DNA from: Desulforhabdus amnigena
GTDB taxonomy: Bacteria; Desulfobacterota; Syntrophobacteria; Syntrophobacterales; Syntrophobacteraceae
Direction of reading: 5' to 3'
Length of the DNA stretch: 64,000 bases
Assembly (NCBI RefSeq): GCF_027925305.1
Contig: NZ_BSDR01000001.1
Location: 2,073,001 to 2,137,000 of the forward strand
The notes under the pieces were generated by a model. That model had not been told where the DNA came from. It searched no databases and saw only the letters and a list, made by a program, of their open reading frames with translations. Positions 1 to 64,000 of the stretch are shown here, piece by piece. A program made the translations under genes and the position numbers. Each line of letters starts with the position of its first letter. Position 1 is the first letter of the stretch.

Positions 1-1335
1 AAAAACGGGGAACCTCTTCCCAGCGAATTCACGGATGCGCTGGCCGCTTTGCGGGGCTATGCCAACAGCACGCTCCATTCTTCCATTGTCTTTTCAGCGG
101 GCTTCAATGGTCGCCTTTATGGATATGCAGAACATTTTGAAGATTTTCACGCAGACGACAATGGGTGTATCAAAAAGAAAATCGTCGTCAAGGTAAACGA
201 TTACCGTTCCGCTTTGACCCAGGGGAAGTTTTTTGCCAAGAAGGGACTGTGGGTGTCCGAATACCGTCTCGAGTCCGGCCTCAACTGTGGGGGACACGCT
301 TTCGGCCATGGAGGAAATCTGATGGGACCCAGCCTGGAGGAATTCAAACAGAGAAAGCAGGAACTGATTGACACTCTGTTTGAAATCTATAACAAAGCGC
401 GGGCTCAAAAAGGGAAAAAGACCTTCAGCTCGCCTCACCCCGTGCGCTTTACGGCTCAGGGCGGCATCGGAACAGCAAAGGAGAACGACTTCCTTCTGAA
501 GTACTACGAACTTGACGGGACAGGGTGGGGAACCCCTTTCCTGCTGGTTCCCGAAGCAACGACAACGGATCAGAAGACTCTTGAAAAACTTTGCAAAGCC
601 ACTGAAGAAGATCTTTTCCTGAGCGACGTTTCCCCTCTGGGGGTTCCCTTCAACAACTTGAGAACTTCCGCAAGCGAGGAAGCAAAGCTTGCCAGGATCA
701 ACGCAGGCAAACCCGGAAGCCCCTGCAGCAAGGGGCATCTGGTCTCGAATACGGAATTTTCCCAAAAACCCATTTGCCTCGCATCGCGCCTTTACCAAAA
801 GGAGAAGCTGAAGCAGATCACCAGCGAAAATCTGGATCCCGAAACGCAAAAGACCGCGTGTGAGAGCGTTATGGCAAAAGCCTGCCTCTGCAATGACCTC
901 GGGGGTGCCGCCATTTTGGCCCACGGGCTTGCGGAACCGCACGATCTGCCCTGCCCTCCCGCCGTTTGCCCGGGTCCCAACCTGGCTTATTTTTCAAGAG
1001 CCTTCACCCTGAAGGAGATGGTAGATCATATTTATGGGCGTATAAACATCCTAGCAGGGAAAAGACGCCCCAATATGTTCATAGCCGAATTGAATATGTA
1101 TATTGATTACCTGGAACGAGAAATCAAGGAGTCCCTGCCTTCCGCCAACGACCAGAAAATAAAGTACTTCGGGGAATTCAGGGAGAACCTCGTGCGGGGG
1201 ATCGCCTATTATGAGGAGCTGATCCCAAAGATGACGCATGAGTCGAAGGAATACCGCGACAGGATGTTTCAAGACCTTGGCAACAGCAGGAAAAAGCTGG
1301 AAGCCTTGACGGAACGTTACAAAACGATATTTTGA
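1..1335 (+). CDS. Conserved protein of unknown function, 5' end outside window
   Basis: The reading frame is open from base 1 with no stop before 1335, so the true start lies upstream; the first internal start is a TTG at 49. At least 444 residues are visible. I do not recognise a named family. The protein is cysteine-rich in its second half: a GSPC motif, a KPIC motif, a CLC motif and a CPPAVCPGPN motif occur within about 100 residues, which could bind a metal or an iron-sulfur cluster. An NCGGHAF motif sits near the N-terminal third. The C-terminal 100 residues look helical and charged. No signal peptide can be judged because the N-terminus is missing. It is followed by 322 bp without a gene before the efflux operon, so it is probably a separate transcription unit. 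I recall similar unannotated proteins in anaerobic bacteria, but that is memory and not a search. Confidence 0.75.
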   Translation, partial: KNGEPLPSEFTDALAALRGYANSTLHSSIVFSAGFNGRLYGYAEHFEDFHADDNGCIKKKIVVKVNDYRSALTQGKFFAKKGLWVSEYRLESGLNCGGHAFGHGGNLMGPSLEEFKQRKQELIDTLFEIYNKARAQKGKKTFSSPHPVRFTAQGGIGTAKENDFLLKYYELDGTGWGTPFLLVPEATTTDQKTLEKLCKATEEDLFLSDVSPLGVPFNNLRTSASEEAKLARINAGKPGSPCSKGHLVSNTEFSQKPICLASRLYQKEKLKQITSENLDPETQKTACESVMAKACLCNDLGGAAILAHGLAEPHDLPCPPAVCPGPNLAYFSRAFTLKEMVDHIYGRINILAGKRRPNMFIAELNMYIDYLEREIKESLPSANDQKIKYFGEFRENLVRGIAYYEELIPKMTHESKEYRDRMFQDLGNSRKKLEALTERYKTIF

Positions 1336-1657
1336 CTCCAGGGTGAATCCTGAAGATGGACGGATGAAGCGCAAAGAATGGAGAAGCACCCGGTGGTTTG
1401 TTCAAGGCGGAGTGCCAGTGCGGTTTGTCTTCAGGTCTTCACCCTTTTCCATTGAATGGCCGCCGGCTTTTCCGTGTCGTATCCCTCCAGGTGAATCTGA
1501 AATTTCAAAATATTCTGTTTCTGCCGAATCTGCCGCAACAATCCTCAGAGGACAAAAGATAGATAAAGGTGGGCAGCCGCCTGGCTTCCAAAGCCGCCCA
1601 TTCACCTGACAGAACAAGGCAAGACTGGATGTAAATCTCAACGGAGGTGCACTGGAA
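1336..1657. other. Intergenic region before efflux operon
   Basis: 322 bp with no supportable gene. Short overlapping open frames on both strands have no ribosome binding site or family resemblance. A clear GGAGGT at about 1642 serves the next gene. I see no repeat or strong terminator here. Confidence 0.5.
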
Positions 1658-2941
1658 GTGAATATTCTTTTGCAGAACCTACGTATCACCCTCCCCGTTT
1701 TTTTCCATGTCATTGCAATGGCTTTTTCTATCCTTATGCTCCCACGTCCGGGATATTCCATCAATATCGATGAAGCCATATCCCTCGCCGAAAGAAATCT
1801 ACCATCTTATAAAGCGGCGAAACTCGAGGTCCAGTCCACGGAGAACCTCTACAAGGCATCTCTTTCCCCCTATCTCCCGAGTCTGGATACATCCACATCT
1901 CAGGAATATCACGACACAACCCCCGAAGACTTTGATCTCAACACTTACGACGTCACCCTATCCTACCTGCTCTTCGACGGGGGCAGAAGAAAAGCCAACA
2001 GGAATATCGCGGAACTGAACCTGGATATCACCCGGCAGGAACAGGACAAGAATCTGTTGGATTTGGAATTCAATGTAAAATCATCCTTTTATACTGCAAT
2101 AGCACGAAAGGAAATCCTGGAGCAGAGGAAGATCCAACTTGAGGATGCAAGGAAAGACCACGAGGTAGCGCAGGGAAGATACAAGTTTGGTGTAGCAAAA
2201 CTCTCCGACGTGCTTCAGGCTTCCGTACGACTCGAACAGGCACGGTTCAAGCTGGTCCAGGCCGAAGGCGAACTGGCCATTGGCCTCGCGAACCTCAACT
2301 CCCTTTTAGGAAGAGACCTCAACATGGTGTACGATCTCGACGGCCGTCTATCCTTTGAAATGGCCGCTCCCCACCTTGATCTTCTCTCCCAGGCGGCACT
2401 AAAACGTCCGGAAATCAAACAGGCCGAGGACCTCCTCAAGATCTCCAAACAGAACAAGTCCCTGGAGATCAGCGCTTTTTTCCCGGATATCACTGCCAAT
2501 ACAAGCTATTCACGGGCAGACGCGGACAGGGCTATCGATGACAGATCCGTTGGCATCAAAGCGACCTGGAACATTTTTGAATTGGGAAAATTCTATCGGA
2601 CAAAATCTGCTCAACTTGAAATCCATGTTTCGGAAGAGAATATAAATGAAACGATCCGCCAGCTCCTTCTCGATGTAAAGAGAGCATATGAAGATTTTCT
2701 GACGGCCTCCAAAAATATTTCCGTCGCCCAAGAGCAGCTTGCCCAGGCGGAACAGAATTATTCTCAGGCCTTTGGCGAATACAAAGTCGGGAAGGGGGAT
2801 ATACTTTCCCTCGTACAGGCGGAAAGTTTTCTCTCCACGGCGCGGGAGCAGCTCACGACCTCGAAGCTCAATCATATCCTGGCCAAATCGCTGCTCGAGC
2901 GTATTGCAGGAATCGATAAGCTGGAATCCTTCCAGTACTGA
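1658..2941 (+). CDS. TolC-family outer membrane efflux protein
   Basis: Outer-membrane exit duct of a tripartite efflux system. The start is a GTG placed about 11 bp after GGAGGT. The 427-residue product begins with a hydrophobic signal segment (residues about 8-30, ending near a GYS sequence), followed by two OEP-type repeats rich in long alpha-helices with heptad-like Ala/Leu/Gln spacing (about 40-230 and 240-420), as in TolC. A typical LDLEFNVKSSFY helix and a YDLDGRL strand segment fit the family. It is the first gene of a five-gene operon (TolC, HlyD adaptor, ABC ATPase, two permeases) and would dock on the adaptor encoded 50 bp downstream. The substrate cannot be told from sequence. Family assignment is firm; orthology to E. 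coli TolC is not implied. Confidence 0.92.
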   Translation: MNILLQNLRITLPVFFHVIAMAFSILMLPRPGYSINIDEAISLAERNLPSYKAAKLEVQSTENLYKASLSPYLPSLDTSTSQEYHDTTPEDFDLNTYDVTLSYLLFDGGRRKANRNIAELNLDITRQEQDKNLLDLEFNVKSSFYTAIARKEILEQRKIQLEDARKDHEVAQGRYKFGVAKLSDVLQASVRLEQARFKLVQAEGELAIGLANLNSLLGRDLNMVYDLDGRLSFEMAAPHLDLLSQAALKRPEIKQAEDLLKISKQNKSLEISAFFPDITANTSYSRADADRAIDDRSVGIKATWNIFELGKFYRTKSAQLEIHVSEENINETIRQLLLDVKRAYEDFLTASKNISVAQEQLAQAEQNYSQAFGEYKVGKGDILSLVQAESFLSTAREQLTTSKLNHILAKSLLERIAGIDKLESFQY

Positions 2942-2990
2942 CACATGCCTTATCCCATGACACACAGGATTACCTCGAGGAGGTTTTTCA

Positions 2991-4175
2991 GTGAAAAAAT
3001 TTTCACTCATCTTCATTCTCATCATCGCATGCAGTGCCGTCGGCTTTTTTCTCTACAAGAAGTTTTTCCCAAAATCGGAAGTAAAAGTGCTGGAATCGGC
3101 AAAGGTGGAACGGGGAAACATCCGTGGAGTCCTGGTGGAAACAGGGATCATCAAGTCTCAGGTGGGAGCTCTGGTCAAGATAGGGGCCCGCATCACGGGA
3201 ACCGTCGTTCAAATGAATGTCAAAATTGGGGACCGGGTAAAAAAGGGAGACCTGATCGCCTTGATCGACGACCGGGAAATACTGCAATCCATTCAACGCC
3301 AGAGGGCGGCCCTGGCCTCCGCTCAGAACACCTTGCTTCAGGTGGAACGGACGTATCCGGAAAGGATCAAAGAGGCACGGGCCAGTTTCACCTATAACAA
3401 ATTGAACTATGAAAGAGAACAACAGCTTATAAAGAAAGACTACACCACGGCGGACGCAGTGGATAAAGCGCGAAGCGATTTCAACGCGACTCAAGCCAAT
3501 CTGAAGAGGCTTCAGGAAGAATACAAAACTCAGGGGGATATCGCACGGGCCAATGTGGACCAAGCGGCGGCCCAGATCAAACAATTGGAAGTGAACCTTT
3601 CGTATACTAGAATTTATGCTCCCATAGACGGGCTCGTGTCCGATGTCACCATTCAAGAAGGTGAAACGATCGTCACGGGACTTCAAGTGGCGAACCTGGT
3701 CACGGTCATCGATCCGACGCTCCTCGAAATGTGGATCTATGTCGATGAAACCGATGTGGGCAAGGCAAAAACAGGGCAATCGGTGGAATACTACGTCGAT
3801 ACCTATCCGGACAGGATCTTTCATGGAACCATACACCGGCTGAATCCGGAACCCGTAGTCAAGGACAACATCGTCTACTATCTCGCCATCGTCCAGGTGC
3901 CCAAAGACGATGCAGCATTCCTAAAACCCGAGATGACCAGCCATGTCAAGATCATCTACGAAGAAAAAAGGGATATACTGACCGCACCCAATGCGGCCGT
4001 CAAATTCGAAGCGGGAAAGCAGATCGCCTACAAAGTGATCGGTCCAAACAAAGTGGAGAAGCTGGAATTGAAAACGGGCATCCGTGGGGAAGAACAAACG
4101 GAAATCGTTTCCGGAGCAACGGAAGGTGAAGTGCTGGCCACCAAGATCATATTGCCCGTCTCTTCAAAGCCTTAA
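2991..4175 (+). CDS. HlyD/MacA-type periplasmic adaptor of efflux pump
   Basis: Periplasmic membrane-fusion protein linking the inner-membrane ABC permeases to the TolC-like duct. The start is GTG with GAGGAGG 8 bp upstream. The 394-residue product has one N-terminal membrane anchor (about residues 5-22), a biotinyl-lipoyl-like half-motif around residues 60-95 (VKIGDRVKKGDLIALID), a coiled-coil hairpin (about 100-200, with QRQRAALASAQ and NVDQAAAQIKQLE heptads), the second lipoyl half near 205-230 (YAPIDGLVSDV) and a beta-barrel domain to about 310. This order is that of MacA and HlyD. It lies between the TolC-like gene and the ATPase gene in the same direction, so the partners are evident. 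Substrate unknown. Confidence 0.93.
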   Translation: MKKFSLIFILIIACSAVGFFLYKKFFPKSEVKVLESAKVERGNIRGVLVETGIIKSQVGALVKIGARITGTVVQMNVKIGDRVKKGDLIALIDDREILQSIQRQRAALASAQNTLLQVERTYPERIKEARASFTYNKLNYEREQQLIKKDYTTADAVDKARSDFNATQANLKRLQEEYKTQGDIARANVDQAAAQIKQLEVNLSYTRIYAPIDGLVSDVTIQEGETIVTGLQVANLVTVIDPTLLEMWIYVDETDVGKAKTGQSVEYYVDTYPDRIFHGTIHRLNPEPVVKDNIVYYLAIVQVPKDDAAFLKPEMTSHVKIIYEEKRDILTAPNAAVKFEAGKQIAYKVIGPNKVEKLELKTGIRGEEQTEIVSGATEGEVLATKIILPVSSKP

Positions 4176-4279
4176 AGAGATGCGGAAGCATCCCATGTGA
4201 AACAAGCACCCAAAAGGGCGAAAGAGGTTTTGAGATAGGAATTTAGAGACGTTCACAATGATCGATTCGAAAGAAAGAG

Positions 4280-4951
4280 ATGCCGTTCTGTTTCCTAAAA
4301 GACATCAGAAAAAGCTACATCATTGGGGAAGAAGAGGTTGAAATCCTCAAAGGAATCAATCTCCAGATCGAACGGGGTGAATTCACAGCCATCATGGGAA
4401 CTTCCGGTTCCGGAAAAACGACCCTGATGAACATCATCGGCTGCCTGGATGTTCCGACATCGGGCGAATATATTCTCGCGGACAAACTGGTATCCCAATT
4501 TTCCGACGATGAGCTTTCCACTTTCAGAAACGAACATATCGGTTTTATTTTTCAGAATTTCTATCTGCTCCCCTATGCAACAGTGCTGGAAAATGTTTTG
4601 CTTCCAACACTCTATACCGAGAAGCAAAAGTCGGGAGACCCCGTGAAACGGGCCATGGAATTGCTCAGGCTCGCCGGCATTGAAGACCGGGCCAAATTCA
4701 AGCCCAATCAGCTTTCGGGCGGCCAGCAGCAGCGAGTGGCCATAGCACGGGCACTGGTCAATGACCCTGAGCTCGTGCTTGCGGATGAACCTACAGGACA
4801 GCTGGACAGCAAGACGGCAAACGAAATCATGCAATTGCTCTCCGCAATGAACAGCAAGGGGAAAACGGTGATTCTCATTACGCACGACGTCAACACCGCG
4901 GCTTTTGCAAAAAGAATGATCCGGCTAAGCGACGGGCGAATCATAGAATAA
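4280..4951 (+). CDS. ABC transporter ATP-binding protein, LolD/MacB type
   Basis: Cytoplasmic ATPase of the efflux system. The 223-residue product is a single nucleotide-binding domain of normal length: Walker [10 protein letters not shown] at residues 40-48, Q-loop in [10 protein letters not shown], signature [15 protein letters not shown], Walker B plus catalytic Glu in [13 protein letters not shown], and a switch His in ITHD. The [14 protein letters not shown] and [13 protein letters not shown] segments are characteristic of the LolD/MacB/FtsE branch that partners FtsX-type permeases, which agrees with the two permease genes downstream (the first only 3 bp away). A weak purine-rich stretch precedes the ATG. 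It energises mechanotransmission rather than direct transport if it behaves like MacB. Confidence 0.95.
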
Positions 4952-4954
4952 CGC

Positions 4955-6169
4955 ATGAACCGGTTGATCAAGATCCTCCATGAAGCGGGCAAAGCCGCTA
5001 TAGCCTTTAAATTAAGGACTATTTTCTGCCTGACCAGCGTGGCGCTTGGGGTTTCCTCCATCACCATCATCGTGGCTGCAACGGAAGGGGCTTACAAGAC
5101 CGCCTATGATATGGTCGAAATGTTTGGGCCTGACGCTCTCCTGGTAGTGGGGGGAAGCGAGGAATCGAGGGCAATCGGCCAGAGGGAAAAAACCATTACC
5201 CTCGATGATGTTATTGCCATCAAGGAAGCGTTCCCCAGCGCCTACGTGGTGGTGCCCATGACTTCCGTCCGCGATGTAACGGTCTCCTACAAAAACAAGA
5301 AAAATCAAACTCTCGTGGTGGGTTCAACGGCAGATTACAGCCGCGCGTGGACCTGGCCCGTCGTAGAGGGCTCCGATCTCACGCTGGAGGATGTAAAGGG
5401 CCTTCGCAATGTGGGTCTCATCGGCCCCTACCTCGCGGACCAACTTTTCGGACCTGAAGAACCCGTTGGGAAATATATCCTCGTCAAAAACATCCCCGTT
5501 CAGATTGTCGGCGTACTTTCATCGCGAGGGACCACCCCGACAGGGGCAAACCTCGATGACCGCATCATCATGCCCATCAGCACCGTGATGCGAAAGATTC
5601 AAAACGAGACAAAGTATGTGTCGGTGCTTCGGGCCAGATTCGTGGACCCCAGCCGGCTCGAAGAATATTCGGAAGAAATCCGGCTTTTCCTCAGGCAGAG
5701 GCACAGGCTTGCCGAGGAGGAACCGGATGACTTCCGAGTCATTTCCCCCAAGGAAATCACGAAATTCCTTGTGGCGCTCACGGGTTCCCTCGTGGTGTTT
5801 CTGGGAATCGTGGGGGTGATTTCTCTCATTGTGGCGGGGTTCGTATTGGCCAATCTCTTTCTTCTCTCCGTTCGGGAACGAACACGGGAAATCGGCATCA
5901 GAAGATCGGTTGGCGCCAGGAAAAGCGACATTCGTCTTCAGTTTCTGTTCGAAGCCGTCATCATTACGACCCTGGGCGGCCTGGCCGGGTTCATCCTGGC
6001 TCTGGGGGGAGCCAAACTTCTGACCCTTGTCGCTGACTTTCCCATCCACTTTTCGTGGAAAGCCTTCGCCACAGGATTGTTGCTCGCGTGGGCCGTAGGG
6101 ATCGGATTCGGCTTGCAACCGGCTTCCAGCGCCGCCAACCTGGAACCCATCGAGGCGTTGAGAAGATGA
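4955..6169 (+). CDS. FtsX/MacB-type ABC permease, first of pair
   Basis: Inner-membrane permease of 404 residues with the MacB architecture: one N-terminal transmembrane helix (about 20-42), a large periplasmic core domain (about 45-260, containing the conserved [10 protein letters not shown] and [19 protein letters not shown] segments), then three C-terminal helices (about 270-400) with the FtsX motif [13 protein letters not shown]. It starts 3 bp after the ATPase and its TGA overlaps the ATG of the next permease, so the two permeases are translationally coupled. Two different permeases suggest a heterodimer in place of the MacB homodimer. No ATPase domain is fused, in contrast to MacB itself. 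Confidence 0.93.
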
Positions 6170-7389
6170 GACGGATCATTTTGAATCTCAAGATCGCCCT
6201 GCGTTCCCTGTACAGCTTCAAACTCAGGACGTCCCTCGCAGTCCTGGGTGTTTTTCTGGGAACATTCTCCCTCATTCTCGTTTCCAACCTGACAGACTCT
6301 CTTGTAAAAAAGGGGGAAATGGAAATCGAGAAGCTCGGCAAGAACCTCCTGGTGGTCCGGAGCGGCACCGTGCTTCGATTCGGAGCAAGCACACGGTTGC
6401 TGACTCAGGCCACCACTTTGACCCTGGAGGACGCCAAAGCCCTGGAAGATCAATCCCCCTTTGTTCACCGTGCCTCTCCGTCGAGTTCAAAACCCTTTCC
6501 GGTCCGCTCCCGAAACACGACACTCTCCGCCATCCTAGTCACGGGAGTCACGGCGGACTATCCGGATATCCGAAACTTTCATGTTCAGGAGGGCACTTTT
6601 TTTTCACCGGCAGACGATCAGGAACTCGCTAGAGTGGCGGTGCTCGGAAAGAAGGTCGCGGAAAAACTTTTCGGGGATAAAAGCCCCCTCGGAAAATACA
6701 TCCTGATCTGGCGCGTCCCCTGCCAGGTCATAGGGGTGATGGAAGAAAAAGGAGTGGATGTCTCGAATGTCGACCAGGACAATCAAATATTCATTCCGGT
6801 CAATTCGTTTCTCAGGCGTTTTGTCAATCAGGAATATGTGAATACGATTTTTGTCCAGACCACCAGTTCGGAAAATATGTCCCGTGCCAAAACGCAGATA
6901 GAAGGAATCCTGAGAAAAAGGCACAAGATCCGGGAGGGTCAGAAGGACGATTTCACTGTGATCGATTCAAAGGATGTGATGGCTCTCAAGACTCAAGCCA
7001 CATCCATGATCAGCATCCTCGGACGGATATCGGCGACTGTCTCTTTTTTGATCGGAGCCCTCGGGATTTTGTCCATCATGATTCTCATCGTGAACGAGCG
7101 GAGAGTGGAAATCGGCATCAGGCGGGCCGTGGGATCTCGAAAAAGGGACATTGTTCTGCAATTTCTCATGGAGTCCTCGTTCATCTCCCTCATAGGAGGC
7201 ATGGTCGGGGTTGTGTTTGGCTTTCTGGTCAGTATTCTTGTTTTCGAGGTTTCAAAGCTCCCCTTCAGTATTTCCCTCATCGGGTTTGTCATTTCTTTTG
7301 TAGCTTCCGTGACGGTCGGCATATTGGCTGGAATCTACCCCTCCAAAAAAGCGACGACCATCCAGCCCGTGGACATCATTCGGTCCTGA
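6166..7389 (+). CDS. FtsX/MacB-type ABC permease, second of pair
   Basis: 407-residue permease paralogous to the preceding gene: N-terminal helix (about 18-40), periplasmic core domain with KLFGDKSPLGKYILIW and CQVIGVMEEKG segments, and three C-terminal helices with RRVEIGIRRAVGSRKRD. I chose the ATG at 6166 because it overlaps the preceding stop (ATGA) and gives the standard N-terminus; the frame extends upstream to 6055 but that part lies inside the previous gene. It completes the tripartite efflux operon. The similarity to its neighbour (same YILIW/YILVK and EIGIRR signatures) points to duplication within the operon. Confidence 0.92.
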   Translation: MRRIILNLKIALRSLYSFKLRTSLAVLGVFLGTFSLILVSNLTDSLVKKGEMEIEKLGKNLLVVRSGTVLRFGASTRLLTQATTLTLEDAKALEDQSPFVHRASPSSSKPFPVRSRNTTLSAILVTGVTADYPDIRNFHVQEGTFFSPADDQELARVAVLGKKVAEKLFGDKSPLGKYILIWRVPCQVIGVMEEKGVDVSNVDQDNQIFIPVNSFLRRFVNQEYVNTIFVQTTSSENMSRAKTQIEGILRKRHKIREGQKDDFTVIDSKDVMALKTQATSMISILGRISATVSFLIGALGILSIMILIVNERRVEIGIRRAVGSRKRDIVLQFLMESSFISLIGGMVGVVFGFLVSILVFEVSKLPFSISLIGFVISFVASVTVGILAGIYPSKKATTIQPVDIIRS

Positions 7390-7504
7390 GGCCATGCCTC
7401 GTTTGGATCTCATGATCGAGGGGAGGGGACGACAGAGGATAAAAAGACGGCAAAGAGTTGGGGGCGATGGGAGAAGCAGAAAAAGCTATGGAAGAGGGCT
7501 CATC

Positions 7505-7948
7505 ATGAGCCATAAGTCCTTTGCAGTCGGCGAGGATATAAAGACACTTCGTTTACCGGCAAGCATAGATTCCCTGGAAAAATTCCGCGCATTCTTACTG
7601 CAGGAAATCAACCCGCGAAATGTGCCGGAGGATTTGATCCACAAGATCGAACTGGTTCTGGAGGAGCTGCTTGCCAATGTGATTCATTACGCCTATCCGG
7701 ATATCCAAGGCGAGGTGGCTGTCGCGTGTTTTATGGAGGGAGGGGAAAAATTCTCCCTGGTGATCCAGGATTGGGGACGCCCATTCAATCCATTCGATCA
7801 AGAAAACCCAGATATTTTTGAAGATATCCGCGACCGTGTAATTGGAGGGCTTGGAATCTTGCTGGTCCGGAGTATGGCCGACGAATACAGCTACAGACGC
7901 CGGGGGGAGACAAACATCGTTAAGGTGAGTTTCAAATTACGGCATTGA
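7505..7948 (+). CDS. RsbW/SpoIIAB-like ATP-binding anti-sigma or switch kinase
   Basis: 147-residue histidine-kinase-fold ATPase (HATPase_c_2). The N-box reads EELLANVIHYAY, the G1 box DWGRPFNP and the G2 box GGLGILLVRSMADEYSY. In partner-switching systems such proteins phosphorylate a STAS antagonist on Ser/Thr and bind a sigma factor or other target. A STAS gene lies only 20 bp away on the opposite strand and a SpoIIE-type phosphatase 3.7 kb downstream, so the three switch components are present. I chose the ATG at 7505 (GAGGGCTC upstream); the frame could start as far up as 7394, but that extension is Arg/Gly-rich and unlike the family. The target is unknown; no sigma factor gene is adjacent. 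Confidence 0.87.
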   Translation: MSHKSFAVGEDIKTLRLPASIDSLEKFRAFLLQEINPRNVPEDLIHKIELVLEELLANVIHYAYPDIQGEVAVACFMEGGEKFSLVIQDWGRPFNPFDQENPDIFEDIRDRVIGGLGILLVRSMADEYSYRRRGETNIVKVSFKLRH

Positions 7949-7968
7949 AGGGAGCTTTCCCCGAGGAA

Positions 7969-8301
7969 TCAAAAATCGTTCAAAGCTTCTTCCTGGGTCG
8001 CATGCAGGCGGAATATGGTATCGAACCCCGAAATTTCGAATACTTCCCGTACATAGTCTTTGAGGGAAGAAAAGGAGATTTGTCCTTCGCTGCTTTTCAG
8101 CGTCTTGGCGGCTTTCAACAAGACACGCAATCCCGCGCTGGAAATGTAGTCCAAATCCTGGAAGTCCAGAACAAATTTACTTTCCCCCTTCCGGATCAGG
8201 TCGAACAACTCCTTTTCAAATTCGGGTGAAGTATTGGCATCCAAACGCCCCCTGCACAACAAGATGATGACATCATTCCGTCTTTTTTGAAGGACATCCA
8301 T
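7969..8301 (-). CDS. STAS-domain anti-sigma-factor antagonist (RsbV/SpoIIAA-like)
   Basis: 110-residue single STAS domain. The segment DLDYISSAGLRVLL carries the conserved Ser-Ser pair that is the phosphorylation site in SpoIIAA/RsbV, and the N-terminal CRGRLDANTSPEFEKEL matches the family's first strand and helix. It converges tail to tail with the RsbW-like gene (20 bp between stops) and would be its substrate; the SpoIIE phosphatase at 11634 would reverse the phosphorylation. Length is typical. The opposite orientation to the other switch genes means it has its own promoter in the 8302-8500 gap, shared back to back with the ABC exporter gene. Confidence 0.9.
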   Translation of the reverse strand: MDVLQKRRNDVIILLCRGRLDANTSPEFEKELFDLIRKGESKFVLDFQDLDYISSAGLRVLLKAAKTLKSSEGQISFSSLKDYVREVFEISGFDTIFRLHATQEEALNDF

Positions 8302-8500
8302 GCAACTTGCCTCCCCTGGAAAGAACAGTTATTCGGACTTTGATTCATGTTCCGGTCGAAAAGAATCACGGCCGGTATCCAATCGATTCAATAAAAATAT
8401 AAGAACCTTGCTCTACCGTCAACGCACCGATGGACATATTCCACAGGGTCTGGATCTCAAAGCCCCGATAAGCACTACATAGTCTAAGGATCAAAGGATA

Positions 8501-11011
8501 ATGATGATTACAAAACGCCCGCTCAGCTACTGGGTCAAAACCAGCAGCATACGGCTGCAAGCCGCTCTTTTGATCGTAATCGCAGTGACCGTATTTGTGC
8601 GAGTGCTTCCATTGGAACTGCAGAAGCGAATCATCAACAAGGCTATCGGGCTCAAAGAGATCGATTTGCTTTTGACATATTGCGCCCTCTACCTGGCGGC
8701 CGTGGTTGTCGCCGGGGGACTGAAGTTTGCCATCAATGCGATCCAAACTTATATCAGCCAACATGCGCTCGCCAAAATTCGCAAGGAACTCTACTCGCAT
8801 ATCCTTTCCCTCCCTTTAAGCTTCTTTCGCCAGGCTTCCTCGGGCATGGTGGTCTCTTCCGTTGTCACGGAAGTCGTGGCCGCAAGCGAATTCGTCGGGC
8901 AGGCGGTGGCGGTACCCGTAACCAATCTGCTCACTCTGATGGCCTTTGCAGGATATATGTTTTACCTGAACCCGCTCCTGGCGGGTCTGAGCATCGTCAT
9001 CTATCCCCTTATTCTCCTCATCATTCCCAGCATGCAAAAGCGTTCCAATAAAGCCAACAAGGAACGCGTCGACATCACCCGCACCCTCAGCAGCAGAATC
9101 GGAGAAACGGTCTCTGGAATTCACGAAGTTCACGCCAACGCCGGCTATGAGATCGAAAATCGAAAATACGGACGGTTGGTGGATGAACTTCTCAAAGTGC
9201 GCGTCGTCTGGAATCTCTATAAATTCGGCATCAAGGCCATCAACAACTTCTTTCAAAATTTGGGACCCTTCATCCTTTTTGTGGTGGGCGGTTATTTGAC
9301 GATAAAAGGGCGTTTCGATCTCGGCGCACTGGTGGCGTTTCTCTCTACCTATGAAAAAATCTATGATCCGTGGAAAGAGCTGATGGACTTTTATCAGACC
9401 TATCAAGATGCTCATGTGAGCTACAAGAGACTCATGGAATACTTCGACTATAAACCGCAACACGCACTCAAAGCGCCCGACCGCCCTCCCTTGCACCTTG
9501 ACGGCAATATACAGATCAAGGAGCTCACCTTCAGTACTCCAGGGGGGACTCAACTCCTCAAGGGCATCCATATGGATCTCAAGCGGGGAGAGCAGCTCGC
9601 TCTCGTAGGTTTTTCCGGCAGCGGCAAAACCACTTTGATCCAGTGTATCGCCCAACTTTACAGTTATACGGGAGGGAGCATCCTGATCGATGACCAGGAA
9701 GTTTCGGGTCTGACCAAGTACGATATTGCGCAAAACGTGGGAATCGTGTCGCAGACCCACTATATTTTTGATGGGACAATCAGGGAAAACCTCCTTTATT
9801 CATGCGAATCGTTGGTGGGAAAAGATGACGGCCCATTGCCCACAGTGGACGAGATGATCGAAGTGGTCCAGCAGGTAGGTCTTTTTATCGATGTGCTCCG
9901 TTTCGGGCTCGAGGCCATACTGCCCATCCATGAAGAAGAAGAGCTGGTTTCAAGGCTCATACGGGTGCGGGAAAACTTCCAAAAGCATTTCAGTGAAACC
10001 CTGCGCGACGATGTTGAATTCTTCGACGAGCACCGTTACCTCTATTTTTCCTCCATCGCAACCAATCTCACCTTCGGCAATGCAAACATCGATGCCTTCT
10101 CACAAGAAAACCTGTCCACCAACTCGTATTTCCTGGATTTCCTGGATAAAGTTCAGCTCAAGATGCCTCTGATCCATCTTGGAAGAGAACTTGCCATTCA
10201 GGCAATCGATATTTTGGGAGACTTGCCGCCCGATGAGGTTTTTTTCGAGCAAAGTCCCATATCTATTGAAGAATTGAATGATTACAAGAAAGTGTCGGCT
10301 CATGCCAAGGATTTGAGCCTTTCCGCCCTGACGGAAGATGATCGGAGCCGGCTGCTCAAGCTCGCTCTCCGCTTCAATCCCGGAACACACAAGATGGTGG
10401 ATCTCCCTCAGATCCTGGAGCCGATGATTCTGGAAGGCCGGTTTCTTTTTATGAAGAAAATCCAAGCGGAACGACCGGATGCGATCACTTTTTATCGAAT
10501 GTCCGATTATATCCACTCCCAGACGATCCTGGACAACATTCTCTTCGGGAAGGCAAGGACCGAGCGTCCCAAGGCACAGGAAAACATCTATCACAGCATC
10601 ATCCAGCTTCTCATCGAGGAAGACCTCCTGGAAAAAATTCTCGAAATTGGGATGCATTTCAACGTGGGAACCAAAGGGGACCGCCTTTCGGGAGGCCAGC
10701 GCCAAAAGCTGGCCATCGCGCGGGTCCTCCTGAAGAAACCATCCATTCTGATCATGGATGAGGCGACTTCGGGCCTGGACAATGCCTCGCAAAAGCGAAT
10801 CCAGAACCTCCTCGACACCAAATGGAAGGGACGGAGTACGATCATTTCCGTGGTGCACCGTTTGGAGATGATAAAGGATTTTGAAAAAGTGGCCGTCATG
10901 AAAGGCGGCAAAATCGTGGAAATTGGAACCTATGACGAACTGATGGCAAAAAAAGGGATGCTCTTTGAACTCGTAGGCGGAGGAAAAACAAGTGCCCGGA
11001 GAATACCATGA
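8501..11011 (+). CDS. ABC exporter with enlarged nucleotide-binding domain
   Basis: 836-residue fused exporter (transmembrane domain plus ATPase), about 240 residues longer than usual half-size exporters. Six helices occupy about 15-310. The ATPase has Walker A GFSGSGKTT (370-378), Q-loop Gln418, signature LSGGQRQ (from 729), Walker B ILIMDEATSGLD and switch His in VVHRLE. Normally about 60 residues separate the Q-loop and the signature; here there are about 310. Within this stretch a post-Q-loop motif is repeated three times: TIRENLLYS (426), SIATNLTFG (518) and TILDNILFG (675), each followed by a helical stretch, so the alpha-helical subdomain looks triplicated and diverged. The reading frame is intact and codon use is even, so this is not an assembly accident. 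A cyclic-nucleotide-binding protein gene overlaps its end by 20 bp. Substrate unknown. Confidence 0.93.
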   Translation: MMITKRPLSYWVKTSSIRLQAALLIVIAVTVFVRVLPLELQKRIINKAIGLKEIDLLLTYCALYLAAVVVAGGLKFAINAIQTYISQHALAKIRKELYSHILSLPLSFFRQASSGMVVSSVVTEVVAASEFVGQAVAVPVTNLLTLMAFAGYMFYLNPLLAGLSIVIYPLILLIIPSMQKRSNKANKERVDITRTLSSRIGETVSGIHEVHANAGYEIENRKYGRLVDELLKVRVVWNLYKFGIKAINNFFQNLGPFILFVVGGYLTIKGRFDLGALVAFLSTYEKIYDPWKELMDFYQTYQDAHVSYKRLMEYFDYKPQHALKAPDRPPLHLDGNIQIKELTFSTPGGTQLLKGIHMDLKRGEQLALVGFSGSGKTTLIQCIAQLYSYTGGSILIDDQEVSGLTKYDIAQNVGIVSQTHYIFDGTIRENLLYSCESLVGKDDGPLPTVDEMIEVVQQVGLFIDVLRFGLEAILPIHEEEELVSRLIRVRENFQKHFSETLRDDVEFFDEHRYLYFSSIATNLTFGNANIDAFSQENLSTNSYFLDFLDKVQLKMPLIHLGRELAIQAIDILGDLPPDEVFFEQSPISIEELNDYKKVSAHAKDLSLSALTEDDRSRLLKLALRFNPGTHKMVDLPQILEPMILEGRFLFMKKIQAERPDAITFYRMSDYIHSQTILDNILFGKARTERPKAQENIYHSIIQLLIEEDLLEKILEIGMHFNVGTKGDRLSGGQRQKLAIARVLLKKPSILIMDEATSGLDNASQKRIQNLLDTKWKGRSTIISVVHRLEMIKDFEKVAVMKGGKIVEIGTYDELMAKKGMLFELVGGGKTSARRIP

Positions 11012-11483
11012 AAACCTGGAAATACTAATGGAAATCCCCTTGTTTTCAGGGATACCCATCGAACCCTTCAAGGTGCTGGCCTACCTTTGCCAAAGAAGGT
11101 CCTTCCAACCGGGAGAGATCCTTTTTGCAGAGCAGGAAGTAGACCCTCAGGCCTATCTGATTCTGGAAGGCAAAGCGAGGCTCTTGATGCAAAAGAACGG
11201 GGATGCGATACTTCGACGAGTCGGAGAGATGGATTTCATCGGGGGGTTCTCCCTTTTTTGTGACATGAAACGCCTCTTCACCTTGCAGGCCGAGTCGAAA
11301 GTGAAATGTCTCGTCATCACCAGGGAAAAATTTCAAAAGACCCTGACTCAGTTTCCCTCTGCCGGCAACAAGGTTTTTGAGAGGCTCGCATGGAGCATCT
11401 ACGAATGGGAATCAAATTTTATCAGCGAACATGTTCCAAGCTGCGAAAATTGTAAACGAAGTCTGGGAGTCAGCCTGCTGTAA
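10992..11483 (+). CDS. Cyclic-nucleotide-binding-domain protein without DNA-binding domain
   Basis: 163-residue protein starting at a GTG that overlaps the ABC exporter gene by 20 bp, indicating translational coupling. Residues about 15-130 form a cNMP-binding fold as in Crp (LFSGIPIEPFKVLAYLC, FQPGEILFAEQEVDPQAYLILEGKARLL, ESKVKCLVITREKF). The phosphate-binding cassette is not well conserved (VGEMDFIGGFSLF replaces the usual GE-ALL-R-A pattern), so nucleotide binding is doubtful. No helix-turn-helix follows; the tail holds a CENCK motif. It may be a regulatory subunit for the exporter. Name of ligand and role are inference. Confidence 0.83.
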   Translation: MPGEYHENLEILMEIPLFSGIPIEPFKVLAYLCQRRSFQPGEILFAEQEVDPQAYLILEGKARLLMQKNGDAILRRVGEMDFIGGFSLFCDMKRLFTLQAESKVKCLVITREKFQKTLTQFPSAGNKVFERLAWSIYEWESNFISEHVPSCENCKRSLGVSLL

Positions 11484-11633
11484 AGGGGCAGAGTTGGCAA
11501 GCCTTACAGCCAGACCTGACGATGCGCAGCAAATCATGACTCGACGGTCTCTCAGGAGCGGCCTCTTGCCTCCAATGTCGCGGTTGGAAGCAGCTTCTGA
11601 AAGACCATTTATCAATTCGAGGAAGAGAATAAA

Positions 11634-13484
11634 ATGTTGAAGATTAAGACCATGCAACAGCGCCTCTCGCTCTTTTTGCTGCTGCCGGTAGCCGTCTTGC
11701 TCCTGGCCATGGGCTTGATGATTTTCCTCTATGTGAGAAACAACCTGATCGCCCAGTGGAAAAATACGGCCGTTCTGTCCCTGGCGCATGCGGCCCATGA
11801 CGTGGACATGCGTCTGGCCAAGCCGAAGGACTGGATGAAGATGTATCACAATACGGCTGGAGAACCGGAGGCGGATTTTATCCGGGAATGGCTGATCAAA
11901 CAGTTGGAGGACGTCGGAGGGGTCGATCGCGTCGAACTGGTCAAATTGGATAAAGGCTTCAAGGCTGTTTCGCAACTGGATCGATGCATTCTTTCACCAA
12001 AAGCAGAAAATTGCTACATGTGGCGTCGGGGAGCCTCCCGTCCACAGGAAAGAGCATGGATGGGGATGATGGATTTTGAGCGGGCGGAAATAGCTGACAT
12101 TACCCTTCCCCGCTACGATACGCTGGTGGAGCACGAGACAGTCTCTCTCTCCTCCGATCTTCTCAATAAGGAGGGAAAGGCCGTCAGCCGCCTTGAAGTG
12201 GTCATTCGCTTCAAATATCTCATTGAGGGCGCCTTGTCCGCTGCTCAGTCAGCGAACGAGAGAGCCTTTTTGGTGAGTGAAAAAGGGAAAGTGCTTGCCT
12301 GCAGCATTGCCGAGAAAACGGAGGAGACCTGCTACACAGATGCGGTCAAGGCGGCCATAAAGGACATGCAGCAAGAACCGTCGGCAGGAAATATCCTTTT
12401 GCCGAAAGATGCACCTGACGAGATCGTCGGCTTTTACAAACTCAAAGAGGCCCCCTGGAGCCTGGTCGTGGTGGCCCACAAAAAAGACATTTTGGCTCCT
12501 CTTCTGCGCTTTCGTGCGATTTATTTTCTTATACTGGCCGGCTTTCTTCTTTTTATTCTCCTGTTGATTCGGCTTGTGGCGGGGCGGGCCGTTTCTTTCA
12601 TTCGAAAAGTTTCAGACGCAGCCGCAAACGTAGCTCAGGGACATTTCGACACCCTTCTCCCTGTTGCAAGAGAAGATGAAGTGGGGCAATTGATTCGAAG
12701 CTTTAATCAGATGGTCTTGCAGCTCGATGAACGGCTGAGATTGAAGGAAGCTCTGGACCTCGCCATGCAAGTGCAGCAGAACCTGCTCCCTGAAAAACCG
12801 CCTGAAATAGCGGGGCTGGATCTGGCGGGCGCAAGCATCTATTGTGATGAAACGGGAGGTGATTATTACGACTTTCTTAGCTTTTCCGAATGGCAAGGCC
12901 GGGTGGGCATAGCTGTGGGAGACGTCGCAGGGCACGGCATATCCGCTGCCCTGTTCATGACCACGGCCCGGGCCCTCTTGCGGAGCAGGATCACTCAGCC
13001 AGGACGCCTTTCGGATGTCATGAACGACGTGAACCGCCTCCTTTGCATGGATACATCCAGGACGGGCGACTTCATGAGCCTCTTTCTGGCAGTATTGGAC
13101 CTCCGGCGGAATACAATCCACTGGGTGAGGGCGGGGCATGCTCCCGGCCTCGTATACGATTGGGAAACCGACTCCTTCGAGGAACTGCGGGGCGAAGGGA
13201 TAACCCTCGGCTTGGACGAAACCCGTCCTTTCAAGGAATACGAATACAGCGGCTGGAATAGGTCGAAGGTTCTGTTCATTGGAACGGACGGAATCTGGGA
13301 AACGGAAAATCCCCAGGGGGATGCGTTTGGCATGGATCGGCTGAGGGCGGTCATTCGGCGGCACTGCCACGAACCGTCCGGCGAAATCATTCGCGCCATA
13401 ACAGAGGACCTTGCAGCGTTCCGCCAGACAAAACAACAGGAAGATGACATCACGCTGGTGGTGGCAAAAGTCAAACCAGAATGA
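11634..13484 (+). CDS. Membrane SpoIIE-family (PP2C) phosphatase with HAMP domain
   Basis: 616-residue sensor phosphatase. A first transmembrane helix (about 14-36), a periplasmic sensing domain (about 37-293, dCache-like by position, with a YKLKEAPWSLVVVAHK end typical of such domains), a second helix (about 295-318), a HAMP linker (about 317-368, DEVGQLIRSFNQM) and a C-terminal PP2C/SpoIIE domain (about 385-616) with metal-binding Asp residues in ETGGDYYDF, VGDVAGHGISAALFMT and GTDGIWE. Preceded by GAGGAAGAG 5-8 bp before the ATG. It would dephosphorylate the STAS protein encoded at 7969 in response to an extracellular signal. Last gene on this strand before a converging gene 9 bp away. Confidence 0.92.
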   Translation: MLKIKTMQQRLSLFLLLPVAVLLLAMGLMIFLYVRNNLIAQWKNTAVLSLAHAAHDVDMRLAKPKDWMKMYHNTAGEPEADFIREWLIKQLEDVGGVDRVELVKLDKGFKAVSQLDRCILSPKAENCYMWRRGASRPQERAWMGMMDFERAEIADITLPRYDTLVEHETVSLSSDLLNKEGKAVSRLEVVIRFKYLIEGALSAAQSANERAFLVSEKGKVLACSIAEKTEETCYTDAVKAAIKDMQQEPSAGNILLPKDAPDEIVGFYKLKEAPWSLVVVAHKKDILAPLLRFRAIYFLILAGFLLFILLLIRLVAGRAVSFIRKVSDAAANVAQGHFDTLLPVAREDEVGQLIRSFNQMVLQLDERLRLKEALDLAMQVQQNLLPEKPPEIAGLDLAGASIYCDETGGDYYDFLSFSEWQGRVGIAVGDVAGHGISAALFMTTARALLRSRITQPGRLSDVMNDVNRLLCMDTSRTGDFMSLFLAVLDLRRNTIHWVRAGHAPGLVYDWETDSFEELRGEGITLGLDETRPFKEYEYSGWNRSKVLFIGTDGIWETENPQGDAFGMDRLRAVIRRHCHEPSGEIIRAITEDLAAFRQTKQQEDDITLVVAKVKPE

Positions 13485-13493
13485 TTGCCCTTT

Positions 13494-14900
13494 TTATCCC
13501 TTTTTTTCCTTGGTGCTTTGGGATCGAGGTTGAGCTTTTTGAATGATGGTCGTTTTTCCGGCGGAAGAGGGTGCCAACGGTTTTGCCTTGCTGACATTGG
13601 GAATGACCGCCACGATCTTCTTTTTTTCCTCCGTCACTGGTTTTGCCGTCTTCACACTCTTTGCGGCCTTCTGCTGCACTACGCTCGCATTCTTGGCAAC
13701 CTGGGCCTCCTTGCCGGATCCTGCCTTTGCGGACGTCTTGGCCTGGGCTACCGTTTGCGTTTTCTTCGCGACAACACTCTTCTTCACAGCCACGGATTGT
13801 TTCACACCCGCAGTCTTTCCAGCAGACATCACCTTCCTCGATACGGTCTTCTTCTTGGCCACTGAAGATTTTTCTGATCTCTTGCTGGCTACTGATGAGG
13901 TACCATCCGCCTCCTCGGGTTTTGCATTTTCATATCTGATCGCTTTTACAACTTTTGACTTCCTCTCGGGTTCACATTGCGGCACACCCATAAATGTGGA
14001 ATCTGTCGCGATCTTTATTCTTCCAGGGCTGTCAAAATCTTCTACTTCCCTGATCTGCGGACCATCTTCACCGACAACCTGGAAACCGTATTCCAGCAAT
14101 TTTGCCGTTTCGATCGCACGAACACCGGCAGAAGGAGCTCCCATAACTACCGCCAGAAGACGGACATTCCCTCTCTTGGCGGTGGCGGAGAGGTTGTAAC
14201 CGGACGCACAGACAAAGCCGGTCTTGATGCCGTCCACGCCGGGACATTTTCCCAGAAGCCTGTTGGCGTTACGGTGAGTCGAAGTCCGGTAGGTGTAAGA
14301 ACACATGGAGTGAATAGAGAGAGACTCCGGAAAACGTCGCAAATAGGCCAGAGAAAGTTTGGATATATCCCGGGCGGTAGTGAGCTGTCCCTTAGCGGGA
14401 AGGCCGTTGGGGGTCATGAAAACCGTATTGCGCATGCCCAACTGCCGGGCTTTAATGTTCATGAGCTTCACAAAGCGTTCAACGCTGCCGGCAAGATGTT
14501 CCGCCACGGCAACGCAGGCATCGTTTCCCGAAACCACCGCCATCCCCTTGATGATCTCTTCCAAAGGAACTTCATCACCGGCTCTGAGCCCCATTCTCGA
14601 TCCGCCGGTACTGGCGGCCCTGGGGCTCACCACAACCGTATCCCACAAACGGGCACGTCCTTCCCGTATAGCGTCGAAAACCAGAAAAAGGGAAATGACT
14701 TTGGTGATGGATGCGGGAGCTATGAGACTATCAGCGTTTTTCTCGTAGAGGATTCTTTCGTCGCGTGTGTCGATGAGAATGGCTGAACGGGCGTTGATAT
14801 TGAACGGTAGTGCATAAATCAAATTCGGAATGAACAAAGTTGTGACAACCCACACCATCCAAACGATGACCCGTTTCGTCTTCATATCCAAAATCCTCAT
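13494..14900 (-). CDS. D-alanyl-D-alanine carboxypeptidase with long Lys/Ala-rich tail
   Basis: Penicillin-binding-protein 5-type serine peptidase trimming peptidoglycan stem peptides in the periplasm. After an N-terminal signal segment (about 8-27, ending IYALP) the S11 peptidase domain carries SITK (catalytic Ser and Lys), SGN and KTG motifs in the right order. Domain ends near residue 290. The last 130 residues are a low-complexity tail of Lys, Ala, Val, Ser and Thr (repeats such as VKKSVVAKK), strongly basic and probably disordered; it could bind teichoic-like polymers, nucleic acid or the anionic cell envelope. This tail replaces the amphipathic anchor usual for DacA. Converges with the SpoIIE gene 9 bp away. 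Family firm, tail role unknown. Confidence 0.92.
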   Translation of the reverse strand: MRILDMKTKRVIVWMVWVVTTLFIPNLIYALPFNINARSAILIDTRDERILYEKNADSLIAPASITKVISLFLVFDAIREGRARLWDTVVVSPRAASTGGSRMGLRAGDEVPLEEIIKGMAVVSGNDACVAVAEHLAGSVERFVKLMNIKARQLGMRNTVFMTPNGLPAKGQLTTARDISKLSLAYLRRFPESLSIHSMCSYTYRTSTHRNANRLLGKCPGVDGIKTGFVCASGYNLSATAKRGNVRLLAVVMGAPSAGVRAIETAKLLEYGFQVVGEDGPQIREVEDFDSPGRIKIATDSTFMGVPQCEPERKSKVVKAIRYENAKPEEADGTSSVASKRSEKSSVAKKKTVSRKVMSAGKTAGVKQSVAVKKSVVAKKTQTVAQAKTSAKAGSGKEAQVAKNASVVQQKAAKSVKTAKPVTEEKKKIVAVIPNVSKAKPLAPSSAGKTTIIQKAQPRSQSTKEKKG

Positions 14901-15353
14901 TCAATAGAATTTTACTCTTCTTACACCCCATGCGCCCATGGGAAACCTGCCACCTTGGATCACATCGATCAGAGTGGGGCCCTGCCCATCTAAATGAACA
15001 CACTGAGAGGGTCCTTGAAGCCGTTCTGTCAACTCTTCTGTTCGATTCCTACCGCTCATGGAGATAACTCTTGAGATCAAAAATTCTTTGTGTATAAGTC
15101 TATGGTGAGAGAGCGCTCATTTGTCAACAGAAAACCCATCCGTAATGTATGGGAAAGAGCTACCCTCCTTTTCTCCGGACAAATTTTGAGGCAGTCCTTT
15201 TGAGCCTAAAGCAAAATCAACAAGAAGGCTTTTTGCATTACTTACAGTTTGCATACAGCTCCATATATTTGTTATATACACTTCCACGTGATCAAATATG
15301 TTCGATAGCACATTAATCGGAGCCCAACCGCCCCAGCTGAAGGGAAAACTTTA
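14901..15353. other. Intergenic region between divergent dacA-like and mreB genes
   Basis: 453 bp without a supportable gene. It contains the promoters of both divergent genes; the mreB one is recognisable (listed separately). The centre (15061-15240) shows no repeat or RNA structure that I recognise. Confidence 0.5.
15249..15277 (+). promoter_or_regulatory. Sigma-70-type promoter for mreB
   Basis: TTGCAT at 15249-15254, a 17-bp spacer, and TTATAT at 15272-15277 match the -35 and -10 boxes well. Transcription would start near 15284, leaving a leader of about 70 nt before mreB. Confidence 0.55.
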
Positions 15354-16376
15354 ATGATCGGCCGAATGTTTGATTTTTTGTCCAAAGACATGGCGATGGA
15401 TCTTGGAACGGCAAACACCTTAATTTACATCCGAGGCAAGGGAGTTGTTCTGGATGAACCTTCGATAGTTTCTTTAGATAAGGAAACTCAAAAAATCGTC
15501 GCAGTGGGAAAAGAGGCAAAAAATCTCGCAGGTCGACACGGAAAGAACACCATCAGCGTCCGTCCTCTCAAGGATGGAGTCATTCACGATTTTGAAACGG
15601 CCGCTTTCATGATCCGCACTTTTTTGGGGAAGGTTTTCAAGCGAGTCCCCCTTTCCCGCCCCAAGTTGGTGATCGCAGTTCCAGCGGGAATCACGTCGGT
15701 TGAAAAGAGGGCGGTCATAGAGGCCTCAGAGGTAGCTGGAGCCGGAAAAGTCTATCTTATCGAAGAACCCATGGCCGCTGCTATCGGTACAGGCCTCCCC
15801 GTAGACCAGGCCAAGGGACAAATGATCGTGGACATCGGTGGGGGAACCACTGAAGTGGCCATTATCTCAAACTTTACCGTCACCTGCAGCGAATCCTTGC
15901 GTATTGCCGGAGACGAGGCCAACGAAGCGATCTGCAATTATATTCGCCGGGAGCATCATATGAACATCAGTGACTCCATGGCGGAAATCATCAAAATAAA
16001 GATCGGTTCCGCCGTACCCCTTAAAAAGCCCCTGGAGGTGAAACTCAGAGGCAAAGATCTCGCCAGCAATATGCCCAGGGTCGTCACCATTACGGATGCC
16101 GATATCCGCCAGGCCATCAAAGACCCCACTCGCGCCATTGTGGAGGGTGTGAGGCGGGTACTCGAAAAAGCATCCCCCGACCTGGCTTCTGATATTGCGG
16201 AAAACGGCATTTGGCTGGCGGGGGGCGGAGCGTTGCTCAAGGGCCTGAGGCTTTTGATCAATCAGGCAACCGGACTGGAAGTGCAAAAATCCGAAGACCC
16301 GCTGCGAGCCGTGATAAGAGGGGCCGGAGCCGTAACCGAACAGTTTGACTTCTATCGAGACGTCTTCCTCAATTGA
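15354..16376 (+). CDS. mreB: Rod shape-determining protein MreB
   Basis: 340-residue bacterial actin that organises lateral cell-wall synthesis at the inner face of the membrane. Phosphate-1 motif MDLGTANTLIY, phosphate-2 VDIGGGTTEVAII and adenosine motif WLAGGGALLKG are intact, and length is normal for MreB. The start may be the ATG at 15354 or the one at 15366, which gives the more usual MFDFLS N-terminus. The usual companions mreC and mreD do not follow; instead a converging regulator gene lies 103 bp downstream, so this is a solitary mreB. A well-formed promoter sits 80 bp upstream. Confidence 0.96.
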   Translation: MIGRMFDFLSKDMAMDLGTANTLIYIRGKGVVLDEPSIVSLDKETQKIVAVGKEAKNLAGRHGKNTISVRPLKDGVIHDFETAAFMIRTFLGKVFKRVPLSRPKLVIAVPAGITSVEKRAVIEASEVAGAGKVYLIEEPMAAAIGTGLPVDQAKGQMIVDIGGGTTEVAIISNFTVTCSESLRIAGDEANEAICNYIRREHHMNISDSMAEIIKIKIGSAVPLKKPLEVKLRGKDLASNMPRVVTITDADIRQAIKDPTRAIVEGVRRVLEKASPDLASDIAENGIWLAGGGALLKGLRLLINQATGLEVQKSEDPLRAVIRGAGAVTEQFDFYRDVFLN

Positions 16377-16479
16377 TATCGGAATTATTGTGAGCTCCCC
16401 TGGAACGCACAAGGGAAGCATCACCATGACGTTTATCATCATCTGAGCTGCCACAAAACACGGCATCCGGCTTCAATCT

Positions 16480-18042
16480 TCAGCCTTTTTCTCTGGTGCT
16501 CACGCCCTTCTGCCTGCGTTTGTCTATAAATTCGTCCAATCCAAACTTCTTGATACGGTATCCGATTTGCCTCAGGGTGAGCCCAAGTTCCCTGGCGGCC
16601 TGAGACTGAATCCACTTGTTGCGTTCGAGAGCAGCTACGACTTCCTTCTTTTCCATCTCCTCCAGCCGAGACAATGAATCCTGTTTATCCAACTGCGTCA
16701 TTTTTTCACCGGAATACAGATGCGAAGGAAGGTCCTTGACATCCATTTCAACGCCATCCACCAGAATCGCCAAGCGTTCGATGAGATTTTCCATTTCACG
16801 GACGTTTCCCGGCCAGTCGTATTTCGTCAAAACATCCAACCCTTGGGGAGTGATTCGATATCTGCGTCCGTATTCTTTGGAAATTTTATCGATGAAATGG
16901 TCGAGAAGGGATGGGATATCCTCTTTGCGGTCCCTCAGGGGCGGAACATGAATGGGAAAAACATTCAGACGATAATAGAGATCTTCCCTGAAAGAACCGG
17001 TATTGACGGCATCTGAAAGGTCTTTGTTGGTCGCAGCGATGATTCTCACGTCCACTTTTATGGTCTTGGTGCTGCCCAAGCGTTCGAACTCCCGTTCCTG
17101 GAGAAACCTCAGAAGTTTGGACTGCAGAGCCAGGGAGAGTTCGCCGATTTCATCCAGGAAAATCGTCCCACCATCGGCTTCTTCGAAACGGCCGACTTTG
17201 GCTTTGACCGCACCGGTAAAGGCTCCCTTTTCATAGCCAAACAGTTCCGATTCGAGCAGGTTTTCAGGCAGAGAAGTACAATTGACTTTCACAAAGGGAT
17301 ACTTTGCCCTGGTGCTCAATTCATGGATGATGCGTGCTATGAGAGTTTTTCCTGTCCCCGATTCGCCCAAAAGCAATACAGAGGCTTTGCTCGGGGCCAC
17401 CTTCTTGATCATTTCCTGAACTTCGATCATTGTCCGGCTTTTGGCGATCATGAAAAAGTGGCTGAACCTTTCGGAAAGCTCTGCCCGAAGAGAAATATTT
17501 TCCTTTCTCAGAACCTCCTCACGAGCTTTGACCTGCCGGTTGATACTGACAAATTGCGCGATCAGTGTGGCCACGATGGAAAGAAATCGGATATCTTCCT
17601 CAAAGGAGATGTCTTTTCCGAAGAGGCGGTCCACACTGAGCACCCCGATGGGGGATGTGTGTAGTTTTATGGGAACACCCAAAAAGGAAATGCGGTCTTT
17701 TTCGATGCGACGCGATTTGGTTTTATTGAGAAAAAGAGGTTCTCTGCTGATGTCTGGCACCACAAAGGGTTCGGCCGTTCGAAAGATGAGGCCCGTCACC
17801 CCTTCGTTTTGACGGTAAACCCCCCTTTTCTTCTCCGTGGTGCTGAGACCATGAGAAGCAGAAATGAGGAGATGGCCGGTTTCTTCATCCTTCAGGGTTA
17901 CCGTAGCTCGCTTCATGGCCAGGGAATCCGAAAGAATTCCCAAAATGGTTTCGAGGGCCTGATCCAGATTCAGAACCTGCCCGATGATACGGCTGATCTC
18001 GTAGAGGACTTTTAATTCGAGTTCACATATTTTATTTTCCAT
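16480..18042 (-). CDS. NifA-like sigma-54-dependent transcriptional activator with GAF domain
   Basis: Enhancer-binding protein of 520 residues from the chosen ATG at 18042 (the frame extends to 18117, but the added 25 residues are unlike the family). The N-terminal GAF domain (about 10-170) has EGVTGLIFRTAEPFVVPDIS and ISFLGVPIKL, the pattern of NifA GAF domains. The AAA+ domain (about 200-430) has Walker A GESGTGKT, the sigma-54 contact loop GAFTGA, and EADGGTIFLDEIGE. The C-terminal Fis-type helix-turn-helix reads QSQAARELGLTLRQIGYRIKK. No nif gene is nearby; it is divergent from the HyuA-like gene with 630 bp between. Its ligand and targets are unknown. The alternative is a general GAF activator such as NorR-like. 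Confidence 0.9.
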   Translation of the reverse strand: MENKICELELKVLYEISRIIGQVLNLDQALETILGILSDSLAMKRATVTLKDEETGHLLISASHGLSTTEKKRGVYRQNEGVTGLIFRTAEPFVVPDISREPLFLNKTKSRRIEKDRISFLGVPIKLHTSPIGVLSVDRLFGKDISFEEDIRFLSIVATLIAQFVSINRQVKAREEVLRKENISLRAELSERFSHFFMIAKSRTMIEVQEMIKKVAPSKASVLLLGESGTGKTLIARIIHELSTRAKYPFVKVNCTSLPENLLESELFGYEKGAFTGAVKAKVGRFEEADGGTIFLDEIGELSLALQSKLLRFLQEREFERLGSTKTIKVDVRIIAATNKDLSDAVNTGSFREDLYYRLNVFPIHVPPLRDRKEDIPSLLDHFIDKISKEYGRRYRITPQGLDVLTKYDWPGNVREMENLIERLAILVDGVEMDVKDLPSHLYSGEKMTQLDKQDSLSRLEEMEKKEVVAALERNKWIQSQAARELGLTLRQIGYRIKKFGLDEFIDKRRQKGVSTREKG

Positions 18043-18671
18043 AATGAAGGTTGAATCGAGCAAGAAGCATGCCTTTTCAGAATTCCAACCGCATGGTTCC
18101 TGGTTCCTCAGGAGCAACGGGATCGATTCGACTGACGAGATGAAGTCACTTGCGCCAATTCACGGAAAGATCCTGCCATTAAGATCGGTTTTTAATTGAA
18201 CTTTTCAATAGTTAAAAAATGGAGCGGAAAATGAATCGCGAAAATGCGGACACGCTGGGGCATGATGTTCGTCTCGAAGTGCTTCGAGGTTCTCACTCCA
18301 TTGCGCTCGTAATGGGAGGAGTTCGAAAATCCATACCAGTACATTTTTGTTCAATATGTGCTCAATTTCTCTTTTTCTAGACATAAATGTAAATTTTCCT
18401 TCCCCATCGAAGATGAGTTGTGCTGTTTTCTCAAGCTTTTTCGTAGGAAATCCACACGGTGCAAAAAGTATAAATCTTGCATTTTCATAAACAGTTACAT
18501 TGACAGGCATCCACCTTTCCGTTAGCATTTTTGGACAGAAGACAAACAGACAATGAAAGATATGCGAGGCGGAACTGCAAAGCCTTGGAGCAATTTACTT
18601 TAAGTGCTTGAATTTTTAAATAAAGTCTTGATGAACCACATCGATCTATCTTGAATATTTAGGGGAAAACC
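18043..18671. other. Long intergenic region between regulator and hyuA-like gene
   Basis: About 630 bp. An open frame of 107 codons on the minus strand (18205-18528) has no ribosome binding site or family resemblance that I can find, so I do not call it. A diverged gene remnant cannot be excluded. The last 70 bp are AT-rich and likely carry the promoter of the next gene. Confidence 0.45.
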
Positions 18672-20378
18672 ATGATAATAGGGCTTGATGTAGGTGGCAC
18701 TCACACTGACGTGGTTCTCATAGGCGAAGGCTGTATTCTTCGTCAGACCAAAGTCCCCACAGATCCTTCCAATCTCTTTGGGAGTGTATGGACTGCACTG
18801 GATGAAGTGACGCGTGATGTGCCGCCGGAAACCATTCGTCGAGCGGTCCTGAGCACCACACTTACGACCAATGCCATAGCGGAAGGGAAACTCGAGGAAA
18901 CAGGAATGATCGTTTCCGCCGGTCCTGGGATTGATCCCGAGTGTTTTCGGACCAACAAGCACTATTACACCGTTTCGGGTTCCATTGACCACCGCGGACG
19001 GGAAATTCAATCCATCGATTCCATGGAGATCGAGGCCATTGCTTCGCTTCTCAGGTCCGAGGGGATTCGGCATGTGGGAGTCGTTGGCAAATTTTCCGTT
19101 CGTAATCCCAAACATGAAATTCTCATTCGAGAGATCCTGGGCGATGATTTTGAAAACGTGGTTCTGGGACATCGCCTTTCCGGCAATCTCAGTTTTCCCC
19201 GCCGTATTGCCACGACTTATCTGAATGCCTCCGTTTACGCCATTCACAAGAAGTTTTTTCAGGCGGTCAAGGATTCTCTCCAGAAAAAAGGGCTTCACAT
19301 CCCCATATTTATACTCAAGGCAGATGGCGGAACGATGAGTCTTGAAGCTTCCCTGAATTCTCCGGGGCAGACGATCCTCTCGGGGCCTGCCGCAAGTGTC
19401 ATGGGTTCTCTGCCTTTTGCTTCGGAGACCGAGGAAACTCTGGTTTTGGACATTGGAGGCACCACCACCGACATGGCCATACTCATTCGCCGCGTACCTC
19501 TCCTGGACCCACTGGGCTGCGAATTGGGCGGTTACAAGACATTGATCCGTTCCTTAAAGACTCGCTCCATCGGTCTTGGTGGTGACAGCACGGTACGGGT
19601 GGTGAACGGCGAGCTGACCATAGGTCCCGACCGACAAGGGCGGGCTATGGCTTACGGGGGGCCCGTTCCCACCACCACCGACGCACTGTTTGTGCTGGGA
19701 AAAGCCACCAACGGAGATGTTGAGGCCGCAAAAAAAGGCATAGAGTCTCTCGCCAGGCAACAGGGAACATCCATCGAAGAAACCGCAAACCAAATCTTTG
19801 ACCTGGCCTGTAACAAGATATTGGAAGAAGCGGCCAGGATGATTGACGACATCAACAGCAAGCCTGTTTACACCGTGCAAGAACTTCTGGAAGGCTATCA
19901 GGTGAAGCCCAAAGAAATCCTGGTCCTGGGAGGTCCTGCTCCCTATTTCGCATTTCGTCTTGCGGCAATGACCGAATTTGAAGTGCATGTGGTGCCGCAG
20001 TGGCATGTAGCCAACGCCATTGGTGCGGCTCTGGCCAAGAATACGTGTGAAGTGACTCTGTTTGCGGACACGGAACGCGGAATCGCCATCGCCCCCGAAG
20101 AGGATTTTTATCAACAGGTCAAAAAGGATTTCGATCACCAGAAGGCGGTGAACCTCGCCTTTGAACTCCTGAAGAACAAGTGCTTGCAGGAGGGAGCTTC
20201 CGAATCTGAAGTGGAAGTGGAGGTTTTAGAAGACATACAATTCAACATGGTGCGCGACTTCTACACTACCGGCAAAAACATTCGCGTAAAAGTTCAGATC
20301 AAACCCGGCCTCATCCCGGAATTCCGTGATATGGCGGAAAAACTTTTCAACTTTTGCCCCCTTCCTGGAACCATTTAG
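18672..20378 (+). CDS. Hydantoinase/oxoprolinase-family (HyuA-like) ATPase
   Basis: 568-residue ASKHA-fold protein. It begins with the phosphate-binding LDVGGTHTDVVL motif, and a second, LDIGGTTTDMAIL, near residue 260; ILSGPAASVMGS and SIGLGGDS match the HyuA subunit of hydantoinases and 5-oxoprolinases. Length is that of a stand-alone HyuA, and no HyuB partner is encoded nearby. The family couples ATP hydrolysis to ring opening of hydantoins or oxoproline, or to activation of carboxylases. Here it is followed 109 bp later by an HDAC-family deacetylase gene in the same direction, a pairing that suggests an amide or acetyl-group substrate. Exact reaction unknown. Confidence 0.88.
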   Translation: MIIGLDVGGTHTDVVLIGEGCILRQTKVPTDPSNLFGSVWTALDEVTRDVPPETIRRAVLSTTLTTNAIAEGKLEETGMIVSAGPGIDPECFRTNKHYYTVSGSIDHRGREIQSIDSMEIEAIASLLRSEGIRHVGVVGKFSVRNPKHEILIREILGDDFENVVLGHRLSGNLSFPRRIATTYLNASVYAIHKKFFQAVKDSLQKKGLHIPIFILKADGGTMSLEASLNSPGQTILSGPAASVMGSLPFASETEETLVLDIGGTTTDMAILIRRVPLLDPLGCELGGYKTLIRSLKTRSIGLGGDSTVRVVNGELTIGPDRQGRAMAYGGPVPTTTDALFVLGKATNGDVEAAKKGIESLARQQGTSIEETANQIFDLACNKILEEAARMIDDINSKPVYTVQELLEGYQVKPKEILVLGGPAPYFAFRLAAMTEFEVHVVPQWHVANAIGAALAKNTCEVTLFADTERGIAIAPEEDFYQQVKKDFDHQKAVNLAFELLKNKCLQEGASESEVEVEVLEDIQFNMVRDFYTTGKNIRVKVQIKPGLIPEFRDMAEKLFNFCPLPGTI

Positions 20379-20382
20379 CTGC

Positions 20383-20450
20383 GCCTATCCCAAAACCTCC
20401 TTCGTCATTTTGAGGAGAGGACCGGGGTGAGGGGGTCTTGGATAGCCTCT
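20383..20450. repeat. Degenerate member of the palindromic element family
   Basis: Ends CCTATCCCAAAACCT and GGTCTTGGATAG form an imperfect inverted repeat and resemble the termini of the 115-bp elements at 31063 and 52753, while the interior differs. It occupies most of the gap between the HyuA-like and deacetylase genes. Confidence 0.45.
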
Positions 20451-20487
20451 CAGTCATCAGTCTGGCTGGAGCCAAAGGAGCAAAACC

Positions 20488-21804
20488 ATGCTTAGCGCAA
20501 TATCAAAAACCGGTCTCGTCTTCTTTCCCGCCTTCGATTGGGCCATCAGCTCCACCCATCCCGAACGCGAAGAACGTTTGCTCTATACTCAGGATCAGGT
20601 TTTTGAAGAAGGCCTGCTGGATATCGATGGAATTGTGGAATACAAGCCCGATCTGGCTACGATCCAGGATGTCAGGCGGGTTCATTTTTGTGTTCCCGAC
20701 GAATGGAGCGTCCTGACGGAATCACATCTCATCAGTGCGGGTGGCGCGAAAACCATAGGTACGGAAGTAATGGAAAAAAGGATAGAACGGGGGTTCGCCC
20801 TGGTTCGTCCTCCCGGACATCACGCCATGCGTGTGGTTCATGGTGCACGGGGCTTTTGCAACATCAATATCGAAGCCATCATGATCGAATATCTTCGGGA
20901 GGCCTATGGCATCGATCGGGTGGCCATCGTGGATACGGATTGTCACCATGGAGATGGCACGCAGGACATTTATTGGCATGACCCGGATACCCTTTTTATA
21001 TCCCTGCACCAGGACGGACGCACCCTCTATCCGGGGACGGGCTTTTGCTATGAGATGGGAGGCGCCACAGCTGCGGGAACGACCATCAACATTCCCCTCC
21101 CTCCCCAAACTTCCGAAGAAGGTTTTCTATACACTTTGGACAATGCGATTCTGCCCATATTGGAAGAATTCAAACCGGAGATCATTGTCAATTCCGCCGG
21201 GCAGGACAATCATTATACGGATCCCATCACCAACATGAATTTTTCTGCCCAGGGATATGCGGAGCTCACCCGGCGCCTGAAACCGGACATCGCCGTTCTC
21301 GAAGGAGGTTACTCCATCGAGACCGCCCTTCCCTACATCAATGTGGGAATCATCATGGCCCTGGCCGGCATGGATTTCAGCAAGGTGAAAGAACCCGATT
21401 ACCACCCCGACAGAATCCGCCAGTCCAGAGGCATCACCCGGCAGATTGAAGAGGTGGTTGCGGAGGTGATGGATTGCTGGCAAAAAGGACCCGAAATCAG
21501 AGAAAAATACTTGGCGGGAAAACCATTTGTTTCACGGGGCCGCTCTATCTTTTATGATACGGACAACATTTTGGAAACTCAGAGGGAAAACCTGCGAGTC
21601 TGCCCGGACTGCAGCGGAGTCCTGGCCATTGATTCCGAAACGGACACGGGCTACCATATCTATGCGGTGCACATCCCGAGGAAAGCCTGCAAAGAATGCC
21701 AGGAAATGGGTTATAAATGGTATGATTCGGCAGACCAGAAAATCTATCATCAGATTTTTTTGCAGGATCGAACACACGATCAATATTTTGTAAAGAAGGT
21801 TTAG
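20488..21804 (+). CDS. Histone-deacetylase-family amidohydrolase with C-terminal zinc ribbon
   Basis: 438-residue zinc-dependent deacetylase of the arginase/HDAC fold (AcuC, acetylpolyamine amidohydrolase group). Visible catalytic elements: RPPGHHA, the DTDCHHGDGTQ metal-binding segment, SAGQDNHYTDP with the second metal Asp, and LEGGYS with the transition-state Tyr. The enzyme domain ends near residue 340. A C-terminal extension carries CPDC (372-375) and CKEC (401-404), a probable zinc ribbon that is unusual for this family. Likely substrates are acetylated polyamines, acetoin-pathway proteins or acetyl-lysines. Neighbour upstream is the HyuA-like ATPase; rlmN follows after 5 bp and may be co-transcribed. 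Confidence 0.92.
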   Translation: MLSAISKTGLVFFPAFDWAISSTHPEREERLLYTQDQVFEEGLLDIDGIVEYKPDLATIQDVRRVHFCVPDEWSVLTESHLISAGGAKTIGTEVMEKRIERGFALVRPPGHHAMRVVHGARGFCNINIEAIMIEYLREAYGIDRVAIVDTDCHHGDGTQDIYWHDPDTLFISLHQDGRTLYPGTGFCYEMGGATAAGTTINIPLPPQTSEEGFLYTLDNAILPILEEFKPEIIVNSAGQDNHYTDPITNMNFSAQGYAELTRRLKPDIAVLEGGYSIETALPYINVGIIMALAGMDFSKVKEPDYHPDRIRQSRGITRQIEEVVAEVMDCWQKGPEIREKYLAGKPFVSRGRSIFYDTDNILETQRENLRVCPDCSGVLAIDSETDTGYHIYAVHIPRKACKECQEMGYKWYDSADQKIYHQIFLQDRTHDQYFVKKV

Positions 21805-21809
21805 AATTT

Positions 21810-22883
21810 TTGAATAGCAATCGCGTTTTTATCAAGAACTTCACTCTGTCCGAACTCGAAAGATGGGTAGAAAGCATTGGGGAGCGTTCTTTTCGAGCTC
21901 GACAGCTTTTTCGGCATATTTACGTCCGGCACATCTCATCCTGGGAAGAATGCAGCGACTTGAGCAAGATGTTCCGTACTCAGCTTCAATTTGGGACACA
22001 ACTCAATGCATTGACACTGCAGGAAAAACAGGAAGCGTCCGATGGAACCAGAAAATATCTTTTCGGCCTGCACGATGGTCATTTCATCGAATCCGTCCTG
22101 ATTCCTGATCCACCGCGTTACACACTCTGCGTCTCCAGCCAGGTGGGATGTGCCCTGGGGTGCAAATTTTGCCTGACTGGGGCGCTCGGCTTCAAAAGAA
22201 ATCTCAATGCCGCGGAAATAGTGGATCAGATTTGCCGGGTTCAGGAGGATCTGGAATCTTCCAAACGTATCACGAACCTGGTATTTATGGGTATGGGAGA
22301 ACCTTTGGCCAATTATGAAGCAGTGCTTCGTGCCATCAAAGTTCTCATCGATCCCAACGGATTGGCCTTTTCTCATCGCCGCATCACTCTTTCCACAGCC
22401 GGCCTGGTTCCTCAGTTGTACAGACTGGGACAGGACAGCCCGGTCAATCTGGCGATCAGCCTTCACGCTCCGGACGATAACCTTCGCAGTCAAATCATGC
22501 CCATCAATCGGACATATTCTCTCTCCAAACTGATGGCTGCATGCCGCGACTACCCCCTTCCACCGCGAAAACGCATCACTTTCGAATACATTCTCATGGA
22601 AGGGGTCAATGATCACCCCAGACAGGCCAAAGAACTGGTCAAACTGCTGCAGGGGGTGAAAGCCAAGATCAACCTCATCCCTTTCAATCCGCATCCCGGC
22701 TCCCCTTTCAAAAAGCCGTCGGAGGAAGGGATTCTGGCCTTTCAAGACGTGCTGCAAAGAGCACAGCTCACAGCGATCATCAGGCAGAGCCGTGGAGCCG
22801 ATATCGGTGCGGCTTGCGGCCAACTGGCTGCCAAATATCTTGGAGACCAGTGCGGGAAAACGGAGACCGTCCCTTCAGATTGA
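21810..22883 (+). CDS. rlmN: 23S rRNA (adenine-2503-C2)-methyltransferase
   Basis: 357-residue radical-SAM enzyme that methylates A2503 of 23S rRNA and A37 of some tRNAs. The cluster motif is CALGCKFC (CxxxCxxC), followed by TGALGFKRNL; FMGMGEPLANY, STAGLVP and the late Cys in ADIGAACGQL, which is the mono-methylated Cys in RlmN, are all present. The start is a TTG 5 bp after the previous stop, with AAGGT upstream. Length is normal. Function can be called with confidence. Confidence 0.96.
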   Translation: MNSNRVFIKNFTLSELERWVESIGERSFRARQLFRHIYVRHISSWEECSDLSKMFRTQLQFGTQLNALTLQEKQEASDGTRKYLFGLHDGHFIESVLIPDPPRYTLCVSSQVGCALGCKFCLTGALGFKRNLNAAEIVDQICRVQEDLESSKRITNLVFMGMGEPLANYEAVLRAIKVLIDPNGLAFSHRRITLSTAGLVPQLYRLGQDSPVNLAISLHAPDDNLRSQIMPINRTYSLSKLMAACRDYPLPPRKRITFEYILMEGVNDHPRQAKELVKLLQGVKAKINLIPFNPHPGSPFKKPSEEGILAFQDVLQRAQLTAIIRQSRGADIGAACGQLAAKYLGDQCGKTETVPSD

Positions 22884-22965
22884 ACATCGCCCAACGATAG
22901 AATACCTGAAATAATTCAATGCTTGCTTTCATGTACCGATTCCACGTCACTGAAAAAGAGGAGAG

Positions 22966-23346
22966 TTGACATTGAAACCCGATTTTAGTAAGCACCATGG
23001 ATTGCTTCCTGCGATTGCTCAAAATGCCAGCGATGGCAAAGTATTGATGTTGGCTTACATGAATGAACTCGCATGGGATAAAACCGTGGAAACGGGGAAG
23101 GCTCACTACTGGAGCAGATCCCGCCAGAAGCTCTGGCTCAAGGGAGAAGAGTCCGGTCACGTGCAAATGGTCAAAGAGATCTATGTAGACTGTGATTTGG
23201 ACACGATCCTGCTCAAAGTGGAGCAAATTGGCAAAGCTGCCTGCCATACCGGCTATGAAAGCTGTTTTTACCGCCGCTATCGAGAAGGCCGGTTGGAAGT
23301 GATCGGGCAACCTATTTTTGATCCAAAGGAGGTCTATAAAAAGTGA
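22966..23346 (+). CDS. hisI: Phosphoribosyl-AMP cyclohydrolase (histidine biosynthesis)
   Basis: Third step of histidine synthesis, opening the adenine ring of PR-AMP. The 126-residue product has [30 protein letters not shown] and the metal-binding [13 protein letters not shown]...CHTG...CFYRR pattern with its conserved Cys residues. There is no fused HisE domain. Start is TTG at 22966 or, better placed behind GAGGAG, TTG at 22972. Its stop overlaps the GTG of hisG (GTGA), so the two are translationally coupled. The rest of the his pathway is not in this window. Confidence 0.95.
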
Positions 23347-24215
23347 AACAACTCGTCTTGGGTATTCCCAAGGGAAGTCTTCAGGAATCCACTCTCAGGC
23401 TCTTTCGCCAGTCCGGTTGGCGAATCTCTCTTTCCGACAGAAATTATTTTCCTGAAATCAACGATGCAGATATCAGCTGTTCCATCTGCCGGGCTCAGGA
23501 GATGTCGCGATACGTGGAAAGCGGCACTTTCGATGTGGGGCTTACGGGGCGCGACTGGATCATGGAAAACGATTCAGACGTGATCGTCGTGGCAGATCTC
23601 ATCTATTCCAAGGTAAGCCAGCGCCCAGCCCGTTGGGTACTGGCAGTTCCCCTGGACTCGCCAGTCCATGATCTCAAGGACTTACAGGGCAAAAAGATCG
23701 CCACGGAACTGGTAAATTTCACACGGCGGTATTTTTCCGCGGCTGGGGTAGATGTCAACGTGGAGTTCTCCTGGGGAGCCACGGAAGCAAAAGTCATCGC
23801 CGGACTGTGTGATGCAATTGTGGAGGTGACTGAAACCGGAGCGACCATGCGCGCCAACGGGCTTCGAATAGCAAAGGAATTGATGCAGTCCAATACGCAG
23901 TTGATCGCCAACAAAAAGGCCTGGGAAGATCCGTGGAAACGAGAGAAAATCGAACACATTTCCATGCTTCTCCAATCTGCACTGCGTGCGGAAGAACTTG
24001 TGGGACTGAAGATGAATGTGCCCGAAGAGCACTTGAACGCGGTCATAGAGCTTTTACCGAGCCTCAATGCACCCACTATCGCACATCTCTACCAGAGCGA
24101 CTGGCTTTCTGTGGAAACAGTCGTATCCAAGAATATTGTGAGGGAATTGATTCCCCAGCTCATAAAACGGGGCGCACAAGGCATCATCGAATACTCGCTC
24201 AATAAGGTGATCTGA
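23343..24215 (+). CDS. hisG: ATP phosphoribosyltransferase, long form
   Basis: First and feedback-controlled step of histidine synthesis (ATP plus PRPP to PR-ATP). 290 residues, the long HisG_L form: catalytic domains about 1-215 ([37 protein letters not shown]) and the C-terminal ACT-like histidine-binding domain about 216-290. Being long form it needs no HisZ. GTG start overlaps the hisI stop, and its own stop overlaps the ATG of the TPR-SPOR gene (TGATG), an unexpected coupling to an envelope protein. Induction by histidine limitation is not visible; no leader peptide or T-box was seen upstream. Confidence 0.96.
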
Positions 24216-25435
24216 TGTCCTGGGGGATTTGTCATCGTATCTTTTGGATTTTTCTGCTTTTGGTCAGCATGGGTTGTGCGACGGCAGGCACGTCCCGGCA
24301 CAGTGCAGATCAGTTGCGAAAAATGGGAGAAGGCTTTCTAGCCGCAGGAGATTTGGGGCAGGCTCTTAAATTCCTTACTCAGGCGGAAGCAAAACAGCCG
24401 AATGACCCTGTAATCCATTACGACCTTGGGCTCGCCTACGACGAGAGGGGATTGTCATCCGATGCCCTGAAACATTTTCAAAAAGCGTTGAGTTTAAAAC
24501 CGGATTATTCGGAAGCATACAATGCTCTGGGACGTCACTATGCCCGCCAGAATCAGCTGGATCTGGCCCAGGATTCTTTCGAAAAAGCCCTGTCCAATCC
24601 TTTTTACTCGACTCCCCATCTCGCATTGTACAACCTCGGATTGATTTACGACAAGAAGGGCGACCGTGAAGCCGCTTTGCAGCGGTATCAGGAAGCGGTA
24701 CGGCTCCAGCCCAACTACGGCCTGGCCTATTTCCAGATAGGGCAAATCCTGGAGGAAATGAAGCGGGGGGATGAAGCCAGGGCCGCTTATGGAAAGGCAA
24801 TTCAATATTCGCCGGACCTGGTGGCAGCCCATTTTCGATATGGCGTAATGAGTTACACTGCGGGAGAACTGGAACGAGCATTCTACTCCCTGAGTCGTGT
24901 CGTAAAGCTGGAACCCTATTCACCCATGGCCGATGAAGCCCGCAAATACCTGGCAAAGCTGCAAAGCGTCGTTGGCAACCCTTCTGAACCTTCGTCGAAT
25001 ATTCCCTCGCCCGATCAGACGGATCAGATGACACAACTTGAGGTTGTGGACGACCAGGATTTGCAGGGTTCTCAGGCATCCCCCCCTGAGGAGGGAGCGT
25101 GGCAGTCACGCCAGGAATCCGGAACCCATTCGAGGGCGCAAAAGAAGGCAAAAGCCGTCACTGCAACTGCTTCCCCATCCGTCAAACGTGCGACTTATAT
25201 TGTACAGGTCGGATCTTATCTCAACAAAAGCAATGCAGAGGATGAAAAAAGGAAATTGGAGGCAAAGGGTTACGACGTTGTGATGAAAAAGTTCACCCAC
25301 CAGGTTCTCGGTCCCCTCTATGTCATTCAACTGAAACCGGAAGAGGATGAGGCCAGAGCGGCCGATCTGCTCAGCCAGATTCAGGGATCTGGAGACGTCA
25401 AACCCATCATCATCAAAGTCCCTGCGACTTTTTAG
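24215..25435 (+). CDS. TPR-repeat envelope protein with C-terminal SPOR domain, possible lipoprotein
   Basis: 406 residues. An N-terminal hydrophobic segment ends at LLLVSMGC, a plausible though atypical lipobox, so the protein is probably an outer-membrane lipoprotein. About five TPR units follow (residues 32-250, e.g. PVIHYDLGLAYDERG, SEAYNALGRHYARQ, ALYNLGLIYDKKG, GLAYFQIGQILEEM). A Pro/Ser/Gln-rich linker leads to a SPOR domain (about 325-400, TYIVQVGSYLNKSNAEDEKRKLEAKGY), which in other bacteria binds denuded septal peptidoglycan. The TPR part resembles PilW/PilF pilotins. Start overlaps the hisG stop. Likely role in cell division or pilus assembly; partners unknown. Confidence 0.9.
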   Translation: MSWGICHRIFWIFLLLVSMGCATAGTSRHSADQLRKMGEGFLAAGDLGQALKFLTQAEAKQPNDPVIHYDLGLAYDERGLSSDALKHFQKALSLKPDYSEAYNALGRHYARQNQLDLAQDSFEKALSNPFYSTPHLALYNLGLIYDKKGDREAALQRYQEAVRLQPNYGLAYFQIGQILEEMKRGDEARAAYGKAIQYSPDLVAAHFRYGVMSYTAGELERAFYSLSRVVKLEPYSPMADEARKYLAKLQSVVGNPSEPSSNIPSPDQTDQMTQLEVVDDQDLQGSQASPPEEGAWQSRQESGTHSRAQKKAKAVTATASPSVKRATYIVQVGSYLNKSNAEDEKRKLEAKGYDVVMKKFTHQVLGPLYVIQLKPEEDEARAADLLSQIQGSGDVKPIIIKVPATF

Positions 25436-25557
25436 CCGGGAATCTCCCTGGGAACCGGCAGAAATCGCTGGTTTTACTGTTCATGTTATCCTGCGCAACT
25501 ATTTGCTCCGGTACCCCTTCCATTCCCCGATCCGATCGGGGAAATTTTATTGGAGGC

Positions 25558-26748
25558 ATGAGAAAAGAAGATGCGCACAAAGAAGGCCAACAAAAAGTGA
25601 TTTGCAGAAGAGTTGAAGACATCAAGTCGTTTATTGTTATGGATGTTTTGGAGCGCGCCCAGGAAATGGAACGAGCGGGTGAATCCATCATTCATCTGGA
25701 AGTGGGCGAACCCGATTTCAACACCCCGGAAGCCATCAAACGGGCTGCCGTAGACGCTCTGGAACGGGGCGAGACGCATTACACTCACAGCCTGGGAACA
25801 CCCCAGCTCCGCGAAGCCGTATGCAACCATTACGCTGCAACCTATGGTGTACGTCATATCGAACCGGAACAAGTCCTCATCACATCGGGCACTTCACCGG
25901 CCTTTCTCGTGGCCCTGAGCACCATCCTGAACTGCGGGGAAGAGGTGATTCTGTCAGACCCACATTATGCATGCTATCCTAATTTCATCCGCTTCCTTGA
26001 AGGAGTGCCCAAAACAATCCCCGTCTACGAAGAAGATGCCTTCCAGTACCGTCCGGAAGCCATTCGAATGGCGCTTTCCGCTAATACAAAGGCCATCCTG
26101 GTCAATTCTCCCGCCAATCCCACGGGCAATCTCCTGGAACCCCAACGGATGCGGGAAATTGCAGATATGGGAAAATGGATATTGAGCGACGAGATTTACC
26201 ATGGGCTGGTCTATGAAGGACATGCCCATTCGATGCTGGAATATACAGACCGGTGTATCGTTTTCAACGGTTTTTCAAAACTCTATGCCATGACGGGTTG
26301 GCGCTTGGGCTATCTCATCGTTCCTCGGGAAATGATCCGGCCCATGCAGAAGATGCTCCAAAATTTCTTCATCTCCGCCAATTCCATGGCTCAGGCCGCC
26401 GGCTATACCGCCCTGACGGACCCCTCCGTGCAAGTGGATGTCCGGATGATGTGCGAGAGGTACAACAAAAGGCGGCAGTTCATGATTCAACGTCTGCGTG
26501 AAATCGGATTCGGAATTACGGTCGAACCTACGGGTGCTTTTTATGTTTTTGCCAACGCACGGCGTTTCACGCAGGATTCTTACTCCTTTGCCTTTGAAAT
26601 CCTTGAAAAAGCTAAAGTGGGCATTACTCCTGGAATCGACTTCGGTCTAAACGGCGAAGGTTATGTTCGGTTCAGCTATGCCAACTCTCTCGAAAACATT
26701 GCTGAAGGCCTCAACAGAATAGACGCCTATTTGAAAAGCCGCTCCTAA
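25558..26748 (+). CDS. PLP-dependent class I/II aminotransferase
   Basis: 396 residues from the ATG at 25558; the frame opens at 25483, and ATG 25640 (MDVLERAQEM) is a further possibility. Fold-type I aminotransferase: IIHLEVGEPDFNTP near the N-terminus, THYTHSLGTPQLREAV, NSPANPTGNLL with the cofactor-contacting Asn, the Schiff-base Lys in FNGFSKLYAMTGWRLGY, and a final Arg in YVRFSYANS. These features match the aspartate/LL-diaminopimelate/alanine aminotransferase group, but substrate cannot be fixed. GGAGG immediately before 25558 is too close for ideal spacing, which is why the start is uncertain. EngB follows after 13 bp, so they may share a transcript. Confidence 0.92.
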   Translation: MRKEDAHKEGQQKVICRRVEDIKSFIVMDVLERAQEMERAGESIIHLEVGEPDFNTPEAIKRAAVDALERGETHYTHSLGTPQLREAVCNHYAATYGVRHIEPEQVLITSGTSPAFLVALSTILNCGEEVILSDPHYACYPNFIRFLEGVPKTIPVYEEDAFQYRPEAIRMALSANTKAILVNSPANPTGNLLEPQRMREIADMGKWILSDEIYHGLVYEGHAHSMLEYTDRCIVFNGFSKLYAMTGWRLGYLIVPREMIRPMQKMLQNFFISANSMAQAAGYTALTDPSVQVDVRMMCERYNKRRQFMIQRLREIGFGITVEPTGAFYVFANARRFTQDSYSFAFEILEKAKVGITPGIDFGLNGEGYVRFSYANSLENIAEGLNRIDAYLKSRS

Positions 26749-26761
26749 AGAAAGATATCCC

Positions 26762-27382
26762 ATGGTTCGTCCTTTCCTCATCAAGTCGGCTGAATTCATC
26801 AAGTCGGCGGTCCGTTTCGAAAACTATCCTCCCGCCCTATATCCGGAGGTGGCTTTTGCAGGCCGATCCAATGTGGGAAAGTCTTCATTGATCAACTGCC
26901 TCGTTCAGCGCAAAAAGCTGGTCCGGACAAGTCGAACACCCGGTCAAACGCAGTTGATCAATTTTTTTCTGATCAATGGGGCCTTTTACTTTGTCGATCT
27001 TCCCGGATACGGCTTTGCAAAAGTTCCACTCAAAGTCAGAGCCCAATGGGGCCCCATGATAGAAACCTACCTCACCAAACGGGAATCCCTCCGCGGGGTC
27101 GTCCATATTCTGGATATCAGGCATCCTCCCACTCCCGATGATTTGAATTTGTGGCACTGGTTCCGCGACAATCACATTCCGGCCATTCCCGTCGTGACAA
27201 AAGCAGACAAGATCAAGCGCGGTCAGTGGGATGCACAGATGAAACAAATATCTTTGAGTCTGGGAATCCCCACGTCTGAAATGGTCCTTTTCTCAGCGAA
27301 TACACAACAGGGGCGTTCCGAGCTTCTTGGGAAACTGCTGGATTGGCTCATCCCTCCGGATGAATCTTCCCCGGACGAATGA
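26762..27382 (+). CDS. engB: Ribosome biogenesis GTPase EngB/YsxC
   Basis: 206-residue TRAFAC GTPase needed for 50S assembly. G1 GRSNVGKSSLIN, G2 Thr in SRTPGQTQ, G3 VDLPGYGFAKV, G4 VTKADKIKRGQ and G5 SANTQQG are all present. N-terminal AEFIKSAVRFENYP is typical. Length is usual for the family. It is the last gene of this plus-strand run; a hairpin follows before the converging CysRS-like gene. Confidence 0.96.
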   Translation: MVRPFLIKSAEFIKSAVRFENYPPALYPEVAFAGRSNVGKSSLINCLVQRKKLVRTSRTPGQTQLINFFLINGAFYFVDLPGYGFAKVPLKVRAQWGPMIETYLTKRESLRGVVHILDIRHPPTPDDLNLWHWFRDNHIPAIPVVTKADKIKRGQWDAQMKQISLSLGIPTSEMVLFSANTQQGRSELLGKLLDWLIPPDESSPDE

Positions 27383-27467
27383 TGGCCACACAAACCGTAA
27401 CGCCATGAAAACCTCATCTCCATCAGCAAAAATTCCTCGGAGAGCCATTTTGCCATAAAATAACAAA

Positions 27468-27511
27468 CGCGGATCGATGCAAACTCCCGAAAGGGCCCTC
27501 AACGATCCGCG
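27468..27511 (-). terminator. Hairpin terminator between engB and the CysRS-like gene
   Basis: CGCGGATCG (27468-27476) pairs with CGATCCGCG (27503-27511). Read on the minus strand it is followed by a T-rich tract (GTTTGTTATTTT), so it likely ends the CysRS-like transcript; the engB transcript could use the same stem. Confidence 0.6.
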
Positions 27512-27533
27512 TGATTCCAGGCAAATCCCATTC

Positions 27534-28784
27534 CTATTGCAGTATAAACTGGAATACCTTGTCTATCCTGATCAATTCCTTCCGAATTTTCTCACACTGC
27601 TTTCCGGTGACCTTCCCATCCACTTTCAGACTGACCAACTGAGACAGATTTTCAAAGGTGGCATCGAATGCGCCCTTGATGTTGAGATCGTCGTTCATAT
27701 TTCTCTCAAAATCGGGGATAAGCCGATCAATCAATGCTTCGACTGAACTATCAGTTTTTCGGGCACGGCTCCCACCGGAATCGCCGCTTGAGAGCTTTTC
27801 CACGAGACCATTCAAAAGAACGAGTTTCTGAGTCGTTTTCTCGAAGATCTTTTTGGTCAGATTCAACGGTTCCCTATGATGGCCGTACAGGAGGTAAAAA
27901 CGGATACTGCGCGCACTGTATCCCTCTTTCATAAGATCCTGGGGGTAGATGATATTTCCCACACTCTTGGACATTTTTTTCCCATCGACCAGAAGATGTT
28001 CACCATGGATCCAGTAACGTGAAAATTCCTCCCCCGAAACGGCTTCGATCACTGCAATGTTATAGTCGTGATGCCTGTATAGATTATCGATTCCTCCGCA
28101 GCTGATATCCACGGTATATCCCAAAGTCTCGGTGATCATGGCCGGATCCTGAATGTTCCAGGAAGGTCTTCCCTTTCCTATCCCTGTATCCCAGTATACT
28201 TTATCTCCAGGCTTATAGCCGTGCCAAAGGATGAAGTCTCCAAGATTCCAGCGCCTGCCAGGATAAGTGTCTTTCTTGAAACGTTTCTTTTCCTTGGGCC
28301 AGCGGCTCATATCCAATCGAAAGAGCTTACCGAAGCCATTGAATTTGAGAGGATCGAAGAAGACATCTTTGCCATACCAATAAGCATACCCTTTTCCCAA
28401 AAGGATTTGAATGAGTTTCACCGCCTGATCCACCGAAGTAGAAGAGCGGGGAATATGATTCGGCAGTTCGATCCGCAAATCCCTTGCATCGGCAAAAAAC
28501 TGCTCAGCGTTCGCGGCCGTCAGATCCTCGATGGTCATCCTTGTCTTCTCGGCCTCGGCGATGGCTTTGTCCTCCACATCCGTAAAATTGAGCACTCTCT
28601 CGACCCGGTAACCCAGGAAACCCAAATATCTCTGCAGCACATCCTCCCACAAAAAGCTGCGATAGTTTCCGACATGAGGTCTCCCGTAAATGGAGGGACC
28701 GCATGTAAACATCTTCACCACTCGGTCATTTCGAGGTTCAAAAACCTCTTTCTTCCGGGCCATGGTGTTGTAAAGTTTCAGCAT
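27534..28784 (-). CDS. Divergent cysteinyl-tRNA synthetase-like class I ligase
   Basis: 416 residues, shorter than bacterial CysRS (about 460), the loss being in the C-terminal anticodon-binding part. The class I motifs survive: PHVGN (HIGH) near residue 38 and KMSKS near 270. Of the four zinc ligands of E. coli CysRS (Cys28, Cys209, His234, Glu238) only Cys28 and His238 (equivalent of His234) remain; Cys209 is Asp213 and Glu238 is Asn242. The family's DIHGGG becomes DISCGG. The zinc reads the cysteine thiol in CysRS, so this protein may not be a cysteine enzyme, unless Asp213 can act as a ligand. The frame is intact. It may be a paralog with another aminoacylating or ligase role, as MshC is in actinobacteria. 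Followed by a hairpin terminator. Confidence 0.88.
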   Translation of the reverse strand: MLKLYNTMARKKEVFEPRNDRVVKMFTCGPSIYGRPHVGNYRSFLWEDVLQRYLGFLGYRVERVLNFTDVEDKAIAEAEKTRMTIEDLTAANAEQFFADARDLRIELPNHIPRSSTSVDQAVKLIQILLGKGYAYWYGKDVFFDPLKFNGFGKLFRLDMSRWPKEKKRFKKDTYPGRRWNLGDFILWHGYKPGDKVYWDTGIGKGRPSWNIQDPAMITETLGYTVDISCGGIDNLYRHHDYNIAVIEAVSGEEFSRYWIHGEHLLVDGKKMSKSVGNIIYPQDLMKEGYSARSIRFYLLYGHHREPLNLTKKIFEKTTQKLVLLNGLVEKLSSGDSGGSRARKTDSSVEALIDRLIPDFERNMNDDLNIKGAFDATFENLSQLVSLKVDGKVTGKQCEKIRKELIRIDKVFQFILQ

Positions 28785-29092
28785 GAATTCTGTTTCCTTT
28801 CTGCAAGCTTTTAGAGGTTATCCCCCCAAAAGTGCGAGGGAGGCTTCCTGATAAGCTTTAGATACATATTACAATAAAATCATATAATTATAATATAAAG
28901 TCATGAAAACTGTGGTATAGTCCTTTTAAAAAGAATCGGAATCTACTCCCTCCAGCCTCTCAATGCCGGACCTTAAATATAAACTTTTGCAAAAGATTGA
29001 TCGTAGCCAACGGTAATTCAAATCATTATTGTCAATGGTTGTATTTGAAGACAATGATTCCCGCAGTCATTATGCCATTGGAACGATAACTT
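28785..29092. other. AT-rich intergenic region between divergent genes
   Basis: 308 bp, markedly AT-rich at 28860-28930, holding the promoters of the CysRS-like gene and the permease. No gene or repeat recognised; candidate boxes are too weak to list. Confidence 0.5.
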
Positions 29093-30868
29093 ATGGAACT
29101 TTGGATCGTATCGACAATTCTTGTTGTCACCATTTTTTTGCTGGTAACGGAGAAAATACCCATCGATTTGACAGCCATCGGAGTACTCGTTGCTTTAATG
29201 GTTACCGGTATCCTCGAACCGAAAGAAGCTCTGGGAGGTTTCGCAAATCCGGCTGTCATAACGGTGGCGTCCATGTTCATACTCACACGCGGTTTGAACC
29301 GCACAGGTGCTCTGGCATATGTCAGCGAAAAGATGATTGAATATTCCCGGGGAAACGACAGACGCATTCTCATCATGGCGATGCTCGGCACCGCCATCCC
29401 CTCTGCATTTCTCAACAATACGCCCGTCGTAATCCTTTTTATCTCTATCATAATGAGCGTCTGTTGTGAATACGGCCTGAGTCCTTCGAAGTATCTGATT
29501 CCCGTTTCTTACAGCTCCATCGTTGCGGGCACATGCACATTGATCGGAACATCGACAAACATCCTCATCAGTGACCTGAGCGTCAAATACGGTTATGGCG
29601 CCATTGCGATGTTTGAGCTATCCAGTCTCGGAATTCCTATGGCGATAATCGTCATCACTTTCTTGTACTTTGCCGCATCCCATTCAATGCCTCAACATAA
29701 GGCCCCGGTGTGCGAACTGAGTGGAGAAGCAGCTCCCCGCTACCTGGCTGAATTCTCAGTGCCGGCACAGAGCAAACTGATCCACTTGGACCCCTATGAG
29801 TTCTTCAATGAAAACTACCCCTCCATCGAACTTTTTGAACTCATCCGAGGCCCCTTCATTTATTACCCGGAAAGGGAAAAACTCAAGACTTCCGAAAAGG
29901 ATTTACTCTTTGTGAAAGGCTCGGCGAGTGACCTGGTAGCCATCCTCCACGAGTCCATCGTTGAATTGCCTCACAAAGTCAAAGAATTGAATTTCAGCGC
30001 CAGTGATGAAGATTCCATCATTGTGGAACTGATAATCCCTCCAGAATCGAAGTTTATTGGAGAACAGCCCATCCAATCCAATATGCAGGGGGAACTCGGC
30101 ATACAAATAATCGCAGTCAAAAGAAAAGGAATACATTACAGTCGGCAAAAGCTAAGAAATCTGAACTTATCTATCGGAGACATCCTCCTCATCCATTGTA
30201 CTCGAGAGAAGCTCGAAGAACTCCGCAACAATTCAGATTTAATTATTCTGGAAGATGTGCATCACAGAATCATCAACAAGAAAAAAGCACCGGTAGCTTT
30301 ACTGATTTTCATAGGAATGATCTTCGCAGCGACTATGGGAGTGGTTGACATAGTGGTAGGCGCTGCAACAGCGGTCTTTCTGATGATATTGACGGGCTGC
30401 ATTCAAGCAAGGGATGCATACCGCTCTCTTGACGTGAAAATCCTGTTGCTCATTATCGGTACCATCGCATTGGGAACAGCCATGGAAAAGACCGGAGCTG
30501 CAAAAGTTTATACAGAAGAATTTCTGACCCCCTTCCGAGGACAGAGCCCTATTTTGATTTTGTCAGTATTCCTCCTCTTAACCAGCACTCTCACCCAATT
30601 CATGAGCAACAACGCCACAGCCGTTCTCCTCCTGCCCATTGCAATTTCTACAGCGCTTTCCATTGGAGTCGATCCAAGGCCTTTCATTATAGGTGTTTGT
30701 TTCGGTGCAAGCTGCTCTTACGCATCACCATTGGGTTACCAGACCAACCTTCTGATCTATGGCCCAGGGGGATACCGATTCAAGGATTTTTTGAAACTGG
30801 GGATACCTCTCAACCTTTTGACTTGGCTGCTAAGTTCTCTGCTGATTCCTGTCATTTGGCCCTTTTGA
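29093..30868 (+). CDS. SLC13/DASS-family permease with two TrkA-C (RCK_C) domains
   Basis: 591-residue inner-membrane anion transporter. Membrane helices fill about 1-180 and 395-590; between them lie two regulatory RCK_C domains (about 215-300 and 300-385, e.g. IVELIIPPESKFIGEQPIQ). The SNNATAVLLLP and NNTPVVILFIS segments are the paired hairpin signatures of the DASS/CitT fold, with TSTNILISD as a substrate-site motif. Proteins of this layout transport sulfate, dicarboxylates or sodium-coupled anions. In a sulfate reducer sulfate uptake is a reasonable guess, but no residue visible here decides it. Single gene, promoter in the AT-rich gap upstream. Confidence 0.9.
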   Translation: MELWIVSTILVVTIFLLVTEKIPIDLTAIGVLVALMVTGILEPKEALGGFANPAVITVASMFILTRGLNRTGALAYVSEKMIEYSRGNDRRILIMAMLGTAIPSAFLNNTPVVILFISIIMSVCCEYGLSPSKYLIPVSYSSIVAGTCTLIGTSTNILISDLSVKYGYGAIAMFELSSLGIPMAIIVITFLYFAASHSMPQHKAPVCELSGEAAPRYLAEFSVPAQSKLIHLDPYEFFNENYPSIELFELIRGPFIYYPEREKLKTSEKDLLFVKGSASDLVAILHESIVELPHKVKELNFSASDEDSIIVELIIPPESKFIGEQPIQSNMQGELGIQIIAVKRKGIHYSRQKLRNLNLSIGDILLIHCTREKLEELRNNSDLIILEDVHHRIINKKKAPVALLIFIGMIFAATMGVVDIVVGAATAVFLMILTGCIQARDAYRSLDVKILLLIIGTIALGTAMEKTGAAKVYTEEFLTPFRGQSPILILSVFLLLTSTLTQFMSNNATAVLLLPIAISTALSIGVDPRPFIIGVCFGASCSYASPLGYQTNLLIYGPGGYRFKDFLKLGIPLNLLTWLLSSLLIPVIWPF

Positions 30869-30973
30869 GCGATTGAAGCCGCTACAGTTGAGGAACAAGG
30901 GGAAATTTGGGGCAAAGCTTCCCCTCGAGGGAGAAGTATTGAGGAGAGATGCCAGAATGACCATAAGGAGAGC

Positions 30974-31020
30974 TGGTATGGTGAAAATCAGGCTAGATAG
31001 ATCCGCAGATTACGCAGATT
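30974..31020 (-). repeat. Dispersed repeat B, copy 1
   Basis: Read on the minus strand it runs AATCTGCGTAATCTGCGGAT followed by a GCCTGATTTTCACC segment, matching copy 2 at 43283-43330 with few changes. The AATCTG unit occurs as a tandem pair. A partial inverted copy lies at 31177-31196. Confidence 0.75.
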
Positions 31021-31062
31021 GCTCAGGCTGAATAAGTTCCGCAGCCCAAGATAAAAGGCTTC

Positions 31063-31177
31063 TTAGAACCTATCCGGAAACCACCTGTGGACTTTGCGAC
31101 ACCCCCTTGGTCCCCTCCTCGAGGGGGAATTAAAGGGGGGTGTCCGCTGCCGAGGTAGGTTTTTGGATAGGCTCTTA
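31063..31177 (-). repeat. 115-bp palindromic element A, copy 1 (MITE-like)
   Basis: Termini AGAACCTATCC and GGATAGGCTCT are inverted repeats; inside are a GGACTTTGCGACACCCCC segment and runs of C and G that pair. Its reverse complement is nearly identical to 52753-52868. No coding capacity, so it would be a non-autonomous or RNA-folding element. Sits between two arms of repeat B. Confidence 0.85.
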
Positions 31178-31196
31178 ATCTGCGCAATCTGCGGAT
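31177..31196 (+). repeat. Repeat B fragment, inverted relative to copy 1
   Basis: AATCTGCGCAATCTGCGGAT repeats the core of repeat B in the opposite orientation to 30974-31020, giving a large stem-loop with element A in the loop. Confidence 0.7.
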
Positions 31197-31269
31197 AAAG
31201 ACAGAATGAAAAATAACGAATGTCTGTCCTTTTTCAAATCAATTATTTGATGCTTTCCATATTTCAACC

Positions 31270-31800
31270 CTACGTCAAGGAAACAGAACTCGCCTGTGGT
31301 CCCTTTTCGCCAAGCTGTTCGATAAAGCTCACTACCGTTCCGATCTCAAGATCCTTGAATCGACCACTAATCAAGGCATTCTCGTGGAAATAGATTTCTC
31401 TCCCTTCGGGAGTCAAAAGAAATCCGTACCCCTCGTCAGGAAACAACTTGCTGATCCGAGCAACCGGCTTCTCTTCATGAAACTTCACTTCTCCACGCTG
31501 CTTGCCGGCATGATCTTTGAGACGACGCTGAGCCACATCAAACGAGTTTGAAATGGCAGAATAGAGATCTTCATCGGGTTCTCTCTTTACGACGATCTCG
31601 CCCCCAGGAATCGTGATATCAATGCGCACATTGTATTGCATACCGCTCCTCTGGCTGCGGTGCGGTATGTCTACCATGATTCGACATCCAATGATCTGAT
31701 CAAAAATATTGTCGAGTTTCGAAGCCTTATCGCGGATAAGTTCTTCCATTTCCTCTGAGAGATGAACATTTTTGGAGCTGATTTCCAATGGAAGTTTCAT
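31270..31800 (-). CDS. hpf: Ribosome hibernation factor (HPF/RaiA) fused to cold-shock-like domain
   Basis: 176 residues from the ATG at 31800, which is 9 bp behind AGGGG; a GTG at 31806 is possible but too close to that site. Residues about 1-105 are an HPF/RaiA fold (LEISSKNVHLSEEMEELIRDKASKLDNIF, PDEDLYSAISNSFDVAQRRL), which binds the 30S decoding centre in stationary phase. Residues about 112-176 form an S1/cold-shock-like OB fold (ISKLFPDEGYGFLLTPEGREIYFHENAL, with the FHEN RNA-binding patch). In the usual long HPF the C-terminal domain is a different dimerisation fold, so this layout marks a distinct subfamily. Single gene between repeat-filled and AT-rich gaps. Confidence 0.9.
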   Translation of the reverse strand: MKLPLEISSKNVHLSEEMEELIRDKASKLDNIFDQIIGCRIMVDIPHRSQRSGMQYNVRIDITIPGGEIVVKREPDEDLYSAISNSFDVAQRRLKDHAGKQRGEVKFHEEKPVARISKLFPDEGYGFLLTPEGREIYFHENALISGRFKDLEIGTVVSFIEQLGEKGPQASSVSLT

Positions 31801-31806
31801 GGGCAC

Positions 31807-32108
31807 TTTCCCCTTCTAAATAGTCAAAGCATCAACCATGCGCCTCAGGCGGCACGGACTAGAAAAATACTGTTGTACCCAAAAGATACAATCATCTAAT
31901 TTCTCGATTCGGCCATCTAATGTCGAACTCCCTTGACGCACAACCCGAAATTTCATGTCGAAGCCCCCGATGAAGGCTTCTCAGGGTTCCCCCTTTTGAG
32001 TTTGTGGCAAAATAAAGCGCAAACCTGAACCTTTCAAGGCATATTTACTCGTATGCTCCATTTTTTTGGCCCAAGCGCTTCATAAAAGCAATTCAAGGGG
32101 GCACAGAT
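31807..32108. other. Intergenic region upstream of hpf
   Basis: 302 bp between the start of hpf and the end of the hydrolase-OsmC gene, both on the minus strand. It must carry the hpf promoter. No repeat or clear terminator recognised. Confidence 0.45.
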
Positions 32109-33335
32109 TCAGTAGACATCCTTTAAACTCGTGTTGACTCTAATTCCAGAATGGAGTGTTCTGTGAACAGGACATCTGTCTGCAATTTCCAGGAGTCTAG
32201 CCCTCTGCTGCTCATCGAGGGCCCCTATCAGTTCAATCTCGCGGTCTATGACATCGATTTTACGATTCTGCCCTTCACACTCTTTACAGTCATCGGCATA
32301 GACTTTTTGATGTTTAAGTCGCACAACCACTGCATCCAACGGAAAACTTTTGCGATCCGCATACATGCGAATGGTCATGGAAGTACATGCGCCCAGAGCG
32401 GCAACAAGATAATCATAGGGGTTGGGACCGGTATCAGCACCGCCCACTGCAATGGGTTCATCGGCAATGAAACGATGCCCTCCCGTTGTGATCTCCGTCT
32501 GATAGCCGGTCTTTTCGGTACGAACCACCACTCGATTGTCCTTCAAATCTCTCGTTCGGCTCTCCTCCAGAGGTATGCCGATGTATTTTTTTGCCCACGC
32601 TGCCAATACATCTCCCACATAGAGAGAATCTTCCCTGTTGGAAAGAAGATGGTCCGCTCCGTTCAAGGCGATGAAACTCTTGGGCTGACCTGCCGCTGCA
32701 AAGATTTCAAAGGCGTTTTCAATGCTCACGATGTTATCCTTTTCAGAGTGCATGATGAGCAACGGCTTTCGGATTTCAGAGATAGTCGCCTTCATTCGAC
32801 TGTCGTCCAGATCATCCATGAACTGCTTCTTTATCCTGAATTCCTTTCCCGCCAACCTGATGTGTGCTTCTCCAGTTTCTCGAATCTTTTCCTCGGAATC
32901 CCCCAACATCCGTTTCAAATGTGACAAATTCGAAGGAGCGGCAATAGTGGCTACCGCTTTTACGGAGGGAATATGTGAAGTTGCCTGCAGTACCGCCGCT
33001 CCCCCCAAAGAATGCCCAATCAATAACTTTGGCGATTCGTAAGCCGCATCGAGAAATTCGGCGGCCGCAATAAGGTCGCTGATATTGGAAGAAAAATTGG
33101 TTTCGGAAAAATCCCCCTCGCTCTCTCCCAATCCAGTAAAATCAAAACGAAGGACTGCAATGCCTTCTTTCGTCAGAGATCTATTTATATTGACCACGGC
33201 ATTCAGATTTTTCGTACACGTAAAACAGTGAGCAAAGATCGCGTATGCTTTAGGTTTCTGGTCGACAGGCAAATCAAGACGTGCAGCTAATTTTTGACCG
33301 CTCCGGTTCTCAAAAAAAAGCTTTTGGAACTGCAT
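32109..33335 (-). CDS. Alpha/beta hydrolase fused to OsmC-family peroxiredoxin-like domain
   Basis: 408 residues. Residues about 1-255 are a serine hydrolase: oxyanion segment AHCFTCTKN, nucleophile elbow GHSLGGAAV, acid in MHSEKDNIV and His in GADHLLS. Residues about 265-408 are an OsmC/Ohr fold with EITTGGHRFIADEPIAVGGADTGPNPYDYLVAALGACTSMTIRMYADRK, in which the GACT Cys is the resolving thiol, and CPVHRTL carries the second Cys. OsmC proteins reduce organic hydroperoxides; the fused hydrolase might release fatty-acid hydroperoxides as substrates. This fusion is seen in many proteobacteria. Divergent from the cytochrome c3 gene. Confidence 0.93.
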   Translation of the reverse strand: MQFQKLFFENRSGQKLAARLDLPVDQKPKAYAIFAHCFTCTKNLNAVVNINRSLTKEGIAVLRFDFTGLGESEGDFSETNFSSNISDLIAAAEFLDAAYESPKLLIGHSLGGAAVLQATSHIPSVKAVATIAAPSNLSHLKRMLGDSEEKIRETGEAHIRLAGKEFRIKKQFMDDLDDSRMKATISEIRKPLLIMHSEKDNIVSIENAFEIFAAAGQPKSFIALNGADHLLSNREDSLYVGDVLAAWAKKYIGIPLEESRTRDLKDNRVVVRTEKTGYQTEITTGGHRFIADEPIAVGGADTGPNPYDYLVAALGACTSMTIRMYADRKSFPLDAVVVRLKHQKVYADDCKECEGQNRKIDVIDREIELIGALDEQQRARLLEIADRCPVHRTLHSGIRVNTSLKDVY

Positions 33336-33680
33336 CTAACCTCCCCTTACTTTTAAATGAACATATTTCTGAAAATCGAACTCCTTTGCAATCTCTGTAA
33401 ATTTGGAATTCTTCACCTACTTCCAATATACTCAATTTTTATTTATTTTAATCATCTTGTCACTCTTGGCAATTCCACACAGACTGGGGCTACCCCCAGA
33501 GTGTTGAAGATATAAAGCATGCGGAATGAGAGATGTAAAACGGCCATGGAGAAGATTTCTAAAGCAAAAAAATATCTGCTTGACAGCATGAGAAATGGTT
33601 CACTAGAATCGTTCCGCGTGGGTTTTGCTATATCAAAAGGGGAATTGAACTTAAGAGAAACGGGGAGGAAAGGAGAATTC
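33336..33680. other. Divergent promoter region of hydrolase-OsmC and cytochrome c3
   Basis: 345 bp. The cytochrome promoter is clear (listed separately); the open frame that runs through 33519-33680 upstream of the cytochrome start has the promoter inside it and is not part of the protein. Confidence 0.55.
33580..33609 (+). promoter_or_regulatory. Sigma-70-type promoter for cytochrome c3 gene
   Basis: TTGACA at 33580-33585, an 18-bp spacer and TAGAAT at 33604-33609. Start of transcription near 33616 would leave a leader of about 65 nt before the ATG at 33681. Confidence 0.7.
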
Positions 33681-34124
33681 ATGAGATGTAAAAAGCTTAT
33701 TTCCTGTGGGATTATTGCTACGATCCTGGTTTTCACCGCAGCATTCATTGTAGTTGCAGAAGAAAAGGTGCCGGATGTCATCACGATAAAGGCCGCCCTT
33801 TGGCCTACCCCTACAAAGTCACCGGTCGAATTCACTCATAAAAAACATGTTGAGGAATACAAGATCGCATGTACCGAGTGCCATCACAAGTTTGAAGACG
33901 GCAAGAATGTGTGGAAAGATGGCGATCCCGTCCAAAAATGTGAAGCATGCCATAATGAAGCTACGATTCAAGGAGAAAAGAAACTCTCTCCTGACCAGCA
34001 AAAGTTGAATCTTAAGCTCGCCTTCCATGGCAATTGCGTTGGGTGCCATCAAAAACTCAAAAAGGAAAAACCTGACACGAAAGCTCCCGTGACCTGTATA
34101 GGTTGCCATCCGGCAAAGAGCTAG
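33681..34124 (+). CDS. Tetrahaem cytochrome c3-family protein
   Basis: 147-residue periplasmic electron carrier. I chose the ATG at 33681, 7 bp behind AGGAG, because it opens directly into a signal peptide (about residues 4-25, ending VVAEE); earlier in-frame starts lie across the promoter. Four haem-binding motifs are visible: CTECHH, CEACH, CVGCH and CIGCH, and additional His residues (FTHKKH, FHGN) for bis-His ligation, the pattern of class III cytochrome c3. In sulfate reducers such proteins accept electrons from periplasmic hydrogenases and formate dehydrogenases and pass them to membrane complexes. It lies next to the dsr locus, but on the opposite strand with its own promoter. Confidence 0.93.
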   Translation: MRCKKLISCGIIATILVFTAAFIVVAEEKVPDVITIKAALWPTPTKSPVEFTHKKHVEEYKIACTECHHKFEDGKNVWKDGDPVQKCEACHNEATIQGEKKLSPDQQKLNLKLAFHGNCVGCHQKLKKEKPDTKAPVTCIGCHPAKS

Positions 34125-34241
34125 CGCAGTTTGGCACAAATCATCATCCAGTCCGGCATGTTTTGTGAAGTCTCACCTTGAAGTTCAGGGAGATATGCCC
34201 CTGGAATCAACACTCAAACACAGACCAGCCTCTCAAAAAAA

Positions 34242-34274
34242 AGCCACCCGGGATTATGATTGTCCCGGATGGCT
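34242..34274 (-). terminator. Rho-independent terminator after the ferredoxin gene
   Basis: AGCCACCCGGGA pairs with TCCCGGATGGCT (one mismatch pair, 12-bp stem, 9-nt loop). On the minus strand it is followed by eight T residues, so it ends the ferredoxin transcript; the same stem can stop the cytochrome transcript from the other side. Confidence 0.88.
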
Positions 34275-34312
34275 CATAAAAAGCTTTTGTGTCGCCGACA
34301 AGTGTAAGATGC

Positions 34313-34498
34313 TTACACTTCTTCTACCGTGATCGCATTCTGCTCACAAACTTCCACACAGCTTTCGCAACCCAGGCATTCGTCTTCATTAACAGGCTCG
34401 GCTTTGCCGTCTATCAGCTCATAAACATCCACGGGGCAAACATCTACACATTCGCCATCGCCAATACACTTGTCTTTATCGACGGTAACTTTGAACAT
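34313..34498 (-). CDS. Seven-iron-type ferredoxin with Asp cluster ligand (ferredoxin III type)
   Basis: 61-residue dicluster ferredoxin, ATG at 34498 behind GGAGG. First cluster motif: Cys11, Asp14, Cys17, Cys21 followed by Pro, so the second Cys is replaced by Asp. Second motif: Cys41, Cys44, Cys47, Cys51 followed by Glu. Length and the position of Asp14 match Desulfovibrio africanus ferredoxin III, whose Asp-ligated cluster interconverts between 3Fe-4S and 4Fe-4S forms. Likely cytoplasmic donor or acceptor for sulfite reduction or pyruvate oxidation. It lies downstream of dsrC with 440 bp between, and a strong terminator follows. Confidence 0.93.
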   Translation of the reverse strand: MFKVTVDKDKCIGDGECVDVCPVDVYELIDGKAEPVNEDECLGCESCVEVCEQNAITVEEV

Positions 34499-34596
34499 TT
34501 CTTCCTCCATTTCGCTTAATGTAAAAACTCTCACCCATTGTCGGTACAAACACGGGCTGGGGACACACAATGTCAGTCCCAAACATCAAACTCAAG

Positions 34597-34632
34597 CCTA
34601 GTCTAGGTAACCCCTTCAATTCATGTTGTCAA
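34597..34632 (-). promoter_or_regulatory. Possible promoter and operator of ferredoxin gene
   Basis: On the minus strand TTGACA (34632-34627) lies 17 bp before TACCTA, a weak -10 box. The palindrome CCTAGTCTAGG (34597-34607) overlaps the presumed -10 and could be a regulator site. Confidence 0.35.
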
Positions 34633-34870
34633 GCTCAATGATGGAAAACTCTTGCTTCAACAGACACCATCTTTTCCTGAAACGAAATCCGGCCGGGAAA
34701 AACCCGCTTCATTCCCTTAAGAACTTGTACATTGAGGAATGAAAGCGATAATCGATGATTCTCGAGTCCGTCGACCAATCGATACAAAAGAGGTACTTGA
34801 AAGCAGGAATTGAAAGATTTGATCCTTCTGAGCCAGTCGGTCTTTTACGGGCGAATCGGAAATTCATGGA

Positions 34871-34926
34871 GGGCAAAAACGCCATGAAGGCTCCACGATG
34901 GACGGAAGCCAATCCTGGAGCCTTCA
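34871..34926 (-). terminator. Probable terminator after dsrC
   Basis: An 11-bp perfect inverted repeat (34885-34895 with 34916-34926) followed on the minus strand by GCGTTTTTGCC. The loop is long (20 nt), which lowers confidence. Confidence 0.55.
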
Positions 34927-34937
34927 GGAGATTTTGC

Positions 34938-35255
34938 TTAGACGCAACCGGTAGGCTTGGGAAGACCAGCCATTTTACAAGCTCCCTTGCCCGGTCCCGA
35001 GGGGAACAGCTCATAGATGTATTTCAGCTTGTAACCGGTTACCTTGGTAAGAATACGAACCATGGGGGCAATACCGTGCTTTTTGTAGTAGTCCTGAAGC
35101 ACATGAATAACCTTCCAGTGTTCTTCCGTAAGCTCGGTAATACCTTCAGATGTCTTAACATACTCAACCCAGTCGGGATTCCACTGGTCAAAACTGCTGA
35201 TGAAACCGTCTTCATCAACTTCAAACGTTTTACCTTTGAACTCAACTGTTGCCAT
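34938..35255 (-). CDS. dsrC: Sulfur carrier DsrC (DsrC/TusE family)
   Basis: 105-residue cytoplasmic protein that takes up the sulfur formed by DsrAB as a trisulfide between its two C-terminal cysteines and delivers it to the membrane DsrMKJOP complex for reduction to sulfide. Both redox cysteines are present, Cys93 and Cys104 (the penultimate residue), ten residues apart as in active DsrC. ATG at 35255 behind AGGAGAG. It begins 15 bp after dsrN in the same direction, so here dsrC is part of the dsrAB transcript; in many sulfate reducers it is encoded elsewhere. A likely terminator follows. Confidence 0.97.
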   Translation of the reverse strand: MATVEFKGKTFEVDEDGFISSFDQWNPDWVEYVKTSEGITELTEEHWKVIHVLQDYYKKHGIAPMVRILTKVTGYKLKYIYELFPSGPGKGACKMAGLPKPTGCV

Positions 35256-35270
35256 GGACAGTCTCTCCTT

Positions 35271-36746
35271 TTAATAGGCGGTTAAATATTCATGGGTACC
35301 GGACATACTTCGTTCCGCATCGGCCTTGTGAGCCAAAATCTCGCCCATCCTCTCCTTACGGTGGCATAAGGCGGCATTTACCATCGCCTTTGCCCAATGT
35401 TCGTTTCCTACGGCGTGAATGTGTGAATAACTTGCCAGCACGTTCTTATAGCACATTCCATCCCATCCCGCTACTATTCCATGTCCCTTTTTCAATCGAA
35501 AAATGAATGGGAAAGACGGGTCGGGTCCGATGATCCTGGAATAGTGAAATTCATGCCCTTTCAGGGAAGTTCCCTTGGCAAAATACGGATTGTCGTTCAC
35601 GCACTCCAGCAGCGTGTATCCATGACCTTGAGGCTTTTCTTCCAGTACCACATCAAACGGAAATATCCCCATCATGGGAAAGGTTTTCTCGTGATAGGCG
35701 ATTTTCCGGCACAAGAACATCAACCCGCCACATTCGGCGTAGACGGGCAATCCGGCATTGATTTCAGTTTTCAGGGATTCCCTGAAAACTGTGTTGCCGG
35801 CCAGGATTTCCAGATGTGTTTCTGGAAACCCCCCTCCGATATAGAGCGCATCCACATGCGGTAAAGGAGAATTTTCAAAGCTCGAAATCTCCACGAGGAT
35901 AGCACCCTGTTCTTGTAAGGCTTCAAGGTTTTCAGGATAATAAAATTGGAAAGCCGAATCACGAACGACACCGATCACAGCCGGCCTGTGCGCCTGAAAC
36001 CTCTTGGGTTCTAGGGCCAGGGGAGCCGGCCAACCCAGAGGTTCAGCCTTTTCGGCTACTTGCCAAAGCCCTTTCAAGTCGACACAGTCGTTGATCTTAG
36101 CGGCAATGAATTCCAAAGCGTTGGAAGCATTTTTCGATTCCTGGGGAGGAACAAGTCCGAGATGACGCTCCGGAAAGAAATTCTTCTTTTCTTTAGGAAT
36201 AACCCCCATTACGGGGACATCGCAATAGCGCTCAATGGCTCCTCGCAGCACCTTCTCATGCCGCTTTCCGGCCACCTGATTCAAAATGACCCCTGCAATA
36301 TTCACTTTGGGGTCCAGGTGCTGACATCCGAGAACCAGAGCTGCTGCAGTCCGCGTCATCTTGGTGGCATCCAATACAAGGATCACCGGCGCCCTGAACA
36401 GCTTTGAAAGCTCGCCGGTAGAGAAGCTCCCCTGAACATCCACCCCGTCGTAGAGACCTCTGTTGCCTTCAATGAGGCTCAGGTCGCCCTTATTGGAGCG
36501 GTTGACAAAAGAACGAAGCATTGCATCCGGATCCATGAGAAAGGGATCCAGATTGTAACATGGCCGGCCGGCAGCCATAGCCAACCAACCCGCATCGATA
36601 TAATCGGGCCCTTTTTTAAAGGGAATCACCTGCAAACCGAGATTGGCCCGCCATGCCGCAGCAAGCCCCATGGATACAATGGTCTTACCTGAGCCGCCTC
36701 GCAGTGCAGCGATCACCAACCGCGGTTTTCGAAATAACATCGACAT
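35271..36746 (-). CDS. dsrN: Cobyrinate a,c-diamide synthase homolog, DsrN (siroheme amidase)
   Basis: 491-residue CbiA-family enzyme: ATP-binding GGSGKTIVSMGL near the N-terminus, KGPDYIDAGWL, LVLDATKMTRT, and a class I glutamine amidotransferase domain with nucleophile Cys in VYAECGGLMFL and late His near LKGHEFHYS. In dsr loci the CbiA homolog is called DsrN and is thought to amidate siroheme to the siroamide found in some sulfite reductases. Position between dsrB (60 bp upstream) and dsrC (15 bp downstream) supports that role; a genuine cobalamin role cannot be excluded by sequence alone. Confidence 0.93.
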   Translation of the reverse strand: MSMLFRKPRLVIAALRGGSGKTIVSMGLAAAWRANLGLQVIPFKKGPDYIDAGWLAMAAGRPCYNLDPFLMDPDAMLRSFVNRSNKGDLSLIEGNRGLYDGVDVQGSFSTGELSKLFRAPVILVLDATKMTRTAAALVLGCQHLDPKVNIAGVILNQVAGKRHEKVLRGAIERYCDVPVMGVIPKEKKNFFPERHLGLVPPQESKNASNALEFIAAKINDCVDLKGLWQVAEKAEPLGWPAPLALEPKRFQAHRPAVIGVVRDSAFQFYYPENLEALQEQGAILVEISSFENSPLPHVDALYIGGGFPETHLEILAGNTVFRESLKTEINAGLPVYAECGGLMFLCRKIAYHEKTFPMMGIFPFDVVLEEKPQGHGYTLLECVNDNPYFAKGTSLKGHEFHYSRIIGPDPSFPFIFRLKKGHGIVAGWDGMCYKNVLASYSHIHAVGNEHWAKAMVNAALCHRKERMGEILAHKADAERSMSGTHEYLTAY

Positions 36747-36806
36747 TCTCTCTTACAAAGAGCGCCATGCAGAACAACCCATTCTCCATGGCGCCTCGGT
36801 GTACAA

Positions 36807-37907
36807 TTAGAACTTGAACTGCGTGGTTGTTCTCCAGGTCATCATAGCCAACCGATAGTCATCGATGTGCTCATGTTTGAATTCAAGACCTGTTTTCTCG
36901 AAGAAGCGTTCCCAACCGATACGGTTGATCCAGTCGCCGATACGTTCATAACGGCGGCCGCCGGCAGCGTATTCTTCAACGATTCTCTTGATGGTATTGA
37001 CCGTGGTCGGCCAACGGGGCGGTTCGTTGGGAATGTAAGGAACAGCCAGTTTGGAGAACATGGGGGCTGACAGAACGTTGGAAACTTTCCCGCCTACCCA
37101 CAGAGCCATACCATCGCCTTCTCCATCGGCCAGAGGCAGAGCAGGACACATGGTATAGCAGTTGCCACAGAACATACAACGGCTCTGGTTGATTTCAACG
37201 CTCTTCTTGTCATCAACCTTTTTGGGCTTGATGGCTGCCGTCGGACATGCGGCAATAACCAGAGGAATTTCACATACGTTCTGTACACGATCATGCTCGA
37301 TGAAAGGCGGCTTTCTGTGCACGCCAAGGATAGCGATATCCGAGCAATGTACGGCGCCGCACATATTCAAGCAGCAGGCCAGAGCGATTCGGACCTGGGC
37401 AGGAAGCTTGTGAGAACCGAAATATTCGAACAGCTCATCCATTACAGACTTAACAACACCAGAAGCGTCGATGGCGGGAGTATGGCAGTGAGCCCAGCCC
37501 TGAGTATGCACGATACTGGTGATGCTGTTTCCAGTGCCACCGATGGGGAACCAGTTGCCACGGCTGCGGAGATCATCGATCAGCGGCTGCAGTTTGGATT
37601 TATCGCTTACCAGGAACTCGATATTGTTACGGGTAGTCCAACGCAGATAACCGTCACAATATTTGTCGGCGATGTCACAGACTTCGCGGATCAGTTCGAT
37701 ACTGATCAGGCGGGATGCACCGACACGCACCGTATAGAGCTCGGCACCGGTTTCAGAAACGTGAACCAATACACCCGGTTCAAGAATCTCGTGATATTTC
37801 CACTTCCCAAAATTTTCTTTAACGATGGGAGGAAAGAATTTATCATACTTTGGAGGGCCGATATCAGTGATACGATCTTGCATAAGATTGTTGGGATCAA
37901 AAGCCAT
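36807..37907 (-). CDS. dsrB: Dissimilatory sulfite reductase beta subunit
   Basis: 366 residues. Forms the alpha2beta2 enzyme with DsrA that reduces sulfite in the cytoplasm. The siroheme/4Fe-4S cysteines lie in [14 protein letters not shown], the inserted ferredoxin domain in [17 protein letters not shown], and the DsrB signature in [17 protein letters not shown]. Length is typical (about 380 in Desulfovibrio). It starts 12 bp after the dsrA stop. The dsrAB type matters for taxonomy: sequence details fit the reductive bacterial type, as the presence of dsrD also indicates. Confidence 0.98.
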
Positions 37908-37919
37908 TTGTTTTTCCTC

Positions 37920-39194
37920 CTAAGCTTGATGGCGTTGACGGAAAGCCACTGCATCGTGTTCCCATCCACCAGGAACCTCTGCTGGATCGTAGAAAATGTA
38001 CGGGTTGAAACGCGGAGTATTGACCATACGCGCATCAGGCGTCAGGTCGCATGCCTTCAGAAATTCACGGAGGCTCAACCGCTGGATCAATTCACCCAGA
38101 CGTTCACGGTTCTTACCGTTTTCCATCCACCAATCCCAAACCTTCTCGACAAATTCCTTGAATTCACCGTAAGGAGGCTCCATCTTCATGAATGGGATCA
38201 CAACGCTTGACATTTGAGCACCTTCCAAGATGGGGGCTTTTGCGCCCACCAGGATTGTGGCGCCCGTATCCAGACCGGGTCTCAAAGCACGAGGCATTAC
38301 ACGGATGCAGTGCATACAACGGGTACAGTCCTCATCCCAGATCTTGAGGTTTTTCCCATCCCATTCCATACACTTGGTGGGACACAGATCGATGACCTCT
38401 GCATTGATGTCGAAGGCACGCTTTTCAGTTCCCCCTGCACCCGCATGAGGGACCAGCTCGCCGCCTACATAGGCGCGCACGGCTTCCTGATCAATGCGGA
38501 TCTTGTCGCGCCAGGTTCCGATGATGGAGCAGTCCGAGCGGGCGATGGCCGCCACACAGTCACAGGGGCAACCGGAAGCCTTGAACTTGAACTTGTAAGG
38601 GAACATGGGGCGATGGAGGGCATCCTGATATTCCATAGTCAGGTCATAAATGAGATCCTGAGTATCGATACAGGACCACTCGCAGCGAGATTTGCCCAGA
38701 CAGCCTTCAGGGGTTCTCAGGTTGGAACCGGAGCCGCCGAGATCCATACCCATTTCATGAGTCAGTTCATAAAAGAGGGGTTCCAGGTTATCGGTGGTGG
38801 TCCCGAGAAGAACGATGTCCCCCGTAGACCCGTGCATATTGGTGAGACCGCTTCCTCTGGGCTCCCAAAGGTCACAGAGTTTGCGCAGAACCTCAGTGGT
38901 GTAGTACTTGCTTGCGGGTTGATTGACACGGACGGTGTGGAAATGTGCAATTGCGGGGAAAAGGTCGGGACGATCGCAGTAACGGCCGATAATGCCTCCG
39001 CCGTATCCGAGCACCCCCACGATACCACCGTGCTTCCAGTGTCCCTCCTTTTCCCGGTAGGACAGTTCCATAACGCCTAACCAGTCTTCACACATGGCGC
39101 TCTTGGGAGCCATTCTCTTAACATCAGAGACAAAACTCGGCCAGGGCCCTTTTTCAAGTTCGTCAAGCATAGGAGTTGCATGCTTCAGTGCCAT
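37920..39194 (-). CDS. dsrA: Dissimilatory sulfite reductase alpha subunit
   Basis: 424 residues from the ATG at 39194, 8 bp behind GGAGGT (an in-frame start at 39209 is poorer). Siroheme-cluster binding: EGCLGKSRCEWSC and ASGCPCDCVAAIARSD. Ferredoxin domain: CPTKC and CTRCMHCIRVMPRAL. The GSTGDI and RTPEGC segments used in diagnostic PCR are recognisable. First gene of the dsrA-dsrB-dsrN-dsrC run; 200 bp separate it from dsrD upstream, so it may have its own promoter or be read from the dsrD promoter. Confidence 0.98.
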   Translation of the reverse strand: MALKHATPMLDELEKGPWPSFVSDVKRMAPKSAMCEDWLGVMELSYREKEGHWKHGGIVGVLGYGGGIIGRYCDRPDLFPAIAHFHTVRVNQPASKYYTTEVLRKLCDLWEPRGSGLTNMHGSTGDIVLLGTTTDNLEPLFYELTHEMGMDLGGSGSNLRTPEGCLGKSRCEWSCIDTQDLIYDLTMEYQDALHRPMFPYKFKFKASGCPCDCVAAIARSDCSIIGTWRDKIRIDQEAVRAYVGGELVPHAGAGGTEKRAFDINAEVIDLCPTKCMEWDGKNLKIWDEDCTRCMHCIRVMPRALRPGLDTGATILVGAKAPILEGAQMSSVVIPFMKMEPPYGEFKEFVEKVWDWWMENGKNRERLGELIQRLSLREFLKACDLTPDARMVNTPRFNPYIFYDPAEVPGGWEHDAVAFRQRHQA

Positions 39195-39394
39195 TCGATT
39201 TACCTCCATAGGCCAATTTCTCTTTTAGTTTCAACGGTATTCACCCTTTTTTTCTTCCTTACGAAGAATCCTCAAACCTCCTCCTATTCACCTCCTTCTA
39301 TATGGAGAGACATAGTCCAAACTCCATCAAACCCTTTAGGAACTAGCGTATTTTCCCACTTAATCCAGAAATTCGAAAGGAAATTACGGCGGGC

Positions 39395-39631
39395 TTAGGC
39401 CATACCCTTTTCTTCTTTTTCCACATCCCCCTCGCTCGGGAGCATATACATAGTCGTGCTGCCGCTGGACCAGTACTTCAACTTGCCTTCGTTGACCAGC
39501 TCATTGATGATCTTCTTGGCCTGCATCATTTTGATCTCGGGCACAGCCTTGCACAAGTCGTTGAAATAAAGTTTGCTCTTTTTTTGCGTCTTTACAAATT
39601 CCATGATACGATTTTTTGCATCCTCACTCAT
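39395..39631 (-). CDS. dsrD: DsrD, winged-helix protein of sulfite reduction
   Basis: 78 residues, exactly the family length, from the ATG at 39631 behind AGGAGG (in-frame codons reach 39703 without a ribosome site). The FNDLCKAVPEIKMMQAKKIINELVNEGKLKYWSSGSTTMYML segment is the winged helix. DsrD is found in sulfate reducers but not sulfur oxidisers, and it accelerates sulfite reduction by DsrAB in vitro. In characterised reducers it follows dsrB; here it precedes dsrA by 200 bp in the same direction. A perfect 18-bp palindrome lies 79 bp upstream. Confidence 0.95.
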   Translation of the reverse strand: MSEDAKNRIMEFVKTQKKSKLYFNDLCKAVPEIKMMQAKKIINELVNEGKLKYWSSGSTTMYMLPSEGDVEKEEKGMA

Positions 39632-39709
39632 ACTATCCTCCTGTAAGGAATCCGAACGCATCCAATAAAAACAACAGAATTGATTCTTTCTGTTTGCCCT
39701 CACGCATAT

Positions 39710-39727
39710 AAGTGAATTGATTCACTT
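39710..39727. promoter_or_regulatory. 18-bp palindrome upstream of dsrD, CRP/FNR-type site
   Basis: AAGTGAATTGATTCACTT reads as GTGA, six bases, TCAC, the half-site spacing of CRP/FNR regulators. A TTATAT box follows immediately on the minus strand, so a bound protein would sit at or just upstream of the promoter of dsrD. Confidence 0.55.
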
Positions 39728-40124
39728 CGACTGATTAACTCGGGACATGCTCTTTGTCAATAAAAAAGTCCCTGAGGAATCCGGTACAAAGCCCCATCGA
39801 AAAAACACGCGAGAGCCCCTCATGGAAAAAGGAGACCAAGCTTGACACTCCCCTATCTTGTTGTTAATTACCGCCTGTCCATGGTGGCCTTCGGTACAGT
39901 AATGACCATCGAAACTGAAAAGTTTCACGTTCATCCCGTGCAGAGGTCAGCAAACCATTCAGATCAAATTGAAGACCTGTCTCCCCCTTTTGTACGGAAG
40001 GTTCAGGCTTTTCTGGATGGAAAGCCTTCTGCCCGCCCGTATTTTGAAGGGGCATGAGTCCATCGATTCTGTTAGAATAATTTTTCGACCATATATTACA
40101 AAACAAGGAGAGAGTAAAGAGATC
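39728..40124. other. Divergent region between dsrD and TPR gene
   Basis: Nearly 400 bp without a supportable gene. In-frame codons upstream of the TPR gene (from 39969) lack a start site. No repeat recognised. Confidence 0.45.
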
Positions 40125-40757
40125 ATGGCACATCCAAGCGAAGCGGAATTGAAACTCAACCTTTATATAAAGTTTTTGAGGGAGAGATTGTTTTTTGAAC
40201 CTACGTCGGCCACTCTGCATTACAACCTCGGGCTTGCCTATTCTCAAAAAGGCCAGTTAGACGAGGCCATCTCCGAATTCAAGCAGGCTCTGGAGAATGA
40301 TCCAAACCTCGTGGACGCCTATGTCAACATGGGAGGGATGTTTTACCAGAAAGGCGATATGGATCAGTGCATCGATGCCAATTTGAAAGCGCTCGCTCTA
40401 GATCCAAAACTCGCCATAGCTCACAGCAATGTGGGATTTGCCTATCTTCAGAAAGGTGACTATGAAAATGCCATAGAATCCAGCAAGCAGGCCATTGAAA
40501 TCATTCCCGACAATCTCCAGGCATACAACAATCTCGCAGTCGCATACATCCAGGCCGAAAAACCCCGGGAGAGCATCGAAGCATCTCTCAAGATCTTGAG
40601 CATCAACGACCAGTTTGCTCCCGCGCACTACAACCTGGCAGTCGCCTACCGGCTGACCGGCGCCATGAAAGAAGCTCGGAAGCATTATGAAAAAGCGAAG
40701 GCACTGGGCTATCCCATCGACAGTGCTGCCGAAGCCGAGTGGCGTAACGAAGAATAG
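40125..40757 (+). CDS. TPR-repeat protein
   Basis: 210 residues, starting at the ATG 40125 behind GGAGAGAG. No signal peptide. After a helical N-terminus there are five consecutive tetratricopeptide repeats (about 32-200: ATLHYNLGLAYSQKG, VDAYVNMGGMFYQKG, AIAHSNVGFAYLQKG, LQAYNNLAVAYIQAE, APAHYNLAVAYRLTG), each of 34 residues. Such proteins serve as scaffolds; nothing in the sequence identifies a partner. It is divergent from the dsr locus and followed 168 bp later by the SlyD-like gene. Confidence 0.9.
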   Translation: MAHPSEAELKLNLYIKFLRERLFFEPTSATLHYNLGLAYSQKGQLDEAISEFKQALENDPNLVDAYVNMGGMFYQKGDMDQCIDANLKALALDPKLAIAHSNVGFAYLQKGDYENAIESSKQAIEIIPDNLQAYNNLAVAYIQAEKPRESIEASLKILSINDQFAPAHYNLAVAYRLTGAMKEARKHYEKAKALGYPIDSAAEAEWRNEE

Positions 40758-40925
40758 ATCGGATCTTCATCAGCTCTGCACTGCCAAAGAACATGAACAA
40801 TCAATAACATGATTCCCTTCCACCGCAGCTCTGAGGCCATGGGTTTGGAGGATAAACAACTCCCCATCCGGTTTACCTCATCGCTCCTACCCGAAGGGAG
40901 TCTTCGATTTGATCGAGGTTTAACG

Positions 40926-41438
40926 ATGGAAATCGGCAAAGATATGTTTGTCATATTGGAATATACCGTTCGTTTGAAAGACGGTTCCTACGTCAAAGGG
41001 GAAGGCACCCCAGTATCTCTCAATTTCATCTCAGGCTACGACCAGATTCTTCCATCCCTGGAAAAAAGACTTGTGGGGCTGGAATTGGGGGCGGAAACCG
41101 ATTTTATCATTCCCGCCCGCGAAGCCTTTGGCGAACATGACAAAAACCAGGTACGCCGAAAGAGTTTCAAAGAATTTCCGGAAGGTCGATCCCTGGAGGT
41201 AGGGAAATGGGTAGTGGCAACCAACAGTGAAACACAGGCACAATATGGCTATTATGTGAAGGAAAAAACCGACGATGAGGTGGTCTTGGATTATAACCAC
41301 CCCCTCGCCGGAAAGGATTTGTATTATCATGTGAAGGTAGTCCACCTGAGGCCCGCATCCAAAGAGGAACTGAAAGAAATACGCCCCTGCGAGCACGCAG
41401 ATGAAGAAGAGGAATCCCGGGCGGTGTCTTTGCAATAA
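40926..41438 (+). CDS. FKBP-type peptidyl-prolyl isomerase, SlyD-like
   Basis: 170 residues from the ATG at 40926 behind GAGG; upstream in-frame codons to 40809 lack a start signal. The FKBP core is split by an insert-in-flap domain as in SlyD: VILEYTVRLKDGSYVKGEG, then QILPSLEKRLVGLELGAE, PAREAFGEHDKNQVRR, and VVLDYNHPLAGKDLYYHVKVVHL. It should catalyse proline isomerisation and chaperone unfolded chains. The C-terminal tail is acidic and lacks the His-rich metal-binding tail of E. coli SlyD; one Cys and one His (CEHADEEEE) remain. Confidence 0.92.
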   Translation: MEIGKDMFVILEYTVRLKDGSYVKGEGTPVSLNFISGYDQILPSLEKRLVGLELGAETDFIIPAREAFGEHDKNQVRRKSFKEFPEGRSLEVGKWVVATNSETQAQYGYYVKEKTDDEVVLDYNHPLAGKDLYYHVKVVHLRPASKEELKEIRPCEHADEEEESRAVSLQ

Positions 41439-41497
41439 CAGACTTTAAGGATAAACCGGTGGGAATGTAACGTTCCGGAACACCGGAGAAAAAGAAA

Positions 41498-41533
41498 TCC
41501 CTGAATCCTCCTTCATAAGGGGGATTCAGGGGG
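41498..41533 (-). terminator. Inverted repeat between converging genes
   Basis: CCCTGAATCCTCCTT and AAGGGGGATTCAGGG form a 15-bp stem with one mismatch. On the minus strand it is followed by ATTTCTTTTTC, so it can end the transcript of the next gene; it also resembles a dispersed intergenic repeat type common in related genomes. Confidence 0.65.
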
Positions 41534-41561
41534 ATGTATAATACTTGCTCCTCCCAGCCCT

Positions 41562-41891
41562 CTAAAGCTGACGCTTTTCCTTGACCCAAACACAAAAATC
41601 ATAGATCGTCCGGGCTCTTGCATCCCCATCAATCAATCCCCGACACAATTCAAACAGCTCTCTATGCAAAGATACCGATTCTTCCCGCTCCCCCTGCGAT
41701 TGATAAAATTCCTTCACCAATACATTGGCCTTCAAGGATGCAGAGCTAAACATTCTCTCTCTAGGATCTTTAGGTTCCTGGAAAGGCTCCCAGTTCTCGT
41801 ATCCAATCCGCAGAATACGCTCCTGCCCCCGCTTGGACATGGAGTCGAAAATCGCCTTTTTTTTCATCTCATATTCGTTTTCATCCACCAT
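41562..41891 (-). CDS. Small protein of unknown function
   Basis: 109 residues, charged, predicted mostly helical, with no signal peptide, membrane segment or cysteine motif (two Cys, not paired). The sequence RILRIGYENWEPFQEPKDPRERM is distinctive but I do not recognise a family. Codon use is like the neighbours and the stop is followed by a hairpin, which supports a real gene. It lies downstream of the siroheme decarboxylase-like gene reading from 42935 in the same direction (57 bp between) and may share its transcript. Confidence 0.6.
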   Translation of the reverse strand: MVDENEYEMKKKAIFDSMSKRGQERILRIGYENWEPFQEPKDPRERMFSSASLKANVLVKEFYQSQGEREESVSLHRELFELCRGLIDGDARARTIYDFCVWVKEKRQL

Positions 41892-41948
41892 TTACACACA
41901 CTCTTTTCCATAATAGCCGCACAGGAAGTCAATTCCCGCTCGAAGGGT

Positions 41949-42935
41949 TCAACGCCAAAACAATTTCAGACGGATTTTCTTAAATTCCCTTGTACTGAAA
42001 AGGATCCGGTAATCAGTCAGTCCAATCGCCTTTCCGAGTTTCCCTGCAATCCGCTCACAGTCTTCTATGCTCCGACCGTGCACCATAGCATAGAGATTAT
42101 AAGGCCAAGTTGGGTAAGCAGGCCTGTAGTAACAGTGGCTCACTTCAGGGTGGGATGCAAGGATTTGCCCACTTGCGTCGAGCCGTTCCTCGGGACACCG
42201 CCACACCACCATGCCATTGGCGCTGAAACCTACCTGACGATGGTTCAGTACGGCAGCAAAACGGCGGATGAATCCTCTTTGGATCCAAAGAAGCATCAGT
42301 TCCAAAAGCTCCGTCTCTTCCATCCCTATGGAATCCGCCCAAACCTTGAAAGGCTTTCCAACGAGCGGTAGATCCTCCTGAATGCATCTCACCACGCGAA
42401 TGTTATCCTCGCAGGGATCAAATTGAATCGAAGATTCCACAAGAGGCAGACCCGCCGGATCTTCGACAGCCTCACTTTCTCCTTCCTCGAGAACATCCAG
42501 AACCACCGCAAGCTTATATTTCTTCAGCGCCGGCAAGAGCAACGTCGGCCAGCCACCGGCTGCCTTGGAAAGCTCTTCTATCGTCTCTTCCAGGGAAATC
42601 CCCGGAGGGACAGCAATGGTAAACCATATATTGTAATTGCCCGATCGCAAATAGTTGTGACTCACACCCGGATAGAGATTGATTGCGGCAGCAGCCCGTT
42701 CCACTTCACCTTCAGGAACCGACATAGCCACCAGACAGCTCCGGTACCCGAGAGCTCCCGTATTGAAGATGGCGCTGATCTGCCTCAGCAGCTTTTGTTC
42801 CTTCAGCCTCCCTATACGTTTTAGAACGTTGTCTTCATTGATTCCAAGCCCCTCAGACAAAACGCGGTATGGTTCTGAAATCAAAGGGAAAGATCGCTGT
42901 ATTCGATCGAGCAGAACGCGGTTGATGGAGTCCAA
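41949..42935 (-). CDS. Siroheme decarboxylase, AhbA-AhbB fusion
   Basis: 328 residues in two homologous halves, each an Lrp/AsnC-like winged helix plus alpha-beta sensor domain: 1-155 (LISEPYRVLSEGLGINEDNVLKRIGRLKE, PGVSHNYLRSGNYNIWFTI) and 175-328 (LVGKPFKVWADSIGMEETELLELM, PEVSHCYYRPAYPTWPYNLYAMVHG). AhbA and AhbB are separate subunits in Desulfovibrio; together they decarboxylate siroheme to didecarboxysiroheme, the first step of the alternative haem pathway. Here they are fused. The His-Cys-Tyr-Tyr and His-Asn-Tyr stretches correspond to the substrate site. Closeness to dsrAB, which also uses siroheme, makes metabolic sense. No DNA-binding role is expected. Confidence 0.9.
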   Translation of the reverse strand: MDSINRVLLDRIQRSFPLISEPYRVLSEGLGINEDNVLKRIGRLKEQKLLRQISAIFNTGALGYRSCLVAMSVPEGEVERAAAAINLYPGVSHNYLRSGNYNIWFTIAVPPGISLEETIEELSKAAGGWPTLLLPALKKYKLAVVLDVLEEGESEAVEDPAGLPLVESSIQFDPCEDNIRVVRCIQEDLPLVGKPFKVWADSIGMEETELLELMLLWIQRGFIRRFAAVLNHRQVGFSANGMVVWRCPEERLDASGQILASHPEVSHCYYRPAYPTWPYNLYAMVHGRSIEDCERIAGKLGKAIGLTDYRILFSTREFKKIRLKLFWR

Positions 42936-43344
42936 TACTCTTGCTCCTTATGGTCACGTTGTCCGAGATTGTATTTTCATCATGAATTCCCCGAAAAACA
43001 GGTCCTTCCAGACGTGCTTAAATCCTCATTCTGAGTTTTTCACTATATACACGTGTATCAGTTGTGACAAGCACAGGAAACACAATCCCTCTGAGGAACA
43101 GAAAAACGTTGATCGTTACAAACGGAAAGGGACGGGGATCTTTCATGAATTGTCACAAGATTTCCTGTCGCAGTATCATTTCAGGGAGAATAATGATAAA
43201 CAGATGCTTTCTTGTCATCATCCGTAGATTAAAAACACCTTTTCCTTTTATCCCGGGTTGGTAGAAGACTATTTCGTCTGTGTAATCTGTGTAATCTGTG
43301 GATTGATTTAGCCTGATTTTCACCACACCATGAGGAAACTAAAA
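42936..43344. other. Intergenic region with palindrome and repeat B
   Basis: 409 bp. A 12-bp palindrome ATACACGTGTAT at 43047-43058 lies about 110 bp upstream of the AhbAB fusion gene. Repeat B copy 2 fills 43283-43330. Open frames here show no coding character. Confidence 0.55.
43283..43330 (+). repeat. Dispersed repeat B, copy 2
   Basis: TAATCTGTGTAATCTGTGGA followed by GCCTGATTTTCACCACACCA; matches the reverse complement of 30974-31020. It abuts the start region of the next gene. Confidence 0.75.
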
Positions 43345-44502
43345 ATGCAAAGATCCTTTCCGGTGCATCTCCTGGTAAGCACGCCCAGTGGTCCAATCCC
43401 TTTGACACCCGAACGCGCCAGAATCTCCCTTCCCCAGGGACCTGAAGCTCAAGGCGCGTTGATCCATTACGGTCCCTTTCTTCAAGCCGTTGCCCGCTTC
43501 TTATCCCAAGATTCATATGCCCCTCTCCTCCATTCTCTCTCCCGGCAACTCGATCGACCGATTGCCCGGGAAGACATTGAAAATGTGGAGTTGATCAGCG
43601 AAAAACACGGGGTTCTTTACCACGTGGTTCATTTGCGCGTTCACATAAAAAGCGAAAGAGTGTCGCTTGTACTGAATGTAGCCGTCAAGCCCGAACAGCA
43701 GGCGTTTCTCGAAAGCGAATGCAGTCTCCTGGAAATGCTGCACCAGCATTTCGGCCTGCCTTACCTTCCACGGCCTCTCTTCAAAGGAGAAGCGCTTTAT
43801 ACCGGAGATGACGGCTCCGAACTGACACTGAAGATTTTCATGGCAGAGTGGTTCGAAGGATTCCACGAATTTCACCTTTCGATGGAACCTCAACAGGAGC
43901 AGCCTGTAATCAAGGTTTGGGGATTGGAAGAGGGGGACACGGTTCTCAGAACAGATCAGGCTCTGGCCCTCTATCAGCATGCATCGGCCATTCTGACCGC
44001 CTATCTCGATCCTGCTTCCTTCAGGCAGATCTACCCCTGGCACCACGCGGCAGGAGATTTCATTCTCAAGCAAACCCCAAACGGCATCCAACTGCGCCTC
44101 GTCACCGCCCGGGATTACCGGGCCCTCATTTCTCTGGGAGCGGACCCGGAGGAAAAGTGGGTCGCTCTGGTACATTTCTTTTTCAACCTCACTCTTCGCA
44201 TGCGCATGGACCGACTGGATGGAACGGGAAAACGGGCCTGGGCGCCCCCTGAAAGTCTTAGTGGCGTGCTATCGGGATTTCTGGAATCCTGGTCTGAAAA
44301 AGCTCGGTTGGACCCCTCTCTGCCGCCGGCAGAGGATGTGCTTCACCTTCTGCGCCGATTCACACCGCGGGAGTGGATTTCTCTCGGAGAGGTCGTCCTG
44401 GAAGATGGCATGGTAGAAACCGATGAGCTTGATTTCCTGAGCTATCATATGGCGGAACACGTATCAGCGCTCATGGATGCTCTCGATAAACAAAGGCCCT
44501 GA
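43345..44502 (+). CDS. Unknown protein, possibly kinase-like fold
   Basis: 385 residues from the ATG at 43345, which has AGGA 8 bp upstream; an ATG at 43330 lies in the end of a repeat. No signal peptide or membrane helix. Features are a LYHVVHLRVHI strand region, an ESECSLLEMLHQHFGLPYLPRPL helix reminiscent of the N-lobe of aminoglycoside-phosphotransferase-like kinases, and IYPWHHAAGDFILK followed by RLVTARDYRALI in the place where such kinases have their catalytic loop. The canonical HxDxxxxN is absent, so if it is a kinase fold it is degenerate. I do not know the function. It converges with the small MscS gene 92 bp away. Confidence 0.75.
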   Translation: MQRSFPVHLLVSTPSGPIPLTPERARISLPQGPEAQGALIHYGPFLQAVARFLSQDSYAPLLHSLSRQLDRPIAREDIENVELISEKHGVLYHVVHLRVHIKSERVSLVLNVAVKPEQQAFLESECSLLEMLHQHFGLPYLPRPLFKGEALYTGDDGSELTLKIFMAEWFEGFHEFHLSMEPQQEQPVIKVWGLEEGDTVLRTDQALALYQHASAILTAYLDPASFRQIYPWHHAAGDFILKQTPNGIQLRLVTARDYRALISLGADPEEKWVALVHFFFNLTLRMRMDRLDGTGKRAWAPPESLSGVLSGFLESWSEKARLDPSLPPAEDVLHLLRRFTPREWISLGEVVLEDGMVETDELDFLSYHMAEHVSALMDALDKQRP

Positions 44503-44593
44503 TTTTTCGTTCCGTCCGAAAGAGGATATCAGAAAAGCTCACCGGTCGACCGCCTCTGTGGCGGTTCCCCCGGCGAAAACTATCTCATATGCA

Positions 44594-45409
44594 TCATTGC
44601 ATCCGGCCCCGCTCAGAAGATGCGAAGGGAATAACGGCCAATTCAATTCCCATTTTCAGCAGCGCCGCCTTCCCGCGAACAGTGAGATCACTCGTAAAGA
44701 GGTTCTGATCACGGCCCTCAATGGGATACGCCTTCAGCCTGTAGTGCGTTCCCCAAGGTTTTTCAGCGACGGAAACACGAATGGGGTTCTTCAATTGCAC
44801 GAAAGGACTGGTCAAAGCCACATCATACAACTTCTGCCTCACCAACTGTGCATCATGCGTTGGGTTCAGATAAAAATTTGCGACACAGAGTAATTCCCGT
44901 TTGGCATCGTTGGCATTGTAGATGTTGGAATCCCAGATCTTTTTATGGGGAATGCTCACCAGGGTATCATCCAGCGTCACCATTCTCAGAACTCGCGCTT
45001 CCAGGGATTTCACCTCTCCATAGGCGCCGTCGATTTCCACCCAGTCCCCCGGCCGGTAGGGCCGTTCATATATGGCGACGATACCTGCAGCAAGGCTGCT
45101 GACATAATCCTTAAAAGCAAAGCCGACCCCCAGGCCCACTGCCCCCAAAAGGGCCAACAGATTTTCCGGAGTGGGGTGAATGATCATGGGAACAATCCAT
45201 ATGATGGATACGATCCATATGATCAATCGCAAGACAGGGACAAGGGGAAGAATTTTAAAACGGAAACGTTCTGGAACGTTACCCGCAAACCACGGAAATA
45301 CACGTTCAACGAATTCGATCAACAGCCATGAAGCGACAACGATGAAAAATATGATCAAGTAATTGATTTCGTTAAAATTTCTAAACACACTAACCATTGT
45401 CTCATCCAT
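44594..45409 (-). CDS. Small MscS-type mechanosensitive channel
   Basis: 271 residues: three transmembrane helices (about 13-32, 55-75, 82-110) and the cytoplasmic vestibule. The pore helix reads GLGVGFAFKDYVSSLAAGI with the Gly/Ala packing of TM3; the beta domain follows with YRPGDWVEIDGAYGEVKSLEARVLRMVTLDD. It lacks any periplasmic extension. Such channels open under membrane tension and release solutes on hypo-osmotic shock. Last gene of a seven-gene operon whose first four genes make trehalose; it starts 9 bp after the degenerate P-loop gene. Confidence 0.94.
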   Translation of the reverse strand: MDETMVSVFRNFNEINYLIIFFIVVASWLLIEFVERVFPWFAGNVPERFRFKILPLVPVLRLIIWIVSIIWIVPMIIHPTPENLLALLGAVGLGVGFAFKDYVSSLAAGIVAIYERPYRPGDWVEIDGAYGEVKSLEARVLRMVTLDDTLVSIPHKKIWDSNIYNANDAKRELLCVANFYLNPTHDAQLVRQKLYDVALTSPFVQLKNPIRVSVAEKPWGTHYRLKAYPIEGRDQNLFTSDLTVRGKAALLKMGIELAVIPFASSERGRMQ

Positions 45410-45418
45410 GACATCCCC

Positions 45419-46705
45419 CTAAACCGCATCCACAAGATATCCGCCACTGGCCAAAAACTGCCGTACGGCGGGGTACCCCAGTGCCGGTATATGCCATACG
45501 CCTTTCTCCAGTGCCAACAGCCCCGCAGCGCGCGACAGGTGCAAGGTTCTCAGAATTTCAGGGGGAGCCAGGGGGAGCAGGTGGGAGAGGAGTTGTGTCG
45601 AAAGACCACCGTGAAGCAAAATGGCATCCAGAACAAAATATAAATCGCGATCCATCTGTCTGGGGAGAACAGGAAGGTCCAAGTCATTCCAGGGTCTTAC
45701 CCATATGGTGTTGCCTCGATCTGCAGCCGCCGTTTGTCGAACCTTCTCATTGGCCTCCTCTTCCGGAGCCAATCGCAGGCTGTACTTCCAAACAGCCAGC
45801 GCAATACCCAGTATCCCGCGGCTGAATGCCGCAACATGATTGAGAAAGTCGGTGACCTCAACCTTTTCACCCTCACCCTTTTTTTCTTCGCCACCCTTTT
45901 GCTGTCCACCGGCCTCTTTTTCATTACCCTTCACAGGAAGGAGAACAAACTTACCGTTGTCTGTCTGACGAAATCTAAAAACTGCCTCACTTCCCTCAGT
46001 GGAAGGAGGCTGGAAGCAACGCTCCAGACGCTCCCGATCGAAGGCGGCAAGGGTGAGCGGTTCGGGGAGGAAGGATTCCAATTGGAGCGCCATATTGAGG
46101 TAAGCCCACGCCCATGTGTCACAGCCGATGATGCAACGTCCGGAAAACGAAAGCAATTTGTCCACAAGTTTGCGCATCAAATCGAGGCCTTCATAATGAC
46201 GCAGATAGTAATGTTCCAGATGGGGAATGATTAAGAAAGCATTCGATGAATCGGGTATTCGGGAGATCCACGCGTCACCGCCCGCCAAAATCTGGTTGGT
46301 AGACGGAGCTCTCAGAATCCGCCACGGAGGTGTTTCTCCCAAGCATTCGAGAATTTCGGAAACTCCACTGTGGGGTGCGCCCAGAACGATCCTAAAGGGG
46401 CATTCCGGGTGGTCCGTGTTCAGCCAATCCGATAAAGCGCCGTTCAAGGCAGGAACGGCCTCCTTCCAATTGGGAACGGGGATGATGCGATTCAGCATTG
46501 ACTGATCGACTTCACGCAATTCCGTTTGAACCACCTTTTCTTTTGTCTTTTCAGGGGCTCTCCACAACCGGTCCCACAGACCGAGTATCCCTTTGCGCAT
46601 TACCTCCCCTGTCGGCTCTCTCGGTTTCACATACTGAGACCATGGGACAAAATCCCAAAGGCCGGATTGAATCATATCATCCTCAAGAAGGGTATTGGCC
46701 TGCAT
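45419..46705 (-). CDS. Degenerate P-loop/AAA-like protein between two MscS genes
   Basis: 428 residues, no membrane segment. Residues about 95-240 resemble a STAND/AAA ATPase core, but the Walker A position reads LGAPHSGVSEIL without the Lys-Ser/Thr, and the Walker B position reads AFLIIPHLEHYY with Pro in place of Asp. So it probably does not hydrolyse ATP. A linker rich in Gly, Glu and Lys follows (about 265-285), then helices and a C-terminal winged-helix-like segment (about 360-428, AILLHGGLSTQLLSHLLPLAPPEILRTL). I know no name for it. It starts 22 bp after one MscS gene and ends 9 bp before the other, which suggests an adaptor or regulator of the two channels. Confidence 0.82.
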   Translation of the reverse strand: MQANTLLEDDMIQSGLWDFVPWSQYVKPREPTGEVMRKGILGLWDRLWRAPEKTKEKVVQTELREVDQSMLNRIIPVPNWKEAVPALNGALSDWLNTDHPECPFRIVLGAPHSGVSEILECLGETPPWRILRAPSTNQILAGGDAWISRIPDSSNAFLIIPHLEHYYLRHYEGLDLMRKLVDKLLSFSGRCIIGCDTWAWAYLNMALQLESFLPEPLTLAAFDRERLERCFQPPSTEGSEAVFRFRQTDNGKFVLLPVKGNEKEAGGQQKGGEEKKGEGEKVEVTDFLNHVAAFSRGILGIALAVWKYSLRLAPEEEANEKVRQTAAADRGNTIWVRPWNDLDLPVLPRQMDRDLYFVLDAILLHGGLSTQLLSHLLPLAPPEILRTLHLSRAAGLLALEKGVWHIPALGYPAVRQFLASGGYLVDAV

Positions 46706-46727
46706 CTATAAACTCACCTCATCGGTC

Positions 46728-48455
46728 TCATTCCGATTTTTCTTCCCTGGAAACATTGGCATTATGAACCATGATCTGAGTGAAAGGAATTTCCCAGCCA
46801 TACCGGTTACATGCATCCACAGAGATCCTCTGAATGCACCGCGCGAGAGTGTCGTGATTCTTTGCAGCCCTCCCATGGAAGTCGGCAATAATGGCATAGT
46901 CGAGAGAAGAAGCCCCCGCTTCCTTGAATTCCACCTTGAGATTCACCAGGTCTTTTCCATACCCCTCTTTGTCGAGCTCTTCCATGAGGCTCTTCGCCAG
47001 TTTCTGCGGCACTTCCTGCGTCGAGATGGATTGATGCCGATAATCGATCCCGAAGGTGATATTGAGCCTGAAATTTGTGGAGATGTTATTGGGGTTCATT
47101 TCCAAGAACTCTTTGGTCGGATAGGTCTTCCGGCTGCCCCCCAGGAGCACGAGCTGCACCATTTCGGGAGTCTGCGAAATCACTTTGCCCCGCGTGCCGT
47201 CGGAAAGGATCACCCAATCCCCCTCCTTGCAGGGAAACCATGGCTCGGCGGAATCATAAGGGCGTGAGCGAAGGTCTTCCAGATCTTTCAACGGCAGGTG
47301 GAGCACACCTCCCTGAAGTTCGGGGTTGACCAGAAGCGTGTCGAAGCTCAAAACCTCCACCTTCCAGGGAAGCCCCCGGTATACGACACGTTCCCCTTCC
47401 TTGACGGTACTGAGGTTCAGCAGAAGCTTACCCTGATCATAAAACCTGGGAAATGCCTGCTTGGCTGTCCAGGCAAGACCAAAAAGAAAAAGGAGTGAGA
47501 TGCCTAGGAGCACCCAATCCCCTGCGACATAAAAGACCAATAGAGAGGCACCGATGGCCCCTATGAAGGTCAAAATATGGTAGATCACCGTAGCCAGGCG
47601 GAGATAAAATGAATGTTTGAGGGACTTATGAATCAGACCGGATTTGTAGACGTATCGATAAAAAAGGCGAAACAGCAGGAAAACCGAAACAAATGCCAGT
47701 ACAGCAAAAAAAAGATTCCTGCCCCGACTTCTGAAAAAAACGAGAACAACGTCTTGAGTGGACTGCCAAAAAGATTCCTTTTCTTTGAGCCGCTCTGACA
47801 GCTGATACTGAGCGACAGAAAGTTGATTGGATATCTGCTGTTCCCTGCCCTTCCATTCTTTTTCCAAATCCTCCAGTTCTTTTTTCAGCATGGGATCTTT
47901 GACACCGGCCAAACGCTTTTCAATATTCGAGAGGGCTGTTTTAACAATGGGGATCCGCTTTTGGTAATAGTCCACTTCACCACGAAGTTTTTCAATTTCC
48001 CGGGGGCGGGCCGTCATGTTCCTCAGTTCCTGGACGATGGGCCCCAGAAGATCCTGCATCTCTTCAGACCAGTTGAAGATCGTCTTGGGCCTGGCTGAAA
48101 ACGCTTCCAGATCGGTACCCGTTGCAATTTCATCAAAGTTCTTGTCCAGGCTGCTCAAACGATTATCTATTTCATTTATTTCATTAATGATTCTAACTTT
48201 TTGATCTTCCGTCGCAGCTTCTTTCAGTTCCTTTTCCTTCGCCCTGCGCTGCTCCGTGAGGATTTGCACGGACTCCATGATATTCCCGAGAGTGATGAGG
48301 GTGGCCTCTTCCCGGATACTGTCCTCGGCAACGGGCTTCGGCGCTTCCGGTTTTGCCGTTTGCGCAAAACCAGGGCTGCATTCCAAAGACAGAAAAAACA
48401 CCAGGAAGACAAAAGGGGACACCAGTTTACGTTTTCTGAACCTATGTGAAATCAT
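46728..48455 (-). CDS. Large MscS-type channel with periplasmic coiled coil
   Basis: 575 residues. Signal peptide (about 9-31, ending GFAQ), a periplasmic coiled-coil domain (about 45-245, e.g. EKLRGEVDYYQKRIPIVKTALSNIEKRL), then membrane helices at about 260-285, 305-330 and 335-360, and an MscS-like cytoplasmic domain (about 370-565) with EGDWVILSDGTRGKVISQTPEMVQL. The layout resembles MscK/YjeP but is shorter, and the pore helix is not the canonical Gly/Ala type, so gating may differ. It lies in the trehalose operon, 27 bp after otsA. The periplasmic part may sense ions or peptidoglycan. Confidence 0.88.
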   Translation of the reverse strand: MISHRFRKRKLVSPFVFLVFFLSLECSPGFAQTAKPEAPKPVAEDSIREEATLITLGNIMESVQILTEQRRAKEKELKEAATEDQKVRIINEINEIDNRLSSLDKNFDEIATGTDLEAFSARPKTIFNWSEEMQDLLGPIVQELRNMTARPREIEKLRGEVDYYQKRIPIVKTALSNIEKRLAGVKDPMLKKELEDLEKEWKGREQQISNQLSVAQYQLSERLKEKESFWQSTQDVVLVFFRSRGRNLFFAVLAFVSVFLLFRLFYRYVYKSGLIHKSLKHSFYLRLATVIYHILTFIGAIGASLLVFYVAGDWVLLGISLLFLFGLAWTAKQAFPRFYDQGKLLLNLSTVKEGERVVYRGLPWKVEVLSFDTLLVNPELQGGVLHLPLKDLEDLRSRPYDSAEPWFPCKEGDWVILSDGTRGKVISQTPEMVQLVLLGGSRKTYPTKEFLEMNPNNISTNFRLNITFGIDYRHQSISTQEVPQKLAKSLMEELDKEGYGKDLVNLKVEFKEAGASSLDYAIIADFHGRAAKNHDTLARCIQRISVDACNRYGWEIPFTQIMVHNANVSREEKSE

Positions 48456-48482
48456 CTCTCATTTACTCACGTAAAAAGTCTA

Positions 48483-49982
48483 TTACTGGATGTCGGGTGA
48501 AGAAGGCTTGGGCACAAAGAATTCAGCCTTTGGAAATTGGCTCAAGTCCTTGGCGATGCCCGCACGAAGGAACGCATTGACCCAATGAAAAATATCGTTC
48601 TTTTGAATGGAGCGCCTCATTTTCTCCATTCTGGCATGCCGAGTTTCCCCATCCATGATGAAAGCCTCGTAAATCGCGTCGGCAACCCCCTCGATGTCAT
48701 AGGGGTTCACCAGCAGTGCACCGTTGTAAAGCTGAGCGGCCGCTCCGGCGAATTCACTCAATATCAAAACACCGTTGTTTTCTATGCTGCTGGCACAGAA
48801 TTCCTTTGCCACCAGATTCATTCCGTCCTTGAGAGGCGTGATCAACGCAACCTCACAGGTACGATAGTAAGCCAGCAACTCCACCCGGTTGAGAGAGCGG
48901 TAAATGTAGTGAACAGGAGTCCATCCCACCTCCGTAAAGCGGCCGTTGATTTCACCCACCAGCCTCTCAATTTCGTGCTTCAATGCTTCATACTCCGGAA
49001 CATCCTGACGACTGGGCACGACCACCTGGATCAGCGTGATTTTTCTTCTCAGCTCCGGATAGCGTTCCAGGGCATTGGCGAAAGCCAGCAACCGGTGAGG
49101 AATTCCCTTGGTATAGTCCAGACGGTCCACTCCCAGTATCAACTGCCGTTCGGGGAGATTGGCATGAATGATCCAGGCCAGGTCCTGCACTTCCCGGGTT
49201 CCGGCAAACTCCGCAAATTGTTTGAAATCGATGCTTATGGGAAAAGTCCCCACCAACACTTCCCTTTTGGGGGTCAGACACCTGGCAACCTGACCATGCC
49301 CGATCACCTTTGATCCAGGAATCAGCATGCGCACACAGTCCATAAAATTCCGCCGGTCGCGCACTGTCTGAAACCCTACCAAATCATACTGGAGCATTGC
49401 TTCGAGGATCTGAAAGCGCCACGGCAAACGAATGAAACCGTCCAACGGGGGGAAAGGAATGTGAAGGAAAAAACCGGTGTGCCGATTGACTCCCATCTTC
49501 TTCAGTTGATCCGCCACAAGGATCAACTGATAATCGTGAACCCATACATAGTCTTCCTCTTCCCCTGTATTTTCAGCAATAGCCCTGGCAAATTTGGCGT
49601 TCACCTGCTCGTAGACCCTCCAATACGCCGGATCGAAATTGCACCGTGAAGGCAGATCGTGAAAAAGAGGCCAGAGAATTTCATTGGAAAAACCAAAATA
49701 GTACTTCTGGATTTCCTCCTGCGTCAGATCCACCGGTTTGAGGGAATAGCCCGTCTCACGAGAGCCTTGGGCGAGCAGTTCCTCTAAAGCGCCATCATCC
49801 ATGGATCCCTGCAGGTTCGATCCCAGCCAGCCGATCCATAAACCGCCGCGGTCCCGCAAAACAGGACCCAGCGCCGTCACAAGCCCTCCGGAACCCGATT
49901 TGATCATCCATTTCCCATCATTTCCCTTTTCCACGACTATCGCCAAACGGTTCGAGACGACAGCAAGTCTGGTTGTCTCCAT
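48483..49982 (-). CDS. otsA: Trehalose-6-phosphate synthase (GT20)
   Basis: 499 residues, transferring glucose from a nucleotide sugar to glucose-6-phosphate. GT20 features: SNRLAIVVEKG, SGGLVTALGPVL, WPLFHDLP, YVWVHDYQLILVADQL, FFLHIPFPP, GVDRLDYTKGIPHRLLAF and DGMNLVAKEFCAS. The donor may be UDP- or ADP-glucose. OtsB is encoded immediately upstream in the transcript (5 bp gap). Glucosylglycerol-phosphate synthases are close relatives, but pairing with OtsB and the absence of the usual GGPS phosphatase favour trehalose. Confidence 0.95.
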   Translation of the reverse strand: METTRLAVVSNRLAIVVEKGNDGKWMIKSGSGGLVTALGPVLRDRGGLWIGWLGSNLQGSMDDGALEELLAQGSRETGYSLKPVDLTQEEIQKYYFGFSNEILWPLFHDLPSRCNFDPAYWRVYEQVNAKFARAIAENTGEEEDYVWVHDYQLILVADQLKKMGVNRHTGFFLHIPFPPLDGFIRLPWRFQILEAMLQYDLVGFQTVRDRRNFMDCVRMLIPGSKVIGHGQVARCLTPKREVLVGTFPISIDFKQFAEFAGTREVQDLAWIIHANLPERQLILGVDRLDYTKGIPHRLLAFANALERYPELRRKITLIQVVVPSRQDVPEYEALKHEIERLVGEINGRFTEVGWTPVHYIYRSLNRVELLAYYRTCEVALITPLKDGMNLVAKEFCASSIENNGVLILSEFAGAAAQLYNGALLVNPYDIEGVADAIYEAFIMDGETRHARMEKMRRSIQKNDIFHWVNAFLRAGIAKDLSQFPKAEFFVPKPSSPDIQ

Positions 49983-49987
49983 TTATT

Positions 49988-50797
49988 TCAGCTCCCACAG
50001 GTACAAGTCAATGAAATCCAGGCTTCCAGAAACTGCTTAACAGCCTGACAATCCTTTAGAAATCCCTTTGCAGCAGTTGGATAGGAAGACGTGCCGACCT
50101 TTATTCCGATTCCCCGTTCCTGAATGATTCTGAAAGCGTCCTCATCGGTTTCATCATCGCCCACATATACCGGAAAGACTCCCGGCGGCTGGTGGAACAA
50201 CAATTCCGACACGGCATCCCCTTTATGCCACCCGGCGCAACGGATCTCCACTCCCCCGTTGAACCGCCGGCACTCCAGATCATAAAGGAGGGCAAGCCGA
50301 CTCCATTCCGTAAACATGCTTTCTTCCATAGTGGAAGCCAACCGGGCGTCCACACCCCGTGTGTGCATTGCGATAGAAGCGATCTTGAATTCCAGCTTCC
50401 TGCCATATCCTCTTTGCAACGCTTTTGTCTTTGCCTTTTGAAGCCCCTCTTTCTGTTCCGCTGAAGGCGACCGGACAATGCACGTGTCATCATCGGGGCG
50501 CCGCAGCTCAAACCCATGGCTCCCGATGATAGTCACGGGGAGGTTTTCCAGAAGTTCCAATACCTCAGCGACAGGCCTGCCCGAGACAACGGCTACGCTC
50601 ATCTTGTCTTTTGCCACGATAGCCCGCAGCAGTTCCAATACTCCCGACAGAGGCCGGGCCTGCATGGGGTCCACATGAAAAGGGGCAAGGGTTCCATCAT
50701 AATCCAGTCCCAGAAATCTTGTTCCGGAAGCGCAAACACGCTCCCAGAAATCCGGAACATTGCCGATCTCTATTTTTCTTTCTCTATTGCAGTCCAT
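49988..50797 (-). CDS. otsB: Trehalose-6-phosphate phosphatase
   Basis: 269-residue HAD-superfamily phosphatase releasing trehalose. Motif I FLGLDYDGTLAPF, motif II VVSGRP, motif III with Lys in WHKGDAVSELLF, motif IV VGDDETDEDAF are all intact, with the OtsB-type cap between. The ATG overlaps the stop of the GT4 gene by one base (TAATG) and otsA starts 5 bp after its stop, so translation is coupled across the three genes. Confidence 0.95.
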   Translation of the reverse strand: MDCNRERKIEIGNVPDFWERVCASGTRFLGLDYDGTLAPFHVDPMQARPLSGVLELLRAIVAKDKMSVAVVSGRPVAEVLELLENLPVTIIGSHGFELRRPDDDTCIVRSPSAEQKEGLQKAKTKALQRGYGRKLEFKIASIAMHTRGVDARLASTMEESMFTEWSRLALLYDLECRRFNGGVEIRCAGWHKGDAVSELLFHQPPGVFPVYVGDDETDEDAFRIIQERGIGIKVGTSSYPTAAKGFLKDCQAVKQFLEAWISLTCTCGS

Positions 50798-52032
50798 TAC
50801 AACTCGATTCTCTCAACGCTTTCATACATGATGGCAAACATGAGGGTCAGATACTCGCGCAGGTGACGCGTCACGAGGAAGTTATTGAGAACGAGATCCT
50901 TTGCCTTTCTTCCCATCTCTTCCAATTTGTCCCGTTTTTTCAAGAGATAACGTACACGAAGGGCTGCACCTTCCGGGGTATTGACAAGAAATCCCGTATG
51001 ATGATTGATGACTTGCAGGCGGATGCCGCCGGTATCGCCCCCGATCACGGGCTTTCCTTTCCACATGGCCTCCGTTACCGTAAGGCCGAAGCCCTCTTTG
51101 GTGGATTTCTGCAGGCAAATGGTGGAAGCCCGCTGCAGAGCGTTGATTTCCCGGTGGGCATCAGAGGGCAACAATAGGATATGGATATCCGGATCATCTC
51201 CGGCCGCATTTCTCACTTCCTTCAAGACCTCTTCCCCTTCAGGATCATCGGTGGCACCCCCCCCCGCCAAGACCAGCTGTACCGAAGTAAATTCTTTGAC
51301 CTGCCGGTAGGCATGGATCACCCCCACAGGGTCCTTGAAGCGGTCAAAACGGGAAACCTGAGTGATGAGAGGCTTGTCCGGATCCAGGCCCCAGCGGTCG
51401 AAGACGGCATTCACCTCGCCGGGAAAGAGTTCCCTGTTCTTTTGACTCAGCGGATCGATACTTGGAGCGATCAGATACAGCGGGTGAGGAAGGGGCTGCG
51501 CGAAATCGGCCAGCGACCACACACTGGCATCATAGCCCACCACAAAATCCCGCAGATACTTCCAGACAGCCCGGTAGGGGCGACTCAAATCGATATGGCA
51601 TCGCCAGATCCATTTCCCCTTTCGATCGGGACACAATTTCAAAAGAGGCGCTGGTTGCGGATCATGGATAAAGACGAAATCGGCATCTTCCAATTGGCCA
51701 CGCATTCTCTCCGCATTCTCCTCGTTTGTTTTTTCGTAGATCCTCAAAAGTGCCGGAGGAATTTCCACAGAATCTCCCTGGAGGGCATTGTGAAAACTTT
51801 TCGTGCACTGGTAGAATTCTTTTTCACCTGTGATGACCTCCCACTCGGCATTCAGCCCCAATTCCTTTTTGAGAGGAACCAGCCAGTTCAGGATTTCCGC
51901 CACTCCTCCGCCCTCCCGGGTCGAATTCACGTGTACGACTTTCATGCCTTTCAGGGGTTCTGCGAGTTGCCTGAGGTGATCGATGACTTCATTTCCAACA
52001 ATTTGCGCATAACTTTCCAGTAAATTGGCCAT
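50797..52032 (-). CDS. TreT-like trehalose synthase, GT4 glycosyltransferase
   Basis: 411 residues from the ATG at 52032 behind GGAGGGG. TreT makes trehalose directly and reversibly from a nucleotide-diphosphate glucose and glucose. The N-terminal VVHVNSTREGGGVAEILNWLVPL and EKEFYQCTKSFHNALQG segments are specific for this branch; the GT4 nucleotide site reads KSTKEGFGLTVTEAMWKGKPVIGGDTGGI. Thus the operon holds two routes to trehalose (OtsA/OtsB and TreT). It starts 5 bp after the DUF5752 gene, a pairing known from other TreT loci. Confidence 0.92.
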   Translation of the reverse strand: MANLLESYAQIVGNEVIDHLRQLAEPLKGMKVVHVNSTREGGGVAEILNWLVPLKKELGLNAEWEVITGEKEFYQCTKSFHNALQGDSVEIPPALLRIYEKTNEENAERMRGQLEDADFVFIHDPQPAPLLKLCPDRKGKWIWRCHIDLSRPYRAVWKYLRDFVVGYDASVWSLADFAQPLPHPLYLIAPSIDPLSQKNRELFPGEVNAVFDRWGLDPDKPLITQVSRFDRFKDPVGVIHAYRQVKEFTSVQLVLAGGGATDDPEGEEVLKEVRNAAGDDPDIHILLLPSDAHREINALQRASTICLQKSTKEGFGLTVTEAMWKGKPVIGGDTGGIRLQVINHHTGFLVNTPEGAALRVRYLLKKRDKLEEMGRKAKDLVLNNFLVTRHLREYLTLMFAIMYESVERIEL

Positions 52033-52037
52033 GACAG

Positions 52038-52694
52038 CTACCCCTCCATGGGACACATTTTGAATACCGCCTCGAGTTCCTTCCTCAATGCGGCCAGGGT
52101 GGTGAAGTAGGGATCTACGCTGTTGATCCTTTTGATCAACTCATCGTACGCGTCCTCGCCAAAGCTCTGAAGCCATTCCACGAAATCGCTTTTCCCACGT
52201 TCCGTCCGCCGCCTCGCATCTATGAAATGATAAAAAATGCTTCCGAGAGACATTTTAGGAATCCGTTCTTGAAGCCCCCTGGGGTGATCGAGGCGTATCC
52301 CCGTGTCGAACACAACGATCTGAGAGCGAATGAACTTGAACCGCTGACCGGCCCGGGCCCATGGAACAAACTCGCTTTCCGCAAGCCTCTCTTCGATCAC
52401 ATCGATCAACTCCCTGCGCAAGTCTTCAATATCCTTGTAATGAGTCGGATCTATAATGGCCAGTCTCTCCGCCAGGCGCGTATCGTGAAGATTCCGCCAC
52501 GCCCAGGCTGCAAAATCATTCTGATATTCAGGTTCATCGAAACTGGATCGAAGCATGCCACCCCAGAAATGATAATAAATGCATCCGGGATGTATCGTCT
52601 CCAGGCGATCGCTCAACTCGCGCAGGTTCTGAGCCTCCTTCCCCGTTGCGATGGAGATGAGCGCACAGTCTTTAACAGCAAACGGATCTGCCAT
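52038..52694 (-). CDS. DUF5752-family protein, trehalose locus
   Basis: 218 residues from the ATG at 52694 behind GGAGGGT. Two similar halves can be seen, each with a YYHF/FYHF motif: CIYYHFWGGMLRSSFDEPEYQNDFAAWA (about 55-85) and SIFYHFIDARRRTERGKSDFVEWL (about 155-180), each followed by helices (LAIIDPTHYKDIEDLRRELIDVIEE and RINSVDPYFTTLAALRKELEAVF), so it is an internal duplication. This family is found next to TreT in bacteria and archaea; its biochemical role is not established. First gene of the seven-gene trehalose-channel operon. The 115-bp palindromic element ends 59 bp upstream of its start. Confidence 0.9.
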   Translation of the reverse strand: MADPFAVKDCALISIATGKEAQNLRELSDRLETIHPGCIYYHFWGGMLRSSFDEPEYQNDFAAWAWRNLHDTRLAERLAIIDPTHYKDIEDLRRELIDVIEERLAESEFVPWARAGQRFKFIRSQIVVFDTGIRLDHPRGLQERIPKMSLGSIFYHFIDARRRTERGKSDFVEWLQSFGEDAYDELIKRINSVDPYFTTLAALRKELEAVFKMCPMEG

Positions 52695-52752
52695 GAAGGT
52701 CCACCCTCCTTTCGGTTCTGAATGTATGATTTCTTCGTGATGCACCGGATAT

Positions 52753-52868
52753 TTAGAGCCTATCCAAAAACCTACCTCGGCAGCGGACACCCCCCTTTAA
52801 TCCCCCCCTCAAGGGGGGACCAAGGGGGGTGTCGCAAAGTCCACAGGTGGTTTCTGGATAGGTTCTTA
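52753..52868 (+). repeat. Palindromic element A, copy 2 (MITE-like)
   Basis: AGAGCCTATCC and GGATAGGTTCT termini; the whole element matches the reverse complement of 31063-31177 with only a few substitutions and indels in the C/G runs. It lies directly upstream of the trehalose operon and probably within its leader or promoter region. Confidence 0.85.
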
Positions 52869-53109
52869 GTAAAGAATCCCCCTCCCAACCTGGAATGATT
52901 TTTCGATGACTCCAGAACGGGAACCGGGAGAGAAGCGAGCGTGTACGCATCGTGATCATCGCGTGTACGCTTGCACCATAAGATGAGTCGCAGACAGGAA
53001 AAACCTTTGATAATGAGGAAGCCGTACGGGGATAGGGAAAGTTGAAGAACAAAACAGCATTCCACCCGTTACGAAGATCAATGCTGACTCAGACCTTCTT
53101 CTCTCCTCT
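52869..53109. other. Intergenic region upstream of trehalose operon
   Basis: Contains two direct copies of GCGTGTACGC (52939-52948 and 52961-52970) with a 22-bp period, possibly binding sites for a regulator of the trehalose operon. No gene seen. Confidence 0.5.
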
Positions 53110-53598
53110 TTATGGCGAAGCCTGTAGAGCCACTTCCACTTCGGTAACGTTTAGAACTTCCCGGAGATTGTTCGGATCGATTTCCACCAGAAAACCTCGT
53201 TTCCCACCGTTAATGTAAATCCTGGAGAGCTGAAACAGGCTGGATTCCGCGTATACCGGCATTTGTCGCCGGGTACCAAATGGACTGATACCGCCTACTT
53301 GATATCCAGTATGTTTTTGTGCAACCTCCACTTCACAGGGAGTGATGTGTTTGACTCCCATCAAACGGGCCAGCTGTCTGGTAGAAACTTCACAATCGCC
53401 ATGCATGAGCACCAGGATCGGCTTTTTGGATTCTGTTTCCATCACCAGCGTCTTCACGACCTCATGTTCTGAAACCTTCAAGACCTCAGCCGCATGATGA
53501 GTACCCCCATGTTCTTCAAAGGGATAAAGATGACCAATAAACGGAATCTTTCTGCTTCTCAGAAGTCGCACTCCAGGAGTCACTGGATAATCAGCCAT
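53110..53598 (-). CDS. YbaK/EbsC-type aminoacyl-tRNA deacylase
   Basis: 162 residues from the ATG at 53598 (a start at 53631 is possible, neither site having a strong ribosome signal). The YbaK/ProX fold hydrolyses mischarged Cys-tRNA(Pro) or related species. Family features: HLYPFEEHGGTHHAAEVLKVSEHEVVKTLVM, the catalytic Lys within that last segment, and GYQVGGISPFGTRRQMPVY with the GxxPFG motif. Unlinked to its neighbours. The divergent CysRS-like protein at 27534 is the only other aminoacylation gene in the window. Confidence 0.92.
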   Translation of the reverse strand: MADYPVTPGVRLLRSRKIPFIGHLYPFEEHGGTHHAAEVLKVSEHEVVKTLVMETESKKPILVLMHGDCEVSTRQLARLMGVKHITPCEVEVAQKHTGYQVGGISPFGTRRQMPVYAESSLFQLSRIYINGGKRGFLVEIDPNNLREVLNVTEVEVALQASP

Positions 53599-53631
53599 TT
53601 GCAGCAGACCTTCCCCTTCCGGCATCCCCAC

Positions 53632-54080
53632 CGGAAAGCATGATTGATAATGTAAAACATTTCTTCTCGCTACCTATATGGTCTCGCCTCAGAATGCAGA
53701 ACAATAAAACAGTAAAATATTCGAGACAATTTGATGAACGGACTTACCCGTAAACATATCAAGTTGTTGTATGCATCTCATAAAAGAATATATGAATATT
53801 CAGGAACCTGTCAACCTGCACCTGCCAAAAGGAGCAGACCTATCCATATAAATGTAAATATTATCGAATATTTAAAAATGAATTATTATTCACTTTCTTT
53901 TCTCTATTCATCCATCTGCACGACACATTCGATGGGCCGACGGAATATCTAATGACTGGAATACAAATTTTTCATGTGATATATATTCTAAGCTTACTGA
54001 TTTCTTAAAGTTCCGTATGACAATAAAAAATCCTGAGTGTGAAGGATCTTGACTACTGAACACACGGAAGAGAGGCTGCC
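53632..54080. other. AT-rich intergenic region
   Basis: 449 bp, strongly AT-rich at 53700-53990. It contains the promoters of the divergent YbaK and MBL genes. No RNA, repeat or gene recognised. Confidence 0.5.
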
Positions 54081-54797
54081 ATGAAGGAATATGAGATCTA
54101 TCCAATGGTGATTGGAGCCAATGAAACCGACCAGGGGATCATGACTTATCTGAGGGGGTACGGCAAACGGATCTGGATTCCCATCTACTCTTTTCTCGTG
54201 GAGGGTGGAAATGAAAAAATCCTCGTGGACACGGGCCTGGAGCAGTTTGTCGTGCCGGAACACGTGGGTCGGGAATACGGTCTCGACATTCTGGAATTCG
54301 AGGATGCCCTCGAAAAACACGGACTTCATCCCGAAGATATCGATATCATCATCCATACACACCTGCACAACGATCACTGCGAGAACGACTACAAGTGCCC
54401 TCAGGCCAGAATCGTCGTACAAAAAGTGGAGTACGAATTTTTCCTCCATCCCCACCCCATTGACCACCGCTACTATTCCGACCTCCTGGACGGCTTGAAT
54501 GTCGAACTGGTGGAGGGAGATACACACCTGATGGAGGGAATCGATCTGATTTTCTCGCCCGGTCATACTCCCGGCGGGCAATCCGTGGCAATAAATACTT
54601 CCGCGGGCCGTGCCATCATAACGGGGTTTTGTTGCAACCAGATGAACTTTCCGCCCAATGCGCCCCCAGTGCCCTCCGGAGTGCATACGGATGCCATTGC
54701 AGCCTATGAAAGCGCAAGAAAAATACAGGAAATGGCCGATATTCTGATCCCGCTTCACGATCTGTCCGTAGGGAGCAAAAAACGCATTCCGGCATGA
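54081..54797 (+). CDS. MBL-fold hydrolase, N-acyl-homoserine-lactonase-like
   Basis: 238 residues. The dinuclear zinc site HTHLHNDHC (HxHxDH), the His in FSPGHTPGGQ and the late His in LIPLHD are present, giving the full metallo-beta-lactamase set; LVDTGLEQFV and VQKVEYEFFLHPHP are typical of the AttM/AiiA lactonase branch. Whether the substrate is an acyl-homoserine lactone or another lactone or thioester is unknown; no LuxI/LuxR gene lies nearby. Cytoplasmic, no signal peptide. A two-way terminator follows. Confidence 0.88.
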   Translation: MKEYEIYPMVIGANETDQGIMTYLRGYGKRIWIPIYSFLVEGGNEKILVDTGLEQFVVPEHVGREYGLDILEFEDALEKHGLHPEDIDIIIHTHLHNDHCENDYKCPQARIVVQKVEYEFFLHPHPIDHRYYSDLLDGLNVELVEGDTHLMEGIDLIFSPGHTPGGQSVAINTSAGRAIITGFCCNQMNFPPNAPPVPSGVHTDAIAAYESARKIQEMADILIPLHDLSVGSKKRIPA

Positions 54798-54837
54798 ATC
54801 GAGAAGGAAATCTTTGCAAACGCCACAAACAAAAAGA

Positions 54838-54868
54838 GGCCATGAAGATTCGTTTTGTCTTCATGGCC
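54838..54868. terminator. Bidirectional terminator between MBL and typA genes
   Basis: GGCCATGAAGA (54838-54848) and TCTTCATGGCC (54858-54868) make a perfect 11-bp stem. The T tract is better on the minus strand (TCTTTTTGTTTG), so it mainly ends typA; on the plus strand CTTCCTTATTTT follows. Confidence 0.88.
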
Positions 54869-54912
54869 CTTCCTTATTTTATACTGCGCACGGTTTGAAT
54901 ATGGAACCTCCC

Positions 54913-56700
54913 TTATGAACGGTTCTTTATCTTCCGGAGTCGCAGAGCTGTAGGTGTCACTTCCACATATTCATCCTCGTTGATGTATTCCATTGCCTGT
55001 TCGAGTGTGAACTGCCGGGGCGGAATGAGGCGTAGTGCCTCATCGGACCCAGCGGCGCGGATATTGGTGAGCTTCTTTTCTTTGGTGATGTTGACCCAGA
55101 TATCTTCCGCACGCGAGTTTTCCCCCACAATCATTCCCGGATAGACAGGATCACCGGGATTGACAAAAATCGTTCCACGCGGCTGCAAGTGAAAAATGGC
55201 GTAACTCACCGCTCTGCCCGCGCGATCGGAAACGAGAACGCCGTTGGGACGGCCAGTAATCACTCCTGCGTAGGGCGTGAATCCAATGAGAAGGGCATTC
55301 AAAATCCCAGTTCCACGGGTTTCCGTCATGAACTGGTTTCGAAAACCGATGAGTCCTCGAGAGGGGATTTCAAATTCCAGGCGGACTCTGCCAAAGCCGT
55401 GGTTGATCATTTTGGTCATGCGGCCGCGCCGCACCCCCATCATTTCCGTCACAATTCCCACGTGTTCTTCGGGAATATCGATGACAGCAAGTTCCAGAGG
55501 TTCGGAAAGCTCTCCATCAATTTGACGCGTAATGATCCTGGGTTTAGAAAGTGAGAGTTCGAAACCCTCCCGGCGCATCGTCTCCACCATCACCGCCAGT
55601 TGCAACTCACCCCGGGCGCTCACTCTGAAAGAATCCCTATTTTCCGCCTGCTCGACCCGGATGCTCACATTGTAAAGAAGTTCCTTATCCAACCTCTCCT
55701 TGATATGCCTCGAGGTCAGATATTTGCCCTCTTTCCCGGCCAGAGGCGAGGTATTGACGGAAAAATCCATGGATATGGTAGGCTCTTCCACCGTAATGGT
55801 CGGCAAGGCCCTGGGTTCCTGAAGATCCCCCACCGTATCACCAATGAAAACTTCTGGAATCCCCGCAACCGCGGCAATGTCCCCCGCCTCCACAAAACTC
55901 TGTTCCACCCGGTTCAACCCTTCATAGGTATACACGACACTGAGATGAGCCTTCTGTGGAGGCTCCCCTTTCTTGAGGAGCGCTACCTCTTGTCCCTGGC
56001 GCAAAGCCCCGCTCACTACTTTACCCACGGCGATCCGTCCCACATAATCGCTGTAGTGCAGGTTGGTGACCAGGAACTGCAAAGGGGTTTCAGGATCGTA
56101 TGTGGGACAGGGGATGGAAGAAAGAATGCTATCGAAAAGAGGGACCAGATCCTTCCCCTTGCCTTCAGGGTCGGTCAGAGCAATCCCCGCCTTGGCATTG
56201 GTGTAGAGAACCGGAAAGTCGAGTTGTTCTTCCGTGGCGTCCAAGTCGATGAAAAGATCATAGATTTCTTCCAGCACTTCGCTGATGCGCCGGTCCGGAC
56301 GGTCGATCTTATTGATCACGACGATGGGCGGCAGCTTCCGCGCCAGAGCCTTTCCCAGAACAAAACGGGTTTGCGGGAGCGGGCCTTCCGTGGCGTCCAC
56401 AAGCAACATGACTCCATCCACCATATTGAGCGTCCGTTCCACTTCGCCGCCGAAATCGGCATGGCCGGGAGTATCGACGATATTGATTTTCGTCCCCTTG
56501 TACATAATGGCCGTATTCTTGGCCATTATGGTTATGCCCTTTTCCCTCTCGAGATCCATACTGTCCATGACCCGTTCAGCCACCTGCTCGTTGTCCCTGA
56601 AGACTCCACTTTGCCAAAGCATGGCATCGACGAGTGTCGTCTTTCCGTGGTCGACGTGTGCGATAATAGCCAAGTTTCGTAAATCTTCGCGAGTACGCAT
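54913..56700 (-). CDS. typA: Ribosome-associated GTPase TypA/BipA
   Basis: 595-residue translational GTPase acting in 50S assembly and stress (notably cold) adaptation. G1 [10 protein letters not shown]2 region [10 protein letters not shown]3 [17 protein letters not shown]4 NKIDRPDRR; then EF-G-like domains and the BipA-specific C-terminus. Full normal length. The Shine-Dalgarno-like GAGAGG lies in the 3' arm of a small hairpin just before the start codon, followed by six T residues, which suggests control at the level of initiation or attenuation. Confidence 0.97.
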
Positions 56701-56703
56701 ATG

Positions 56704-56723
56704 AAAAAAGCCCTCTCAAGGGC
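56704..56723 (-). promoter_or_regulatory. typA: Hairpin with T tract at the typA start
   Basis: On the minus strand GCCCT-TGAG-AGGGC is followed by TTTTTT and then CATATG, the last ATG being the typA start. It has the shape of a terminator and also covers the presumed ribosome site. Confidence 0.5.
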
Positions 56724-56943
56724 GGTTGCCGTGTCATTTCCCAGGCCCCCGCCTCCTGTGTTTTTGTGTATTAAAAGGAGCAAAATAAAGATAATCTATG
56801 CTCGCAATGGGTGATCATTGCACTTTTGCATGAGGATCAAAAATTTTAATTCTATATGTGCAGAGTATATAAAACAATGCAAGGCCTACCGCGGCTGTGA
56901 TGTGACAGGAGGAAAGCCGAACAAAAAACGGAGTGCATGAAAA

Positions 56944-56970
56944 AACGGGAATCCTTTTAGGATCCCCGTT
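56944..56970 (-). terminator. Terminator of the HesB-like selenoprotein gene
   Basis: AACGGGAATCC and GGATCCCCGTT form an 11-bp stem with one mismatch and a 5-nt loop; on the minus strand six T residues follow. It lies 43 bp after the selenoprotein stop. Confidence 0.88.
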
Positions 56971-57012
56971 CATAAAACCCCATACGGGATGAACAGCCCT
57001 TCTTAAAAACAG

Positions 57013-57333
57013 CTAACAGCTACAGGAACCGGAACCGCAACCGCCTCCCCCGCCTACGGGAACTTCAGAAGTCACTTTGAAACCGGATCCCATGCCATAG
57101 GTCACATAGTCTACAGTAACATCTTTGGTCTGAGCATGAAGATCCTTATCCATCAACATGGTAAAGCCGTTCACTTTAAATACGTCATCGCTTTCTTTCG
57201 GTTCATCCAGAACCATTGCCAGGGACGGACCGGCTCAACCCCCGGATTGCAGGAAAACACGAATCGGCGTGATTTCCTTTCCCTTGAAATAGTCCTTCAG
57301 GACCGCTTCCGCTTTTTCAGTTACATGGATCAT
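57013..57333 (-). CDS. HesB/IscA-like selenoprotein (in-frame UGA read as Sec)
   Basis: 106 codons from an ATG at 57333 (AGGAG upstream) with one in-frame TGA at 57237-57235, codon 33, in the context QSGG-U-AGPSLAM. The reading frame continues uninterrupted on both sides and the residues before and after the TGA belong to one HesB-like domain, so the TGA is best read as selenocysteine. Immediately downstream, GGUUC-UGGAU-GAACC can fold into a hairpin starting 20 nt after the UGA, the correct distance for a bacterial SECIS. The protein resembles IscA/ErpA scaffolds but the Sec takes the position of the first conserved Cys, and the C-terminus is Gly-rich with three Cys (CGSGSCSC). Ordinary annotation would report only a 67-residue fragment from 57216. 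A terminator follows. Confidence 0.88.
57201..57214 (-). promoter_or_regulatory. Candidate bacterial SECIS hairpin
   Basis: On the minus strand, GGTTC, TGGAT loop, GAACC, 20 nt after the TGA codon. The loop holds G residues as in known bacterial SECIS elements. Coordinates are approximate to a base or two. Confidence 0.5.
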
Positions 57334-57617
57334 CCATATCTCCTTTCATTCTTCCTTTTCGGGAGTGTGTGAAGCCACACATGATTTAGGCGTCATGCAG
57401 CATCACGCAGAAACCAACCGGCACCTTTGAGTTGGTCATGTTACGTTATAAAATCAGCTTTTGCGACATTGCAGTTACACAAACAGATGCTGCTGAGCCT
57501 TATTGCAAAATATATACAAAACTCTTTTAGTCAAGAGCGTTGCCCTTTCCGTTCCATGTCACTTTTGTGATCTAAGCTGGTCTTCGTAATTACGCAGCCG
57601 TTTACTCATACGTTTTC

Positions 57618-57697
57618 GTAGGAGCGGCATCCTGCCGCGACAAGGTGTGCGGCTGCCGGTTCCTGTCACGGCTAGAAGCCGTTCTTACAAAGAACGG
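57618..57697. repeat. REP-type hairpin pair (BIME-like)
   Basis: GTAGGAGCGGCATCCTGCCGCGAC and, in inverted orientation, GTCACGGCTAGAAGCCGTTCTTAC (57665-57688). Each contains a perfect 6-bp stem with a 3-nt loop. A third hairpin, CCGTTCTT-ACA-AAGAACGG (57679-57697), overlaps the second. Confidence 0.8.
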
Positions 57698-57947
57698 ACC
57701 GCATATTTACAATAATTTTCAGCACCAAGCATTAATGAACGCTCACAAATTGATTGATCTCCTCAATGCCTTTGTCCCGCTCCAGTTGGAGAAAGCGATA
57801 TCTAACATTTTCCTCATTGTTTTTCCACCCCGAAAACAACTATACAACCATCTCATGGGATATGCCTCTTGAGATTGGCATTTTCGAAATTCCCCTTCAA
57901 AGGGGAACTGCTCTAAGATGCTTAATCTTAATGCGACATTGTCAAAA

Positions 57948-58015
57948 CCACGGAGACACAGAGGGCACAGAGAAAGACCTCCAAATGAAATCTCTGTGTT
58001 CTCCGTGTCTCCGTA
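57948..58015. repeat. Inverted repeat of the CACGGAGACACAGAG type
   Basis: ACGGAGACACAGAG and CTCTGTGTTCTCCGTGTCTCCGT are near-inverted copies about 20 bp apart. This intergenic repeat type is widespread in several bacterial phyla. Confidence 0.75.
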
Positions 58016-58087
58016 GAAAGGTGAAATCTGACTATGTCAAGGTACCTGACCAGAAGTTATTCAACATTCTTGGCAATTGCTGGTTAC

Positions 58088-58162
58088 GTCATTCCGGCAT
58101 ACTTTCAGCCGGCATCCAGCCACACGGCACATTCTCTGGATACCGCCTTTCGCCGGTATGAC
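58088..58162. repeat. 75-bp inverted repeat with GTCATTCC / GGTATGAC ends
   Basis: GTCATTCCGGCATACTTTCAGCCGGCATCCAG at the left and CTGGATACCGCCTTTCGCCGGTATGAC at the right form long inverted arms. The pattern matches a common deltaproteobacterial intergenic repeat. Confidence 0.75.
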
Positions 58163-58552
58163 ATTTTGAAAATGTTAATAAATTTCTGTTCATATCTAAT
58201 TCAACACCATTAGGGACATGGGAAAAGTTGTTCGAAATGAGAACTGCCGCAACTCACTGATCACGAAAATGCTCATGGTAAGGTCTTAAAATCGTGATTC
58301 ACTGCCCCACAGAATGCGTGCCGCTCAAACAAAGGAACTGCCCATTTTCGAAGATGGTGCTAAAATAATTTATGGAGGGAATGCGAGAAACATCTATCAG
58401 TCGATTATGGTCGGTTCGACGAAAGGACGTTGCCTTCAATACGAATTTACCAATAAAGATAAAGTGGGGTTCTGGGCTTTCCGGGGAGGCATTTACCGAA
58501 AGGCCGGTCCTTTTGCCGGAGTCGACCCTTCCATAAGGAGGAAAAAGGCCTC

Positions 58553-58939
58553 ATGGACAAACCACCGAGACTCTTGATGTGGAATTACAGTGCGAAAGAA
58601 CAGGAAAATCTGCAGAGCATTCTGAAGGAAGTAGGAGCTCCCCACGCCGTGCCCATTGAAAAAACGCAGGGGACTTTGACTCTCAAGGAGATCATTCACT
58701 TGGAAATGCAATCTGATGAAGAATTTGCATCTGAAGAAAAGGTCCTCCTTTTTTACAATATTCCACCGAAAGGCGTCCATTTCCTTCTGAACCTGTTTAA
58801 GACCAGAGACTTGCCGCGCCCCATTTATGCCGTGGTAACGGAACATTCCATCAACTGGCCATTCAGCGTGTTGCTTGAACACCTTATAGAGGAAAGAAAC
58901 GCCATGACGGCACGTCAGGCATCACAAGAACCGGCTTGA
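58553..58939 (+). CDS. DUF3783-family protein
   Basis: 128 residues. The core KVLLFYNIPPKGVHFLLNLFKTRDLPRPIYAVVTEHSINWPFSVLLEHLIEER matches the short DUF3783 family, which has no assigned function. The ATG follows AAGGAGGAAAAAGG, an excellent ribosome site. It is followed 73 bp later by a zinc-ribbon gene and then an FAD-dependent thiol oxidoreductase, in the same direction. Possibly linked to redox control, by neighbourhood only. Confidence 0.88.
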   Translation: MDKPPRLLMWNYSAKEQENLQSILKEVGAPHAVPIEKTQGTLTLKEIIHLEMQSDEEFASEEKVLLFYNIPPKGVHFLLNLFKTRDLPRPIYAVVTEHSINWPFSVLLEHLIEERNAMTARQASQEPA

Positions 58940-59012
58940 CTTTACTCCCTTTATCCGGGAGGGTCATTCAAGGTTTTTTTTCATTTCGATACTGAGTAAG
59001 AGACGGAAAACA

Positions 59013-59240
59013 ATGAGCAATGAACCAATACGCACCACCAGATCCAAAGGCAAATGGCGTCGTCATAAAGTGTATGTATGCTCGACATGCGGCAGGGAAC
59101 AGCCTTTCTGCTGGAGCTGTCCCTGCGGCTTCATGATCTGCTCCGATTGCATGGAAGAAAATTTCTGGGGGATGACCTGCAACGGAATCGTCTGGACATG
59201 CCCCGATTGCGGCGACATCAGGAGTTTCGGTAACGATTGA
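59013..59240 (+). CDS. Small zinc-ribbon protein
   Basis: 75 residues with eight Cys arranged as CSTC, CPC preceded by SC, CSDC and CPDC: VYVCSTCGREQPF, CWSCPCGF, MICSDCMEEN and WTCPDCGDI. That predicts one or two treble-clef or ribbon-type zinc sites. The N-terminus is basic (RTTRSKGKWRRHK), which could bind nucleic acid. I know no name for it. It lies 79 bp upstream of the oxidoreductase gene in the same direction and could be co-transcribed. Confidence 0.82.
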   Translation: MSNEPIRTTRSKGKWRRHKVYVCSTCGREQPFCWSCPCGFMICSDCMEENFWGMTCNGIVWTCPDCGDIRSFGND

Positions 59241-59319
59241 TGCTTTTCCATCAGTACCTGCAGTGAACCACCAAACGGAAGCAGCAATCACCTCCAAGAA
59301 TTCGGAAAGGAGAGTATCG

Positions 59320-61071
59320 ATGCCAAACAAGCGCGTGGTCATTATCGGCGCTGTGGCTCTCGGCCCCAAAGTGGCATGCAGGCTGAAACGTCTGTTGCCC
59401 GACGCTGAAGTTATCCTGATCGATCAGGAAGAATATATTTCATACGGCGGCTGTGGTATCCCCTATTTTATATCGGGGGATATCAGCGACGTGCGTGAAC
59501 TGATGAGCACCAGCTTCCACATGATCAGAAACACGGAATTTTTTGAGAAGACCAAAGGCGTTCACGCCAGAAACCGTACCAGGGCCCTTTCTATCAACAG
59601 AACAGCCAAGACGATTCGAGTCCGGGATCTTCTCACCGGGAAGGAAGAAGACATTTCCTACGATCAGCTCGTTCTGGCCACCGGCAGCCTGCCCAACCGA
59701 CTGTGTGTGCCAGGTGAGGATCTACCCGGTGTGATGCATGTGACCGACCTCAAATCCGCCATAGCCGTGAAAGAATACATTTCCACGGGGCGGGTGGAAA
59801 AGGCGGTCATCATCGGAGCAAAAGCCGTCGGATGCGAAATGGCCGAAGCTCTGAGCGATCTCTGGGGCATTGACACAACCATCCTGGGAAACAGAGATCA
59901 GATTCTGCCCGGCATCCTGGACCGCCAGATGGCGCGGATGGTCCAAATGCACATGAAGGAGAAGGGAGTCGATGTCCATCTGAACGAAGCCGTGAAGGAG
60001 ATCACCAAGGGAGACGGAGAGCACGCTCTCCGCGTCATCACCTCCCGACAAAACCTGGACGCCGATCTGGTCATTACCTCCGTTGGAGTTCGTCCCAACT
60101 CGGAACTGGCACGCGATGCCGGGCTGCTTGTCTCACCCCGAGGAGCCATTGTCGTCAACCGACGGCTTCAGACCTCGGACCCTGACATCTACGCCGGGGG
60201 CGACTGTATTGAAGTAATGCACCTGGTGACAGGAAAATCCATGTTCTTGCCCCAGGGATCTCTGGCCAACCGTCAAGGTCGTGTCATCGGGACCAACCTG
60301 GCGGGTGGATTCTCCACATTCAACGGAGTGGTAGGAAGCTTTTCCGTCAAGGTTTTCGACCTGGGGGTCGCATCCACGGGGATTTCTGCTCAAACGGCCC
60401 TGAATGAAGGGTTCGATGCGGTCCAGACCCTCGTCGTGCAGGCGGATCGCGCTCATTTCTACCCCACGCAAGACCTCATGTATCTCCAGCTGGTCGTGGA
60501 CCGGAAAACGAGACGACTACTGGGGGCCCAGGGAATCGCACACAACGGGGACGCCCTTGTGGGAAGAATCAATGCCATTGCCGCCATGCTCCCCTACAGG
60601 CCGACCCTGGACGACCTCTCCAATATGGAAGTCGCCTACTCGCCCCCCTTCGCCTCCGCCCTCGATATTGTGAATGCCACCGCCAATACGGCTGAAAATA
60701 TCCTGGACGGATACAACAAGCCCGTAGATGTGGAGGAATTTGAAAAATGCTTCCTCAGTGAGGAGCCAAACGACACCATCTGCCTGGATGTGAGAGGACC
60801 GGCCAACGCTGCGCCCTTTGTGGCCCGTTTTGGCGAAAAATGGGTCAATATTCCCCAGGAAACACTCAACCAGCGCATGTCGGAAGTTCCAAAAGACAAA
60901 AGGCTTTTCGTGATCTGCAATTCCGGAGTACGATCCTACGAGGCGCTGCGTCAACTGGAACATGCGGGCATCTGCGAAGCGCTCAATGTCCAGGGCGGAG
61001 TGGCGGCTCTAAAGAAATCCGGCATCTTGAAGCTAAACGGAGAGGCACAGGAAGAAGAAGGTTCGGAATAA
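59320..61071 (+). CDS. CoA-disulfide-reductase-like FAD oxidoreductase with rhodanese domain
   Basis: 583 residues from the ATG at 59320 behind GGAGAG. The FAD/NAD(P)-binding domains (about 1-320) have VVIIGAVALGP, the redox Cys in ISYGGCGIPYF, VIIGAKAVGCEMAEAL for the NAD site, and YAGGDCIEV. A dimerisation domain follows (about 330-455), and a C-terminal rhodanese domain (about 480-570) with active-site CNSGVRSYEA. This order is that of CoA-disulfide reductase/persulfide reductase (Npsr), which reduces CoA disulfide or polysulfide. In a sulfate reducer it may reduce zero-valent sulfur or maintain thiols. Partners are not adjacent; a BPL_N gene follows after 4 bp. Confidence 0.92.
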   Translation: MPNKRVVIIGAVALGPKVACRLKRLLPDAEVILIDQEEYISYGGCGIPYFISGDISDVRELMSTSFHMIRNTEFFEKTKGVHARNRTRALSINRTAKTIRVRDLLTGKEEDISYDQLVLATGSLPNRLCVPGEDLPGVMHVTDLKSAIAVKEYISTGRVEKAVIIGAKAVGCEMAEALSDLWGIDTTILGNRDQILPGILDRQMARMVQMHMKEKGVDVHLNEAVKEITKGDGEHALRVITSRQNLDADLVITSVGVRPNSELARDAGLLVSPRGAIVVNRRLQTSDPDIYAGGDCIEVMHLVTGKSMFLPQGSLANRQGRVIGTNLAGGFSTFNGVVGSFSVKVFDLGVASTGISAQTALNEGFDAVQTLVVQADRAHFYPTQDLMYLQLVVDRKTRRLLGAQGIAHNGDALVGRINAIAAMLPYRPTLDDLSNMEVAYSPPFASALDIVNATANTAENILDGYNKPVDVEEFEKCFLSEEPNDTICLDVRGPANAAPFVARFGEKWVNIPQETLNQRMSEVPKDKRLFVICNSGVRSYEALRQLEHAGICEALNVQGGVAALKKSGILKLNGEAQEEEGSE

Positions 61072-61075
61072 GTTC

Positions 61076-62389
61076 ATGAAAGAGATCCACGGGAACTGGG
61101 AGGGGCCTCCCCTCGCTCTTTTCTGGGACCAGTCGCTCGTTTGGGGCCTGATTTGCCTGGAAACTCTGCGCAAGCTCGCCATCCCCTTTCAATTGCTGAC
61201 CGGCAGGGAAATTGCGCAAGGGCATCTCGCGGGTTACAGGGTTCTGCTGGTCCCCGGAGGATGGGCTTCCCACAAAATAAAGGCTCTCGGAACGACCGGC
61301 CGGGAAGAAATCTCCCGGTTCATCGAAGAGGGAGGAAGCTATCTGGGCTTTTGTGGAGGTGCAGGGTTGGCTCTCTCGAGCCATCCATCCCTCTGCCTGG
61401 TTCCATTGGAACGTATGCCCCTTTCAGAAAGACTCCCCAGCGCCAGCGGGCAGATATGGGTGCAAGGAAATCCTCAACACCCCACCTGGGAAAACCTTCC
61501 TCCCTGTTTGCCCGTCTCCATCTGGTGGCCTTCCCAGTTTTCTGGGAATCACTCCCGGGAATCGAGTATCCTGGCGACATATGTCCATGCGGGTGAAAAT
61601 TTCATGGTAGCGGATTTGCCCGTCGTGGATCTGCCCCTCGTGTCGGAAGAAGAGGGTGCAATTCCTTGGAAGGAAATGGAAAAGCTTTACGGTATCAACT
61701 TGAATCCGGATAGAATTCTGGGCCATCCCGCTATCATCGAAGTCAAAAAAGGAAAGGGGAGACTGGTTCTCTCCTACCCTCACCTGGAAACTCCTGGAGA
61801 TACCTGGGGGAACTACCTGTTTTTAAATATTCTCAAATACCTGAACAAATCGGCTTCCTCCTGCTCTTCCCGTTCTACCCTGGACGGGCATGTAATGACG
61901 AAAATGTCACGCTTCCCCGGCCCCGCTTCTCTACACTCCTTCCGCCAATCCCTGGAAGCGGCAGACGAACTGATCCGATTTGGAGAAAACCATCTTCTCT
62001 GGCAGTGGAGAAAGCCCTGGTTGCTTCGCTGGCGGCGAGGCATCCGAGGATTGGAATACGGTAGCCTGGCTGTTGCGCTCAAGGCCATCATGGATATAGG
62101 GCAGAGGGTTGCAGCCGGCAGGGAGATCGATACCCCATGGATCGAGGCGGCTACGCGGCTGGAACACAACGTCCAGGAATTCTGCCTGCAGGCAAAGCGT
62201 CTGCTTCTGGAAGAAAAACTGGCCGGCCAGGCAGGAAGCGTCAGCAAACTGGGGAAAGTCAATGAAACGGTGGATCGGCTCCGAGCAGAACTATTCGGAA
62301 GCAAAATGAATCATGGAGGACTCTCTAGGGTGTTGTTCGATGAAATCGACGCTATCCTCCTCAACCTCATCCGTTTGGATAAATGTTAG
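61076..62389 (+). CDS. BPL_N (glutamine amidotransferase-like) domain protein
   Basis: 437 residues. The first 255 match the BPL_N domain, a class I glutamine-amidotransferase-like fold named from biotin-protein ligase: ALFWDQSLVWGLICLETL, VLLVPGGWASHKIKAL, and a nucleophile-elbow-like FCGGAGLAL with Cys. The rest (about 275-437) is alpha-helical and unknown, with SLEAADELIRFGENHLLWQWRKPW. A role as a thiol hydrolase or cofactor ligase is possible. It starts 4 bp after the oxidoreductase gene, so the two are probably co-expressed. Confidence 0.86.
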   Translation: MKEIHGNWEGPPLALFWDQSLVWGLICLETLRKLAIPFQLLTGREIAQGHLAGYRVLLVPGGWASHKIKALGTTGREEISRFIEEGGSYLGFCGGAGLALSSHPSLCLVPLERMPLSERLPSASGQIWVQGNPQHPTWENLPPCLPVSIWWPSQFSGNHSRESSILATYVHAGENFMVADLPVVDLPLVSEEEGAIPWKEMEKLYGINLNPDRILGHPAIIEVKKGKGRLVLSYPHLETPGDTWGNYLFLNILKYLNKSASSCSSRSTLDGHVMTKMSRFPGPASLHSFRQSLEAADELIRFGENHLLWQWRKPWLLRWRRGIRGLEYGSLAVALKAIMDIGQRVAAGREIDTPWIEAATRLEHNVQEFCLQAKRLLLEEKLAGQAGSVSKLGKVNETVDRLRAELFGSKMNHGGLSRVLFDEIDAILLNLIRLDKC

Positions 62390-62437
62390 CGAGGATAGCA
62401 TCGGGACCAAAGATTCTCTGTTCAATGGGAGCCCGCT

Positions 62438-63133
62438 TTGACAATGAAAAACATGAAGAAAAATGTCAAGGGGATGGGGAAAAAACCAAAAATCTTCGCA
62501 GTGGGAGATATTCACGGTTGCTTCGAAAAGCTTGTGCAATTGATGGATCGCCTGCCATTTGATCCAAAGGAAGATTTTTTAGTATTTCTAGGGGATTATA
62601 TTGACAGGGGCAATGAATCCAGCAAAGTGATATCGTATCTGCTGGCGTTGAAAGAACGCTGTCGCAACATTTTCTTCCTCATGGGCAACCATGAACACGT
62701 TCTCCTGGAATATGCCCGCACGGGCGATGAAGAATATCTGAGGATTCTGAGAAAAATCGGCATTGAAGAGACTCTTCGAAGCTACGGAGACAGTCCTGTA
62801 AGGTCCCTTTATGACCTGTCGTTTCTCCCTTCCGATCACAGAAGCTTTTTGGAACAGCTTCTTCCCTATTATGAAACGGAGGATTATCTGTTTGTGCATT
62901 CGGGATTGCCACCGGGGATAGCTCCGGAAAATTGTCCGATCGAAGCGCTTCTATCGGTGCGGGGAACCTTCCTTTGGCATCCGGTGACCCTCGACAAGCT
63001 CATCGTCTTTGGTCACACACCCTTTGAAACCCCCTTTGTCACTTCCGACAAGATCGGCATCGATACGGGTGCGGTCTACGGCAACATGCTGACTGCGGTT
63101 GAGCTGCCCCGCGTCCGCTTCTATCATTCCTGA
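62438..63133 (+). CDS. Calcineurin-like metallophosphoesterase (PPP family)
   Basis: 231-residue serine/threonine protein phosphatase-like enzyme. Metal-binding motifs GDIHGCFEKL, GDYIDRG, GNHEHV, and later His in FVHSGL and FGHTPFETP follow the order of bacterial PPP phosphatases (PrpA, ApaH relatives). Several starts are possible near 62438-62474; the start does not alter the catalytic part. It might remove phosphate from proteins or diadenosine tetraphosphate; sequence does not decide. It converges with the last gene 2 bp away. Confidence 0.92.
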   Translation: MTMKNMKKNVKGMGKKPKIFAVGDIHGCFEKLVQLMDRLPFDPKEDFLVFLGDYIDRGNESSKVISYLLALKERCRNIFFLMGNHEHVLLEYARTGDEEYLRILRKIGIEETLRSYGDSPVRSLYDLSFLPSDHRSFLEQLLPYYETEDYLFVHSGLPPGIAPENCPIEALLSVRGTFLWHPVTLDKLIVFGHTPFETPFVTSDKIGIDTGAVYGNMLTAVELPRVRFYHS

Positions 63134-63135
63134 CG

Positions 63136-64000
63136 TCACGAAGATAACGCCAGCTCATCTTTAAGGCTTTCCAGACGATAATCGCCGGCGAGAAAAGCCT
63201 GCGCAACTTTGTGCGGTAGACTCTCATTGAGCATGGCCGCATCCATCAGCCTGCTGAACCCCAAAAGCTGCCCTAAGGTGGTCAGCCTATCCTGGATCAC
63301 TTCGAGGCAGACTTCCACAATCGAAGCTGTCACTAGGTCTTCTCTCTGATCGGTAAAGAAATCCAGGGACTGCAGTACCTCGGCAATAAAGCGAGCACGC
63401 CTTTGACGCTGGACGGCGCTGGTCCCCCCTCCTTTGAAACGAAACCGAATGTAATTGGCTCGAGAGTTGAGGCCGCAGACTGCGTCGATCATAGCAAAAT
63501 GGTAGTCTAGCCGTGTATTGAGGTTCAAGTAATCCCGGGTGATCATCGCATAGTTCTGGGACCCCACGGGGCGGGCACCGGCGCCGTCCAACAGGGATCT
63601 GCCGAAGAGGTTTGAAACGGCCGCCACCGGCGCGGGTTCATTCCATCTCAGGCCGGAAGTGGTGATTCCCTTCCAGAGGGCAAGCAATGGAGTTGAGAGA
63701 ATATCGTTTGGAGTCATCTTTTTCCTGTTGCATCCTGGAACCACTCCTCCGCCGAGATCGATGATATGAAAATGGAATGGGACGTCTTCGCCCAATCGCA
63801 GCAAGACACTCGAAGCATCCTCCAGAACTTCGTCCCCTGCCGAAAACATGGCCATGACAGCCATTTCATGAGAATAGCGAATGATATCGTGCAGGGATTT
63901 GCACTCCACGATGGAAAATGTGGGACCGTAAGCATCCGTGAGGTTGAGCGGCTCAATCCATTGCCTCAGCCGGGCCGACACGGGGTCGGGCGAGCGAGTG
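63136..64000 (-). CDS. C-terminal part of a PEP/pyruvate-binding-domain protein, 5' end outside window
   Basis: The frame is open to the right edge with no stop, so the gene begins beyond base 64000; a GTG at 63981 is only an internal codon. The 288 visible residues include GSQNYAMITRDYLNLNTRLDYHFAMIDA and YIRFRFKGGGTSAVQRQRRARFIAEVL, which I remember from the C-terminal region of large PEP-synthase/pyruvate-phosphate-dikinase-like proteins of sulfate reducers. The ATP-grasp and phosphohistidine domains would lie outside the window. Its catalytic role therefore cannot be judged from here. Confidence 0.75.
   Translation of the reverse strand, partial: TRSPDPVSARLRQWIEPLNLTDAYGPTFSIVECKSLHDIIRYSHEMAVMAMFSAGDEVLEDASSVLLRLGEDVPFHFHIIDLGGGVVPGCNRKKMTPNDILSTPLLALWKGITTSGLRWNEPAPVAAVSNLFGRSLLDGAGARPVGSQNYAMITRDYLNLNTRLDYHFAMIDAVCGLNSRANYIRFRFKGGGTSAVQRQRRARFIAEVLQSLDFFTDQREDLVTASIVEVCLEVIQDRLTTLGQLLGFSRLMDAAMLNESLPHKVAQAFLAGDYRLESLKDELALSS

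Follow-up and report, generated by a model that had tools for sequence, protein, structure and literature searches.

The exporter locus

The window, a stretch of 64,000 nucleotides from Desulforhabdus amnigena, contains a gene for an ABC exporter half-transporter and, directly behind it on the same strand, a gene for a protein with a single cNMP-binding-fold domain (Table 1). The two genes share 20 bp (10992-11011), as the initial annotation had stated. Genes for RsbW-like and STAS-domain proteins on one side and for a HAMP-SpoIIE phosphatase on the other flank this pair, and a similar partner-switch set lies beside many relatives.

Table 1. Features of the exporter locus; positions are counted from the first nucleotide of the window and residues are those of the exporter.
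Feature	Residues	Positions	Strand	Basis and remarks
RsbW-like HATPase_c_2 protein		7394..7948	+	Pfam; recurs near many relatives
STAS-domain protein		7969..8301	-	Pfam; recurs near many relatives
ABC exporter half-transporter with triplicated helical-subdomain module		8501..11011	+	836 aa; triplication supported by profile comparison
Transmembrane domain	1-320	8501..9460	+	ABC_membrane PF00664, match 41-282; helices in predicted model
Walker A GFSGSGKT	370-377	9608..9631	+	motif inspection; K376 in 44/44 intact relatives
Module A	413-471	9737..9913	+	strand, Q-loop Q418, TIRENLLY, two helices; hhalign to B and C, predicted model
Linker helix 1 with Arg490	480-497	9938..9991	+	homologous to linker helix 2, E 2e-8
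Module B core	503-566	10007..10198	+	strand 505-507, IATNLTFG, helices; hhalign, VIA
Module B extra helices	579-624	10235..10372	+	predicted model
Linker helix 2 with Arg647	639-657	10415..10471	+	homologous to linker helix 1
Module C	660-720	10478..10660	+	strand, TILDNILFG, helices leading into true signature; predicted model, hhalign
Signature LSGGQ	729-733	10685..10699	+	motif in translation
Walker B ILIMDE	749-754	10745..10762	+	E754 in 44/44 intact relatives
H-loop His786	786	10856..10858	+	motif VVHRLE from residue 784
Partner, single cNMP-binding-fold domain protein		10992..11483	+	163 aa; PF00027, E 3e-16
HAMP-SpoIIE phosphatase		11634..13484	+	Pfam; recurs near a few relatives

The exporter reading frame has no internal stop, and the match of its transmembrane domain to PF00664 (E 8e-29) is above the Pfam cut-off. 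The match of the ABC ATPase domain is split into two stretches. Walker A (GSGKTT from residue 373), the Q-loop glutamine, the signature, the Walker B glutamate (ILIMDEATSG from residue 749) and the H-loop are all present in the nucleotide-binding domain (NBD), confirming the earlier view that the frame is intact and that all catalytic motifs survive. By each sequence and fold criterion examined, the window protein is a type IV ABC exporter. Its score of 316.6 bits against the MsbA lipid A exporter equivalog TIGR02203 is below the cut-off of 602. The protein, an MsbA-like half-exporter, presumably works as an ATP-driven homodimer. The aromatic A-loop residue that usually precedes Walker A is apparently absent in the family (FSTP, FTVA; residues 339-349 of the window exporter, positions 9515-9547).

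Three homologous modules between Q-loop and signature

In the window exporter, 311 residues separate Q418 from the LSGGQ signature at residue 729. Six PF00664 exporters are encoded in the same genome, two of them with the insert and four ordinary, and in the four ordinary ones this spacing is about 55-57 residues (56 in the one that was measured, the other three being taken from match positions). The figures given at first, about 310 residues against roughly 60, were close. The spacing amounts to 309-336 residues in the 44 catalytically intact relatives and to 353 in two rhizobial relatives.

Copies of a TIxxNLxFG element are found at residues 426 (TIRENLLYS), 519 (IATNLTFG) and 675 (TILDNILFG); the second had been placed at 518, which counts one residue more. 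Profiles built from 57 related sequences were compared with hhalign for three units comprising residues 404-503 (A), 498-660 (B) and 655-750 (C). Unit B matched unit C with a probability of 97.5% (E 7e-12), A matched C with 96.6% (E 6e-10) and A matched B with 95% (E 4e-8), while all of the 24 comparisons of the three units with eight other segments of the protein remained at or below 1.2%. Likewise, with smaller profiles of 46 sequences, column-shuffled controls scored at most 21 as compared to 34-83 for the observed pairs. The common core of the modules extends over 51-66 columns in register. It starts with a short strand, followed by x-x-Y/F-I/L, by T/S-I-x-x-N-L/I-x-F/Y-G and, behind a linker, by a helical stretch that ends in a GL-like turn. 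In single-sequence Smith-Waterman comparisons, copies 2 and 3 alone scored above all 500 shuffles.

The two linker helices are homologous as well, with their invariant arginines aligned. Linker helix 2 also aligned in register with the true signature helix, with a weak score of 12-15 against a background maximum of 13. Three asparagines, one per module (Asn430, Asn522 and Asn679), and the linker residues Arg490 and Arg647 are invariant in all 57 proteins. For the 235 amino acids of the middle part, sequence searches found no convincing Pfam family and no sequence relative in the PDB.

The similarity among the three segments, on which the proposed repeated duplication inside the ATPase domain depended, is thus present in the profile comparison. 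It is strongly supported by these alignments that the segment following the Q-loop, with its strand, TIxxNLxFG element and following helices, has been tandemly triplicated, the copies being joined by the two homologous linker helices. Structural comparison lends the duplication modest support, at module B.

Predicted structure of the ATPase domain

The full-length AlphaFold model has a mean pLDDT of 82, with most of the insert above 90. The NBD of TAP1 aligned with 248 of its 252 residues at 2.1 Å (Z 31) across residues 321-828 of the model, and the NBD of ComA with 239 of 239 residues at 1.8 Å across residues 331-826. Since both align over about their whole length, the canonical NBD is complete around the extra modules in the predicted structure, and the rest has been added.

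When residues 424-728 were modelled alone, pLDDT was 90.7 and pTM 0.83. The 19 best rows of the VIA comparison with this insert-only model were all helical subdomains of exporters, such as MsbA 426-497, and they were placed on module B (about residues 511-652), over 69-75 residues at 2.5-3.3 Å and with Z scores of only 3.9-5.2. On the scale that the tool itself sets, a Z score near 5 counts as modest, and it is weak if taken alone; combined with the sequence evidence, the predicted structure supports the assignment of module B as a copy of the helical subdomain. Foldseek returned nothing at E 0.001 or better for the insert against the PDB, a result that does not show a new fold.

Distribution of the insert

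A second copy of the exporter, 51% identical to the first and with its own overlapping cNMP gene, is encoded in the same genome. Insert relatives were found in 27 of the 395 sampled genomes of the phylum and in 24 of the 39 of the order, the orders represented including Desulfovibrionales, Syntrophobacterales and Desulfobacterales. The insert aligns nearly gap-free in the paralogue and in more than 40 relatives. Outside the Desulfobacterota, where the distribution is based on plasmid records, it is carried, with about 25-29% identity, by plasmids and chromids of the alphaproteobacteria Rhizobium, Sinorhizobium, Mesorhizobium, Azospirillum, Ruegeria, Sulfitobacter and others.

No single-copy intermediates were seen among the profile matches, nearly all of which span most of the 239 insert positions, the exceptions being a few additional short matches within these proteins. 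The alphaproteobacterial sequences cluster together in the tree (SH-aLRT 91). Ordinary exporters were placed inside on long branches, so that the position of the root is not fixed.

A branch without catalytic residues

The 57 proteins compared comprise 44 catalytically intact members (the Desulfobacterota set) and 13 alphaproteobacterial members. While K376, Q418, E754 and H786 are each found in 44 of 44 proteins of the former, only one of the 13 alphaproteobacterial proteins has the Walker A lysine and one the catalytic glutamate, none has the Q-loop glutamine or the H-loop histidine, and the signature is mostly altered. As the repeat asparagines and linker arginines are retained in 57 of 57 proteins despite these losses, selection on the modules is independent of ATP hydrolysis. 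The persistence of three copies in distant relatives that have lost the catalytic residues suggests that the copies form a regulatory platform and take no part in catalysis. In 259 of the 263 plasmid records, 80% or more of the insert is covered by the match, which argues against simple decay of the alphaproteobacterial copies, although the copy of S. meliloti 1021 is split.

The exporter of Hyphomicrobiales UR115 (L105), to which the cNMP domain is fused, has kept the Walker A lysine (GPGGSGKGDL) but has lost its Q-loop, signature and H-loop; this protein is a possible intermediate in the loss of catalysis. The exporter homologue on pSymB of S. meliloti 1021 (L098) is split over two frames (6527-7255 and 6879-9293), as compared to an intact gene of 903 amino acids in strain RCAM1750.

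Glycosyltransferase, nucleotide-sugar dehydrogenase and polysaccharide deacetylase genes are found around the alphaproteobacterial copies, and a cyclase gene lies in the neighbourhood of the exporter in three rhizobial genera, Sinorhizobium, Rhizobium and Mesorhizobium. An ATPase gene downstream of the exporter in Azospirillum was considered as a source of a catalytic partner and set aside, as it is followed by substrate-binding protein and permease genes in an importer-like arrangement.

The cNMP-fold partner

The partner encoded in the window reached 59.5 bits against PF00027 (cut-off 27.5). This was its sole Pfam match, and no DNA-binding domain was matched. In 46 of the 49 distinct loci, the exporter is immediately followed on the same strand by a single-domain cNMP-fold gene, mostly with an overlap. 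The three exceptions are a contig end, a locus in which the exporter frame is broken and the cNMP gene kept (L033), and a true absence (L085), in which SpoIIE, HATPase and STAS genes flank the exporter and no cNMP gene is adjacent.

In seven alphaproteobacterial proteins, from Azospirillum, Ruegeria, Tritonibacter, Sulfitobacter and one Hyphomicrobiales strain, the cNMP domain forms the C-terminus of the exporter itself. It is encoded by the next gene in six other alphaproteobacterial members. In one, the very divergent relative on a plasmid of Methylobacterium bullatum (L106; about 850 amino acids), which has degenerate motifs and an unsure position in the tree, no cNMP domain or gene was detected. 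When two proteins that are separate elsewhere occur joined in a single chain, this is a classic sign that they are functionally linked.

The partner resembles CRP and other cNMP-binding domain proteins in its fold and its strong Pfam match, but differs from them in its single-domain architecture and in its pocket. Its phosphate-binding cassette reads FIGGFSLFCDMKRLFT, in which the arginine of CRP is kept and the ribose-contacting glutamate is replaced by glycine (FIGGFSLF, as compared to FIGELGLF in CRP). In most of the window clade, glycine, alanine or serine takes the place of this glutamate, and the arginine is usually kept. Rhizobial partners have a canonical pocket (GE...RTATV) with both the glutamate and the arginine. 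The glycine at the position of the ribose-contacting glutamate makes cAMP doubtful as a ligand, and a cyclic nucleotide may not be the ligand of the window partner. Besides one class III cyclase, the window genome encodes several cNMP domains; a cNMP signal is therefore possible in this organism, with an uncertain target at this locus.

Distance-matrix covariation of the partner gave a partial r of 0.33 with the insert and of 0.34 with the transmembrane domain. Being no stronger with the former, it gives no ground for preferring the insert as the contact site. The initial annotation had offered the cNMP-binding protein as an example of a regulator to which the enlarged domain couples the ATPase. 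The near-obligate pairing and the natural fusions lend the link to this protein strong genomic support. However, the window partner is without the canonical glutamate, and as the alphaproteobacterial branch has no working ATPase, coupling between the ATPase and a regulator cannot account for the function in full.

A putative docking platform for a regulator

The TIxxN element of ordinary exporters comes after the Q-loop and is situated at the groove into which the coupling helices dock. The presence of additional copies of this element together with a co-inherited CRP-fold partner suggests a docking or regulatory platform. We propose that the enlarged helical subdomain would serve as a platform on which the cNMP-fold partner docks and acts as a switch. 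The partner, or the state of its ligand, would alter the rotation of the helical subdomain relative to the RecA core, which would either permit or prevent closure of the NBDs and hydrolysis of ATP and thereby gate export. Platform and partner would be the same in the alphaproteobacterial branch and would act there independently of hydrolysis, as a switch or scaffold of the pseudo-ATPase type, with a role perhaps in the handling of glycans or glycolipids, as judged from the neighbouring genes.

It is somewhat probable that the triplicated helical subdomain receives the cNMP-fold partner and that its swing is controlled in this way, where both the contact and the gating are what we infer. A broader evolutionary scenario is put forward more tentatively, at slightly less than an even chance. 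Through triplication of their own helical subdomain, the exporters may have gained a domain for signal input, to be read out by a CRP-fold protein, and the branch without ATP hydrolysis may represent an ATP-independent, cyclic-nucleotide-controlled membrane pseudo-transporter in which the platform and the cNMP domain are kept, with an intact pocket in rhizobia.

In the main rival explanation, the extra modules would instead scaffold another protein, such as a glycosyltransferase, a periplasmic adaptor or the neighbouring Rsb partner-switch proteins, with the cNMP-fold protein acting on the transmembrane domain or separately. We consider this rather unlikely. The RsbW-like, STAS and SpoIIE genes that flank the window gene and many Desulfobacterota relatives would fit such a role, as would the sugar-related genes near the alphaproteobacterial copies and the finding that the distances among partners follow those of the transmembrane domain no less closely than those of the insert. 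However, these neighbours vary by clade, the paralogue in the same genome lying beside Fur-like and rubrerythrin genes, whereas the cNMP domain persists from the Desulfobacterota to the Alphaproteobacteria and becomes fused.

That the insert is an independent helical domain acquired once, with a convergent likeness of the TIxxNLxFG elements, would agree with the strength of the single-sequence comparison for copies 2 and 3 alone and with the lack of Pfam or PDB sequence relatives. It is nevertheless very improbable given the profile E-values, the alignment in register and the clean controls. Furthermore, in several genomes HMMER matched the insert profile internally a second time, and the top structural matches are exporter helical subdomains.

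We see scarcely any likelihood that the cNMP-fold gene merely encodes a co-transcribed transcription regulator, as its frequent annotation as Crp/Fnr family, for instance in S. meliloti, would imply: the window protein and the rhizobial partners (148-155 amino acids) match PF00027 alone, and seven proteins carry the domain as part of the exporter. A frameshift, chimera or decaying gene, as exemplified by the broken frame of L033 and the split copy of S. meliloti 1021 and indicated by nothing in the window gene, is ruled out for practical purposes by the same architecture in the 51%-identical paralogue and more than 40 relatives and by the catalytic motifs kept in 44 of 44 proteins of the Desulfobacterota set.

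Relation to known systems

The window exporter shares the transmembrane fold, a complete NBD and all catalytic motifs with type IV exporters such as MsbA, Sav1866, TAP, ComA and ABCB1, but differs from them in that its helical subdomain appears to contain two further copies of its own Q-loop-proximal segment, with the resulting difference in spacing from the ordinary exporters of the same genome. CFTR, with its inserted R domain, and SUR1 of KATP channels, which is not itself a transporter, are both regulated through NBD-linked elements. A regulatory docking platform in the window exporter would resemble them in this respect, whereas the element proposed here consists of copies of the NBD's own helical subdomain and has a CRP-type partner. 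In cyanobacterial or NHLP-type peptidase exporters, a CRP-like domain is fused to the exporter at the N-terminus, together with a peptidase. Such a domain belongs to the exporter in both cases; here, however, it is encoded by a separate downstream gene or fused C-terminally, no peptidase was matched, and the NBD is enlarged. No description of an exporter with a triplicated subdomain was found in the literature searched, which covered few of the subscription journals; this does not prove that none exists.

The way in which ATP binding is transmitted through the helical subdomain to the membrane domain is central to understanding the mechanism of ABC transporters. A natural family with a triplicated subdomain, a separable regulator and one non-catalytic branch would provide a way to separate coupling from hydrolysis. 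In sulfate reducers and in alphaproteobacteria associated with plants, Sinorhizobium and Rhizobium among them, it would also be a candidate for connecting cyclic-nucleotide signalling with export.

Other neighbouring genes

The paralogue in the same genome (L002 and L073, near 4,282,000) adjoins Fur/PerR-like and rubrerythrin genes, and flavodiiron-like and HD-domain-like genes recur beside the paralogue clade, all of them named by inspection. Positions 1658-7389 of the window contain a TolC-like gene, a HlyD/MacA-like gene and a gene for a MacB-type ATPase, and behind these, side by side, two genes for MacB/FtsX-like permeases. This set resembles MacAB-TolC with a split MacB and two permeases, the first three genes being named by inspection and the permeases by Pfam.

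Follow-up and report, generated by a model that had tools for sequence, protein, structure and literature searches.

Free-standing aaRS paralogs have repeatedly given rise to new biology, for instance in mycothiol synthesis, tRNA modification and altered decoding. The genome of Desulforhabdus amnigena raises the question of whether a further case is at hand: within the stretch of 64,000 nucleotides that we analysed (positions 2,073,001 to 2,137,000 of contig NZ_BSDR01000001.1; referred to as the window in the following), an open reading frame on the minus strand (27534-28784) starts with ATG and encodes a CysRS-like protein of 416 residues. We refer to the clade or family of this protein as C2. 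Judging from its family scores, annotation would easily call it a cysteine--tRNA ligase, while a sequence-only reading had proposed that it activates an amino acid other than cysteine, charges a non-tRNA acceptor, or is free of zinc. As its ATP machinery is kept, its pocket consistently rebuilt and its anticodon-reading domain absent, we consider it probable that the acceptor of its amino acid is not the usual cysteine tRNA.

The relationship to CysRS is clear. In Pfam, the CysRS catalytic domain is recognized with 255.1 bits, and NCBIfam TIGR00435 (cysS) with 299.4 bits, which is below its equivalog cut-off of 340; TIGR03447 (MshC) scores 165.2 bits against a cut-off of 485.1. The AF2 model has a pLDDT of 92.6, with a mean of 63 in residues 171-180; in VIA-align, its four top CysRS matches reach Z-scores of 47.0-48.1, and those to MshC are 41.1-42.0. 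The HIGH-like and KMSKS motifs were correctly described as intact and, on a class I fold, place the protein in the class I aaRS catalytic superfamily. The anticodon-binding end, previously noted as shortened, is in fact missing: the profile alignment stops at residue 394 of the 461 in E. coli CysRS and the structural alignment at residue 396, so the anticodon-binding domain (ABD) is absent. The features of the protein are collected in Table 1.

Table 1. Features of the C2 gene and its product, with positions in the window.
Feature	Position	Strand	Basis
C2 CysRS-like paralog, 416 aa, standalone gene	27534..28784	-	ORF, profile matches, clade support 100/100
C28, retained ligand position	28701..28703	-	58/58 orthologs
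HVGN (HIGH-like) motif, residues 37-40	28665..28676	-	H37, G39 and N40 in 58/58
Family-specific CP stretch, residues 160-190, with basic loop 160-171	28215..28307	-	D172, Y174, W179 and G182 in 58/58; K/R enrichment
NIQDP, residues 210-214, in place of canonical HIECS; D213 corresponds to E. coli C209	28143..28157	-	N210, Q212, D213 and P214 in 58/58
Residues 226-245 (DISCGGIDNLYRHHDYNIAV) with C229, D233, R237, H238 and N242	28050..28109	-	Ortholog alignment
KMSKS motif, residues 270-274	27963..27977	-	M271, S272, K273 and S274 in 58/58; K270 in 48/58
C-terminal helical bundle, residues 311-416, up to the protein end; ABD absent	27537..27854	-	Model and structural alignment

The most distinctive part of the protein is the region that corresponds to the zinc site of CysRS. 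The zinc ligands of the E. coli enzyme, which we take to be C28, C209, H234 and E238, align in the solved structure (PDB 1li5) with C28, D213, H238 and N242, and the DIHGGG stretch of E. coli CysRS with DISCGG. The residue assignments of the sequence-only reading thus hold, and they extend beyond this one protein. A scan of genome contigs yielded 63 loci, in which the C2 group stands out with >44% identity from canonical CysRSs with 32-40%. After removal of truncated or duplicate entries (L045, L055, L070, L071), 58 distinct C2 rows above this identity remained for counting, and 38 other CysRSs, i.e. 37 canonical rows and the Methanoperedens protein L195, served for comparison. Two of the four housekeeping-type zinc ligands are present in all 58 orthologs, and all 58 (405-430 aa) lack the ABD. 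C28, N210, Q212, D213, C229, R237, H238, D240 and Y241 are each found in 58/58, as are M271, S272, K273 and S274; N242 is found in 50/58, with Glu in none at that position.

Comparison of the two sets argues against erosion. Six positions are near-invariant in both and yet differ (canonical to C2: Y to F26, T to S31, Y to F151, H to N210, E to Q212 and C to D213; 58 against 38 rows). C229, R237, D240, Y241, R63, E47 and W179 are invariant in C2 and mostly other residues elsewhere; conversely, H228 is invariant in the 38 other CysRSs and variable in C2. Thirty-two positions, among them H37, G39, W209, D233, M271, K273 and S274, are near-invariant in both. The invariant new Cys229, the swaps to N210 and Q212, and the basic loop 160-171 had not been mentioned before. 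With its residues uniform in 58/58 and the ATP motifs and D233 unchanged, the pocket is switched, not decayed.

Does this switch mean that the metal is gone? Such a reading from two missing ligands is undercut by full-length Thermoplasmata CysRSs (L214-L243), of which 15/30 carry Asp at the C209 position and keep Glu at the E238 position, a fraction biased by the fact that these 30 proteins were drawn by similarity to one Asp-bearing protein. Cys at column 229 also occurs in three spirochaete CysRSs that possess all four canonical ligands. Since Asp is thus found at the C209 position elsewhere and an invariant Cys229 lies beside the site, the argument for zinc loss is weakened: a metal site of C28, D213 and H238 with C229 nearby appears plausible, Cys229 is a possible replacement ligand, and a rebuilt site seems at least as likely as none. 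The E238 position tells a different part of the story. It is Glu in 37/37 canonical rows other than L195 and in 30/30 of the rows L214-L243 (L231 being a fragment), but Glu is gone in 6/10 other proteins without an ABD, namely L195 and 5/9 of the short Thermoplasmata CysRSs L244-L252 (L249 being partial). With the 58/58 C2 members that also lack it, loss of Glu238 accompanies loss of the ABD in the sampled CysRS proteins.

C2 is not the housekeeping CysRS. The D. amnigena genome (one contig, 4.54 Mb) encodes three proteins that match the CysRS family strongly, namely a canonical CysRS at C1:125801-126694 (PF01406, 469.9 bits), the C2 protein (253.7 bits in the same search) and a fusion of cysteine synthase (CysK) with a CysRS-like domain (184.8 bits); four further matches are much weaker. 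The second, canonical cysS that the sequence-only reading had suggested looking for therefore exists, and its proviso that C2 might be the only CysRS of the genome falls away. A canonical CysRS is likewise present in 16 of 20 C2-bearing genomes (L175-L190). In two methanogens, C2 is the only PF01406 match, and SepRS is present (749 and 751 bits), which, according to PMC7373986, provides Cys-tRNA by an indirect route. In the remaining two, both MAGs (G423, G436), the search turned up, apart from C2, no more than a long frame of the CysK-fusion type. The conclusion draws on the canonical enzyme in the protein's own genome and on the SepRS of the two methanogens lacking any other CysRS.

The family spans two domains of life with its invariant switched pocket. 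By record names, it occurs in Syntrophobacteraceae, Desulfobacteraceae, Desulfobulbaceae, Desulfonatronovibrionaceae, spirochaetes and Nitrospirota, and among archaea in Methanosarcinaceae, Methanoperedens, Bathyarchaeum and one Thermoplasmata MAG. Among 39 relatives of D. amnigena judged by an E-value criterion, it was found in 19/23 of the same family and in 0/16 outside it; a sample of 395 genomes of the phylum contained it in 12, D. amnigena included, at E <= 1e-120. In a tree of CysRS homologs, another check that had been proposed, C2 forms a single clade with support of 100/100 in both versions (26 and 19 members put in). It joins the archaeal-type CysRSs (95/95), with the ABD-less L195 as its nearest non-member (81/90, not starred). 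Patchy presence together with a single clade suggests that C2 spread by horizontal transfer. No relatives were found in viral contigs, and a phage origin was rejected on this ground; the 40 plasmid matches listed, of 624, all show <=35% identity.

As to the acceptor, the charge of the protein offers a clue. The core has a mean charge of +5.6 in C2 (sd 9.9, n=58) against -7.0 in the other CysRSs (sd 7.6, n=38), and in 15 same-genome pairs, the C2 core is the more basic one in 14, with one tie (mean difference +19.2, Wilcoxon p 0.001). Part of this gain is carried by the family-specific CP loop of residues 160-171. Given that the C-terminal tail of canonical CysRS is about neutral (-0.8), this is more than compensation for a basic domain that went missing. 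Several positions that are commonly basic in canonical CysRS have, in turn, lost this character in C2 (77, 91, 188, 282, 323 and 381), so that the protein has probably given up the canonical contacts with tRNA-Cys. A core far more basic than that of the canonical enzyme in the same genome suggests a polyanionic acceptor, perhaps RNA, the acceptor that one would expect first for a class I CP domain; lipids or nucleotides may also be considered. Net charge alone does not discriminate RNA from other polyanions. In some C2 members, the core is neutral or acidic (L048 -11, L035 -12, L017 -3, L056 -1), and canonical CysRSs bind tRNA despite an acidic core.

The reading that we favor, with a probability of roughly 0.45, is that C2 is an active class I aminoacyl-adenylate-forming enzyme, derived from an archaeal-type CysRS, that lost the ABD, rebuilt the pocket for amino acid and zinc, and took on a new acceptor. 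Such an enzyme would bind ATP and an α-amino acid, cysteine or cysteine-like, probably still at a metal, in a pocket rebuilt from C28, D213, C229 and H238 together with N210, Q212 and R237. It would form the aminoacyl-AMP and pass the aminoacyl group to an acceptor held by the new basic CP loop. This acceptor would be picked without an anticodon and is probably polyanionic, such as the acceptor arm of an RNA or some other molecule rich in phosphate. The kept ATP motifs, the switched pocket, the separate route to Cys-tRNA, the lost ABD and the basic core support this reading; the lack of a conserved neighbor, partner or operon counts against it, as does the failure to find a dedicated tRNA in the D. 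amnigena genome. Of the three alternatives offered before, another acceptor is the best supported. A change of substrate or acceptor remains the best reading, but a zinc-free or non-cysteine enzyme does not follow from the missing ligands, in view of the Asp-bearing CysRSs and Cys229. More tentatively, and with the odds clearly against it, C2 might represent an undescribed aminoacyl-transfer system of bacteria and archaea that is derived from CysRS, uses a re-cut and perhaps non-cysteine pocket, and serves an RNA or other polyanion whose anticodon, if any, is left unread. In the literature searched, no description of the C2 clade was found. D213, C229, R237 and the basic CP loop provide defined residues for probing substrate and acceptor.

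Genomic context gives few hints. Neighbor clustering revealed only local synteny, mainly in Syntrophobacteraceae, and the 20 adjacent genes scanned, of 235 listed neighbors, showed no recurring pathway, partner or operon. PADLOC did not match the C2 protein to any defense system, and a search for riboswitches and RNA elements near C2 in seven sources returned just one tRNA. With ARAGORN, the window and 49 related loci yielded ordinary tRNAs in small number, all of them close to just three loci. In the whole D. amnigena genome, RF00005 finds 46 tRNAs; those read by ARAGORN (the loci and six stretches) have ordinary anticodons, including one tRNA-Cys(gca). The idea of a dedicated tRNA partner was rejected, the genome containing only ordinary tRNAs and one tRNA-Sec. 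A tRNA-Trp (L132, G000:C1:240757-240833) also reaches 52.1 bits on the tRNA-Sec model (cut-off 47), probably as a cross-match.

Two known ABD-less relatives of CysRS suggest different acceptors. MshC, the mycothiol cysteine ligase, is tRNA-independent, lacks the ABD like C2 and resembles it in length and fold. A similar ligase, joining cysteine to a small-molecule amine (a sugar amine or the precursor of a novel low-molecular-weight thiol) without any RNA, would account for the shared architecture of a catalytic core and helical bundle, and for the missing dedicated tRNA. We regard this as possible but improbable: the profile scores place C2 closer to CysRS than to MshC, a core and a CP loop of such strong basicity do not fit a small neutral acceptor, neither a glycosyltransferase nor a deacetylase is among the 20 adjacent genes scanned, and the C2 hosts are not actinobacteria. 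CysRS* is reported from Desulfobacterales in the reviews PMC7609411 and PMC9437257 as a second genomic CysRS with an altered CP domain and no ABD, characterized by its linkage to selB* and selC*. By analogy, the basic and family-specific CP loop of C2 might hold a tRNA that receives cysteine with its anticodon unread, which would give the cell an additional way to insert Cys. This is unlikely, because none of the examined C2 loci contains a selB-like gene, and the D. amnigena genome has one selB above the cut-off and one tRNA-Sec, with no selC*-like tRNA found. In addition, C2 extends to archaea and spirochaetes, a much wider range than that described for CysRS*, and its zinc site is switched. 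In 86 genomes of the order to which the C2 carrier G420 belongs, four more short CysRSs were retrieved among the matches listed; each of them is C2 and none lies beside selB, but a CysRS* may have escaped this listing. A sub-branch of C2 could still correspond to CysRS*.

Two other explanations are less likely still. The two altered ligand positions recall a zinc-sparing CysRS that would charge tRNA-Cys as a back-up under zinc limitation, and Zur-linked CysRS paralogs are indeed described for proteobacteria in PMC2770081; according to the same paper, however, these paralogs keep the zinc residues. C2 lacks the ABD, occurs in the two methanogens with SepRS and no other CysRS, and is not accompanied by a gene for zinc uptake or of Zur type in the 20 adjacent genes scanned, which makes this role very improbable. 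Least credible is a non-catalytic regulator or sensor of CysRS descent: the CysK-fused CysRS-like domain of the same genome has lost its ATP motifs, but in C2, HxGN and M271/S272/K273/S274 are conserved in 58/58 members. In summary of these comparisons, C2 shares with canonical CysRS (TIGR00435, PF01406) the fold, the ATP motifs, D233, C28 and H238, and differs from it in the switched zinc-site residues, the absent ABD, the basic CP loop and the sub-threshold profile score; it is like an aaRS-derived ligase, yet it matches the full definition of none of the families tested.

Several other unusual CysRS homologs came to light. L195 (L213:6567-7805, from the Methanoperedens MAG G434) is a 412-residue ABD-less CysRS with C28, C213 and H238 and a Val at the E238 position, which scores 399.4 on TIGR00435; it adjoins an ABC transporter, and its context points to no pathway. 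The short ABD-less copies L244-L252 were found in 9/60 Thermoplasmata genomes, among translation genes and likewise with no pathway apparent. They form a clade separate from C2 (100/99, 7 of 9 put in), and unlike C2, all of these and L195 have Cys at position 213. In-frame TAGs are reported for some Thermoplasmata copies; those of L246 and L250 lie beyond the conserved protein end, and we do not claim recoding. The CysK fusion of D. amnigena (G000:C1:1899215-1901557; L003:547-2889) has degraded KMSKS and HIGH motifs, and the zinc ligands are kept in 4/5 such fusions examined; a speculative role would be that of a pseudo-synthetase sensing cysteine in order to regulate CysK. Similarly long frames of ~760 residues are common in the 86 genomes mentioned above. 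A different architecture is seen in L176 (G429, a Thermodesulfovibrio MAG), an 834-residue CysRS with an N-terminal extension of ~350 residues and the CysRS part starting at about residue 352. Finally, the window itself encodes, at 31270-31806 on the minus strand, an S30AE ribosome-hibernation domain joined to a cold-shock domain.
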